DNA of 64,000 bases from NCBI RefSeq assembly GCF_006738645.1, contig NZ_AP019700.1, forward strand, positions 880,001-944,000. The letters run 5' to 3'. Every line of letters begins with the position of its first letter. Position 1 is the first letter of the stretch. A model generated the notes under the pieces. The model did not search any database. It was not told the DNA's origin and was given only the letters and a program-made list of their open reading frames with translations. Positions 1-64,000 of the stretch are shown piece after piece. The position numbers were made by a program, and so were the translations under genes. This DNA comes from Stella humosa. GTDB lineage: Bacteria > Pseudomonadota > Alphaproteobacteria > ATCC43930 > Allostellaceae.

Positions 1-1
1 C

Positions 2-943
2 GATTTTGCCCGCGCCTGGGACGACCTGGGCTGGCGCTGGAAGCGCGACAAGGCGAAGTGGCGCCCGTTCCCGCAGCCCTGGTGGACGGGCGGGCCGGTG
101 GCCGGCCGGATCGTAGCCTGGGGCGAGCAGGGGGTGGGGGACGAGGTGCTGGCCGCGGGCCTGTTGCCCGACCTCCAGGCGGCCGTGCCGGCCGGCGTCG
201 CGCTGGAATGCGACCCGCGCCTGGTGCCGCTGATCCGCCGGTCGATGCCGCACGTGCTGGTGGCCGCCCGCGTCGACCCGATCGACCCCGCCCTGCTGGC
301 ACCGGACATCGCCGCCCAGACGCCGATGGTCGACCTGGCGCGCCATCTTCGCCCCGACCGCGCGTCGTTCCGCCCCCATTCGGGCTATTTCCGGGCCGAT
401 CCGGCGCTGACCGCGCGCCTGCGCGCGCGCTACCGGGAGCCCGGGCTCGACGGGGCCGCGCCCGGCCTCGTCGTCGGGCTCTCCTGGTCCAGCACCAACC
501 GCAAGCTGGGCCAGCGCAAGACGCTCGAACTGCCCGCCTGGGCGCCCATCCTGGCCACGCCGGGCGTCCGTTTCGTCAGCCTGCAATATGGCGACGTGTC
601 GGACGAGGTGGAGGCCGTGCGGGCCGCGACCGGCGTCGCGGTGCGGGTCGATCCGGAGATCGACTCGCTGGTCGACATCGACGCCTATGCCGCCCAGGTG
701 GCGGCCATGGACCTGGTGATCACGATCAGCAACACCGCCGTCCACTTCGCGGGGGCACTGGGCGTGCCCGGCTGGCTGATGCTGCCACGGGGAAACGGCT
801 TGCTCTGGTACTGGCTGGTGTGTCAGGGAGAGCATTGCCCCTGGTATCCATCGATTCGCGTCTTCCGTCAGGATCGGGAAGGGGACTGGTCGGGGATGGT
901 CGAACGGCTCGCCAGCGCGCTCCGCAACCGCGCTGCGACGTAA
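2..943 (+). CDS. C-terminal part of a TPR-linked GT9-like glycosyltransferase (5' end outside window)
   Basis: The reading frame is open from the first complete codon, so the gene starts before the window. A GTG at 98 is in frame, but the preceding residues (tryptophan-rich, then FPQPWWTGG) are the linker seen between TPR repeats and the transferase domain in this family, so 98 is not the start. Visible motifs are WGEQGVGDEVLAAG near the domain start and a C-terminal stretch (TISNTAVHFAGALGVPGW, then WYPSIRVFRQ) shared in layout with the protein at 6573-7721. Family knowledge suggests transfer of a sugar to a surface polymer or protein. The substrate is unknown. It lies 84 bases before a type I secretion ABC gene. 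Confidence 0.7.
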   Translation, partial: DFARAWDDLGWRWKRDKAKWRPFPQPWWTGGPVAGRIVAWGEQGVGDEVLAAGLLPDLQAAVPAGVALECDPRLVPLIRRSMPHVLVAARVDPIDPALLAPDIAAQTPMVDLARHLRPDRASFRPHSGYFRADPALTARLRARYREPGLDGAAPGLVVGLSWSSTNRKLGQRKTLELPAWAPILATPGVRFVSLQYGDVSDEVEAVRAATGVAVRVDPEIDSLVDIDAYAAQVAAMDLVITISNTAVHFAGALGVPGWLMLPRGNGLLWYWLVCQGEHCPWYPSIRVFRQDREGDWSGMVERLASALRNRAAT

Positions 944-1027
944 GGCCACCGACGAATGCAGTCGATCGGGTCGACGCAACTATAGTATTGATGCCCGGCG
1001 GACGCGCCTGGGCAGATAGAAGGTTCG

Positions 1028-2815
1028 ATGAGCCAACAACTGAATTCCGTGCGGGCTCTCCTGCGCGCCTGCCGACCGGAGTTGGTGACGGTCGGCATCA
1101 TCACTTTCTTCATCAATATGTTGATGCTGACGCTGCCGCTCTACACGCTGCAGATGTTCTCGCGCGTGTTTGCCAGCGGCAGCATGTCCACCCTGGTCCT
1201 GCTCACCGTCATCGCCGTGTTCGCGATGATCGTGATGGGCATCCTCTATTTCGTCCGCTCTCGCGTCACCAACGAGATGAGCAACAAGATCGACGCGATG
1301 CTGGGCGAGAACCTGCTTCGCCTGTCGATCAAGAACGGCCTGCTGAACAACACCTCGCGCGATGCCCAGGGGCTGCGCGATCTGGCTCAGGTGCGCAACT
1401 TCCTGGCCGGCGGCGAACTGCCCAACCTGTTCGATACGCCCTGGGTCCCGATGTACCTCTTCATCATCTGGATCTTCGACCCGCTGCTGGGCTACGTCGC
1501 CATCGCCGGCGCCATCATCATGATCAGCTTCGCGATCGCCAACGAGGTGCTCTCCCGCCGTCCCTTGCGCATCTACAACACCGCCAGCGTGCTCGCCACG
1601 CAGGAGGCGGAATCGATGGTGAAGAACGCCGAAGCCATCGAATCCATGGGCATGATGAACGGCGTCGTGCGCCAGTGGCGCAAGATGCAGAGCGTCGTGC
1701 TCTCCTCCAACAGCCGTTCGAACAAGGTCAGCAGCTTCATCGGCACGACGTCGCGCACGGTCCGCCTGATGGTGCAGATCGCCGTGACCGCCGTCGGCGC
1801 CTACCAGGTCGTCAATCACTCCATCAGCCCCGGCGCGTTCGTTGTCGCCAACATCCTGATGGCCCGCGCGCTGGCCCCGGTCGACGCCGCCATCGGCACC
1901 TGGCGCAGCGTCGTCGCCTTCATGTCGGCCGCCCGCCGGCTGGACGCGATGATGCAGGACCTGCCGCGCATGCAGACCTCGTCGATGTCGCTGCCCGCAC
2001 CCAAGGGGCGGATCGCGGTCGATCGCGTGGTGTTCCGCCATCGCGTCGGCGGCGGCCTGGCCCCGGCCATCCTGAAGGGCGTCAGCTTCGCCATCGAGCC
2101 GGGCGAGGCCCTTGGCATCGTTGGGCCCAGCGGATCGGGCAAGTCCACCCTGGTCAAATGCATCGTCGGCGTCTGGCGGCCGTTCAGCGGTACCGTCCGG
2201 CTCGACGGGGCCGACGTCGCCCAGTGGGATTCCGAGGATCTCGGCCAGTATGTCGGCTACCTGCCGCAGGACGTGGACCTCTTCAACGCCTCGATCCGCG
2301 ACAACATCTCGCGCTTCCAGGAGGCCGATCCCAAGGACATCGTCGAGGCGGCCCAACTGGCCGGCGTCCATGACCTGATCCTGCGCATGCCCAACGGCTA
2401 CGAGACCAAGATCGGCACCAGCAACTACATCCTGTCGGGCGGCCAGCGGCAGCGCATCGGCCTGGCCCGGGCGCTGTTCGGCAGCCCCAAGATGCTGGTG
2501 CTGGACGAGCCCAACGCCAATCTCGACACCGAGGGCGAGGCGGCGCTGCGCCAGGCCTTGACCCACTGCAAGCAAAAGGGAGTGACGGTCATCGTCATCG
2601 CGCACCGCCCCAGCATCCTGTCCAACGTCGACAAGATGCTCTTCATGCGCGACGGTCAGGTCGAGCTGTTCGGCCCGCCCGCCGAGGTCATGGCCCGCCT
2701 GTCGCCGCCCGGCGGCGGCGCGGCGCGGCCCCGCGTGGTGTCCGCCCAGGGTGCCGGCGTCCCGGCCGAGCGGCGCGCCAACCCCGCCGCCGGCGGCGAG
2801 GTGGTGACGCCATGA
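1028..2815 (+). CDS. Type I secretion system permease/ATPase (PrtD-like ABC transporter)
   Basis: 595-residue half transporter: an N-terminal membrane domain with hydrophobic segments near residues 20-45 and 52-75 and more between 130 and 300, then an ATPase domain. Walker A GPSGSGKST is at 366-374, the signature LSGGQ at 469-473, Walker B MLVLDE at 489-494 and the H-loop histidine at 526. There is no N-terminal C39 peptidase, so the substrate should carry an uncleaved C-terminal signal, as in PrtD/HlyB-type export. The Pro/Gly/Ala-rich tail after about 560 looks like low-complexity extension. Its ATGA end overlaps the membrane-fusion gene. A possible -10 (TATAGT, 981-986) lies upstream without a convincing -35. 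Confidence 0.93.
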   Translation: MSQQLNSVRALLRACRPELVTVGIITFFINMLMLTLPLYTLQMFSRVFASGSMSTLVLLTVIAVFAMIVMGILYFVRSRVTNEMSNKIDAMLGENLLRLSIKNGLLNNTSRDAQGLRDLAQVRNFLAGGELPNLFDTPWVPMYLFIIWIFDPLLGYVAIAGAIIMISFAIANEVLSRRPLRIYNTASVLATQEAESMVKNAEAIESMGMMNGVVRQWRKMQSVVLSSNSRSNKVSSFIGTTSRTVRLMVQIAVTAVGAYQVVNHSISPGAFVVANILMARALAPVDAAIGTWRSVVAFMSAARRLDAMMQDLPRMQTSSMSLPAPKGRIAVDRVVFRHRVGGGLAPAILKGVSFAIEPGEALGIVGPSGSGKSTLVKCIVGVWRPFSGTVRLDGADVAQWDSEDLGQYVGYLPQDVDLFNASIRDNISRFQEADPKDIVEAAQLAGVHDLILRMPNGYETKIGTSNYILSGGQRQRIGLARALFGSPKMLVLDEPNANLDTEGEAALRQALTHCKQKGVTVIVIAHRPSILSNVDKMLFMRDGQVELFGPPAEVMARLSPPGGGAARPRVVSAQGAGVPAERRANPAAGGEVVTP

Positions 2816-4236
2816 GCGACGTCACCTCGATCAACCACCTGCCCGCCAACAAGAAGGGCGACACGACCCTCGCCGAAGCGATGATGGTCGACGGCGCGGT
2901 GGCGCCGGAGGAAGAGGCCAATCTCTACAACATCGATGCGATCCGCCGCTCGATCCGGCGCTGGACCATCGTCGGCATCGTCACCATCGTCACCTTCTTC
3001 GGCGGCTTCGTCGGCTGGGCCGCCGTGGCCGACCTCGACAGCGCGTCGGTCGCCCCGGGCACCGTCGGCGTCTTCCTCAACCGCCAGGCCGTCCAGCATC
3101 TCGAGGGCGGCATCGTCCGCGAGATCAAGGCGCGCGACGGCGACCAGGTGAAGGCGGGCGATGTCGTCATCGAGCTCGACGACACCCAGGCGCGCGCCAA
3201 CCTGCAGATCAACCAGAAGCGCTATACCGGCCTGATCGCGACCGAGGCCCGGCTGCTGGCCGAGCGCGACCTGCGCGAGCGGATCGACTATCCCCAGGCG
3301 CTGGTGAAGGCGGCCGAGACCGACTCCGAGACCAAGGACATCCTGCTGTCGCAGACCAACGTCTTCGAGGCCCGGCGGGCGTCGATGAAGGGGCAGGAGG
3401 GCATCCTGCGCCAGCGCATGGTGCAGTCGCGCGAGCAGATCGGCGGCTTCGAGGCCCAGCAGCGGGCGCGGGCCGACCAGATCCGCCTGATCAACGAGGA
3501 AGTGGCGACCGTCCAGCGCCTGCTGGAAACCGGCAACGCCCTGAAGCCGCGCCTGCTGGCGCTGCAGCGGGCCAAGGCCGAACTGGAAGGGCAGCGCGGC
3601 GACCTCGTCGCCAACATCGCCCGCGTGAAGCAGGTGATCGGCGAATCCGAGCTGCAGATCCTCAACATCAACACCGAGATGCAGCGCACGGTCACGCAGG
3701 AGCTGCGCGACACCCAGACCCAGATGCTGGACACGGCCGAACGCATCCGCGTCGCCCAGGACGTGCTGCGGCGGACCGCCGTGATTGCCCCCGTCGACGG
3801 CGAGGTCGTGAACCTGAAGTACTTCGCGGTCGGTGCCGTCGTGCGCCCGGGCGATACCATCATGGAGGTGGTGCCCAGCAACGACGTGCGCATCATCGAC
3901 GTGAAGGTGAACCCCAACGACATCGACACGGTGCGCGTGGGGGCGACTGCCCGGGTGCGTCTCACCGCCTTCAACCAGCGCGTGACGCCGCAGATCGACG
4001 GCAAGGTCATCCAGGTCTCGGCCGACGCCATCGTCGATCCGCAGAGCGGCATCCCGACCTACCATGCCCGCATCGCCGTCCCGATGGAGGCCCTGCGCGC
4101 GGCCGACCTCGACCCGAGCCAGCTCCTGCCCGGCATGCCGGCGACGGCGATGATCTGGACCGGTCAGCGGACCGCGCTCGAATACTTCCTCCAGCCCTTC
4201 ATGACGGCCTTCCGCACCGCCTTCCGCGAGGACTGA
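2812..4236 (+). CDS. HlyD-family type I secretion membrane fusion protein
   Basis: 474 residues: a cytoplasmic N-terminus of about 50, one transmembrane helix (around WTIVGIVTIVTFFGGFVGW), a lipoyl-like half motif (VQHLEGGIVREI), a long Gln/Glu/Arg-rich alpha-helical hairpin at about 130-310, the second lipoyl half (VIAPVDGEVVNL) and a beta-barrel C-terminal domain. Such proteins bridge the inner-membrane ABC transporter to a TolC-type outer-membrane channel. The start overlaps the ABC gene stop by 4 bases (ATGA), implying coupled translation. No TolC homologue or RTX substrate is seen in the window, so these must be supplied elsewhere. A strong terminator follows. Confidence 0.93.
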   Translation: MSDVTSINHLPANKKGDTTLAEAMMVDGAVAPEEEANLYNIDAIRRSIRRWTIVGIVTIVTFFGGFVGWAAVADLDSASVAPGTVGVFLNRQAVQHLEGGIVREIKARDGDQVKAGDVVIELDDTQARANLQINQKRYTGLIATEARLLAERDLRERIDYPQALVKAAETDSETKDILLSQTNVFEARRASMKGQEGILRQRMVQSREQIGGFEAQQRARADQIRLINEEVATVQRLLETGNALKPRLLALQRAKAELEGQRGDLVANIARVKQVIGESELQILNINTEMQRTVTQELRDTQTQMLDTAERIRVAQDVLRRTAVIAPVDGEVVNLKYFAVGAVVRPGDTIMEVVPSNDVRIIDVKVNPNDIDTVRVGATARVRLTAFNQRVTPQIDGKVIQVSADAIVDPQSGIPTYHARIAVPMEALRAADLDPSQLLPGMPATAMIWTGQRTALEYFLQPFMTAFRTAFRED

Positions 4237-4249
4237 CGACCGGACAGGA

Positions 4250-4285
4250 AAAAGCCCCGCTGCCCGTTCGGGCGGCGGGGCTTTT
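4250..4285. terminator. Bidirectional intrinsic terminator between convergent genes
   Basis: AAAAGCCCCGCTGCCCG pairs with CGGGCGGCGGGGCTTTT (one T-G wobble) around a TTCG-type loop. The A-run on the left and T-run on the right let it work on both strands. It sits between the secretion operon (ending 4236) and the leftward glycosyltransferase (ending 4304). Confidence 0.88.
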
Positions 4286-4303
4286 GCGCGTCTGGAAGGC
4301 CCG

Positions 4304-5551
4304 TCAGAGCGGCAGCGGCGGCTTCTCCCCCGGGGGGATGCGGCCAGCGGCCAGGTCCTTCAGGAGCGCTATCTGGCGCGCCATGCAGTGCTTGAGCTGG
4401 TAGGAATCGAGCACCGTCTGGCGGGCGTTGCGGCGGATGCGGGCCATGCCGTCGGGATGGTCCAGCACCTCCTCGACCCGGTCGGCGATGTCGGCATCGT
4501 CGAAGAAATCCGCCAGCAGGCCGTTCTCGCGGTCGACCAGCACCTCCTGCACCGGCGGGGTGCGCGAGCCGACGATCACGCAGCCGGTCGACATCGCCTC
4601 CAGGAACGACCAGGACAGCACGAACGGGTAGGTCAGGTAGACGTGGCAGCTCGAGACCTGCAACACCTTGAGGAAGGTGGGGTAGGGGACCTGACCCAGG
4701 AAGTGCACGCGGTCCGGGTCGATCTTGACCTGCTTCAGCAGTTCCTCGCGGTAGGTCTTCTTGTCGGGCAGCGGCGAGCCGTAGCTGACGCCGTCGCCGC
4801 CGACGACGACGAACTGTGCGTTCGGCCGGCTTTTGCACAGCCGCTCCAGCACCTTCATGTAGACCGGGAAGCCGCGATAGGGCTCCAGGTTGCGCGAGAC
4901 GTAGGTGACGATCTCCTCGCCCTTGCGCAGCACCTTGCCGTTGGGGAGCTTCAGCTCCGCCCCGTCGATGGGCGCGCAGACATCGGCGTTGATGCCGTCA
5001 TGGATGACCGAGATCTTCGAGCGCAGCTCGGGCGGGTTCTGCTGCCACTGCCAGCGCGTGGGCGAGATCGCCCAGTCGCAGGAGATCAGGCTCAGCAGGT
5101 TGTTGGCGTTCTTGGCGCGGATGCGGCAGACGCGGTCCAGGTCCATCTTCTGGCCGGGCTCGAAATGGACGTCCGAGCCGAAGGCGTTGTAGTAGAATTC
5201 GGTGTAGTTCAGCAGCTTGCTGTCGGGGAACACGTCCTTGATGAACATGCCCTCGCCCCAGCCGGGATGGCAGAAGATGACGTCCGGCGTGAACCCCTTG
5301 GCCTTCACCGCGACGGCGGCGCGCGCCACGGCCTGGCCGTACAGCACCTGCTCCTCGAACGGCTTCACGTAGGGATGGATCTTGTCGCTGACGGCGCGCG
5401 CCAGCTTGTATTCCGCCTTGGTGACGCCGGCCAGGTTGGGTTTCCCCTCCCGGGTGATGTACCAGACCTCGTTCTGCTGCTCGGCGGCCAGGCGCGGTGC
5501 GAGATACTTGAACTGGGCCGGACAATTCTGATGGATGAACAGGATGCGCAT
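4304..5551 (-). CDS. Glycosyltransferase family 4 (GT-B fold)
   Basis: 415-residue protein starting MRILFIHQNCPAQ, a typical first beta strand of a GT-B Rossmann domain. The C-terminal half has the donor-binding pattern: VSRNLEPYRGF, a GDG loop, and the E-x7-E type segment SFLEAMSTGCVIVGS followed by VDRENGLL. This predicts a retaining transferase that uses a nucleotide sugar. The acceptor is not deducible. It is transcribed leftward, alone, toward the bidirectional terminator, opposite to the flanking secretion genes and the GT-A-like gene. The 110-base upstream gap to the divergent gene contains an 8-base inverted repeat. Confidence 0.87.
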   Translation of the reverse strand: MRILFIHQNCPAQFKYLAPRLAAEQQNEVWYITREGKPNLAGVTKAEYKLARAVSDKIHPYVKPFEEQVLYGQAVARAAVAVKAKGFTPDVIFCHPGWGEGMFIKDVFPDSKLLNYTEFYYNAFGSDVHFEPGQKMDLDRVCRIRAKNANNLLSLISCDWAISPTRWQWQQNPPELRSKISVIHDGINADVCAPIDGAELKLPNGKVLRKGEEIVTYVSRNLEPYRGFPVYMKVLERLCKSRPNAQFVVVGGDGVSYGSPLPDKKTYREELLKQVKIDPDRVHFLGQVPYPTFLKVLQVSSCHVYLTYPFVLSWSFLEAMSTGCVIVGSRTPPVQEVLVDRENGLLADFFDDADIADRVEEVLDHPDGMARIRRNARQTVLDSYQLKHCMARQIALLKDLAAGRIPPGEKPPLPL

Positions 5552-5606
5552 CGGCGATCACGATCGGCATGAGGAGGGGCACGACCCGGCGAGACTCGCT
5601 GGATCG

Positions 5607-5627
5607 CCGGCCGCGGCATGCGGCCGG
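5607..5627. repeat. Short perfect inverted repeat in divergent intergenic region
   Basis: CCGGCCGC, a 5-base spacer, then GCGGCCGG. It lies between the two divergent sugar-transferase-type genes, where an operator could sit. In DNA this GC-rich it may also be chance. Confidence 0.35.
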
Positions 5628-5662
5628 ATGGTCGTGTCAGGCGGAAACGGGAGCAACCTGGT

Positions 5663-6568
5663 ATGGCCGTGAAGATCCGTTTTACGCCATTTCCCCCGGC
5701 ACCACGGCGCCGACGGGTTCTATTCACGATTGCGCATTACTACGCGGCGTCCCGGGACGGCAAGTACGGTTCGACGCGGGCATCGGCGCGCGATGCCCGG
5801 CGCGACGCCCTGGCGCGGACGATCTCGTGCCTGCATGACGCGGTGGTGCAGCCGCAATGCCTGGTGCACGGGCCGATCCACGGCTTCCTGCCGGCCAACG
5901 ATGCCGACGCGACCGAGATCGAGGTCGTCGTCTGCACCACGGGCGACGACCACCTGGTGGACGAACTCGACCTTCCGCCCGGCACCTTCCGCCACCACCG
6001 CACCCAGGCCGAGCCCAAGCTGCTGGGTTATGAATGCCATGCCGTCCTGCGCGACGCGGCCGCCGGCTATGACCGCGTCTGCTACCTTGAGGACGACATC
6101 GCCATCGAGGACAGCAGCTTCTTCGCCAAGCTCGACTGGTTCCACGGCTGGGCCGGGGCCGACAGCGTGCTGCAGCCCAACCGCTTCGAGACGAGCGAGC
6201 GCGGCCCGGTGCGCCGGCTCTATATCGACGGCGAGCCGGCGATGCCGGCCAAGCTCGGCTACGTGCCGGACCGCTCCGACCGCCCCTGGATCTCGGCCGA
6301 CGGGCTGGGCCAGCCGCTATGGTTCGGCCGGGTCGCCAATGCCCATTCCGGCTGCTTCTTCCTGACCCGCGAGCAGATGGCGCACTGGGCAGCCCAGCCC
6401 GATTTCCTGTCGCGCGAGTCGGTCTTCGTCGGGCCACTGGAAAGTGCCGCCACGCTTGGCCTGCTGCGGCATTTCCGGGTCTACAAGCCGGCCCGCGGCA
6501 ATGCCGCCTTCCTGGAGGTGCGGCACCTGCACCGGCGCTATCTCGACACCATGCTGGAGTTCGTGTGA
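5663..6568 (+). CDS. Putative GT-A-type glycosyltransferase, specificity unknown
   Basis: An upstream ATG at 5618 is in frame, but the one at 5663 follows a GGGAG ribosome-binding sequence at a suitable distance and opens the first credible strand, so I use it (301 residues). Features seen are RRRVLFTIAHYY near the N-terminus, an acidic motif YLEDDIAIED about 45% in (like a metal-binding DxD), and NAHSGCFFLTREQM followed by a conserved-looking acidic/aromatic stretch. This layout resembles GT-A transferases, but I do not recognise a named family. The next gene begins 4 bases after its stop, suggesting co-expression with a TPR/glycosyltransferase protein. Confidence 0.6.
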   Translation: MAVKIRFTPFPPAPRRRRVLFTIAHYYAASRDGKYGSTRASARDARRDALARTISCLHDAVVQPQCLVHGPIHGFLPANDADATEIEVVVCTTGDDHLVDELDLPPGTFRHHRTQAEPKLLGYECHAVLRDAAAGYDRVCYLEDDIAIEDSSFFAKLDWFHGWAGADSVLQPNRFETSERGPVRRLYIDGEPAMPAKLGYVPDRSDRPWISADGLGQPLWFGRVANAHSGCFFLTREQMAHWAAQPDFLSRESVFVGPLESAATLGLLRHFRVYKPARGNAAFLEVRHLHRRYLDTMLEFV

Positions 6569-6572
6569 CGGC

Positions 6573-7721
6573 ATGGATCCATCGGGCGATGCGCCGGTCG
6601 ACCTGAAGCTGGCGGCGCGCGTGGCCTTCCGCGAGGGCCGGTTCACCGATGCGCTGGCGCTGTTCGAGCGCCTGGCCGCGGCAGCGCCGGACCTGTGGTC
6701 GGCCCCCTACAATACCGGGTTGCTGCTGTCGCATCTGGGCCGGCCGGCCGAGGCGGAGGTCGCCCTGCGCCGGGCAATCGCGCTGGCGCCCGAGCGGGGT
6801 GAACTGCGCAACGATCTGGCGCTGGCCCTCCTGGCCCAGGGCCGCGAGGACGAGGGGTGGGAGGCTTATCTGTGGCGCCGCCAGGCCCCGCGCGCGCCGG
6901 AGGACCGGCCGCGCGAACCCTTGCCGGCCGATCTCGCCGGGGCCGGGATCCTGCTGCTGAACGAGCAGGGGCTGGGCGACAGCCTGTTCTTCCTGCGCTA
7001 CGCGGCTGAGTTGTCGCGGCGCGGTGCCCGCCTCTTCCACGAGCCCTTCGCCAAGCTGGCCGGCATCCTGTCGGGCGTGCCGTGGCTGGAGCCGGTGCCG
7101 CGGCCGGCGCCGGACTGGCGGGTGCCGCTGGGCGACCTGCCCTATCTGACGGGCCTGTGCCATCCCCCGGCCTTGCGGCTGTCCCCCGCGCCCGCCCGCC
7201 AGGCGGCCGTCGCGCTGCGATTGGCCCGGGCCGGGCCGCCGCCCTATCTGGGCGTCACCTGGCATGCCGGCGTCCGGGCGCCGGGCAACCTGATCAAGGA
7301 CGCGTCGCCGGCCGCCCTGGGCGCGGCCCTGGCCGGTTGGCCGGGGACGCTGGTGCTCCTGCAACGGGTGCAGGAGCCGGGCACGGTGGCGGCTTTCGCC
7401 GCAGCCGCGGGGCGTGCGCCGGCCGACTTCTCGGACCTGCACGAGGCGCTGGACGACATGCTGTGCCTGCTCGACCGGCTCGACGCCCATGCCGCCGTCA
7501 GCAACACCAACGTCCATCTGCGCGCCGGGCTGGGGCGACCACAGCATGTCCTGGTGCCGTGGCCGGCGGAGTTCCGCTGGCCGGCCGCGCCGGACCGATC
7601 ACCGTGGTTCCCGGACTGCCGGCTCTATCGCCAGCGGCCCGACGGCGACTGGGGGCCTGCCCTGGCCGACCTGGCGGCCGACCTGGGCAGCCGGAGCGCC
7701 CTCAGCCCGAGCGGCGCATGA
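6573..7721 (+). CDS. TPR-repeat protein with GT9-like glycosyltransferase domain
   Basis: Longer in-frame starts exist inside the preceding gene. ATG 6573, four bases after that gene's stop, gives 382 residues and is preferred. Residues about 10-110 form TPR-like helices with the usual Ala/Leu/Tyr/Pro spacing (ALALFERLAAAAPD, AEVALRRAIALAPE). From about 120 comes LLLNEQGLGDSLFFLRYA, the family-typical start of the transferase-like domain, and the C-terminus carries SNTNVHLRAGLGRP and a closing YRQRPDGDW. It parallels the partial protein at 2-943, so the locus carries two paralogues. Its last 20 bases overlap the convergent methyltransferase gene. Confidence 0.75.
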   Translation: MDPSGDAPVDLKLAARVAFREGRFTDALALFERLAAAAPDLWSAPYNTGLLLSHLGRPAEAEVALRRAIALAPERGELRNDLALALLAQGREDEGWEAYLWRRQAPRAPEDRPREPLPADLAGAGILLLNEQGLGDSLFFLRYAAELSRRGARLFHEPFAKLAGILSGVPWLEPVPRPAPDWRVPLGDLPYLTGLCHPPALRLSPAPARQAAVALRLARAGPPPYLGVTWHAGVRAPGNLIKDASPAALGAALAGWPGTLVLLQRVQEPGTVAAFAAAAGRAPADFSDLHEALDDMLCLLDRLDAHAAVSNTNVHLRAGLGRPQHVLVPWPAEFRWPAAPDRSPWFPDCRLYRQRPDGDWGPALADLAADLGSRSALSPSGA

Positions 7722-8982
7722 ACCAGGGGCGGCGCTGCAGGGCGCGGACGCGCTCGATCTCCTCGCGTGTGCGCCCCATCTCGCTGGTGGTGGTGTTGAG
7801 CGCGGTCCAGATGCCCTTCAGCCAGGCATTCATCGATTCCTGCAGGCTTTCCGAATAGGCGGCCAGCCGCTCGGTCTCGCGCGACAGGCGGCCCAGCTCG
7901 GGCACCGACTCGTCGAGCCGCCGCTCCAGCGCCTGCATCCGGCTCTCGACGGCCGCCAGCCCGCCGGCCACGCCGTTCAGCCGTTCCTCGACCGTGTCGA
8001 AGCGCTGGTCGACGGCATCGAGCCGGATGCGCATGGTGTCGAGGTCGCGGCTGGTCGTGTCGAAGTATTTCGGCGTCGTCGCCGGATTGTCGACATGGTC
8101 CTGGCCGACCCAGCTCGCCAGCGGCCGGCGCGTCTCGACCGGCGGCAGGAAGCGATCCTCGAAGATGCCCGGAAGCGGCACCGCGCGCAGCGGTCGCGCC
8201 TCGCCCTTGCGCGCGATGAAGGTCTCGCGGTCGCCATAGCTGAGGATGGCGGGGTAGAGGCATTCGGTGACCGTCGCAAAGCCCGACCGGGCCAGCGCGT
8301 TCACCAGCGACGGCTTGCTGAGCCAGAACGAATAGGCGTTGTCGAGCGAGGCCCATTCCCGCTTTTCCCGCACCGTCAGGTCGGCGCCGTCCTCATGCTC
8401 GCGCCGGCTGACGCCGAAATACTCCTGGCCCCGGTACTCGAACCGCTCGGTCACGGTCTGGGCATAGTGGGTTTCGACGATCGCCAAGTCGTCGCACATG
8501 CCGGCCATGTTCTCGAACACCCGGAACACGTCGCCGGCATCGAGATGGTAGACGAGGCCGCAATTGAGGATGACGTCGAAGCGGCCGTAAAGGGCCTCGG
8601 TCGCCTCGCGGGCGTCGCCCTGCTCGAAGCGCACGCGCGACAGTCCCAGCGCCTCGGCGGCGAAGCGGGCGCGGGCCAGCGGTGCTGCCCGTCCCTCGAC
8701 CCCCACCACCTCGGCGCCGTGAAGGCCGAACTCAATGGCATAGAGCCCCTCGCTGCAACCGAGGTCGAGGATGCGAAGCCGGTCGAGCGGCTTGCGGGCG
8801 ATGCTGCCGACCACGTCCAGCAGGTGCTTGGCCGTGTTCTCGGCACCCACCACGCGGGCGTCGATGGTGTAGACGCCATGGCCCAGATGGATGTTGTGGC
8901 CGACCCAGGCGCCATGCTCGGCGGCGACGGCATCGCGGCGGCGGATCAGTTCGTCTCGGGACAGGCTCGGCTGGGGTGTCAT
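7702..8982 (-). CDS. Class I SAM-dependent methyltransferase with C-terminal coiled coil
   Basis: 426 residues. The SAM-binding motif I is ILDLGCSEG (about 71-79), followed by VVGVEGR and ILNCGLVYHLDAGD, all typical of class I methyltransferases. From about residue 312 to the end the sequence becomes heptad-like and charged (RIRLDAVDQRFDTVEERL, MQALERRLDE, EEIERVRALQ), predicting a coiled coil of over 100 residues. Its start overlaps the upstream oxygenase stop by ATGA, so the two are translationally coupled. The layout recalls polymer-modifying enzymes in which a coiled coil acts as a spacer or membrane anchor, but no kinase domain is visible. Its 3' end overlaps the convergent TPR gene by 20 bases. 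Confidence 0.82.
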   Translation of the reverse strand: MTPQPSLSRDELIRRRDAVAAEHGAWVGHNIHLGHGVYTIDARVVGAENTAKHLLDVVGSIARKPLDRLRILDLGCSEGLYAIEFGLHGAEVVGVEGRAAPLARARFAAEALGLSRVRFEQGDAREATEALYGRFDVILNCGLVYHLDAGDVFRVFENMAGMCDDLAIVETHYAQTVTERFEYRGQEYFGVSRREHEDGADLTVREKREWASLDNAYSFWLSKPSLVNALARSGFATVTECLYPAILSYGDRETFIARKGEARPLRAVPLPGIFEDRFLPPVETRRPLASWVGQDHVDNPATTPKYFDTTSRDLDTMRIRLDAVDQRFDTVEERLNGVAGGLAAVESRMQALERRLDESVPELGRLSRETERLAAYSESLQESMNAWLKGIWTALNTTTSEMGRTREEIERVRALQRRPWFMRRSG

Positions 8983-9653
8983 GCGCGCTGGTCTCCCGGT
9001 CGGGGCTGGGCGCCGACGGCATAGTCGGTGATGGCGACGTTGGCGGCGATGGAGATGCGCTCGCCGGCCGCGAAGAAGGGATGGACCGAATGTTCCAGCC
9101 AGGCCGGAAACAGCACCATCAGCCCGGCCTCGGCGGGCAGCGTCATGGCCGCGCCGAAGGAAAAGCCGGGGGCGGCGGCAAAGGGGGCGGCCGGCCGCGG
9201 GTCGCGCAGTTCCAGCCGGCCGGACAGCGGCCGCGCCGGGTCGGGCGCCGGCGCGGTGACGTAGTAGACCACCGCCCAGTGGTTGCCCGGGTGGGTGTGG
9301 ACCTCGTTGTAGTGGCCGGCCCGGCTGACATTGGCCCAGGCCTGTGCGGTGAAGGACAGGCGGAACTCCTCCACCCCCGCGCGCCGCGCCGGCAGGCGCT
9401 GGGCCGCGCGCACGGCGCGCTCCAGCCAGCCGCGATAGGCTGCCACCTCCGGCCCGCCCCAGTTCAGCAGGTCGGGCCGCGATTGCCAGCCGCCGGCATT
9501 GCTGCGGGCGACGCCGGGCTCGCGCCCGGCCCGCTCCAGGATCTGGCGGGCCAGCCCGGCATTGACGTCCGCCGCACCTTCCGGCCGCAGCATGATGACC
9601 GGCGTGCCGAAGAAAAGAGCGGCTTCCTGGTCGAGGGCGATATCGATCGTCAT
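8979..9653 (-). CDS. Putative 2OG-Fe(II) oxygenase (TIGR02466-like)
   Basis: I start at ATG 9653 (224 residues, MTIDIALDQE); the longer frame to 9761 adds only low-complexity basic sequence. Metal-ligand candidates are H119 and H121 in NEVHTHPGNHW, then H188/H191 in FPAWLEHSVHPF, with R199 in GERISIAANV as the likely 2-oxoglutarate-binding arginine. The beta-strand run WAVVYYV follows the first pair, as in small bacterial members of this family. The substrate is unknown. It is coupled by ATGA overlap to the methyltransferase gene, so both may modify the same surface sugar or lipid. Confidence 0.72.
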   Translation of the reverse strand: MTIDIALDQEAALFFGTPVIMLRPEGAADVNAGLARQILERAGREPGVARSNAGGWQSRPDLLNWGGPEVAAYRGWLERAVRAAQRLPARRAGVEEFRLSFTAQAWANVSRAGHYNEVHTHPGNHWAVVYYVTAPAPDPARPLSGRLELRDPRPAAPFAAAPGFSFGAAMTLPAEAGLMVLFPAWLEHSVHPFFAAGERISIAANVAITDYAVGAQPRPGDQRA

Positions 9654-9729
9654 CCGGTCGGGCAGTTCCGCTTGTGGGGCGAAGGGGCGTCGGGTTGGGC
9701 CGGCCTTGTAGCAGTGCCGCCGGCCGGCC

Positions 9730-10440
9730 TCAACGCGGCCGCTCGGGCCGGCCGATCGCAAACAGGGCCACGGCGGCGGCGTTCGACACGTTGAGGCTGC
9801 CCACCGGCCCGCCGGTGGGCAGGCGGACGAGGCGATCGCAACGCTCGCGGGTCAGGCGGCGCAGGCCCTCGCCCTCGGCCCCGAGCGCAATCGCCACGCG
9901 CTCGGCCGGCCGGCCGGCGACCAGTTCGTCGGGGCCCTCCTCGGCCAGGCCCAGGCAGACGAAGCCCGCCTCCTGCAACTCGACGATCGTGCGCGCGAGA
10001 TTGACCACGCGCACCAGCGGCACCACCTCCACTGCCCCGGACGCGGCCTTGGCCAGGGTGCCGGTGATGGGCGGGGCGTGGCGGTCGGGCAGGATGACGG
10101 CGGCCGCCCCGAAGGCGGCGGCCGAGCGCAGGATGGCACCGATATTGTGCGGGTCGGTCACCTGGTCGAGCAGGACCAGGGTGGCCGGCTGGCCGGCACC
10201 CAGGCTGTCCAGCAGGTCGCCCAGGTCGGGTGGCGCCAGCGGCTCGACCGCCAGGGCCACGCCCTGATGGACGCTGCCGGCCGGCAGCAGCCGGTCGAGT
10301 GCTGCCCGCTCGACCGTCTCGACCGGGGGGCGGCGGTGATCGGGCATCGCCGCCAACACCGGCGCCAGGGCGCCACCCGAATCGGCGCCGACCAGCAGTC
10401 GCCGGCAGGTCCGGGCCGGGTTGGCCAGGGCGGCGGCCAC
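9730..10440 (-). CDS. rlmB: 23S rRNA 2'-O-methyltransferase RlmB-like (TrmH/SpoU family), N-terminus problematic
   Basis: SPOUT methyltransferase with all three family motifs: LDQVTDPHNIGAILRSAAAF, IALGAEGEGLRRLT and LPTGGPVGSLNVSNAAAVAL. The only standard start in frame is the GTG at 10440, giving 236 residues. The same frame stays open upstream to a TGA at 10579-10581 and encodes AGAWLWGHHAVAAALANP, the conserved first strand of the substrate-binding domain, yet holds no ATG, GTG or TTG. An ATG at 10582 (MKPRRP, a typical basic RlmB N-terminus) is in another frame, so a single indel in the GC-rich run would join them. The gene is therefore frameshifted, mis-sequenced or shortened. Family role: methylation of G2251 of 23S rRNA. 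Confidence 0.8.
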   Translation of the reverse strand: MAAALANPARTCRRLLVGADSGGALAPVLAAMPDHRRPPVETVERAALDRLLPAGSVHQGVALAVEPLAPPDLGDLLDSLGAGQPATLVLLDQVTDPHNIGAILRSAAAFGAAAVILPDRHAPPITGTLAKAASGAVEVVPLVRVVNLARTIVELQEAGFVCLGLAEEGPDELVAGRPAERVAIALGAEGEGLRRLTRERCDRLVRLPTGGPVGSLNVSNAAAVALFAIGRPERPR

Positions 10441-10628
10441 GGCGTGATGGCCCCAGAGCCAGGCGCCGGCGGCAAACTCTCCGGCTGGCCGGCCCGGCGG
10501 GGCCCCGTGGGCGCGTCCGGGCGGCGCGGCCCGTCGGCCGCGCGAGTCGGGCCGGGGGCGTTGAAGGGCGGCGGGGCTTCATCGGGCGGGCCATGCGACC
10601 GGGCCGATGCGAAGGTCCGTATTAGACA

Positions 10629-10657
10629 TTGACAATGGAGCTGAAAATCCCTTAGTT
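10629..10657 (+). promoter_or_regulatory. Candidate sigma-70-type promoter for the tRNA-Tyr/tRNA-Gly/tuf transcript
   Basis: A perfect -35 TTGACA (10629-10634) lies about 40 bases before the first tRNA base. The -10 is weak: CTTAGT or TTAGTT at 16-17 bases spacing. It is the best placed promoter-like element upstream of the tRNA-tuf-secE block. The call rests mainly on the -35 and the position. Confidence 0.4.
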
Positions 10658-10696
10658 CCGCCTTCCGTCGCGGCGGGGGAGAAATCCCCCGACGGC

Positions 10697-10783
10697 GGAG
10701 GGGTGGCCGAGCGGTCAATGGCAGCAGACTGTAAATCTGCCGACTTAGCGTCTACGTAGGTTCGAATCCTACCCCCTCCACCA
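10697..10783 (+). tRNA. tRNA-Tyr (anticodon GTA)
   Basis: 87 bases including an encoded CCA. Acceptor GGAGGGG pairs with CCCCTCC. The anticodon loop CTGTAAA places GTA at 10731-10733. A long variable arm, expected for bacterial tRNA-Tyr, precedes the GGTTCGAATCC T arm. Confidence 0.95.
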
Positions 10784-10817
10784 CGCGACGGCAAAGGCGC
10801 ATCGCGATCGACGAAGG

Positions 10818-10892
<75 letters not shown>

Positions 10893-10971
10893 GCGAGTCG
10901 ACGCCGCGCCCGTTTGAGCATGCGATGACTGCCTTAGCCCTCCGCTAGGCCTACGAAGGAACCAGGCACCG

Positions 10972-12162
<1,191 letters not shown>

Positions 12163-12232
12163 GGCCCGGTCGGGCACAGGCATCGACATCGGGCGGCGCT
12201 CCCGGGTGGGGCGTCGGCCGGTTGCGCGGGAT

Positions 12233-12308
12233 AGGAGTGTAGCTCAACTGGTAGAGCACCGGTCTCCAAAACCGGGGGTTGGGGGTTCGAGCCCCTCCAC
12301 TCCTGCCA
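12233..12308 (+). tRNA. tRNA-Trp (anticodon CCA)
   Basis: 76 bases including 3' CCA. Acceptor AGGAGTG pairs with CACTCCT, discriminator G. The anticodon loop CTCCAAA gives CCA at 12266-12268. It lies 70 bases after tuf and 44 before secE, and is probably processed from the shared transcript. Confidence 0.96.
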
Positions 12309-12352
12309 TCCCGATGCGGCGGCGCACGCATTCTCGTTGAGGCGTAGAAACG

Positions 12353-12550
12353 ATGTCGAAGACCAGTCCGATCGAATTCGTGCGGCAGGTGCGCCAGGAA
12401 GTGGCGAAGGTCACCTGGCCGACGCGCAAGGAAACCGGCATCACCACCCTCATGGTATTCGTGATGGTGTTCCTCGCCGCCATCTTCTTCACCAGCGTCG
12501 ACTGGGTCATCGCCCACGGGGTGAAGTTCTTCCTGGGACTGGGGGCCTGA
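12353..12550 (+). CDS. secE: Preprotein translocase subunit SecE
   Basis: 65-residue single-span form usual in alphaproteobacteria. The amphipathic start (SPIEFVRQVRQEVAKVTWPT) holds the conserved VTWPTRKET segment that contacts SecY, followed by one hydrophobic helix (MVFVMVFLAAIFFTSVDWVI). It stabilises the SecYEG channel in the inner membrane. It is followed after only 3 bases by nusG, the standard pairing. Confidence 0.95.
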   Translation: MSKTSPIEFVRQVRQEVAKVTWPTRKETGITTLMVFVMVFLAAIFFTSVDWVIAHGVKFFLGLGA

Positions 12551-12553
12551 GCG

Positions 12554-13084
12554 ATGGCGATGCGCTGGTACGTCATCCACGTCTATTCGGGCTTCGAGAA
12601 GAAGGTCGCCTCCTCGATCCGCGAGCAGGCCGAGCAGAAGAACATGGTCGACCGGTTCGAGGACATCCTGGTCCCGACCGAGGAAGTGGTCGAGGTTCGC
12701 CGCGGCGCCAAGGTGAATGCCGAGCGCAAGTTCTTCCCCGGCTATGTGCTGGTGAAGATGGAGATGACCGACGAGTCCTGGCATCTCGTCAAGAACACCC
12801 CGAAGGTGACCGGGTTCCTCGGCGGCCGCGGCCGGCCGGTACCGATCACCGACGGCGAGGCCGAGCGCATCCGGCGCCAGGTCCAGGAGGGCATCGAGCG
12901 GCCCAAGCCGTCGATCACCTTCGAGATCGGCGAGCAGGTGCGGGTCTCCGACGGTCCGTTCGCGTCCTTCAACGGCCTGGTCGAGGAGATCGACGAGGAG
13001 AAGGCGCGGCTCAAGGTTGCGGTGTCGATCTTCGGTCGATCGACGCCGGTCGACCTGGAATACTCCCAGGTCGAGAAAGTCTGA
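12554..13084 (+). CDS. nusG: Transcription termination/antitermination factor NusG
   Basis: 176 residues. The N-terminal NGN domain starts [16 protein letters not shown] and includes [10 protein letters not shown]. The C-terminal KOW domain has [19 protein letters not shown]. NusG binds RNA polymerase and links it to Rho or the ribosome. It is co-transcribed with secE. A 6-base-stem hairpin (CCGGAC/GTCCGG, 13085-13100) directly follows the stop but has no T-run, and a 137-base gap separates it from rplK. Confidence 0.97.
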
Positions 13085-13221
13085 CCGGACGCCGGTCCGG
13101 CCGGGGGCAACCCCGGGCGGACCGAGACGTCGCACGAGGTGCGGAAGGCTCGCCATGGCCGGACCGCGCATCCCAGGGGTGGGACGGCGATCGTCGACAC
13201 CCCATATGAAAGGGACACCAG

Positions 13222-13653
13222 ATGGCAAAGAAGATCGTCGGCTACATCAAGCTGCAGGTGCCGGCCGGCAAGGCCAACCCGTCGCCGCCCATCGGGCCGG
13301 CGCTGGGTCAGCGCGGCCTGAACATCATGGAGTTCTGCAAGACCTTCAACGCGCAGACCCAGAACCTCGAGCCGGGCATGCCGATCCCGGTGGTCATCAC
13401 CGCCTATGGTGACCGCACCTTTACCTTCATCACCAAGACCCCGCCGAACACCTACTTCCTGAAGAAGGCGGCCGAGATCAAGAAGGGGTCGCAGACCCCG
13501 GGTCGCGGCGCCAATGTCGGGCGGGTGACGATGGACCAGCTGCGCGAGATCGCGGCCGTGAAGATGAAGGATCTCAACGCCAACGACATCGACGCCGCCT
13601 GCCGCATGCTGGCCGGGTCGGCGCGGTCGATGGGCCTAGAGGTGGTGGAGTAG
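13222..13653 (+). CDS. rplK: 50S ribosomal protein L11
   Basis: 143 residues with the family hallmark [18 protein letters not shown] near the N-terminus (proline-rich thiostrepton-region domain) and the rRNA-binding C-terminal domain. It forms the GTPase-associated centre stalk base with 23S rRNA. First gene of rplKAJL; rplA follows after 5 bases. Confidence 0.98.
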
Positions 13654-13658
13654 CCGTC

Positions 13659-14351
13659 ATGAGCCAGGGCAAGCGACTGAAGAACGCCTACAAGGGCCTC
13701 GACCGCGAGCACTTCTATGCGCTCGACTCCGCGGTGAAGATGATCAAGGAACGTGCGACCTCGAAGTTCGACGAGACGATCGAGATCGCGATGAACCTGA
13801 ACGTCGATCCGCGCAAGGCCGACCAGATCGTCCGCGGTGTCGTCCAGTTGCCGCACGGCACGGGCAAGACCGTGCGCGTGGCGGTGTTCGCCAAGGGCGA
13901 CAAGGCCGAGGAGGCCCGGGCTGCCGGTGCCGACATCGTCGGCGCGGAAGACCTGATGGAGCAGATCCAGGCGGGTCAGCTCAATTTCGACCGCTGCATC
14001 GCCACGCCCGACATGATGGGCCTGGTGGGGCGCCTGGGCAAGATCCTGGGCCCGCGCGGCCTGATGCCGAACCCGCGCCTGGGCACCGTCACGCCCAACG
14101 TGAGCGAGGCGGTGAAGGCGGCCAAGGGCGGCCAGGTGGAGTTCCGGGCCGAGAAGGCGGGCATCGTCCATGCCGGCGTCGGCAAGGCCAGCTTCAGCGA
14201 GACGGCGCTGCTGGACAATGTCCGGGCCTTCGTCGACGCCATCACCAAGGCCAAGCCGACGGGCGCCAAGGGCACCTACATCAAGAAGGTATCGATCGCC
14301 TCCACCATGGGCCCCGGCCTGAAGGTGGAAGCGGCCAGCATCGCCGGCTGA
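13659..14351 (+). CDS. rplA: 50S ribosomal protein L1
   Basis: 230 residues of the L1 stalk protein. Characteristic segments are [37 protein letters not shown] and [17 protein letters not shown]. In other bacteria L1 represses its own L11-L1 mRNA; I did not identify the operator here. A 320-base leader separates it from rplJ. Confidence 0.98.
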
Positions 14352-14437
14352 GGCCGGCGGCGCGAACCGAACACCGCCTGGCGGCCGATAGGCCGCCGGG
14401 TGGAGCAGGGCAGGTGGCGTGAAACCCACCGGCCCGG

Positions 14438-14513
14438 CCTGTCCAAGACCGCAGGTGCCGCCGGGTTCCCCCGGGGGCCGAAAGGGGCGAAAGCCCCGCC
14501 GGCGATAGACGGG
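14438..14513 (+). promoter_or_regulatory. Ribosomal L10 leader (rplJL mRNA autoregulatory structure)
   Basis: This is the core of the 320-base rplA-rplJ gap. It holds GTCCAAGACCGCAGG, the conserved internal loop of L10 leaders as I recall it from the E. coli rplJ leader. It is closed by CCTGTC (14438-14443) with GACGGG (14508-14513), and contains GGGGC-GAAA-GCCCC (14484-14497) as a hairpin with a GNRA loop. By family knowledge L10, with bound L7/L12, binds this RNA and represses rplJ translation. The rest of the gap (14352-14437 and 14514-14660) shows no gene and no convincing promoter. Confidence 0.8.
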
Positions 14514-14671
14514 ACGAAGCGAACGAGGTCGATTTTCCGGAGAATTCCGGCGTCGGCATCGGTTGTGGACTTCTGGGGCAGGATGGCCGGACCCGGCGAC
14601 GGGTACGGCACAACCGCCCCGGCGGCTTTCCCGAGGGAAGGCCATCGGGGCCAGTGAAGCGGAGACGAGCA

Positions 14672-15190
14672 GTGGATCGATCCGAGAAGACCAAGTTGGT
14701 CGACTCCCTGCGCGACACGCTGTCCGAGGCAACCTCTGTGGTTGTCACCCAGCAGTCCGGTCTGACCGTGGCTGAGGTGACCGAACTCAGGCGTCGGATG
14801 CGTGCGGCAGGGGCCGGCTTCAAGGTGACGAAGAACCGGCTCGCGCGTCTCGCCATTGCCGGTACGAAGTTCGAGGGACTGGGCGACATGCTCACGGGTC
14901 CGACGGCGATCGCGCTGTCGAAGGACCCGGTGGCGGCCGCCAAGGTCATCGTCGAGTACGCCAAGCAGAACGACAAGCTGAAGATCGTGGGCGGTGCCTT
15001 CGGTAATCAGATTCTCGATATCGATGGCGTCAAGACCCTGGCCTCGCTGCCCTCGATCGAAGAACTGCGCGGCAAGATCGTTGGCATCCTGCAGACCCCG
15101 GCCGCACGCATCGTTGGCGTGCTCCAGGCCCCGGGTGGTCAGCTTGCCCGCGTTCTCGCGGCGTATGCCCGGCAGGACGAAGCCGCCTGA
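14672..15190 (+). CDS. rplJ: 50S ribosomal protein L10
   Basis: GTG 14672 is chosen because GGAG (14661-14664) lies 7 bases upstream and the product begins with the family-typical DRSEKTKLVDSL. An in-frame GTG at 14654 adds six basic residues and has no such site. It gives 172 residues with AGAGFKVTKNRLARLA (rRNA binding) and a C-terminal helix that anchors L7/L12 dimers. Regulated through the leader just upstream. Confidence 0.96.
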   Translation: MDRSEKTKLVDSLRDTLSEATSVVVTQQSGLTVAEVTELRRRMRAAGAGFKVTKNRLARLAIAGTKFEGLGDMLTGPTAIALSKDPVAAAKVIVEYAKQNDKLKIVGGAFGNQILDIDGVKTLASLPSIEELRGKIVGILQTPAARIVGVLQAPGGQLARVLAAYARQDEAA

Positions 15191-15232
15191 TCCGAGAGCG
15201 AACAAGACCTCAATACCGTTTGGAGACCACCG

Positions 15233-15604
15233 ATGACCGATCTTGCTAAGCTGGTAGACGACCTTTCGGCCCTCACCGTCATCGAGGCGGCCGAGCTGTC
15301 CAAGATGCTCGAAGAGAAGTGGGGCGTGTCCGCCGCCGCCCCGGCGGCTGCTGCCGCCGCCCCGGCCGCTGCCGCCGCCGTGGTGGAAGAGCAGACCGAG
15401 TTCACCGTGATCCTCGCCGATGCCGGCGAGAAGAAGATCAACGTGATCAAGGAAGTCCGCGCCATCACCAGCCTCGGCCTGAAGGAAGCCAAGGATCTGG
15501 TCGAAGCCGCGCCGAAAGCCGTCAAGGAAGGCGTCGGCAAGGACGAGGCCGCGAAGATCAAGAAGCAGCTTGAGGACGCGGGCGCGAAGGTGGAGATCAA
15601 GTAA
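15233..15604 (+). CDS. rplL: 50S ribosomal protein L7/L12
   Basis: 123 residues in three parts: N-terminal dimerisation domain, an Ala/Pro-rich hinge near residues 37-52, and the factor-binding C-terminal domain ([36 protein letters not shown]). Multiple copies form the flexible stalk that recruits EF-Tu and EF-G. It lies 42 bases after rplJ. Confidence 0.98.
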
Positions 15605-15631
15605 GATCGCTACCCACAGCATATATTACCG

Positions 15632-15665
15632 GCGTCGGGCCGTTCCTTCGGGGACGGTCCGACGC
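15632..15665 (+). promoter_or_regulatory. Strong hairpin between rplL and rpoB (possible attenuator or processing site)
   Basis: GCGTCGGGCCGTTCC pairs with GGGACGGTCCGACGC (wobbles only) around a TTCG loop, a 15-base-pair stem inside the 220-base gap. No T-run follows, so it is not a full intrinsic terminator. In E. coli the same interval holds an attenuator and an RNase III site that reduce rpoBC relative to rplL; by position this hairpin may serve likewise. Confidence 0.65.
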
Positions 15666-15824
15666 TGCGAGACAGGCCGGATCGTCGCGGGCCGCGCGAT
15701 CCGGCTTGGAGCGTTGTTGGGCGCTGGCGACATTTCGTCGACGGTGCTGGTGGCCCCTGGCCTGCGCATGGTGCCCCCGGCACAGGGCGCGGGCAATCTG
15801 CTGCATCCGATGCGAGGCTGATCC

Positions 15825-20024
<4,200 letters not shown>

Positions 20025-20038
20025 CCGGACCGAGGTCA

Positions 20039-20065
20039 GCCCCGGGGCCGCATCGGTCCCGGGGC
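20039..20065 (+). other. Hairpin in the rpoB-rpoC gap
   Basis: GCCCCGGGGCC pairs with GGTCCCGGGGC (one wobble) over an 11-base stem and 5-base loop, starting 14 bases after the rpoB stop. No T-run follows. It may stabilise the upstream mRNA end or mark a processing site. The function is inference. Confidence 0.45.
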
Positions 20066-20122
20066 GCTATCGGCGCTTCCGGCATGCCGGCGGACCCCAG
20101 GGTCCCGCGGCTGCCAGGTTAG

Positions 20123-24304
<4,182 letters not shown>

Positions 24305-24337
24305 GCCGTCGGGCATCGGCATAGAACGGCCTCGAAC

Positions 24338-24368
24338 ATCGGGCCGCCGCAGGTTGCGGCGGCCCGAT
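24338..24368 (+). terminator. Rho-independent terminator-like hairpin after rpoC
   Basis: A perfect 14-base stem (ATCGGGCCGCCGCA / TGCGGCGGCCCGAT) with a GGT loop, 33 bases after the rpoC stop, followed by TGCTTTG rather than a clean T-run. It probably ends or trims the rplKAJL-rpoBC transcript. Confidence 0.78.
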
Positions 24369-24581
24369 TGCTTTGCGGGCCTTCGATTCGCGATCTGGGG
24401 ACTTCCATTCGCCCGAGCGCTGCGACTATATATTGCCCCTGGACACGGGCTGGCCCGCACCGGCCGCGCAATCTTGCTTCGCGCGGGACCGGTGGAGCGA
24501 TCCATCCGTTGCGTTTCGCCCGCACGTTGCCCCGCTTGAGGCAGTATTCGGGGCCAAACGCGGAATCGGCCGAACGCGCGC
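24369..24581. other. Non-coding stretch between rpoC terminator and str promoter
   Basis: The 470-base rpoC-rpsL gap is longer than most here. This part has no credible gene. Short open frames run through it without ribosome-binding sites or recognisable products. A TATATATT patch (24427-24434) resembles a -10, but no matching -35 was found. Confidence 0.5.
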
Positions 24582-24610
24582 TTGACGCCACCAGAGTCGA
24601 TCAATAGTAT
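24582..24610 (+). promoter_or_regulatory. Sigma-70-type promoter of the str operon
   Basis: TTGACG (24582-24587), 17-base spacer, TAGTAT (24605-24610). Spacing and position, 166 bases before rpsL, fit a housekeeping promoter for rpsL-rpsG-fusA-tuf and the ribosomal operons beyond. The predicted transcript has a leader of about 160 bases. Confidence 0.7.
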
Positions 24611-24689
24611 CCGCGAACCTTCGGGGGACGGCGGTAGGGGTACAACCTAGACGCGCCTCTGTTTCGGAAGGCCGTTTCGACGGAGACGC

Positions 24690-24712
24690 GCGCCGCTTCG
24701 GCGGCGCTTTTT
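24690..24712 (+). terminator. Intrinsic terminator inside the rpsL leader (candidate attenuator)
   Basis: GCGCCGC-TTCG-GCGGCGC followed directly by five T, complete in form, between the str promoter and rpsL (24776). Just upstream CGCGCCTCTG (24652-24661) can pair imperfectly with CGGAGACGCG (24681-24690), touching the terminator's first base. With a promoter before it and an essential gene after it, partial or regulated read-through is implied. The controlling signal is unknown. Confidence 0.7.
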
Positions 24713-24775
24713 CCGTGCCAGAACAATTGCTTCTGCCACGTTTGTTTCGACCCGAGTGGGAAGGGTAGCGTTCGG

Positions 24776-25147
24776 ATGCCGACGATCAACCAGCTCATCC
24801 GCAAGCCGCGGCAGGCACAGCGGGCGCACGATAAGGTGCCGGCCCTGGAAGAGTGCCCGCAGAAGCGCGGCGTTTGCACGCGTGTCTACACGACGACCCC
24901 GAAGAAGCCCAATTCGGCCTTGCGCAAGGTGGCTCGTGTCCGCCTGACCAACAGCTTCGAGGTCACGAGCTACATCCCGGGCGAAGGCCACAACCTGCAG
25001 GAACATTCGGTCGTAATGATCCGCGGTGGCCGCGTGAAGGATCTTCCCGGCGTCCGCTATCACATCATTCGCGGCACGCTCGATACGCAGGGCGTGAAGG
25101 ATCGGCGCCAGCGCCGGTCGAAGTACGGCGCGAAGCGCCCCAAGTAA
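24776..25147 (+). CDS. rpsL: 30S ribosomal protein S12
   Basis: 123 residues, decoding-centre protein. Lysines 43 ([11 protein letters not shown]) and 88 ([13 protein letters not shown]) are the wild-type residues whose change gives streptomycin resistance elsewhere, so nothing here predicts resistance. First gene of the str operon, behind the leader terminator; rpsG follows after 15 bases. Confidence 0.99.
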
Positions 25148-25162
25148 GTCGGAGTCCAAGCC

Positions 25163-25636
25163 ATGTCGCGCCGCCGCGCCGCTGACAAGCGTGAGGTTCT
25201 CCCGGACGCCAAGTTCGGGGACATCATCCTCACCAAGTTCATCAACTGCCTGATGTACCACGGGAAGAAGTCGACCGCGGAAGCGATCGTCTATGACGCC
25301 CTGGACCGGGTTTCCAAGCGTGCGGGCGGCCAGGAGCCGGTTCGCATGTTCCACGATGCGCTGGGCAATGTCCGTCCATCGGTCGAGGTCCGGTCCCGTC
25401 GTGTCGGCGGCGCCACCTACCAGGTGCCGGTCGAAGTCCGGGCGGAGCGTAGCCAGGCGCTGGCGATCCGCTGGATCATCTCGGCTTCGCGTTCCCGGTC
25501 GGAGAACACGATGCAGGAGCGCCTGTCGGGCGAGCTGCTCGATGCGGCCAACAATCGCGGCTCGGCGGTGAAGAAGCGGGAAGACACCCACCGCATGGCG
25601 GACGCCAACAAGGCGTTCTCCCACTACCGCTGGTAA
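25163..25636 (+). CDS. rpsG: 30S ribosomal protein S7
   Basis: 157 residues, starting [15 protein letters not shown], with the family segments [20 protein letters not shown] and the C-terminal NKAFSHYRW. It nucleates assembly of the 30S head and contacts E-site tRNA. A GGAG site lies 8 bases before the ATG. In E. coli S7 is the str operon repressor; no operator was identified here. Confidence 0.98.
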
Positions 25637-25663
25637 TCCTCTCGGCGCCCGGAGCACTTCGTC

Positions 25664-27739
<2,076 letters not shown>

Positions 27740-27803
27740 CCGCACGCTGCTTCAGACCTAGCCCAACAGAACCCACCAGGAAGAGAGATCGGAGCACACT
27801 CCC

Positions 27804-28994
<1,191 letters not shown>

Positions 28995-29043
28995 GCGGCA
29001 GGCAGCCGACAACAAGGCGTTCGCGCCGAACAGGTCATATCCC

Positions 29044-29352
29044 ATGGACAGCCAGAACATTCGCATCCGCCTTCGGGCCTACGATCACCGCATCCTCGAC
29101 CAGTCGACGAGCGAGATCGTCAACACGGCGAAGCGGACCGGGGCGCGCGTGCGCGGCCCGATCCCGCTGCCGACGCGGTTCGAACGCTTCACCGTCAACC
29201 GCTCGCCGCACATCGACAAGAAGTCGCGCGAGCAGTTTGAGATCCGCACCCACAAGCGGGTGATCGACATCGTCGACCCGACGCCGCAGACCGTGGACGC
29301 GCTGATGAAGCTCGACCTCGCCGCGGGCGTCGACGTCGAGATCAAGCTCTGA
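29044..29352 (+). CDS. rpsJ: 30S ribosomal protein S10 (NusE)
   Basis: 102 residues, starting [16 protein letters not shown], with [18 protein letters not shown] and [17 protein letters not shown] as family landmarks. It is a 30S head protein and also the NusE antitermination factor. First gene of the S10 operon, but with only 49 bases after tuf it appears to lack a large S10 leader of its own. Confidence 0.98.
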
Positions 29353-29362
29353 GGGCGGGGCG

Positions 29363-30049
29363 ATGCGCACTGGATTGATTGGACGCAAGCTCGGCATGAC
29401 GCGGGTCTTCACCGCCGAGGGCGAGCATGTGCCGGTGACCGTCCTGCAGGTGGAAAACTGCCAGGTCGTCGCCCAACGCACCGAGGAGACCGACGGCTAC
29501 ACCGCGCTGCAGCTCGGCGTCGGCCAGATCAAGGTGAAGAACGTCACGCAGCCGCTGCGCGGGCACTTCGCCAAGGCCAAGGTCGAGCCCAAGCGCAAGC
29601 TGGTGGAGTTCCGTGTCGAGGCCGATGGCCTGGTCGAGGTCGGCGCCGAGATCACGGTCGACCACTTCCTGGTCGGCCAGAAGGTCGACGTGACGGGCAC
29701 CAGCATCGGCAAGGGCTTTGCTGGTGGCATGAAGCGGCACAATTTCGGCGGTCTCCGGGCCACCCACGGCGTGTCGGTCAGCCATCGCAGCCTGGGTTCG
29801 ACCGGTGGTCGCCAGGATCCCGGCAAGACCTTCAAGAACAAGAAGATGGCCGGCCACATGGGCGATGTCCGTGTGACCACGCAGAATCTGACCGTGGTGC
29901 AGACCGACGTCGAGCGCGGGCTCCTGATGATCAAGGGCGCGATCCCGGGGTCCGAGGGCGCCTACGTGCTGGTTCGCGACGCGGTCAAGCGCAAGGCGCC
30001 CGATGGCCTGCCCTTCCCGGCCGCCGTCCGCGCCGCCAAGCCCGAGTGA
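29363..30049 (+). CDS. rplC: 50S ribosomal protein L3
   Basis: 228 residues, starting [16 protein letters not shown]. The segment [28 protein letters not shown] carries the conserved peptidyl-transferase-facing loop with the glutamine (GRQDP) that is methylated in some bacteria. It initiates 50S assembly. It lies 10 bases after rpsJ and its TGA overlaps the rplD start. Confidence 0.97.
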
Positions 30050-30675
30050 TGGCGATGCAGCAGAATGTGACGACGCTCGACGCGGGCGAAGCCGGAACCA
30101 TCGAACTCGACGAGTCGGTGTTCGGCGTGCCGGTGCGCGGCGATATCCTGGCCCGCATGGTGCACTGGCAGCTCGCCAAGCGCCGCGCCGGCACCCACAA
30201 GGCCAAGCAGATCGGCGAGATCTCCGGCACCACGAAGAAGCCGTGGCGCCAGAAGGGCAGCGGCCGGGCTCGCCAGGGCAGCATGCGCTCGCCGCAGTGG
30301 CGCGGTGGTGCGGTGATCTTCGGGCCGGTGGTCCGCGATCACGGCTACGACCTGCCCAAGAAGGTGCGGGCGCTGGCGCTGAAGACGGCGCTGTCGAGCA
30401 AGCAGGCCGAGGGCAAGCTCATCGTCATCGACGATGCGCGCCTGCCGGAGGCCAAGACCAAGGCGCTGGTCCAGCGCCTGGGCAAGCTCGGCTGGTCGTC
30501 CGTACTCTTCATCGGCGGCACCGAGATCGACCAGGGCTTCGCCCGGGCCGCTCGCAACCTGCCGCAGGTCGACGTGCTGCCGCAGCAGGGCGCCAACGTG
30601 TACGACATCCTGCGCCGCGACACGCTCGTGCTGACGCGCGGTGCGGTCGAAGCCCTGGAGGCCCGCCTGAAATGA
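30049..30675 (+). CDS. rplD: 50S ribosomal protein L4
   Basis: 208 residues from the ATG at 30049, which shares one base with the rplC stop; an in-frame GTG at 30046 overlaps further and is less likely. The exit-tunnel loop is [19 protein letters not shown] and [13 protein letters not shown] follows. In E. coli L4 also represses the S10 operon; no matching leader was seen here. Confidence 0.96.
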
Positions 30676-31010
30676 GCCGCTTCCGTTATTTCCCTTCTGC
30701 CAAGGTGAAGGTCAACCTCACCCGCGAGCAGATGTTCGCCACGGTCACCAATCCGGTGATCACGGAAAAGGCGACGATGGGCTCCGAACACAACCAGGTC
30801 ACTTTCCGCGTGCCGCTGACGGCCACCAAGCCGGAGATCAAGGCGGCGGTCGAGGGTCTGTTCAGCGTCAAGGTCGTGGCGGTCAACACGCTGCGGGTCG
30901 GTGGCAAGGAAAAGCGGTTCAAGGGCCGCGTCGGTGTCCGCCAGGACTTCAAGAAGGCGATGGTGCGGCTGGCGCCCGGCTACACGATCGACGTGACGAC
31001 GGGAGTTTGA
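30672..31010 (+). CDS. rplW: 50S ribosomal protein L23
   Basis: 112 residues from the ATG overlapping the rplD stop (ATGA). The core begins [13 protein letters not shown], so the N-terminus is about 20 residues longer than usual unless ATG at residue 21 (MFATVTNP) is used. It forms the docking site for trigger factor and the signal recognition particle at the tunnel exit. Confidence 0.94.
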
Positions 31011-31014
31011 CGCG

Positions 31015-31842
31015 ATGGCGCTCAAGACATTCAACCCGACGACGCCGTCGCAGCGCGAACTCGTCCTCGTCGACCGGTCCGAGCTCTACAAGGGCAAGCC
31101 CGTCAAGACGCTGACCGAAGGTCAGTCGTCCAAGGGCGGTCGCAACACGCACGGCCATGTCACCGTCCGGTGGCGTGGCGGCGGGCACAAGCAGCGCTAT
31201 CGCCTGGTCGACTTCAAGCGTCGCAAGTACGACGTGGCCGGCACGGTCGAGCGGCTCGAGTACGACCCCAACCGCACGGCCTTCATCGCGCTCATCCGCT
31301 ATGAGGACGGCGAGCTTGCCTACATCCTGGCGCCGCAGCGCCTGAAGGTGGGCGACAAGGTCGTCTCCGGCGAACGCGTCGACATCAAGCCGGGCAATGC
31401 CCTGCCGCTGCGCGGGATTCCGGTCGGCACGATCGTCCACAACGTCGAGCTGAAGAGCGGCCGCGGTGGCCAGATGGCCCGTTCGGCCGGCACCTACGCC
31501 CAGCTCGTCGGTCGTGACCAGTCGAACGCCCTGCTGCGCCTCGCCTCCGGCGAAGTGCGCATGGTCCGCTCGGACTGCATGGCGACGATCGGCGCGGTGT
31601 CGAACCCCGACCAGTCGAACATCAATATCGGCAAGGCGGGACGCAACCGCTGGCTCGGGCGCAAGCCCGGCGTGCGCGGCGTCGCGATGAACCCGATCGA
31701 TCACCCGCACGGCGGTGGCGAAGGCCGCACGTCTGGCGGCCGTCATCCGGTCACCCCTTGGGGCAAACCCACCAAGGGCAAAAAGACTCGGAACAACAAG
31801 AAGACCGACCGGCTGATCGTTCGCCGGCGGCATGCGAAGTAA
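31015..31842 (+). CDS. rplB: 50S ribosomal protein L2
   Basis: 275 residues, starting [16 protein letters not shown]. The universally conserved region [20 protein letters not shown], with the histidine important near the peptidyl transferase centre, lies close to the C-terminus, followed by the basic tail [19 protein letters not shown]. It starts 4 bases after rplW. Confidence 0.98.
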
Positions 31843-31854
31843 CGGAGGCCAGGC

Positions 31855-32133
31855 GTGGCTCGTTCGGTTTGGAAAGGTCCGTTCGTCGACGGCTATCTGC
31901 TGAAGAAGGCGGAGAAGGCGCGGTCGGGCGGACGAAACGAGATCATCAGGACGTGGTCGCGCCGGTCGACCATCCTGCCGCAGTTCGTCGGCCTGACGTT
32001 CGGCGTCCACAATGGGCACAAATTCATCCCGGTGCTGGTCAACGAGAACATGATCGGCCATCGGTTTGGCGAATTCTCGCCGACGCGGACCTTCCAGGGT
32101 CACGCCGGCGATAAGAAGGCGAAGAGGGGCTGA
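31855..32133 (+). CDS. rpsS: 30S ribosomal protein S19
   Basis: 92 residues from a GTG start ([17 protein letters not shown]). [20 protein letters not shown] and [12 protein letters not shown] are family landmarks. It is a 30S head protein near the A-site finger. GTG is 12 bases after rplB with GGAGGC just upstream. Confidence 0.97.
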
Positions 32134-32137
32134 GGCC

Positions 32138-32518
32138 ATGAGCAAGCCGTCGGCACCGCGCCGGGTCGCGGAAAATGAGGCGATGGCTGTCGCCCGGGTT
32201 CTGCGCACGAGCCCGCGCAAGCTGAACCTGGTCGCCGCCAGCATCCGTGGCCTGGACTGCCAGGCCGCGATCGCCCGCCTGACCTTCCTGCATCGCCGCA
32301 TCGCGATCGACGTGCGCAAGGTGCTGCAGTCGGCGATCGCCAACGCCGAGAACAACCACCAGCTCGACGTCGACCGCCTTTATGTCAAGGAAGCGTCGGT
32401 CGGCAAGACGTTCTCGATCAAGCGGTTCCACGCCCGCGCCCGCGGCCGCGCCTCTCGCGTCGAGAAGCCTTTCAGCAATTTGACCGTTGTCGTGCGCGAG
32501 CGCGAGGAGAAGGCCTGA
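32138..32518 (+). CDS. rplV: 50S ribosomal protein L22
   Basis: ATG 32138, four bases after the rpsS stop, is used (126 residues); the open frame extends upstream inside rpsS but is not coding. Landmarks are [16 protein letters not shown] and the C-terminal [18 protein letters not shown] hairpin that lines the exit tunnel, where macrolide-resistance changes arise in other bacteria. Its stop overlaps rpsC by one base. Confidence 0.96.
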
Positions 32519-33195
32519 TGGGTCAGAAGGTAAACCCGATCGGGCTCCGGCTCGGGATCAATCGCACTTGGGATTCGCGCTGGTTCGCTAAGCGCGACTA
32601 TGCCGACATCCTGCAGGAAGACCTGAAGCTCCGCAGCTACCTGACCAAGCGCCTGGTGCAGGCCGGCGTTGCCCGGGTCATCATCGAGCGGGCGGCCAAG
32701 AAGGCACGGATCACGCTGCACAGCGCGCGTCCGGGCGTGGTCATCGGCAAGAAGGGCACGGACATCGACAAGCTGCGCGCCGAGCTGGGGAAGATGACCC
32801 GCAGCGAAGTCGCGCTGAACATCGTCGAGATCCGCAAGCCCGAGATCGATGCCAAGCTGATCGCCGACAACATCGCCCAGCAGCTTGAGCGCCGGGTGGC
32901 GTTCCGCCGGGCGATGAAGCGCGCGGTCCAGTCGGCCATGCGCCTGGGCGCCCAGGGCATCCGCATCAACTGCTCCGGCCGTCTCGGCGGGGCGGAGATC
33001 GCGCGGATGGAATGGTATCGCGAAGGCCGCGTGCCGCTGCACACCCTGCGCGCCGATGTCGACTTCGGCACGGGCACCGCCAAGACCACCTACGGCACCT
33101 GCGGCGTCAAGGTGTGGGTGTTCAAGGGCGAGATCATGGCCCACGACCCGATGGCGCACGAGAAGCGCGCCCTCGAGGCGACGTCCGGCCGCTGA
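32518..33195 (+). CDS. rpsC: 30S ribosomal protein S3
   Basis: 225 residues, starting [20 protein letters not shown]. It has a type II KH domain with [18 protein letters not shown], then [20 protein letters not shown] in the C-terminal domain. It lines the mRNA entry channel. Start and preceding stop share a base (TGATG). Confidence 0.98.
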
Positions 33196-33231
33196 TCTTG
33201 ATCCGCTGATCGTAGAGAAAGAACACGAGCG

Positions 33232-33654
33232 ATGCTGCAACCGAAGCGGACCAAATACCGCAAGGCGCACAAGGGGCGCGTCCATGGCCTTGCCAAGGGC
33301 GGCTTCGCGCTGAATTTCGGTTCGGTCGGCCTGAAGGCCATCGAACCGGGACGTATCACCGCCCGCCAGATCGAGGCGGCGCGCCGCGCCATCACGCGCC
33401 ATATCAAGCGCGTGGGCCGCGTGTGGATCCGGGTGTTCCCCGACGTCCCGGTGTCGAAGAAGCCGGCCGAAGTCCGCATGGGTAGCGGCAAGGGCTCGCC
33501 GGAGTTCTGGATGTGCCGCGTGAAGCCGGGCCGGATCATGTTCGAGCTGGACGGCGTGCCGGTGACGATCGCCAAGGAGGCGTTCGAGCTGGCTTCGGCC
33601 AAGCTGCCGATCTCCACCCGGGTGGTCACGCGGGTCGGCGAAGGAGTCGAGTGA
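33232..33654 (+). CDS. rplP: 50S ribosomal protein L16
   Basis: 140 residues, starting [36 protein letters not shown] and [18 protein letters not shown] are family signatures; the latter includes the loop reaching the A-site tRNA elbow. Its stop overlaps the rpmC ATG by one base. Confidence 0.98.
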
Positions 33655-33860
33655 TGGCGACGGTGAAGGCGGGCGACGTCCGCGCGAAGACGGCCGACGA
33701 ACTGGCGACCCAGCTCGAGACGCTGCACAAGGAGGCGTTCAACCTGCGCTTCCAGCGGGCGAGTGGCCAGCTCGAGAATACGGCGCGCGTGCGCCAGGTG
33801 CGGCGCGAGGTTGCCCGCATCAAGACGATCCTGAACGAGCGGGCGCAGAAGGCGTCCTAG
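33654..33860 (+). CDS. rpmC: 50S ribosomal protein L29
   Basis: 68 residues starting [17 protein letters not shown] at the ATG that overlaps the rplP stop (TGATG); longer in-frame extension into rplP is not real. [20 protein letters not shown] is the family core of two helices. It sits beside L23 at the tunnel exit. Confidence 0.95.
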
Positions 33861-33876
33861 CGGGAGCAGTACGAAG

Positions 33877-34137
33877 ATGCCCAGGCGAGTCATGCAGGGG
33901 GTCGTGGTGAGCGACAAGGGCGACAAGACGATTGTCGTCAAGGTCGAGCGCCGCGTCATGCACCCCCTCTACAAGAAGTTCATCACCCGCTCGAAGAAGT
34001 ACATGGCCCACGACGAGGGGAACGGCTTCAAGGTCGGCGACACGGTGCGGATCGTTGAGTGCCGCCCGCTCTCCGCGCGCAAGCGCTGGGAAGTCGTGAC
34101 CGACGAGACCGGCGCCACCACGACCGCTGGAGCGTAA
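33877..34137 (+). CDS. rpsQ: 30S ribosomal protein S17
   Basis: 86 residues, starting [20 protein letters not shown], with [20 protein letters not shown] and the OB-fold end [19 protein letters not shown] primary 16S rRNA binder. It lies 16 bases after rpmC and 9 before rplN. Confidence 0.97.
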
Positions 34138-34146
34138 GGAACCGTC

Positions 34147-34515
34147 ATGATCCAGATGCAGACTAACCTGGACGTCGCCGACAACTCCGGCGCTCGCCGC
34201 GTCATGTGCATCAAGGTGCTCGGCGGGTCGAAGCGCAAGGTGGCTTCGGTCGGCGATGTCATCGTCGTTTCGGTCAAGGAAGCGATCCCGCGCGGCCGCG
34301 TGAAGAAGGGTGACGTGCATCGCGCCGTCATCGTCCGCACCGCGAAGGAGATCCGCCGCAACGATGGCAGCGCCATCCGCTTCGACAACAACGCGGCCGT
34401 CCTGATCAACAAGCAGAACGAGCCGATCGGCACGCGCATCTTCGGCCCCGTCACGCGCGAACTGCGGGCCAAGAAGTTCATGAAGATCGTCTCGCTCGCG
34501 CCGGAAGTGTTGTGA
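34147..34515 (+). CDS. rplN: 50S ribosomal protein L14
   Basis: 122 residues, starting [20 protein letters not shown], the near-universal L14 N-terminus, and [20 protein letters not shown] near the end. It binds 23S rRNA at the subunit interface. First gene of the spc group here, with no separate promoter visible. Confidence 0.98.
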
Positions 34516-34526
34516 GGGCCGCCCCG

Positions 34527-34850
34527 ATGTCCGTGAAGATGAAGGTCAAGAAGGGCGACCGCGTGGTGGTCATCGCCGGTCGCGACAAGGGCAAGGTGGG
34601 GACGGTGCTGCGCGCCGTGCCGACCGAACTCCGCGTCGTCGTCGAAGGCGTCAACGTGGTGAAGCGACACCAGCGCCAGACCGCCCGCGACCAGGGCGGT
34701 GTGGTGGAGAAGGAGGCGGCGATCCACGTCTCCAACGTTTCCCATGTCGACCCGAAGTCGAACAAGCCGACCCGGGTCGGATTCAAGAATCTCGAAGATG
34801 GCCGCAAGGTCCGGGTCGCTAGGCGCTCGGGCGAAGTCATCGACGTTTGA
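34527..34850 (+). CDS. rplX: 50S ribosomal protein L24
   Basis: ATG 34527 gives 107 residues ([20 protein letters not shown]). An in-frame GTG at 34512 overlapping the rplN stop would add five residues. The KOW motif is [16 protein letters not shown]. It is an early 50S assembly protein. A ribosome-binding site is not obvious, so coupling to rplN is likely. Confidence 0.94.
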
Positions 34851-34861
34851 CGGGTGCCGAG

Positions 34862-35401
34862 ATGACGCGTCTCAAGGAACAGTACGAAGCGACGGTCAAG
34901 CCGGCCCTGATCAAGGAGTTCGGCTACCAGAACGCGATGCAGGTGCCGCGGCTGGAGAAGATCGTCATCAACATGGGCGTCGGCGAAGCCACGCAGGATA
35001 CCAAGAAGGTGCAGGGCGCCGTCGAGGACCTGATGGCGATCGCCGGCCAGAAGCCGATCGTCACCCGGGCCAAGAAGGCCATCGCGACCTTCAAGCTCCG
35101 CGAAGGCATGCCGATCGGCTGCAAGGTGACGCTGCGGGCGGAGCGGATGTACGAGTTCCTCGACCGGCTGGTGCACATCGCGCTGCCCCGGGTGCGGGAC
35201 TTCCGCGGCCTGTCGGGGCGCAGCTTCGACGGCCGGGGCAACTACTCGCTCGGTCTCAAGGAGCAGTTCGTGTTCCCCGAGATCAACTACGACAAGGTCG
35301 ATTCTCCGCGTGGCATGGACATCACGATCGTGACGACAGCCCGCACGGATGCCGAAGCCAAGGCGCTGCTGAAGGCTTTCGACATGCCGTTTTCCAACTA
35401 A
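34862..35401 (+). CDS. rplE: 50S ribosomal protein L5
   Basis: ATG 34862 ([16 protein letters not shown]) gives the usual 179 residues; a TTG at 34847 overlapping rplX is less credible. Landmarks are [34 protein letters not shown] and [10 protein letters not shown]. It binds 5S rRNA and contacts P-site tRNA. Confidence 0.96.
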
Positions 35402-35422
35402 GCCGGGCGCGAGGGACATTCC

Positions 35423-35728
35423 ATGGCAAAGACCAGTGCCGTCGAGAAGAACAAGCGCCGGCAGAAGCTGACGAAGCGGTTTGCGGACAAGCGGGCGCGG
35501 TTGAAGGCGATCGCCAAGGACCAGGACACGCCCCCCGAGGAGCGTTTCCAGGCCCGCCTTCAGCTGGCCGAGATGCCGCGCAACTCGTCGGCGACGCGCA
35601 TCCGCAATCGCTGTGCGCTCACCGGACGGCCGCGCTCCGTCTATCGCAAGTTCAAGCTGTCGCGCATCGCGCTGCGCGAACTCGCTTCGTCGGGGCAGAT
35701 CCCCGGCGTCGTGAAGTCGAGCTGGTAA
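35423..35728 (+). CDS. rpsN: 30S ribosomal protein S14 (zinc-free form)
   Basis: 101 residues with the C-terminal [20 protein letters not shown]. The paired CxxC motifs of the short zinc-binding form are absent (only [11 protein letters not shown] remains), so this is the longer zinc-independent type usual in proteobacteria. It is a 30S head protein beside S3 and S10. Confidence 0.97.
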
Positions 35729-35741
35729 GGGAGTTACCCGA

Positions 35742-36140
35742 ATGTCGATGAGCGATCCGCTCGGCGATATGTTGACCCGCATCCGCAACGGTCAGAGTGC
35801 GCGGATGTCGGTGGTTACGTCGCCTGCCTCGAAGGTCCGGGCCAACGTTCTCGAGGTCCTGGCCCGCGAAGGCTTCATTCGCGGCTATTCCCGCCGGGAG
35901 ATCCGGCCGGGCATCTCGGCGTTCGATATCGAGTTGAAGTACACCGACGGGGAACCGGCGATCCGTGCGATCGCCCGCGTGTCCCGGCCTGGTCGTCGCG
36001 TCTACTCGAAGATCAGCGACCTGCCGCGCTACTACAACGGTCTTGGCATGGCGATCCTGTCGACCCCGCGGGGGGTGCTCTCGGACAACGAGGCGCGCAC
36101 CGCGAATGTCGGCGGCGAGATCCTCTGCCAGGTGTTTTGA
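35742..36140 (+). CDS. rpsH: 30S ribosomal protein S8
   Basis: 132 residues, starting MSMSDPLGDMLTRIRNGQ, matching the common N-terminus so the first ATG is kept. The C-terminus has STPRGVLSDNEARTANVGGE, the family hallmark. Primary 16S binder; in E. coli it represses the spc operon at rplE, a site I did not find here. Confidence 0.98.
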   Translation: MSMSDPLGDMLTRIRNGQSARMSVVTSPASKVRANVLEVLAREGFIRGYSRREIRPGISAFDIELKYTDGEPAIRAIARVSRPGRRVYSKISDLPRYYNGLGMAILSTPRGVLSDNEARTANVGGEILCQVF

Positions 36141-36149
36141 GGACCGGCC

Positions 36150-36683
36150 ATGTCGCGAGTTGGTAAGAATCCGGTGGTCATCCCCCAGGGGGTCGACCTC
36201 CAGGTGGCCGGACAGACGGTTACCGCCAAGGGCAAGCTCGGCCAGCTGTCGATGAGCGTGAACCCCGACGTCACCATCGCCGTCGAGGGCGGCAAGGCGA
36301 CGGTCACGCCGATCGGCACCAGCCAGCGCGCACGGACCCAGTGGGGCACGGCGCGCAACCGGCTCAATGCCCTGGTGCGCGGCGTCTCCGAGGGCTATTC
36401 GAAGGCGCTCGAGATCAACGGCGTCGGCTATCGTGCCGCGGTGCAGGGCAAGGTCCTGACGCTGCAGCTCGGCTACAGCCACGATGTCGTGTTCCCGATC
36501 CCGGACGACGTGAAGATCGTCTGCGAACGGCCCACGGCCATCAATGTGAGCGGTGCCGACAAGCAGCGGGTCGGAGAGATCGCAGCCAAGATCCGGTCGT
36601 ATCGGCCGCCCGAGCCCTACAAGGGCAAGGGGATCAAGTATGCGACCGAAACCGTCCTCCGCAAGGAAGGCAAGAAGAAGTAG
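36150..36683 (+). CDS. rplF: 50S ribosomal protein L6
   Basis: 177 residues, starting MSRVGKNPVVIPQGVDLQV. The C-terminal signature is RPPEPYKGKGIKYATE. Two tandem L6 folds; it binds near the sarcin-ricin loop. It lies 9 bases after rpsH and 9 before rplR. Confidence 0.98.
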   Translation: MSRVGKNPVVIPQGVDLQVAGQTVTAKGKLGQLSMSVNPDVTIAVEGGKATVTPIGTSQRARTQWGTARNRLNALVRGVSEGYSKALEINGVGYRAAVQGKVLTLQLGYSHDVVFPIPDDVKIVCERPTAINVSGADKQRVGEIAAKIRSYRPPEPYKGKGIKYATETVLRKEGKKK

Positions 36684-36692
36684 GACCGGCAG

Positions 36693-37055
36693 ATGCTGAC
36701 GACCAAAGAATTGTTCGCCCGCCGCCGGCAACGGACGCGGACGCAGATCCGGATCAAGTCGGCCGGCCGCCCGCGGCTGTCCGTCTTCCGGTCCGGCAAG
36801 CACATCTACGCGCAGATCATCGATGACGGGGAGGGGCGCACGATCGCGGCCGCTTCCAGCATCGAGAAGGACATGCGCGGCAAGATCAAGACCGGCGCGG
36901 ACGTCCCGGCGGCCCGCGAAGTCGGGCTGCTGCTGGCGGAGCGCGCCAAGGCGGCCGGGGTCGAGAACGTCGTTTTCGACCGCGGCGGCTATCCCTATCA
37001 CGGCCGCGTCAAGGCGCTGGCCGAGGCCGCGCGTGAAGGCGGCCTCTCTTTCTGA
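36693..37055 (+). CDS. rplR: 50S ribosomal protein L18
   Basis: 120 residues with [20 protein letters not shown] near the N-terminus and [20 protein letters not shown] at the end. It binds 5S rRNA with L5 and L25. No odd features. Confidence 0.98.
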
Positions 37056-37075
37056 CGAGCAGGACGGGAATCGAA

Positions 37076-37702
37076 ATGGCACGCACTCCCACGTCACGGA
37101 CTTCCACGGGACGTTCGCCGTCGAGCGACCGGCCTGCGCGCGAAGGCGGCCGTGGCCGCGATCGTGGCTCGGATCGGGACCGCGGTGGCGACGAAGGTGA
37201 GCTCGTCGAGAAGCTGGTCAGCATCAATCGCGTCGCCAAGGTGGTGAAGGGCGGCCGTCGCTTCGGCTTTGCCGCCCTCGTCGTCGTCGGCGATGGCAAG
37301 GGGCGCGTTGGGCACGGGTCGGGCAAGGCCCGCGAGGTGCCGGAGGCGATCCGCAAGGCGACCGAGCAGGCCAAGCGCGGCATGATCCGCGTGCCGCTGC
37401 GCGAGGGCCGTACGCTGCATCATGACACGCGCGGGCATTTCGGTGCCGGCAAGGTCGTGCTGCGCGCCGCCGTCGCGGGCACCGGCATCATCGCCGGCGG
37501 CCCGATGCGCGCGGTGTTCGAGGCCTTGGGCGTCCACGATGTGGTGGCCAAGTCCGTCGGCACGTCCAATCCGCATAACATGGTTAAGGCGACGTTCGAG
37601 GCGCTCTCCGGCATCAGCTCGCCGCGCGCGGTCGCCAACCGCCGCGGCAAGAAGGTCAGCGAGATCCTGGGCCGCCGCGAAGAGGCACGGGAGCAGGCGT
37701 GA
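37076..37702 (+). CDS. rpsE: 30S ribosomal protein S5 with Arg/Gly/Asp-rich N-terminal extension
   Basis: 208 residues against about 167 in E. coli. The core starts near residue 42 ([19 protein letters not shown]), holds [19 protein letters not shown] and ends with the [15 protein letters not shown] region. The first 40 residues are Ser/Thr then Arg/Gly/Asp-rich and likely disordered. S5 controls decoding accuracy at the mRNA entry side. Its stop overlaps the rpmD start. Confidence 0.97.
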
Positions 37703-37905
37703 TGACCGAATCGACTGGAGCGGCGGTGGGCCGGGTCAAGGTGACTCAGATCGCCAGCGCGATCGGCCGCAAGAAGGACCAGGAAGGCACCCTGATCGGG
37801 CTCGGGCTGAACAAGCTCAACCGGTCGAAGGTGCTGGAGGATACTCCTTCGGTGCGCGGCATGATTTTCAAGGTAAAGCACCTCATCCGGGTCGAGCCGG
37901 CTTGA
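37702..37905 (+). CDS. rpmD: 50S ribosomal protein L30
   Basis: 67 residues from the ATG overlapping the rpsE stop. [19 protein letters not shown] and [20 protein letters not shown] identify it; the N-terminus has about eight residues more than the minimal form. Small 23S rRNA binder, absent from some bacteria. Confidence 0.95.
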
Positions 37906-37924
37906 GGGTGATCGGGGAAGCGCA

Positions 37925-38404
37925 ATGAAGCTCAACGAGATCCGCGACAATCCGGGCGCGCGCAAGAAGGCCAAGGCCATCGGCCGCGGCATCGGCTCCG
38001 GCAAGGGCAAGACGTCGGGCCGCGGCGGCAAGGGCCAGACCGCGCGTTCGGGCGTGGCGCTCGCCGGGTTCGAAGGCGGCCAGACCCCCCTGCATCGCCG
38101 TCTGCCCAAGCGCGGCTTCGTGAAGCCCTTCCGCAAGGCCTACGAGGTGATCAACCTCGGCCGCCTGCAGCGGGCGATCGATGCCGGCAAGATCGACGCC
38201 GGCCAGACCATCGACGCGGCCGTGCTGGGCCAGGCCGGCCTGATCGGCAAGGTCGAGGACGGTGTCCGCCTGCTGGCCCAGGGTGAAATCACCTCGGCCA
38301 TCACCATCTCCGTGTCGGGCGCTTCGGCGGCCGCCATCGCGGCGGTGGAGAAGTCCGGCGGCAAGGTCATCGTTCCCGTGGCAGCGGAGGCGGCGGCCGC
38401 CTGA
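37925..38404 (+). CDS. rplO: 50S ribosomal protein L15
   Basis: 159 residues with the glycine/basic N-terminal arm [19 protein letters not shown] and [18 protein letters not shown], both diagnostic. The C-terminal part ends in an Ala-rich tail. Late 50S assembly protein, located before secY as is standard. Confidence 0.98.
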
Positions 38405-38436
38405 TCGGGCGTCCGGCGACAAGGAAGAACCAGGCG

Positions 38437-39777
38437 ATGGCATCGGCGGCCGAGCAGCTTGCGGCGAACATCAACTTCGGCGCCTTTGCCAAGGCGACGG
38501 AACTGAAGAAGCGAATCTGGTTCACGCTGGCGGCGCTGGTCGTCTACCGATTCGGCACGTACATCCCCATCCCGGGGATCAATCCCCAGGTCCTGACGCA
38601 GGTGTTCCAGCAGAACTCCGGCGGCATCCTGGCGATGTTCGACATGTTCGCCGGCGGCGCGTTGAGCCGGATGACCATCTTCGCGCTCAACATCATGCCG
38701 TACATCTCGGCCTCCATCATCATTCAGCTCCTGACGGCCGTGTCGCCGACCCTGGAGACCTTGAAGAAGGAGGGCGAGGCCGGCCGCAAGAAGCTGAACC
38801 AGTACACGCGCTACGGCACGGTGGTGCTGGCTTCGGTGCAGGCCTACGGAATCGCGGTCGGGCTGGAGCAATTGACTGGCCCGACCGGGTCCGCGGTCAT
38901 CGACCCGGGCCTGTTCTTCCGCATCTCGACCGTCATCACGCTGGTCGGCGGCACCATGTTCCTGATGTGGCTGGGCGAGCAGATCACCGCCCGCGGCGTC
39001 GGCAACGGCATCTCGCTGATCATCTTCGCCGGCATCGTCGCCAACCTGCCCTTCGCGCTGGTGAATACGCTGGAACTGGGCCGGACGGGCGCTCTCTCGG
39101 CCTTCCTCATCGTCTTCTTCCTGGCGATGTCGGTGGCGGTCGTTTTCGCGATCGTCTTCATGGAGCGGGCCCAGCGCCGCATCCTGGTGCAGTATCCCAA
39201 GCGCCAGGTTGGCAACCGCATGTTCGGCGGCGAAAGCTCGCACCTGCCGCTGAAGCTGAACAGCTCGGGCGTCATTCCGCCGATCTTCGCCAGCTCGCTG
39301 CTGCTCCTGCCGGCGACCTTCGCCAGCTTCAGCGCCGGGCAGGGGCCGGAATGGCTGCAGACCATGTCGGCCTGGCTCGGCCATGGGCAGCCCGCCTACA
39401 TGCTGCTCTATGCCGGCCTGATCATCTTCTTCGCCTTCTTCTACACGGCCATCGTCTTCAACCCGGCCGAGACGGCGGACAACCTGCGCAAGTATGGCGG
39501 CTTCGTACCGGGCATCCGGCCGGGCAAGACGACGGCCGACTACCTGGACTATGTCCTCACCCGGCTGACGGTGGTGGGTGCGCTCTACCTCGCGGTCATC
39601 TGCCTTCTGCCGGAGTTCCTGATCTCGCAGTATTCGGTGCCCTTCTACTTCGGCGGCACCAGCCTGCTGATCGTGGTCAGCGTCACCATGGACACGGTCG
39701 CCCAGATCCATTCCCACCTGCTGGCGCACCAGTACGAGGGGCTGATCAAGAAGTCGCGCCTGCGCGGGCGCAACTAG
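38437..39777 (+). CDS. secY: Preprotein translocase channel subunit SecY
   Basis: 446 residues with ten predicted membrane helices. Signatures seen are [20 protein letters not shown] near the N-terminus, [29 protein letters not shown] and the cytoplasmic loop with [19 protein letters not shown]. It forms the export pore with SecE (12353) and SecG. It follows rplO by 32 bases and precedes adk by 19. Confidence 0.98.
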
Positions 39778-39796
39778 GTCCGGGGCAGGCAAGGCG

Positions 39797-40468
39797 ATGA
39801 ACATCATCCTGCTGGGGCCCCCCGGCGCGGGCAAGGGCACCCAGGCCAAGCGGCTGGAAGAGCGCCATGGCATCGTGCAGCTCTCGACCGGCGACATGCT
39901 GCGCGCGGCCGTGGCCGCCGGCACGGCGCTCGGGCGTGAGGCGAAGGCGATCATGGATCGCGGCGACCTGGTGCCGGACGCGGTCATCATCGGCATGATC
40001 GAGGACCGCATCGGGGCGCCTGACTGTTCGCGCGGCTTCATCCTCGACGGTTTCCCGCGCACCGTGGCCCAGGCCGAGGCGCTGGACGCGATGCTCGACC
40101 ATCGGTCGCTGCAGCTGGACGCCGTGATCGAGCTGGCGGTCGACGAGTCGGCGCTGATCGAGCGGATCTCCGGCCGGTACACCTGCGCCAAGTGTGGCGC
40201 CGGCTATCACGATCGCTTCCGCCAGCCGCGCACGGCTGGCGTCTGCGACCAGTGCGGATCGACCGAGTTCGTCCGGCGCGCCGACGACAAGGCCGAGACG
40301 GTCCACACCCGCTTCGAGGCCTATCGCCGCCAGACGGCGCCGATCCTGCCCTATTATCGCAATCGTGGCCTGCTTCGTTCGGTGGACGGGATGGCCGAGA
40401 TGGACGTCGTTTCGGCCGCCATCGACCGGGAACTGTCCCTGGTCACGGTGGGCGGAAACCGTCATTGA
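39797..40468 (+). CDS. adk: Adenylate kinase with zinc-type LID domain
   Basis: 223 residues; AMP + ATP to 2 ADP. P-loop GPPGAGKGTQ is at 7-16; STGDMLR and DGFPRTVAQAE follow. The long LID domain carries C130, C133, C150 and C153 (CAKC ... CDQC), a structural zinc site absent from E. coli Adk but common in other lineages. The secY-adk-rpsM order is typical of alphaproteobacteria. Its stop codon lies inside the -35 of the next promoter. Confidence 0.97.
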   Translation: MNIILLGPPGAGKGTQAKRLEERHGIVQLSTGDMLRAAVAAGTALGREAKAIMDRGDLVPDAVIIGMIEDRIGAPDCSRGFILDGFPRTVAQAEALDAMLDHRSLQLDAVIELAVDESALIERISGRYTCAKCGAGYHDRFRQPRTAGVCDQCGSTEFVRRADDKAETVHTRFEAYRRQTAPILPYYRNRGLLRSVDGMAEMDVVSAAIDRELSLVTVGGNRH

Positions 40469-40492
40469 CTCTCCGCGAACCGCCCCTATAAT
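40465..40492 (+). promoter_or_regulatory. Strong promoter for rpsM-rpsK-rpoA-rplQ, overlapping the adk stop
   Basis: TTGACT (40465-40470), 16-base spacer and a perfect TATAAT (40487-40492). The TGA of adk is within the -35. It would supply extra transcripts of S13, S11, alpha and L17 independent of the upstream operon, with a leader of about 55 bases. Confidence 0.75.
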
Positions 40493-40553
40493 GCGCGACT
40501 TTCCGGCGCACCCTGCGGTCCGTACCCTTTTGCATGTTTGCTAGGAGCATCTC

Positions 40554-40922
40554 GTGGCGCGCATTGCTGGCGTGAACATTCCCAATCAGAAGCGCGTCGA
40601 AATCGCGCTTACCTACATCCACGGGATCGGCCGCACGACGGCCTCGCAGATCTGTCAGAAGATCGGCATTCCCGTCGAGCAGCGCGTCAACCAGCTGACC
40701 GAGGACGAGGTGCTTCGCATCCGCGAGTTCATCGACCGCGAGCATCGGGTTGAGGGCGATCTTCGCCGCGAAGTGGCGATGAACATCAAGCGCCTCATGG
40801 ATCTCGGCTGCTATCGCGGGCTTCGGCACCGTCGTGGCCTGCCCGTCCACGGGCAGCGCACTCACACCAACGCACGCACGCGCAAGGGGCCGGCGCGGCC
40901 CATCGCCGGCAAGAAGAAGTGA
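40554..40922 (+). CDS. rpsM: 30S ribosomal protein S13
   Basis: 122 residues from a GTG start ([20 protein letters not shown]) with AGGAG 6 bases upstream. The C-terminal [20 protein letters not shown] is diagnostic. 30S head protein contacting the 50S subunit and P-site tRNA. First gene after the promoter at 40465. Confidence 0.98.
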
Positions 40923-40954
40923 CGCGGACGCGTTAGGAAGACGGAAGGGCATCG

Positions 40955-41347
40955 ATGGTCAAGGCACCTGCGGGGCGCATTCGGCGCCGTGAACGCAAGA
41001 ACATCACGGCGGGCACGGCTCACGTCAGCGCGTCGTTCAACAACACCATGGTCACCATCACGGACGCGCAGGGCAATACGATTGCCTGGGCTTCCTCTGG
41101 CAGCCAGGGTTTCAAGGGCTCGCGCAAGTCGACCCCCTATGCGGCGCAGATGGCGGCCGAGGCCGCTGGCCGCAAGGCGATGGAGCACGGCATGCGCACC
41201 ATCGAGATCGAGGTGAAGGGGCCGGGTTCGGGTCGCGAGTCGGCGCTGCGCGCCCTCCAGACCGTCGGCTTCATCGTGACCTCGATCCGCGACGTCACGG
41301 CCATTCCGCACAATGGCTGCCGTCCGCCCAAGCGTCGTCGCGTCTGA
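40955..41347 (+). CDS. rpsK: 30S ribosomal protein S11
   Basis: 130 residues with [40 protein letters not shown] and the C-terminal [16 protein letters not shown]. Part of the 30S platform. No rpsD lies between it and rpoA, the usual alphaproteobacterial arrangement. A 176-base gap precedes rpoA. Confidence 0.98.
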
Positions 41348-41523
41348 CCCCGAGCCGCGCCGATTGGCGGGGCTGAGCGGGACTGCGGCGCGGGCCCGCT
41401 CGATGGACGCGACAGCGTCCGACATTTGAACGAGTTTGCGGCCGCGGGGGTCGGTGATCCCCGCGGCTGTCACCAGTGAACGGGTGCCGCGATCGGCGCC
41501 CAGAGAGCGTGAGGAACATGCTC

Positions 41524-42540
41524 GTGATCCAGAAGAACTGGCAGCAGCTGATCAAGCCGAAGAAGCCGAACGTGGAGCCGGGCGAAGACCCGAAGCGCGT
41601 GGCGACTGTGGTGGCAGAGCCGCTGGAGCGCGGATTCGGCCTGACGCTGGGCAATGCCCTGCGGCGGGTGCTGCTGTCCTCGTTGCAAGGTGCCGCCGTG
41701 ACCTCGATCCAGATCGAGGGCGTGCTGCATGAATTCTCGTCGATCCCGGGCGTCCGCGAGGACGTGACCGACATCGTCCTCAACGTGAAGAGCCTGGCGC
41801 TGCGCATGCATGGCGACGGCCCGAAGCGGATGCGGCTGAAGGCGTCGGGTGCGGGCGAAGTGCGGGCAGGCCAGATCGAGGCGGGCCACGACATCGAGGT
41901 GATGAACCCCGATCTCGTGATCTGCACGCTGGACCGCGACGCCAAGATCTCGATGGAGTTCGTGGTCGAGAACGGCAAGGGCTACGTTGCCGCCGCGCAG
42001 AACCGGCCGGAAGACGCGCCCATCGGGCTCATCCCGGTCGACGCGCTGTACAGCCCGGTCCGCAAGGTCACCTACAAGGTCGACAACACGCGCGTCGGCC
42101 AGGTCACCGACTATGACCGGCTGTCGATGCGGGTGGAGACGAACGGCGCCGTCACGCCCGAGGACGCGGTGGCGCTCGCCGCCCGCATCCTGCAGGACCA
42201 GTTGCAGATCTTCATCAACTTCGAGGAGCCGAAGCCCGCTTCCGAGGACGTGAAGGCCCAGGAGTTCCCGTTCAACCGGAACCTCCTGCGCAAGGTCGAC
42301 GAGCTGGAACTGTCGGTCCGTTCGGCCAACTGCCTGAAGAACGACAATATCGTGTACATCGGCGATCTCGTGCAGAAGACCGAGCAGGAAATGCTGCGCA
42401 CGCCGAACTTCGGACGCAAGTCGCTCAACGAGATCAAGGAAGTCCTGGCGCAGATGGGTCTCCATCTCGGCATGGAGGTCACGGGCTGGCCGCCGGAGAA
42501 CATCGAAGATCTCGCCAAGCGGCTCGAAGAGCCGTACTGA
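41524..42540 (+). CDS. rpoA: RNA polymerase alpha subunit
   Basis: I choose GTG 41524: AGGA at 41512-41515 is 8 bases upstream and the product then begins with the conserved (M)[14 protein letters not shown], 338 residues. ATG 41518 is only 2 bases from that site, and GTG 41476 adds unconserved residues. The N-terminal dimerisation domain has [18 protein letters not shown]; the C-terminal domain has [16 protein letters not shown] and [12 protein letters not shown], which bind UP-element DNA and activators. Confidence 0.97.
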
Positions 42541-42570
42541 GCGTCCGGAAAGGTTTAGGAGGAAGGGCAT

Positions 42571-42993
42571 ATGCGCCATCGTCTCGCAGGCCGCAAACTC
42601 GGCCGTACCAGCACCCATCTGAAGGCGATGCTGGAGAACATGGCGGCGTCTCTCGTCAAGCACGAGCAGATCCGCACCACGCTGCCGAAGGCCAAGGAAC
42701 TGCGGCCGTTCGTCGAGAAGCTCGTCACGCTCGGCAAGCGGGGCGACCTGCATGCCCGCCGGCAGCTGATCGCGACGCTGCAGGACGAGGCCATGGCGTC
42801 CAAGCTGATCACCACGCTGGCCGATCGCTACAAGACCCGCCAGGGCGGCTACCTGCGGGTGCTGAAGGCCGGTTTCCGCTATGGCGACAATGCCGCCATG
42901 GCCGTGATCGAGTTCGTCGACCGCGACCCGGCCGCCAAGGGCCAGGACAGCGGCCCGAAGGCCGGCAGCGAAGAGGCTTCGGCACCGGCGTGA
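42571..42993 (+). CDS. rplQ: 50S ribosomal protein L17
   Basis: 140 residues, starting [39 protein letters not shown] and [17 protein letters not shown] are family landmarks. The last 25 residues are a low-complexity tail. A strong AGGAGG ribosome-binding site sits 8 bases before the ATG. Last gene of the ribosomal block, followed by a terminator. Confidence 0.98.
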
Positions 42994-43022
42994 TCGCCTG
43001 TCGATAGCCGGAAGTTCGGATC

Positions 43023-43054
43023 GGGCGGCCTCCAGGGGCCGCCCTTTCCTTTTG
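43023..43054 (+). terminator. Intrinsic terminator ending the ribosomal gene block
   Basis: GGGCGGCC (43023-43030) pairs with GGCCGCCC (43037-43044) around a short loop, followed by TTTCCTTTT. It lies 30 bases after the rplQ stop. Confidence 0.85.
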
Positions 43055-43119
43055 TGCGGCTATTCGAGCCAGTGCGGCGGCCGCGCGCATTTTCAACGGC
43101 GGGCCTCCTGCCTACATCC

Positions 43120-44547
43120 ATGGCCATGCGTCGTACGATCTTCCTCCTGGGCGCGTTGCTGGCCTTCGGGCCGGCGGGCGCGCCATTGTCGGCTCAGTCG
43201 CCGGGTGATGCCCGCGTGGTGCCGCATGGCCGCGAGCAGGTGCAGCTCAGCTTCGCCCCCGTCGTCCGCAGGGCGGCCCCGGCCGTGGTCAACGTCTTCA
43301 GCCGGCGGGTGCAGCGGCAGGCGAACAACCCGTTGTTCGACGACCCGTTCTTCCGCCGCTTCTTCGGCGAGCAGGGGCCGCCGGGCCAGCCGCGCGAGCG
43401 GGTGCAGCAGTCGCTCGGCTCGGGCGTGATCGTGGCAGCCGGCGGCACCGTCCTCACCAACCACCACGTGGTCCGCGGCGCCGACGAGATCCGGGTCGTG
43501 CTGGCCGATCGGCGGGAGTTCGAGGCGCGACTGGTGCGCAGCGACGAGCGCACGGACCTGGCGGTGCTGCAGATCGACCCGGGCGGCGAGGCGCTGCCCT
43601 TCCTGGAATTGCGCGATTCGGACGAGCTCGAGGTGGGCGACCTGGTGCTGGCGATCGGCAATCCGTTCGGCGTGGGCCAGACGGTGACCAGCGGCATCGT
43701 GTCGGGCCTGGCGCGCACCAACGTCGGCATCACCGACTATGGCTTCTTCATCCAGACCGATGCCGCGATCAATCCCGGCAACTCCGGCGGTGCCCTGGTG
43801 ACGCTCGATGGGCGCCTGGCCGGCATCAACACGGCCATCTATTCCCGCTCGGGCGGGTCGGTCGGCATCGGCTTCGCTATTCCGGCCAACATGGTGCGCA
43901 CGGTGCTGAACGGTGCGGCGGCGGGCGGCCGGGTGGTGCGGCCGTGGCTGGGGGCGACGGGGCAGGGCGTGACCAGCGACATCGCGCATTCCATGGGGCT
44001 GCCACGGCCGCGCGGGGTGCTGCTGAACGAGGTGACGGCTGGCGGCCCGGCCGGTCGGGCCGGCCTGCGGGTCGGCGACATCGTGCTGGAGGTGGCCGGC
44101 CGCCAGGTCGACGACCCGGAGTCCCTTCGCTTCCGCTTCGCGACCGCACAGCCGGGCGGCACCGTGCCGTTGCTCTATCTGCGGGACGGCCGCGAGCATT
44201 CGGTGTCGGTGGCGGTACTGCCGCCGCCGGAGAACCCGCCGCGCGAGCAGCGGCTGCTCGACGGCCGGCATCCGCTGGCTGGGGCCGAGATCGCCAACCT
44301 GTCGCCGGCGCTGGCGGAGGAGATCGGTTTCGCCGGGCCGCCGCGCGGCGTCGTCATCGTGCGCACCCGGCCGGGCTCGCTCGCCCAGCGGCGCGGCTTC
44401 GAGGCGGGCGACGTGATCGTCGACGTGAATGGCGAGCCGGTTGCCGCCGTGCAGCCGCTGCTGCGGATGCTGGCGCGTGGCGGCCTGCCCTGGCGGATCA
44501 CCATCCGGCGCGGCGAGCAGACCTTGACCGCCAACATCGGCGGCTGA
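43120..44547 (+). CDS. Do-type periplasmic serine protease (DegP/DegQ family)
   Basis: 475 residues from ATG 43120 (or 43126). The open frame runs back to a GTG at 43054, but the later start places a signal peptide (RRTIFLLGALLAFGPAGA) at the N-terminus. The catalytic triad is H116 (LTNHHVV), D146 (ERTDLAVL) and S222 (NPGNSGGAL), followed by two PDZ domains at about 265-355 and 385-470. It is predicted to degrade or hold misfolded envelope proteins. It starts just downstream of the ribosomal terminator and shares direction with rarA, 31 bases on. Confidence 0.93.
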   Translation: MAMRRTIFLLGALLAFGPAGAPLSAQSPGDARVVPHGREQVQLSFAPVVRRAAPAVVNVFSRRVQRQANNPLFDDPFFRRFFGEQGPPGQPRERVQQSLGSGVIVAAGGTVLTNHHVVRGADEIRVVLADRREFEARLVRSDERTDLAVLQIDPGGEALPFLELRDSDELEVGDLVLAIGNPFGVGQTVTSGIVSGLARTNVGITDYGFFIQTDAAINPGNSGGALVTLDGRLAGINTAIYSRSGGSVGIGFAIPANMVRTVLNGAAAGGRVVRPWLGATGQGVTSDIAHSMGLPRPRGVLLNEVTAGGPAGRAGLRVGDIVLEVAGRQVDDPESLRFRFATAQPGGTVPLLYLRDGREHSVSVAVLPPPENPPREQRLLDGRHPLAGAEIANLSPALAEEIGFAGPPRGVVIVRTRPGSLAQRRGFEAGDVIVDVNGEPVAAVQPLLRMLARGGLPWRITIRRGEQTLTANIGG

Positions 44548-44578
44548 CGATACCCGCCCCCATGATGGGACCCCGGCC

Positions 44579-45871
44579 ATGACGGGCCTGTTCGAGGCGA
44601 ACGCGCCGCGGCCGCTGGCCGACCGGCTGCGCCCGCGCCGGCTGGGCGAGGTGGTGGGCCAGGATCACCTGCTGGCGGCCGACGCGCCGGTCGGCCGCAT
44701 GGTCGGGCAGGGGCGGCTCGCTTCGATGATCCTGTGGGGGCCGCCCGGCTGCGGGAAGACGACGATCGCCCGCCTGCTGGCAGACGGCACCGACCTGCAT
44801 TTCGAGCCGCTGTCGGCGGTCTTCTCGGGCGTGGCCGACCTGCGCAAGGCGTTCGAGGCTGCCCGCCAGCGCCGCGGCATGGGGCGCGGCACGCTGCTGT
44901 TCGTGGACGAGATCCATCGCTTCAACCGCGCCCAGCAGGATGGTTTCCTGCCCTATGTCGAGGACGGGACCATCGTCCTGGTGGGCGCCACGACGGAGAA
45001 CCCGTCCTTCGAGCTGAACGCGGCCCTGCTGTCGCGTTGCCAGGTCTTCGTGCTGCGCCGGCTCGACGATGCGGCGATGGACCTGCTGATCGCGCGGGCC
45101 GAGGCGCTGGAGGGGCGGCCGCTGCCGCTGGACGAGGGTGCGCGTGCGAGCCTGCGAGCGATGGCCGATGGCGATGGCCGCTATCTCCTGAACCTGGCGG
45201 AGGAGCTGTTCCGCCTGCCGGCCGAGCCGTTGCTCGATGCCGGCCGCCTGGTCGAGACGGTGCAGCGCCGCGCGCCCATCTACGACAAGGGGCAGGAGAG
45301 CCACTACAACCTGATCAGCGCGCTGCACAAGTCGCTGCGCGGTTCGGACACGGACGCGGCCCTCTACTGGTTCGCGCGCATGCTGGCGGGCGGCGAGGAC
45401 CCGATCTACATCGCCCGTCGCCTGACGCGCTTCGCGGTCGAGGATGTGGGCCTGGCCGACCCGGCGGCCCTGCCGCAGGCGATCGCGGCGTGGGAGGCCT
45501 ATGACCGGTTGGGCTCGCCCGAGGGCGAGCTGGCGCTGGCCCAGCTCGTCATCTATCTGGGTACCGCCCCCAAGTCGAACGCTGCCTATGGCGCCTACAA
45601 GGCCGCCCAGTCGGCCGCGCGCGAGACGGGCTCGCTGGCACCGCCCGCCCATATCCTGAACGCGCCGACCCGGCTGATGCGCGACCTTGGCTATGGCGCC
45701 GGCTATCGCTACGACCATGACGCGCCCGATGCCTTTTCGGGCCAGAACTATTTTCCCGACGGCATGGCGCGCCGCCAGCTCTACGAGCCGGTGGAACGCG
45801 GCTTCGAACGCGAGATCCGCAAGCGGCTCGACTACTGGGCCAAGCTGCGTGCCGACCGCCAGGGCCGTTGA
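44579..45871 (+). CDS. rarA: Replication-associated recombination protein A (RarA/MgsA AAA+ ATPase)
   Basis: 430 residues. It begins with the family phrase RPLADRLRPRRLGEVVGQDH. Walker A GPPGCGKTT is at 54-62 and Walker B LLFVDEIHRF has D110/E111. VGATTENPSFELNAALLSRC is the sensor region, and NYFPDGMARRQLYEP near the C-terminus is diagnostic. It acts at stalled replication forks. Close to the protease gene upstream, a common alphaproteobacterial pairing. Confidence 0.95.
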   Translation: MTGLFEANAPRPLADRLRPRRLGEVVGQDHLLAADAPVGRMVGQGRLASMILWGPPGCGKTTIARLLADGTDLHFEPLSAVFSGVADLRKAFEAARQRRGMGRGTLLFVDEIHRFNRAQQDGFLPYVEDGTIVLVGATTENPSFELNAALLSRCQVFVLRRLDDAAMDLLIARAEALEGRPLPLDEGARASLRAMADGDGRYLLNLAEELFRLPAEPLLDAGRLVETVQRRAPIYDKGQESHYNLISALHKSLRGSDTDAALYWFARMLAGGEDPIYIARRLTRFAVEDVGLADPAALPQAIAAWEAYDRLGSPEGELALAQLVIYLGTAPKSNAAYGAYKAAQSAARETGSLAPPAHILNAPTRLMRDLGYGAGYRYDHDAPDAFSGQNYFPDGMARRQLYEPVERGFEREIRKRLDYWAKLRADRQGR

Positions 45872-45967
45872 GCGTGGCCCGTCCGCGCAGTAGGGTCCGG
45901 CGATGAAGCCCGCTGCTACCCGTTTCCAGACCCCGACCGGGTCTGTCCTCGTACGATTGGTATTTCC

Positions 45968-46948
45968 ATGACCGGCGTCCAGACCCTTACCGTCGATCCC
46001 GGCGAATCCGAGATCCGCCTCGACCGCTGGTTCAAGCGGCATTTCCCCGAGCTGATCCACGGCCGGCTGGAGAAGCTGCTGCGCACCGGCCAGGTGCGGG
46101 TCGACGGCAAGCGGGCGACGGCGGGGCAGCGCGTCAGCACCGGCCAGGTGATCCGGGTCCCGCCCCTGGGCGAGGCGCCGACCGAGGCCCAGCCGCCGCG
46201 CCCGGTGGCCGCGCGCGACGTCAGCATGATCCGCGCGCTCGTTCTGCACCAGGACCAGCACATGATCGTCCTGAACAAGCCGGCCGGGCTGGCCGTGCAG
46301 GGCGGCACGGGCACGCCGCGCCACCTGGACGGCATGCTGGAGGCCTTGCGCTTCGATGCGGCCGAGCGCCCGCGTCTGGTGCACCGGCTGGACCGCGACA
46401 CCAGTGGCGTCTTCGTCATCGCGCGCACGGCGGCGGCCGCCCGCTTCCTGGGCGATGCCTTCCGCGACAAGACCGTGCGCAAGGTCTACTGGGCGCTGGT
46501 CGTCGGCCAGCCCAAGCCGCGCCGCGGCAAGATCGATTCGCCCATCGCCAAGCGCGCGACCGCCAAGGGCGAGCGCGTGGTGGAGGACGAGGAGGACGGC
46601 CAGCGCGCCGTCACCTGGTACGCCACGGTCGAGAATGCCGGCAAGCAGGCGAGCTGGGTCGCCATGATGCCGATCACCGGCCGCACCCACCAGCTTCGCG
46701 TGCATTGCGGCTCGGTGCTGGGCACCCCCATCCTGGGCGACCGCAAGTATGGCGGCTCGGCCGCCTTCATCGCCGAGCTCGACCCGGATGCGCCGCTGCA
46801 CCTCCATGCCCGCTCCATCCGGCTGCCGTCGATCGGCGGCGGCACGGTCGAGGTGACGGCGCCCTTGCCCCTGCACATGCGCGAGGCGTGGTCTTTCTTC
46901 GGCTTCGGGGAGACGGACGAGGACCCGTTTGCCGAGATTGATTCTTAA
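45968..46948 (+). CDS. RluA-family 23S rRNA pseudouridine synthase (RluC-like)
   Basis: 326 residues. An N-terminal S4 RNA-binding domain (IRLDRWFKRHFPELIHGRLE, then GQVRVDGKRA) is followed by the catalytic domain with HRLDRDTSGV, where D142 is the expected nucleophile, and GRTHQLRVHC. It isomerises uridines in 23S rRNA. RluC (three sites) is the likeliest member given the S4 domain and context with rarA and a HAD phosphatase, but RluD-like specificity cannot be excluded. Confidence 0.92.
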   Translation: MTGVQTLTVDPGESEIRLDRWFKRHFPELIHGRLEKLLRTGQVRVDGKRATAGQRVSTGQVIRVPPLGEAPTEAQPPRPVAARDVSMIRALVLHQDQHMIVLNKPAGLAVQGGTGTPRHLDGMLEALRFDAAERPRLVHRLDRDTSGVFVIARTAAAARFLGDAFRDKTVRKVYWALVVGQPKPRRGKIDSPIAKRATAKGERVVEDEEDGQRAVTWYATVENAGKQASWVAMMPITGRTHQLRVHCGSVLGTPILGDRKYGGSAAFIAELDPDAPLHLHARSIRLPSIGGGTVEVTAPLPLHMREAWSFFGFGETDEDPFAEIDS

Positions 46949-46991
46949 CATCCCCATGGACAAAGCGTCGCAGCGGTCCTAGATTTTGCCC

Positions 46992-47519
46992 ATGTACAAG
47001 GATCGCTCGCTCGTCCCGACGCAGGCCGTCCGCCTGGCGGCCCTGGGCTTTCTCGCCGATGGATCGCGCTCCTATGGCGCGCTCGCGGGCGAGGTGCGGC
47101 AGTTCATCAGCCGCACCGCCTCGCCCTCGATCGAGCTGCTGGGCCCGTCGATCGAACTGCTGCGCCTGGAAGGGCTGGTCCAGTCGGCCGATGGCGCGCC
47201 GACGGAGGCCAATCCATTCCTCACCATCACGGCTGCCGGTCGCGAGGTCCTGCGCGACCTGATGTGCGCGCCGGTCCGCGCCACCGAGGGTGACCTGAAC
47301 CGGCTGGTGGTGGGCCTGAAGCTGCGCTTCCTCGACCATCTGGCCGCCGCCGATCGCGCCCTGGTGGTGGCCGGCCTGGTCGATGCGGCCGAGCGCGAGC
47401 TGGATCGCATGACGGACCTCCGCGCCACCGTCGCCGATGCCGGTCACCTGGCGGGCTGGAGCGATCTCGACATCCAGCACCTGGAACGCCGCATCGACTG
47501 GCTGCGCCAGCTCGGCTGA
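46992..47519 (+). CDS. Uncharacterised winged-helix-like protein
   Basis: ATG 46992 (MYKDRSLVPTQAVRLAALGF) gives 175 residues; a TTG at 46986 is less likely. The first 90 residues read like a helix-turn-helix/winged-helix fold (LAALGFLADGSRSYGALAGEV, SIELLRLEGLV, FLTITAAGREVLRDL). The rest is a helical domain rich in Asp/Arg/Leu that may dimerise. This resembles the overall layout of PadR-type regulators, but I would not assign a ligand or target. It is convergent with the SDR gene, with 7 bases between stops. Confidence 0.6.
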   Translation: MYKDRSLVPTQAVRLAALGFLADGSRSYGALAGEVRQFISRTASPSIELLGPSIELLRLEGLVQSADGAPTEANPFLTITAAGREVLRDLMCAPVRATEGDLNRLVVGLKLRFLDHLAAADRALVVAGLVDAAERELDRMTDLRATVADAGHLAGWSDLDIQHLERRIDWLRQLG

Positions 47520-47526
47520 CGGCCCC

Positions 47527-48267
47527 TCAGAGCAGGTGCTGGCCGCCGGTGATGAATATCTCGGTGCCGGTGACGTAGTTCGCCTCCGGGCTGCACAGGT
47601 AGAAAATGGCGGCGGCCACGTCGTCCGGCTGGCCGAGGCGCGCCAGCGGGATGCGCGGGATCAGCACTTCGGTCTCGGGCGACAGCATGGCGGTCTCGAT
47701 CTCGCCCGGGGCGACCGCGTTCACGCGCACGCCGATGCCGGCGAACTCCACGGCCATTTCCCGCGTCAGCCCTGACAGGGCCGCTTTGGAGGTCGAATAG
47801 GCCGATCCCGCGAAGGGGTGGGTCGAGTGCCCGGCGATCGAGGTCACGTTGACGATGGCGCCCTGGCCGCGATGCAGGGCGGCGGCAAAACCCCGGGCCA
47901 GCACGAGCGGCGCGAAGAAGTTCAGCTCGAACACCGCCCGCCAGCCGTCGATCGGCCCGTTCAGGCAACCCAGCCGCTCCTTGTAGGGGGTCTTCGGCGA
48001 CACGCCGGCATTGTTGACCAGGGCATGCACCGGCTCGTCGCCCAGGATGGCGTTGGTCTCGGCGATGAAGGATGCCTGGCCGGCGGGGTCCGCCAGGTCG
48101 GCCACGATATGGTGGCTCCAGCGCGTGTTGCGCCGGCATTCGGGCGGCGCATCCTCGCGCGAGCAGGTGATGATGCGCCAGCCGCGCGCCATGAAATAGG
48201 CGACGGTGGCATGCCCGATGCCGCGGCTGGCACCAGTCAGGATCAGGGTCGGATGTTCGGTCGTCAT
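47527..48267 (-). CDS. SDR-family oxidoreductase
   Basis: 246 residues from ATG 48267 (MTTEHPTLILTGASRGIGHA); a longer frame to 48378 adds an unlikely basic leader that overlaps the divergent gene. The cofactor motif TGASRGIG, the NNAG motif, the catalytic Ser (VNVTSIAGHS), the YSTSK Tyr/Lys pair and the closing VTGTEIFITGGQHLL are all intact. It is a classical NAD(P)-dependent short-chain dehydrogenase; the substrate is unknown. Divergent from the HAD gene with 64 bases between starts. Confidence 0.88.
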   Translation of the reverse strand: MTTEHPTLILTGASRGIGHATVAYFMARGWRIITCSREDAPPECRRNTRWSHHIVADLADPAGQASFIAETNAILGDEPVHALVNNAGVSPKTPYKERLGCLNGPIDGWRAVFELNFFAPLVLARGFAAALHRGQGAIVNVTSIAGHSTHPFAGSAYSTSKAALSGLTREMAVEFAGIGVRVNAVAPGEIETAMLSPETEVLIPRIPLARLGQPDDVAAAIFYLCSPEANYVTGTEIFITGGQHLL

Positions 48268-48331
48268 GGCGGCAATAAATAGGCGCGTAGCGGGGCGCCC
48301 GCCATAGCCGTCCGGTGCTACAGTCGCGCGC

Positions 48332-49009
48332 ATGGCAGCCCTTTCGCTCCGCCTGGTCCTGTTCGATTGCGACGGCACGCTCGTCGACGGTCAGCATGCG
48401 ATCGTCGAGGCGATGGCGGCGGCCTTCGTCCATGCGGGCCTGCCGGCGCCGTCGGCCGCCGCCGTGCGCGACGTCCTCGGCCTGTCGCTGAACGAGGCGG
48501 TGGAACGCCTGCTGCCCCCGGCGACGCCGGCTGGCGAAGCCGCTGCCGCGATGCTGCAATGCCGCGGCACCTTCGATGCCATGTGCCGCGGGCCGGCACC
48601 CGAGGAGCCCCTGTTCCCCGGCATCCGCGAGGCGGTGGACGCCATCGCTGCCACCGGCGCGCTGCTTGGCATCGTCACGGGCAAGGGCCGGCGCGACTTG
48701 GTGGCGACGCTCGATCGCCAGGGGCTGCGCGACCGCTTCATCACCCTGCACAGCGCCGACGACGGGCCCGGCAAGCCGGCGCCCGACATGGTGCTTGATG
48801 CGATTTGCCGCACCGGCGCCGATGCGGGGTCGACGATCGTCATCGGCGACACCACCTTCGACATCGAGATGGCGCGGAATGCCGGCGTGCGTTCCGTGGG
48901 GGTGGCGTGGGGCAATCATTCGCCAGTGGCGTTGAAGCGGGCAGGTGCGGACCGCATCGCCGCCACGCCGGCCGATCTGCCGCGTCTCGTCGGGGAAATG
49001 CTGGCCTAG
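48332..49009 (+). CDS. HAD-superfamily phosphatase (phosphoglycolate phosphatase-like)
   Basis: 225 residues. Motif I is LFDCDGTLVDG with nucleophile D12 and acid D14. Motif II is around GIVTGKGR and motif IV is VIGDTTFDIEMARNAGV. The cap insertion between motifs I and II is alpha-helical, as in subfamily IA. In alphaproteobacteria this gene commonly sits between rluC and the ATP12 gene, as here. Substrate assignment is by family only. Confidence 0.86.
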   Translation: MAALSLRLVLFDCDGTLVDGQHAIVEAMAAAFVHAGLPAPSAAAVRDVLGLSLNEAVERLLPPATPAGEAAAAMLQCRGTFDAMCRGPAPEEPLFPGIREAVDAIAATGALLGIVTGKGRRDLVATLDRQGLRDRFITLHSADDGPGKPAPDMVLDAICRTGADAGSTIVIGDTTFDIEMARNAGVRSVGVAWGNHSPVALKRAGADRIAATPADLPRLVGEMLA

Positions 49010-49017
49010 GGAGCAGG

Positions 49018-49710
49018 ATGCGGCGCGTCTACAAGCTGGTTGCGGTGACCGCCGAGGCGGACGGTCACCAGGTGCGGCTGGATGGCCGCCCGCTCCGCAC
49101 GCCCGGCCGACAGGCCCTGCTGCTGCCGCACGCGGCGCTGGCCGCCGCGATCGCCGGGGAATGGGATGCCCAGACGGATAAGGTGCGGCCCGCCACCATG
49201 CCGATGACGCAACTGGCGGCGACCGCGATCGACCGTGTGCTGCCGGACCCGGCGGCGATGGCCGATGCGATCGCGCGCTTCGGCGCCAGCGACCTCCTCT
49301 GCTATCGCGCCCAGGAGCCGGCCGCGCTGGTGCAGCGCCAGCACGCCGTGTGGCAACCCCTGCTGGACTGGGCGGCACTCGAACACGACGCCGCCCTTCA
49401 TGTCGCCCACGGCGTGATGCCGGTCGACCAGCCGCCGGCCGCGCTGGCGGCCCTGCGCGCGGCGGTCGGCCGGATCGACCCGTGGCGGCTGGCGGCGCTC
49501 TCGGTCCTGACGCCTGCGGCCGGGTCGCTCGTGATCGCGCTGGCGGTCGTGCTGGGCCGGCTGGACGCGGAGACCGCGTGGGCGGCCTCGCAGCTCGACG
49601 AGACCTTCCAGATCGAGGCCTGGGGCGAGGATGCGGAGGCGGCCGAGCGCCGCCGGGCGCTGCTGGCGGAGATGGCCGAGGTCGAACGGTTCATCGCCCT
49701 GCTGGGTTAG
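49018..49710 (+). CDS. ATP12-family F1-ATPase assembly chaperone
   Basis: ATG 49018, preceded by GGGAGCAGG, gives 230 residues; the open frame upstream lies within the HAD gene. Signature stretches are VRLDGRPLRTPGRQALLLPH near the start, WDAQTDKVRPATMPMTQLA, SDLLCYRAQEP and the C-terminal ASQLDETFQIEAWGEDAEA. Mitochondrial Atp12 binds the F1 alpha subunit during assembly, and bacterial relatives are found mainly in alphaproteobacteria. It starts 8 bases after the HAD gene. Confidence 0.92.
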   Translation: MRRVYKLVAVTAEADGHQVRLDGRPLRTPGRQALLLPHAALAAAIAGEWDAQTDKVRPATMPMTQLAATAIDRVLPDPAAMADAIARFGASDLLCYRAQEPAALVQRQHAVWQPLLDWAALEHDAALHVAHGVMPVDQPPAALAALRAAVGRIDPWRLAALSVLTPAAGSLVIALAVVLGRLDAETAWAASQLDETFQIEAWGEDAEAAERRRALLAEMAEVERFIALLG

Positions 49711-49779
49711 GCGGACGCTAGGGTTTGGCATGGTGGCCGGCAGATGCTATGGCACCTGCGGCGGTCGGGAGGGGCAGGC

Positions 49780-51312
49780 TTGCGGGACATCGTCGAACAG
49801 CTCGAGGAAATGCGTCGGCAGGCGCGTGGCGGCGGTGGCGAGCGCCGGATCGCGGCCCAGCACGGCAAGGGCAAGCTGACGGCCCGCGAGCGGCTGGACG
49901 TGCTGCTCGACCCCGGCTCCTTCGAGGAGTGGGACATGTTCGTCGAGCATCGCTCGGTCGATTTCGGCATGGCCCAGCAGAAGGTGCCGGGCGATGGCGT
50001 GGTCACCGGCCATGGCACGGTGAACGGCCGCCTCGTATTCGTCTTCAGCCAGGATTTCACGGTCTTCGGCGGGGCGCTCAGCGAGGCCCATGCCGAGAAG
50101 ATCTGCAAGGTGATGGACCAGGCCATGCGCGTCGGCGCGCCGGTCATCGGCCTCAACGATTCCGGCGGTGCGCGCATCCAGGAGGGCGTGGCCTCGCTGG
50201 CGGGCTATGCCGAGGTGTTCCAGCGCAACGTGCTGGCGTCGGGCGTGGTGCCGCAAATCTCGATGATCATGGGGCCGTGCGCGGGGGGTGCCGTCTATTC
50301 GCCGGCCATGACCGACTTCATCTTCATGGTGAAGGACAGCTCCTACATGTTCGTCACCGGCCCCGACGTGGTGAAGACGGTGACGCACGAGACGGTGACC
50401 CAGGAGGAACTGGGCGGTGCCGTCACCCACACCACGCGCTCGGGCGTGGCCGACCGCGCCTTCGAGAACGATGTCGAGGCGCTGCTGGAGCTGCGCCGCT
50501 TCATCGACTTCTTGCCGGCGTCCAACCGCGAGAAGCCCCCTGTCCGGGCGACGGCCGACCCGGTGGATCGCGACGAGCCCTCGCTCGACACGCTGATCCC
50601 GGCCAATCCCAACAAGCCCTACGACATGCGCGAGCTGATCGAGAAGCTGGTCGACGAGGGCGACTTCTTCCCGATCCAGCCGGATTTCGCCGCCAACATC
50701 ATCGTCGGGCTGGGCCGCATCGGCGGCTCGACCGTGGGCATCGTCGCCAACCAGCCGATGGTGCTGGCCGGCTGCCTCGACATCGATTCCAGCCGCAAGG
50801 CCGCGCGCTTCGTGCGCTTCTGCGATGCCTTCTCCATCCCGATCGTCACCCTGGTCGACGTGCCGGGCTTCCTGCCGGGCACGGCCCAGGAGTTCGGCGG
50901 CATCATCAAGCACGGGGCCAAGCTGCTCTTCGCCTATGCCGAGGCGACGGTGCCCAAGGTCACCGTCATCACCCGCAAGGCCTATGGCGGCGCCTATGAC
51001 GTGATGAGCTCCAAGCACCTGCGCGGCGACGTCAACTATGCCTGGCCCACGGCCGAGATCGCGGTCATGGGGCCCAAGGGTGCAGTCGAGATCATCTTCC
51101 GCGGCGACCTGGGCGACCAGGGCAAGATCGACCAGCGGACCGAGGAATACCGGGCGAAGTTCGCCAACCCGTTCGTTGCCGCCAGCCGCGGCTTCATCGA
51201 CGACGTGATCCAGCCGCACGGCACCCGCCGGCGCATCGCCCGCGCGCTCGCCATGCTGCGCGAGAAGCGGCTGGAGAACCCCTGGAAGAAGCACGACAAC
51301 CTGCCACTTTGA
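49780..51312 (+). CDS. pccB: Propionyl-CoA carboxylase beta subunit (carboxyltransferase)
   Basis: The likely start is TTG 49780: GGGAGGGG lies about 6 bases upstream and the product ([18 protein letters not shown]...) then has the standard 510 residues. ATG 49744 adds 12 unconserved residues. Landmarks are [20 protein letters not shown], the glycine-rich [17 protein letters not shown], and [14 protein letters not shown] with [12 protein letters not shown] in the second half. It transfers carboxyl from biotin to propionyl-CoA. The alpha subunit is two genes downstream. Confidence 0.95.
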
Positions 51313-51330
51313 ACGAGGGCTAGCCGCGAG

Positions 51331-51996
51331 ATGGACTGGGGACAAATCTTTTCCGCCGAGGCCATGGTGGCGCTTGGCCAGGTGCTGCTCATCGACCTGG
51401 TGCTGGCCGGCGACAACGCCATCGCCGTCGGTCTGGCCGCGGCCGGCCTGCCCAAGGAGCAGCGCGGCAAGGTCATCCTGATCGGCATCGCCGCCGCGAC
51501 GGTCATGCGCATCGGTTTCGCCGCCATCACGAGCCAGTTGCTGCAGGTGATCGGCCTGATGCTGGCCGGTGGCGTCCTGCTGCTGTGGGTGTGCTGGAAG
51601 ATGTGGCGCGAGCTGCGGTCCGGGCACGAGGCCGAGGAGGCGCACGCCGAGGAACTACTGGACGAGGCGACCGGCGGCGACGCCGCGACAACCACGGCCG
51701 GCAAGCCGCGCAAGACCTTCGCCCAGGCGGCGATGCAGATCGTGGCGGCCGACATCTCCATGTCGCTCGACAACGTGCTGGCCGTGGCCGGCGCCGCCCG
51801 CGACCATCCCTGGGTGCTGGTCACCGGCCTCGTCATGTCGGTCGCCTTCATGGGCCTGGCGGCGGCGGCCATCGCCTCGCTGCTGCAGAAGTATCGCTGG
51901 ATCGCCTATGTCGGCCTGGCGATGGTCCTCTACGTCGCGTTGAAGATGATCTGGGACGGCTCGCAGCAGGTGCTTCTCGCCGTAAACCCGGTCTGA
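51331..51996 (+). CDS. TerC/YjbE-family integral membrane protein
   Basis: 221 residues with about six to seven hydrophobic helices. Two repeated acidic motifs, VLAGDNAIAVGLAA near the N-terminus and SMSLDNVLAVAGAA in the middle, are the TerC hallmark and may bind a metal ion. The loop between (residues about 95-135) is charged and cytoplasmic. Members have been linked to manganese export and metalation of exported proteins. It lies 18 bases after pccB and 11 before pccA, an odd insertion into a carboxylase operon. Confidence 0.9.
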   Translation: MDWGQIFSAEAMVALGQVLLIDLVLAGDNAIAVGLAAAGLPKEQRGKVILIGIAAATVMRIGFAAITSQLLQVIGLMLAGGVLLLWVCWKMWRELRSGHEAEEAHAEELLDEATGGDAATTTAGKPRKTFAQAAMQIVAADISMSLDNVLAVAGAARDHPWVLVTGLVMSVAFMGLAAAAIASLLQKYRWIAYVGLAMVLYVALKMIWDGSQQVLLAVNPV

Positions 51997-52007
51997 CGCG
52001 GACACGC

Positions 52008-54062
<2,055 letters not shown>

Positions 54063-54066
54063 GGCC

Positions 54067-54354
54067 ATGGCCGACGCGATCGCAGCCGCGCGCCTCGTCA
54101 TCTCCGGCCGCGTGCAGGCGGTGTGGTATCGCGCCTGGACGGTGGAGACGGCGACCCGGCTCGGCCTGCGTGGCTGGGTCCGCAATCGCGAGGACGGCTC
54201 GGTGGAGGCCATGCTGATCGGCCCGCCGGGAATGGTCGACCAGATGGCGCAGCACTGCCTGACGGGGCCGCCCAAGGCCCGCGTGACCGGCATCGACCGC
54301 ACCCCGGCCGAGGATGACGGCAGCCAGGGCTTCGCGCAGCGGCCGACGGTCTGA
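54067..54354 (+). CDS. Acylphosphatase
   Basis: 95 residues, four bases after pccA. The family pattern is GRVQGVxFRxW ... GWVRNxxDGSVE; here it reads GRVQAVWYRAW and GWVRNREDGSVE. Catalytic R22 and N40 are present, while the usual Gly18 is Ala and the usual Phe21 is Tyr. It hydrolyses acyl phosphates. Presence at the end of the carboxylase operon is likely co-expression rather than a pathway step. Confidence 0.85.
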   Translation: MADAIAAARLVISGRVQAVWYRAWTVETATRLGLRGWVRNREDGSVEAMLIGPPGMVDQMAQHCLTGPPKARVTGIDRTPAEDDGSQGFAQRPTV

Positions 54355-54381
54355 GAGAGCGGCGGCCACACCACTGCCGCA

Positions 54382-54523
54382 GCGTGCCTCGACTGCTCGC
54401 TGCGCTGCGCGCTCGGCATGAGGGGCTGCGGGGGTTGCCCGAGCGTCGTAGTGGCGGGTCAAACGAGAGGCCCTCATGCCGAGCGCGCAGGGACGCGAAG
54501 CGGACCGAGCAGTCGAGGCACGC
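54382..54523. repeat. Large imperfect inverted repeat between convergent genes
   Basis: GCGTGCCTCGACTGCTCG and CGCGCTCGGCATGAGGG (54382-54424) face CCCTCATGCCGAGCGCG and CGAGCAGTCGAGGCACGC (54471-54523), with non-pairing inner bulges and a 46-base spacer. The arm sequence type (CTCGGCATGAGG) resembles dispersed intergenic palindromes of GC-rich alphaproteobacteria. It lies between the acylphosphatase and lipB stops and could act as a bidirectional transcription barrier. Confidence 0.75.
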
Positions 54524-54536
54524 AATGACCCGGGGC

Positions 54537-55253
54537 TCACAGCCCTGATGGTTCCTCCCCGAACACCTTCATGAAGCTGGCGCGCAGGGCCGAGTCGACC
54601 TCCGGCATCGACACCAGGATGCCCTCGCGCACCAGCGAGGTGACGCCGAACTCGCGCACGCCGCAGGGGATGATGCCGCCGAAGCGCGACAGGTCGGGGT
54701 CGACGTTCATGGCGATGCCGTGCAGCGTCACCCACTGGCGGACGCGCACGCCCAGAGCGGCGATCTTGCGCTCGCGCCCGTCTTGCCCCACCACCCAGAC
54801 GCCGATGCGGCCCTCGCGTCGCTCGCCCTTGACGTTGAAGAGGGCCAGCGTCTCGATCAGCCAGGCTTCGAGCTGCGCGACATACCATCGCACGTCCGGG
54901 TTGCGCTGCTTCAGGTCGAGCAGGGCATAGCCGATGCGCTGGCCGGGGCCGTGATAGGTGAGGCGCCCGCCGCGGCCGCTGCGATGCACCGGCAGGCCGC
55001 CCGCATCCAAGAGCTCGGCATCGTCGGCGCTGGTGCCGGCGGTGTAGAGCGGGCTGTGTTCCAGCAGCCAGACCAGCTCGGGCGCGGTGCCGGCACGGAT
55101 GGCCGCGGCGCGGGCATCCATGGCCTGGACGGCGGCGGGGTAGTCGACGAGCGCGTCCTCGACGCGCCATTCGAGGGCCGTCGGCCGCGTGCCGACGGAT
55201 GCGGGCGGCAGCGGAACTTCGTCCGCGGCCCTGTCACTTGCTTGCCATGCCAC
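54537..55253 (-). CDS. lipB: Octanoyltransferase LipB
   Basis: 238 residues. It transfers octanoyl from acyl carrier protein to lipoyl domains of 2-oxoacid dehydrogenases. Motifs are [12 protein letters not shown] at 94-105, K163 in ERKIAALGV and the catalytic cysteine C197 in [14 protein letters not shown]. The first 25 residues are a variable leader. The gene is convergent with the carboxylase operon, separated by the inverted repeat, and its 5' end abuts the tRNA-Leu promoter region. Confidence 0.95.
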
Positions 55254-55269
55254 GAGGGATTTGCTAACA
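55242..55269 (+). promoter_or_regulatory. Candidate promoter for tRNA-Leu
   Basis: TTGCCA (55242-55247) and GCTAAC (55264-55269) at 16 bases spacing, about 42 bases before the tRNA. The -10 is poor, and the -35 overlaps the start of the opposite lipB gene. Confidence 0.35.
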
Positions 55270-55311
55270 CCCCGCGGCTGTCGCCGGCAACTCTACCGGC
55301 AGGGCATCTTG

Positions 55312-55398
55312 CGGTCGTGGCGGAATTGGTAGACGCGCAGCGTTGAGGTCGCTGTGGGGGAAACTCCGTGGAAGTTCGAGTCTTCTCGACCGCACCAT
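55312..55398 (+). tRNA. tRNA-Leu (anticodon GAG)
   Basis: 87 bases including CCA. Acceptor GCGGTCG pairs with CGACCGC. The anticodon stem CAGCG/CGCTG encloses TTGAGGT, giving GAG at 55346-55348. A long variable arm typical of leucine tRNAs precedes the T arm. Confidence 0.95.
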
Positions 55399-55404
55399 CC
55401 TTCA

Positions 55405-55432
55405 GAAGCCCGCCTTACCAGCGGGCTTCTTA
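55405..55432 (+). terminator. Intrinsic terminator after tRNA-Leu
   Basis: AGAAGCCCGC pairs perfectly with GCGGGCTTCT around a 7-base loop, starting 7 bases after the tRNA CCA and followed by TTAGCTTGT. Confidence 0.85.
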
Positions 55433-55531
55433 GCTTGTAGGCTATCCCCGGCCAGGCCATCCCGGGCCGGGGTTGCGCGGCCGGGCGGCAGGCGATCCCG
55501 CACCGGCCGGCGGGGAAGGGGTCCCAAGCCG

Positions 55532-55552
55532 ATGAAGAATCCGATCCGATGA
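55532..55552 (+). other. Six-codon mini-ORF (MKNPIR) overlapping the maeB start
   Basis: ATG 55532 follows GGGGAAGGGG by about 11 bases; its TGA overlaps the maeB ATG as ATGA. The maeB ATG itself has no clear ribosome-binding site. Translation of the mini-ORF followed by re-initiation is a possible control. It could equally be chance. Confidence 0.35.
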
Positions 55553-57840
55553 CCGACGATCGCCGCGAGAGCGCGCTCGAATATCATGCGTTCCCGACGC
55601 CGGGTAAGCTGGCGATCGTGGCCACCAAGCCGCTCGGCACGCAGGCCGACCTGGCGCTCGCCTATTCGCCGGGCGTGGCCTATGCCTGCCAGGCGATCCA
55701 GGACGATCCGCGGGAGGCCGCCCGGCTGACCGCGCGCGGCAACCTGGTCGGCGTCATCACCAACGGCACGGCGGTGCTGGGCCTGGGCGCCATCGGCCCG
55801 CTCGCCTCCAAGCCGGTGATGGAGGGCAAGGCCGTCCTCTTCAAGAAGTTCGCCGGCATCGACGTGTTCGACATCGAGGTCGACGCGCTCGACCCCGACC
55901 GCTTCGTCGAGGTCGTGGCCGCCCTCGAGCCGACCTTCGGGGCGATCAACCTGGAGGACATCAAGGCGCCGGAATGCTTCGACATTGAGGCGCGCCTGCG
56001 CGCCCGCATGCGCATCCCGGTCTTCCATGACGACCAGCACGGCACCGCCATCATCGTCGCGGCCGCGGTCATCAACGGCCTGCGCCATGTCGGCAAGGAC
56101 ATCGCAGACGTTCGCCTCGTGACCTCCGGCGGCGGCGCTGCCGCCATCGCCTGCCTCGACCTGATGGTCGACCTCGGCCTGAAGGTCGAGAACGTGATCG
56201 TCACCGACCGGCACGGCGTCGTCTGGCAGGGCCGCAACGAGGAGATGGACCCGCGCAAGGACCGCTATGCCAAGGATACGCCTGCCCGCCGCCTGGCCGA
56301 GGTGATCGGTGGAGCGGACGTGTTCCTGGGCCTGTCGGCGCCGGGCGTGCTGACGGCCGAGATGGTGTCGGGCATGGCGCCGCGGCCGCTGATCTTCGCG
56401 CTGGCCAACCCGGTGCCCGAGATCATGCCCGAGGTGGCGCGCGCCGCGCGGCCCGACGCCATCATCGCGACCGGCCGGTCGGACTATCCCAACCAGGTCA
56501 ACAACGTCCTCTGTTTCCCCTTCATCTTCCGCGGCGCGCTCGATGTCGGCGCCACCACGATCAACGAGGAGATGAAGATCGCGGCCGTGCGCGCGCTGGC
56601 CGACCTGGCAATGGCCGAGCCGTCCGACGTCGTGGCGGCAGCCTATGGTGGCGACGACGCGCTGACCTTCGGGCCGGAATACATCATCCCCAAGCCGTTC
56701 GACCCGCGCCTCATCCTGGAGATCGCGCCGGCGGTGGCCAAGGCGGCGATGGATTCGGGCGTCGCCACCCGGCCGATAGCCGATTTTGCCGCCTATCGCC
56801 AGCGCCTCGGCCAGTTCGTCTTCCGGTCGGGCTTGGTCATGAAGCCGGTCTTCGACAAGGCCCGGCTCGACCCCAAGCGCATCGCCTATGCCGATGGCGA
56901 GGACGAGCGCGTGCTGCGCGCGGCCCAGACGGCGCTGGAAGAGGGAATCGCCCGGCCCATCATCATCGGCCGGCGCGAGGTCGTGACCCGGCGGCTGGAG
57001 CGGCTGGGCCTGCGCATGGTGGCCGACCGCGACTTCGAGCTGGTCGACCCCAACGGCGACCCGCGCTTCGATCTCTACTGGAAGACCTATCACGGGCTGG
57101 TGGAGCGCAAGGGCATCACGCCCGATGCCGCCCGCACGCTGGTGCGCACGCGCACCACGATCATTGCCGCCCTGATGGTCCGCCGCGGCGATGCCGACGC
57201 CATGCTGTGCGGCGTCAGCGGGCGCTACCATCGCCAGTTGGCCCATGTGCTGGACGTGCTGGGCACGGACGGGGCGACACGGACCGTGCATGCGCTGACC
57301 CTGCTGATCCTCAGCCGCGGCACCATCTTCATCACCGACCCCTATGTGAACCCCGACCCGGACGCCGCCACGGTGGCCGAGATGGCGGTGCGCTCGGCCG
57401 GCGTGGTGCGGCGCTTCGGCATGGAGCCCAAGGTGGCCTTGCTGTCGCATTCCAGCTTCGGCACGTCGGACACGGCATCCGCTCGCAAGATGCGCGACGC
57501 GCTGGCGCTGATTCGCGACCGGGAGCCCGAGCTGGAGGTCGAGGGCGAGATGCATGGCGACGCCGCCATGAACGAGCAGATCCGCCAGCGCCTGTTTCCC
57601 AACAGCCGGCTGTCCGGCAGCGCCAACCTGCTGGTCATGCCCAACGTCGATGCCGCCAATATCGCCTTCAACCTGCTGAAGGCGATGGGCGACGGGCTGT
57701 CGGTCGGGCCGATGCTGGTGGGCGCGGGCGGTGCTGCCCATGTGCTGACGCCCACCGTCACCACGCGCGGCATCCTCAACATGACGGCCGTCGCGGTCGT
57801 CGACGCGCAGGGTCGCGCAGAAGGCCGCGAGGCCGGCTGA
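55549..57840 (+). CDS. maeB: NADP-type malic enzyme fused to phosphotransacetylase-like domain
   Basis: 763 residues. Residues about 1-430 are malic enzyme ([48 protein letters not shown]), oxidatively decarboxylating malate to pyruvate. Residues about 440-763 are a phosphotransacetylase-like domain ([43 protein letters not shown]), which in this fusion class is usually regulatory, sensing acetyl-CoA, rather than catalytic. The length is normal for the class. Its stop shares a base with the mgtE start. Confidence 0.95.
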
Positions 57841-59231
57841 TGGCCGACGCGTCGGACGTGGAGGGGGGCCGGCGCACCACGCCGGCCAGCCTCTACGGGC
57901 TGACGCCGCGCCTGATGGCGGCCCTGGCCGAGGCGCTGGCGGCCGACCGCGACAGCCATGTCCGCGCCTTCGTCCGTCCGCTGCACCCGGCCGACCTGGC
58001 CGACCTGATCGAGCGCCTGGATGAGGATGACCGGCAGCGCCTGGTGCGCGCGATCCGCGACGTCTTCGACCCCGAATGCCTGCCCTGGCTGGAGGATTCG
58101 GTCCGCGAGGACGTGATGGACCAGCTCGGCATGGAGCGGGTGGCCGAGGCCGTCGCCGAGCTCGAGACGGACGACGCCGTCGAGGTGCTGGAATCCCTCG
58201 ACGCGCTGGAGCAGCGGGAGGTCCTGCGCCACATCCCGGCCGCCGACCGCGCGGTGCTGGAACAGGGGCTGACCTATCCCGAGGACAGCGCCGGCCGCCT
58301 GATGCAGCGCGAGCTGGTGGCGGTGCCGCCGCACTGGACGGTCGGCCAGACCATCGACTTCCTGCGCAGCGCCGCCGACCTGCCCGATCATTTCTTCGAC
58401 GTGTTCGTGATCGACCCGCGGCACAAGGCCGTGGGCGTGGTGCCGGTCAGCCGCATCCTGCGCACCAAGCGGCCGGTCCGCATCACCGACATCATGGACC
58501 GCCAGTTCCGGCGCATCCCGGCCACGGCGGACCAGGAGGAGGTCGGCCGCCTTTTCAAGCAGTACGGGCTGGCGTCCGCCCCCGTCGTCGACGACGACAA
58601 CCGGCTGGTCGGCGTCATCACCGTCGATGATGCCGTGCATGTGCTGGAGGAGGAGGCCGAGGAGGATCTGATGAGCCTCGGCCGCGTCGGCGGCACCAAC
58701 GTGAACGCCTCGGTCATGGATACCGCGCGCACGCGCATCCGCTGGCTGCTGGTCACGCTGGTCAACACGCTGATCGCGTCCACCGTGATCTCGCAGTTCG
58801 AGGCGACGATCGAGCGTATCGTGGCGCTGGCCGTCCTGATGCCGATCGTGGCGGCCATGGGCGGCAATGCCGGCATGCAGGTGGTGACGGTGGTGGTCCG
58901 GGCGCTCGCCACCCGCGACCTGGCACCCGACAACGTCCGCCGAGTCGTGCTGAAGGAACTGGGCGTGGGCGTGCTGAATGGGGTGGTCTTCGCCTCGATC
59001 CTCGGCACCGTTGCCGGCCTGTGGTTCGCCGACGTGCGAATCGGGCTGGTCCTGGCCGCCGCGATGGTCTTCAACATGGTGTGGGCAGGCTTGGCGGGCG
59101 CGATGATCCCGATCCTGATCCAGCGGATGAAGATCGACCCGGCCGTGGGCGCCGGGCCGTTCTTGACGACCACCACGGACGTGCTGGGCTTTTTCTCGTT
59201 CCTGGGCCTGGCGACCCTGTTTCTTATCTAG
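57840..59231 (+). CDS. mgtE: Magnesium transporter MgtE
   Basis: ATG 57840 overlaps the maeB stop by one base and gives 463 residues. The N-terminal helical superhelix domain (LHPADLADLIERLDEDDRQR), then a CBS pair (VVPVSRILRTKRPVRITDIM, VDDDNRLVGVITVDDAVHVL), then five membrane helices from about 300. AVLMPIVAAMGGNAGMQ and the C-terminal DVLGFFSFLGLATLFL line the pore. The cytoplasmic domains close the channel when magnesium is plentiful. Coupling to malic enzyme, a divalent-metal enzyme, may be functional. Confidence 0.95.
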   Translation: MADASDVEGGRRTTPASLYGLTPRLMAALAEALAADRDSHVRAFVRPLHPADLADLIERLDEDDRQRLVRAIRDVFDPECLPWLEDSVREDVMDQLGMERVAEAVAELETDDAVEVLESLDALEQREVLRHIPAADRAVLEQGLTYPEDSAGRLMQRELVAVPPHWTVGQTIDFLRSAADLPDHFFDVFVIDPRHKAVGVVPVSRILRTKRPVRITDIMDRQFRRIPATADQEEVGRLFKQYGLASAPVVDDDNRLVGVITVDDAVHVLEEEAEEDLMSLGRVGGTNVNASVMDTARTRIRWLLVTLVNTLIASTVISQFEATIERIVALAVLMPIVAAMGGNAGMQVVTVVVRALATRDLAPDNVRRVVLKELGVGVLNGVVFASILGTVAGLWFADVRIGLVLAAAMVFNMVWAGLAGAMIPILIQRMKIDPAVGAGPFLTTTTDVLGFFSFLGLATLFLI

Positions 59232-59274
59232 CGGGAGGAGCAAAGTCGGCGTCGGTTTCGCTGCAAACGACGGG

Positions 59275-59304
59275 TTGATTCCAGGCCGCTGTTTTTGAGA
59301 CTAT
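59275..59304 (+). promoter_or_regulatory. Weak candidate promoter before the molybdopterin-fold/kinase pair
   Basis: TTGATT (59275-59280), 18-base spacer, GACTAT (59299-59304), in the 260-base gap after mgtE. The rest of the gap shows no gene I can support. Confidence 0.3.
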
Positions 59305-59491
59305 CGTTGGGTATGCACGCTGACTTTCGGCCGGGTGCCGTCCCTCGTTCGCCAGACATGCCGGCGTTCGGGTGGCTCGCCTTGCCTTGGCGGCGAATTT
59401 CTTGCCGCATCGCCATGCCGGAGGGCTTCGACCTCGTCGACGTTGGCTTCCCTGTCCCGTGCCTACGCCCAAGATGGAAAGGTGCCGTACG

Positions 59492-60001
59492 ATGCTCCAT
59501 AGACTGTTGAGGACGCTGGGTCTGATAGTGCTGGTCGGCCTGCCGCCCGCAGCCTGGGCCGCGACCTTGCCGCCGCCGGCCGGCACGCCGATCCTGGAAA
59601 TGAGCGGCAGCATCGCCAACACGACCGACGGCACCGTGGCCAAGTTCGACCTGGCCGGGCTGGAGGCGCTGGGCAAGACGGTCGTCCGCACGTCGACGAA
59701 ATGGACGGACGGGCCGGTTACCTTCGAGGGCGTGCTGATGCGCGACCTGCTGGCCAAGGTCGGCGCCAAGGGTACCGAGATCGTCGCCGTCGCGCTCAAC
59801 GACTACAAGGTGAAGATCCCGATCGCCGACTTCGAGAAGCTGAACGTGATCCTGGCCTATCGCCGCGACGGCAAGGCGATGCCGGTGCGCGACAAGGGGC
59901 CGCTGTGGATCATGTATCCCTTCGACGACAATCCGGCGATCAAGACCGACCTCTATTTCGCGCGCTGCGCGTGGCAGCTCAAGGCGATCGAAGTCCGGTA
60001 G
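59492..60001 (+). CDS. Exported small molybdopterin-binding-fold protein
   Basis: ATG 59492 gives 169 residues with a clear signal peptide ([20 protein letters not shown]); longer in-frame starts lack one. The mature part ([50 protein letters not shown]) matches the small proteins annotated as sulfite-oxidase/molybdopterin-fold. The only mature cysteine is near the C-terminus (FARCAWQL), not at the metal-ligand position, so cofactor binding is doubtful. Four bases before the histidine kinase gene, it probably serves as its periplasmic sensor partner. Confidence 0.7.
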
Positions 60002-60005
60002 CATA

Positions 60006-62279
<2,274 letters not shown>

Positions 62280-62303
62280 ATCCCGGCCGGCCGTGGTCGC
62301 CCA

Positions 62304-63293
62304 TTACCGTAGCAGGCCCACCTCCCGCAGATAGCGCGCCGTCCCCGGATGCAGGAATTCCGGCCGCTCGGCCGCGGCGATGGTGTTGGCCGCCGTCGTC
62401 TCGCGCGCCTGCTCCAGCCGGCGGCCGAGTTCGGCTTCGGCCCGATGGATCGTGCGGATCAGCCGATAGGCGACATCGTCGCCGAGGTCGGACCGGGCCA
62501 TCACCACGTTCCAGACCCCGACCGTGGCCAGCGGCCTGTCGATGCCGGGATAGGCGTCGGCGGGCACCGTCATCGCCGCCAGGTAGGGATGGCGCTGGCG
62601 GATGCGGGCGATCTCGTCCGCATCCAGGCCGATGAAGCGGGCGCCGCCGGGGGCGGCCGCCATGCGCGCGAAGCCGGGCCAGCCGACGCCGCCGCCCCAG
62701 AGCGCGGCCGCCCGCCCGTCCAGCACCATCGGCGGCCCGTCGCCGGCCTTCTCCAGCAGGATCGGGCGGAAGTCGCGGTCGGGGTCGAGGTCCAGCCCTT
62801 CCAGCACGTGGCGGGCGAGCGTGACCAAGCCGGAGCTGGCCGCGCCCAGCACGATCGCCTGGCCCTTCAGGTCGCCGACCCGGCGATAGGGGCTGTCGGC
62901 GCGCACCACGAACATGCCGGGGCCGGAATACATGGCCGCCACGATCCGCAGGCGGGTGGCCGGCCGGCCGACCCCGGCCAGGGCGGCATAGGCGCTGGTG
63001 CCCTGGATCAGGCCGAGGTCGAGGCGCCCTTCCTCCAGCAGCGGCAGGTTGGCGCCGCTGCCGGGCGTGGCCTGCAAGGTCAGCGTCAGCGCCGGGTCGG
63101 TGGCCGTCAGCGCTGCGGCCAGGGCCGCGCCATAGACCGCGAAGCCGCCGCCCTCGGTGGCCGTCCCCAGCACCAGGGTCTGTGCCTGTGCCAGTGCTGC
63201 GGCCGGGGCCGCGGCGGCGGCGGCGGTCGCGACCGCGGAGGCCAGCAGCCGGCGGCGCGAAAGGGAGGTCGGGTCGGGATTGGGCGGGACCAT
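62304..63293 (-). CDS. TAXI-family TRAP transporter substrate-binding protein
   Basis: 329 residues from ATG 63293. The N-terminus (SLSRRRLLASAVATAAAAAA) looks like a Tat or Sec signal peptide ending near AQA. LGTATEGGGFAVYGAAL begins the mature protein, with GSGANLPLLEEGRLDLGLIQ, YSGPGMFVVRADSPY and KGQAIVLGAASSG as TAXI family features. It binds a carboxylate-type ligand in the periplasm. No TRAP permease is adjacent, so it either uses an unlinked one or has a sensing role. Convergent with the kinase gene. Confidence 0.82.
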   Translation of the reverse strand: MVPPNPDPTSLSRRRLLASAVATAAAAAAPAAALAQAQTLVLGTATEGGGFAVYGAALAAALTATDPALTLTLQATPGSGANLPLLEEGRLDLGLIQGTSAYAALAGVGRPATRLRIVAAMYSGPGMFVVRADSPYRRVGDLKGQAIVLGAASSGLVTLARHVLEGLDLDPDRDFRPILLEKAGDGPPMVLDGRAAALWGGGVGWPGFARMAAAPGGARFIGLDADEIARIRQRHPYLAAMTVPADAYPGIDRPLATVGVWNVVMARSDLGDDVAYRLIRTIHRAEAELGRRLEQARETTAANTIAAAERPEFLHPGTARYLREVGLLR

Positions 63294-63379
63294 GCGGGCT
63301 CTCCATCTGCTTTGCGTCGGGCGCTTGGCGTAGGAGACTACGGCGCGACCGCCCCTTGGCAATGCCGGAGCCACCGTCG

Positions 63380-63850
63380 ATGGCCGATTCCGTCTCTTCC
63401 CACTTCGTGCCGCCCGACCCGGACTATGTCGCCCGCGTGCGCGCCAGCTTCGCCCGCCAGGGCTTCATGGGCTTCATCGGCGCCAGCATGGACGCGGTCG
63501 AGCCCGGCTTCTGCCGCATCTCGCTGCCCTACCGCCCCGAGCTGTCGCAGCAGCACGGCTTCTTCCATGGCGGGGTGATCGGCACGCTGGCCGACAATTG
63601 CGGCGGCTACTCGGCCTTCACCATGGCCGAGGCCCACGCCAGCATCCTGACGGTGGAATACAAGCTGAACATCGTCGCGCCTGGCCGCGGCGAGCGGCTG
63701 GAAGGCGAGGGGCGGGTGATTCGCCCCGGCCGCCGGCTGGTGGTGTGCGAGAGCCGGATCTTCGCGGTCGACGGCGGCCGGCGCCAGCTCTGCGCCGTGG
63801 CGCTCGGCACCCTGATGCTGATGGCGGGGCGGTCGGACGCCCCGGCCTGA
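63380..63850 (+). CDS. PaaI-family hotdog thioesterase
   Basis: ATG 63380 is preferred (GGAG 63366-63370 at about 9 bases), giving 156 residues; ATG 63362 is weaker. The hotdog core has QQHGFFHGGVIGTLADNCGG, the PaaI signature in which HGG-x5-D supplies active-site residues, then VEYKLNIVAPGRGERLEGEG. It hydrolyses acyl-CoA esters, possibly linked to the fatty acid gene that follows. Divergent from the TAXI gene. Confidence 0.88.
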   Translation: MADSVSSHFVPPDPDYVARVRASFARQGFMGFIGASMDAVEPGFCRISLPYRPELSQQHGFFHGGVIGTLADNCGGYSAFTMAEAHASILTVEYKLNIVAPGRGERLEGEGRVIRPGRRLVVCESRIFAVDGGRRQLCAVALGTLMLMAGRSDAPA

Positions 63851-63860
63851 GTGGGAGCGC

Positions 63861-63893
63861 CGCCCGACTGGACCCGCCCGACTGGACCCGCCC
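63861..63893. repeat. 14-base direct tandem repeat after the thioesterase gene
   Basis: CGCCCGACTGGACC occurs twice in a row (63861-63888) plus a partial third unit CGCCC, 10 bases after the stop codon. Confidence 0.85.
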
Positions 63894-63910
63894 AGCGCGC
63901 GCGCTATAGT
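63883..63910 (+). promoter_or_regulatory. Candidate promoter for the gene starting at 63961
   Basis: TGGACC (63883-63888), 16-base spacer, TATAGT (63905-63910). The -35 overlaps the tandem repeat. The -10 is good and the -35 moderate. Confidence 0.4.
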
Positions 63911-63960
63911 CCGGCTCGCGAACCGGCCCCCCTCGTGAACCGGACCCCGGGAGTAGCCTT

Positions 63961-64000
63961 ATGCTGCGCAACGACTACCCGTCGCTGGACTTCCACCTGG
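63961..64000 (+). CDS. Start of a probable acyl-CoA dehydrogenase (3' end outside window)
   Basis: Only 13 codons are visible (MLRNDYPSLDFHL), preceded by GGGAG about 9 bases upstream. The phrase resembles N-termini of alphaproteobacterial acyl-CoA dehydrogenases, which would fit the neighbouring thioesterase. The call is weak because so little is seen. Confidence 0.45.
   Translation, partial: MLRNDYPSLDFHL

Follow-up and report, generated by a model that had tools for sequence, protein, structure and literature searches.

Why does a methyltransferase of Stella humosa, a star-shaped soil bacterium, continue into a long coiled-coil tail, and does that tail measure anything? In Escherichia coli, WbdD measures surface sugar chains, and coiled-coil terminators explain how some bacteria fix the length of their surface sugars; the initial annotation of this locus had proposed a similar terminating or length-measuring role for the Stella protein, coupled to an adjacent oxygenase. 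The locus lies in a window of 64,000 nucleotides (genome positions 880001–944000; coordinates below are those of the window) of the S. humosa ATCC 43930 genome (AP019700), a single contig of 5,832,650 bases (PMC6687932), and was compared among four genomes of the Stella group, namely the complete genomes of S. humosa, S. vacuolata and Stella sp. ATCC 35155 and the metagenome-assembled genome (MAG) SJ646. A literature search on WbdD coiled coils, S. humosa, the Stella S-layer, alphaproteobacterial terminators and S. vacuolata lipopolysaccharide found nothing on this gene and no account of a Stella surface layer or lipopolysaccharide; proteins of this general kind, in which a coiled coil carries an enzyme head and the gene lies near those for surface glycans, are already known.

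Both reading frames were present as initially annotated, that is, the methyltransferase of 426 amino acids (7702–8982, minus strand) and the 2OG-Fe(II) oxygenase of 224 amino acids (8979–9653, minus strand). Judged from its sequence, its Pfam matches and an alignment of the four orthologues, the former combines a class I methyltransferase domain with a stalk behind it and, further on, a conserved distal segment. Residues 71–162 match methyltransferase families (PF13649, E 5.8e-12), and residues 22–148 score 57 bits against the TIGR04290 profile, whose cut-off is 300, so that the protein falls outside that family. In a profile search of the PDB, the closest solved relative is EvdMO1 (5t38 and 6ec3; E 3.5e-20), and WbdD is a weaker match (E 9.7e-7). 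EvdMO1 is, according to the title of a paper, a fused methyltransferase-oxidase of everninomicin, and everninomicins are described in an abstract as octasaccharide antibiotics. Among relatives on viral contigs (IMG/VR), the two closest (L074 and L075), which have no stalk, adjoin genes for a GT2 enzyme and a UDP-sugar dehydrogenase, and two weaker ones are portions of large proteins; no sugar-nucleotide gene was seen among those neighbours of the Stella methyltransferase that were scanned, which were part of the whole. A hidden kinase was considered and rejected, since the catalytic region and the stalk are separated by approximately 50 residues, too few to hold one.

The stalk (residues 312–360; 7903–8049, minus strand) follows a single heptad register, and in every one of the four orthologues its fit is better than that of all 5000 shuffles, which bears out the initial statement that the methyltransferase runs into heptad-rich sequence from about residue 312. 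On our own scoring scheme, its best proline-free window of 49 residues (307–355) scores 0.829, the highest value among the 66 genes with such a window out of 115 called in 124 kb, and is followed by HlyD at 0.543. Seven heptads are clean (residues 314–356), with a core of LLFLLML at the a positions and MVVVVLS at the d positions in S. humosa that is mostly hydrophobic in the other orthologues, apart from a few weaker positions in the MAG. Behind the stalk, the distal segment (residues 361–426; 7705–7902, minus strand) starts at a proline, Pro361, invariant in the four orthologues, contains the invariant Trp387 and Trp392, and closes with the basic and aromatic RRPWFMRR. Its heptad fit over residues 361–412 is poorer, being reached by 49, 80, 9 and 3 of 5000 shuffles in the four orthologues and by 71 in a repeat for S. 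humosa. The initial description of a 100-residue coiled-coil tail is thus right for residues 314–356, but the tail is not uniform, given Pro361 and the weaker heptads beyond it. Structure prediction had been named as a check on whether the tail is globular; an AlphaFold2 model built from the four sequences gives a single helix over residues 312–416 at low confidence (mean pLDDT 46), and so leans only weakly towards a non-globular tail. The seven heptads would measure approximately 73 Å, and the whole helix would reach approximately 158 Å.

Pairwise identities among the four orthologues run to 78–90% in residues 20–260, 67–88% in the linker (261–311), 41–68% in residues 312–355 and 67–80% in residues 356–424, and the tail aligns without a gap up to residue 424 in these four sequences. 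According to the available part of PMC5082667, the hallmark of a spacer is a sequence that diverges while its length is kept. The Stella stalk appears to evolve as a spacer does, with a divergent sequence, a constant length and better-conserved flanks, in an alignment of four sequences in which the linker is gap-free too. The RhxxhE motif, in the definition that we assume for it, occurs in its exact form in all four orthologues, yet 8–11% of shuffles also carry it in two of them. An amphipathic moment scan, run on the S. humosa tail, gives a moderate moment near residues 380–405 and a strongly basic end, and three of 15 windows exceed what we take to be the lipid-binding threshold (with moment scale and formula likewise presumed), two of them mainly through charge. 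The distal segment was not found in a second protein of the S. humosa genome, where the sole other match had an E value of 0.059.

The tailed form is narrowly distributed. With a single protein as the query, it was found in all four genomes of the family and, at E 1e-15, in four of 43 genomes of the order, which are the identical Stella-group genomes. At the level of the class, five of 385 genomes gave matches at E 1e-20 (two Stella genomes and three with tailless proteins), and a profile query raised the count to 13, the eight extra ones being tailless as well. In the phylum, three of 398 genomes matched, namely S. humosa and two with reading frames of 285 and 275 amino acids, which have no comparable tail because no room is left after the matched part; for most genomes in the class and phylum searches, scoring was confined to the four best candidates. 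A search of genome contigs with short patterns returned three loci, all from the Stella group. Within the family, order, class and phylum searches, therefore, no genome outside the Stella group showed the tailed form.

The methyltransferase keeps constant company. In all four genomes it is accompanied by a PrtD-type ABC transporter of type I secretion (1028–2815, plus strand), its HlyD-family adaptor (2812–4236, plus strand), a GT4 glycosyltransferase (4304–5551, minus strand; PF12000 and PF00534), an unnamed gene referred to here as the 5666 gene (5666–6568, plus strand), the oxygenase, and upstream of the latter an RlmB-type 23S rRNA 2'-O-methyltransferase (9730–10440, minus strand). A gene for a tetratricopeptide repeat (TPR) protein (6573–7721, plus strand), whose 3' end overlaps that of the methyltransferase, is absent from that place in S. 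vacuolata; its C-terminal domain may be a glycosyltransferase, and the 60 PDB profile matches listed, of 189, cover the first third of the profile only, which is the TPR part. Upstream of the type I secretion genes stand four closely similar RTX-type paralogues of 622, 641, 622 and 632 amino acids (one at L020 8355–10223, the other three reaching as far as window position -1396; genome 868.4–878.6 kb), which share an N-terminus and vary in their later parts, with PF00353 confirmed on one of them. Proteins with the same N-terminus also occur in ATCC 35155 and S. vacuolata, and the MAG contig stops short of that place; in ATCC 35155, RTX-type copies stand both at the part of the locus with a Wzm/Wzt exporter (826 kb) and at the part with type I secretion and the methyltransferase (911 kb), approximately 84 kb apart.

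For the product of the 5666 gene, searches of Pfam, the PDB and PHROGs gave no match, and it may represent a new glycosyltransferase-type family. Its relatives, found in several alphaproteobacteria, occupy 13 places in ten of the 372 genomes searched, including two Stella genomes, with the best six candidates per genome scored in most genomes; two places are the Stella genes themselves, and nine of the other 11 were read (two in G093, one being a second S. humosa copy). Relatives of the TPR protein lie within approximately 8 kb at three of these nine places, one of which (L094) also has GT8, GT4, a methyltransferase and an RTX M10 protein nearby, and a fourth (L097) has a GT4 gene; at the remaining five, none of the other queried genes was near. 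These TPR, glycosyltransferase and RTX genes make the surroundings look in part like a module for glycans and exported proteins that is wider than Stella, to which the stalked methyltransferase would be a Stella addition. A literature search on RTX proteins with TPR glycosyltransferases and on the Caulobacter RsaA system found no paper.

The reading that we tentatively prefer, while granting it somewhat less than an even chance, is that of an oligomeric glycan methyltransferase on a spacer and docking stalk, and it is drawn from the heptads, the spacer-like evolution of the stalk, the kinship with EvdMO1, the sugar-linked viral relatives and a locus conserved in all four genomes. The stalk would make the methyltransferase an oligomer, perhaps a trimer, and would hold its catalytic heads approximately 70 to 160 Å from a partner or membrane that the distal segment would grip. 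The enzyme would O-methylate a sugar while a surface glycan is being assembled in the cytoplasm; most probably, the neighbouring glycosyltransferase and TPR genes would make this glycan for the RTX proteins, which the adjacent type I system would probably export. The oxygenase probably acts independently of the methyltransferase.

That last point departs from the initial annotation, in which the ATGA overlap coupled the two enzymes, and bears on an improbable alternative in which methyltransferase and oxygenase would modify the sugar of one substrate in sequence, as in the fused EvdMO1. The oxygenase itself is sound (PF13759, E 5.8e-19, 68.8 bits against a cut-off of 27; TIGR02466, 63.7 bits, barely above a cut-off of 62.5), and its histidine and arginine positions, which we take to be the 2OG core residues, align with those of 2rg4/3bvc. 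The overlap is likewise real in three strains (S. humosa, S. vacuolata and ATCC 35155), and no solved protein is nearer to the methyltransferase than EvdMO1; however, the PDB search with the oxygenase gave no match to EvdMO1. In the MAG, moreover, the oxygenase ends at 2095, a TPR reading frame on the opposite strand (2065–3774) separates it from the methyltransferase, which starts near 3877, and it is rlmB and the oxygenase that overlap instead. At E 1e-15, 42 of the 289 alphaproteobacterial genomes searched, including two Stella genomes, have relatives of the oxygenase (best ten candidates per genome scored in most genomes), and the neighbourhoods in ten of the other 40 contain no relative of this methyltransferase even at E 0.01, nor, at that threshold, any match to the other locus queries except two general ABC-transporter matches; at two of these places (L064 and L070), where the contig or the stretch stops, essentially one side was covered, and in the ten, families were scanned for part of the genes. 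L066 (8752–11115), from another alphaproteobacterium, speaks for a joint role: there the oxygenase relative has as its divergent neighbour a TPR protein whose Methyltransf_24/TylF-like domain is unrelated to the Stella methyltransferase, and a sulfotransferase gene is found a few kb away. This pair moved the balance slightly from the preferred reading towards the sequential one. In L073, a UbiE-like methyltransferase gene lies approximately 7 kb from the oxygenase relative. Since four-base overlaps are also common here (12 of 87 same-strand gene pairs in this region), the MAG insertion, the ten neighbourhoods and the overlap frequency together make gene packing the simplest reading of the ATGA; the coupling is weakly supported and was set aside as the main reading.

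The WbdD-like alternative, on which the methyl group would cap a polysaccharide exported by Wzm/Wzt and the stalk would set its chain length, is rather unlikely in our analysis, though it is a serious rival and the strongest of those considered. A Wzm/Wzt pair with a Wzt_C domain (E 1.8e-26) lies upstream in S. humosa, and each of the four genomes has a single Wzt_C match, which is approximately 24 kb from the methyltransferase in S. humosa and 25 kb in S. vacuolata; in ATCC 35155, however, the distance is 84 kb, and in the MAG the match is on another contig, so that the methyltransferase gene stands outside the Wzm/Wzt cluster and the arrangement is not that of a WbdD-type cluster. The protein has WbdD-type features, namely an N-terminal catalytic methyltransferase domain and a coiled coil behind it (residues 314–356, shorter than in WbdD) with the top heptad score in 124 kb, and its conserved distal segment, with a basic and aromatic end and three of 15 windows above the presumed lipid-binding threshold, would suit a terminator. 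PMC11231755 names the coiled coil as the marker that characterises this assembly strategy, and it describes methyl caps; methyl-only caps are reported there and in part of PMC3482155 for Klebsiella pneumoniae O5 and E. coli O8, which makes the terminator idea stronger than the author of the initial annotation could know. The missing kinase is no objection either, because the WbdD of E. coli O8 is a methyltransferase only, as stated in an excerpt of PMC3482155. The approximately 50 residues ahead of the stalk leave no room for the extra domain of 223 amino acids that the consulted section of PMC11231755 gives for the K. pneumoniae O7 type. Against a terminator, EvdMO1 is a closer relative than WbdD; it is the type I secretion and GT4 genes, not Wzm/Wzt, that have stayed beside the methyltransferase in each of the four genomes; and the clean stalk of approximately 73 Å compares with approximately 200 Å for the WbdD coiled coil (from a partial text of PMC5082667), though the whole helix would come nearer to it. 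In addition, the Wzm/Wzt cluster encodes a sulfotransferase-like protein of its own whose tail is weakly heptad; it is present in all three complete genomes (L020 5605–6984, minus strand, in S. humosa; L025 in S. vacuolata; L049 13234–14613 in ATCC 35155) and partly in the MAG. This protein, whose Pfam match (23.6 bits) falls short of the cut-off of 27, is a candidate terminator in its own right. More improbable still than the sequential pair is direct methylation of a protein, such as an RTX protein or a secretion component, by an enzyme whose stalk merely oligomerises; the linkage to type I secretion genes in all four genomes would favour it, but the closest solved and phage relatives are sugar-linked and no sign of a protein target was seen. 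Least probable, by a little, is a combination in which the stalked methyltransferase would serve as a WbdD-like length ruler or cap for a glycan built in the cytoplasm on the RTX proteins before type I export, so that a ruler of the polysaccharide kind would serve protein glycosylation in the coat of these star-shaped bacteria.

The oligomeric glycan methyltransferase on a spacer and docking stalk thus stays the preferred reading, and it offers a defined gene to test in Stella. If the stalk proved to measure something, the terminator principle would be widened to an enzyme whose nearest solved relative is not WbdD, at a type I secretion and RTX locus of an unusually shaped organism.

Compared with known systems, the Stella protein resembles WbdD of E. 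coli O9a/O8 and K. pneumoniae O3/O5 in its N-terminal methyltransferase, its C-terminal coiled coil and the presence of a Wzt_C exporter in the Stella genomes; it differs in being closer in sequence to EvdMO1, in its shorter clean stalk, in a gene position beyond the Wzm/Wzt cluster, and in conserved neighbours for type I secretion and GT4. EvdMO1 is a single fused polypeptide, whereas Stella has a separate PF13759 oxygenase with no match to it. TIGR04290 methyltransferases have residues 22–148 in common with the Stella enzyme, but its score is far under their cut-off, and similar tailless stand-alone proteins, putative members of that family, occur in other alphaproteobacteria. FlmG, the flagellin glycosyltransferase of Caulobacter, combines a TPR part with a C-terminal domain and serves several paralogous exported proteins, as the available extract of PMC7591256 describes. 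The Stella TPR protein, with its own C-terminal domain and several paralogous exported proteins at the locus, is similar in architecture rather than by sequence comparison, and differs in that its setting is RTX proteins and type I export instead of flagellin and its glycosyltransferase role is only putative.
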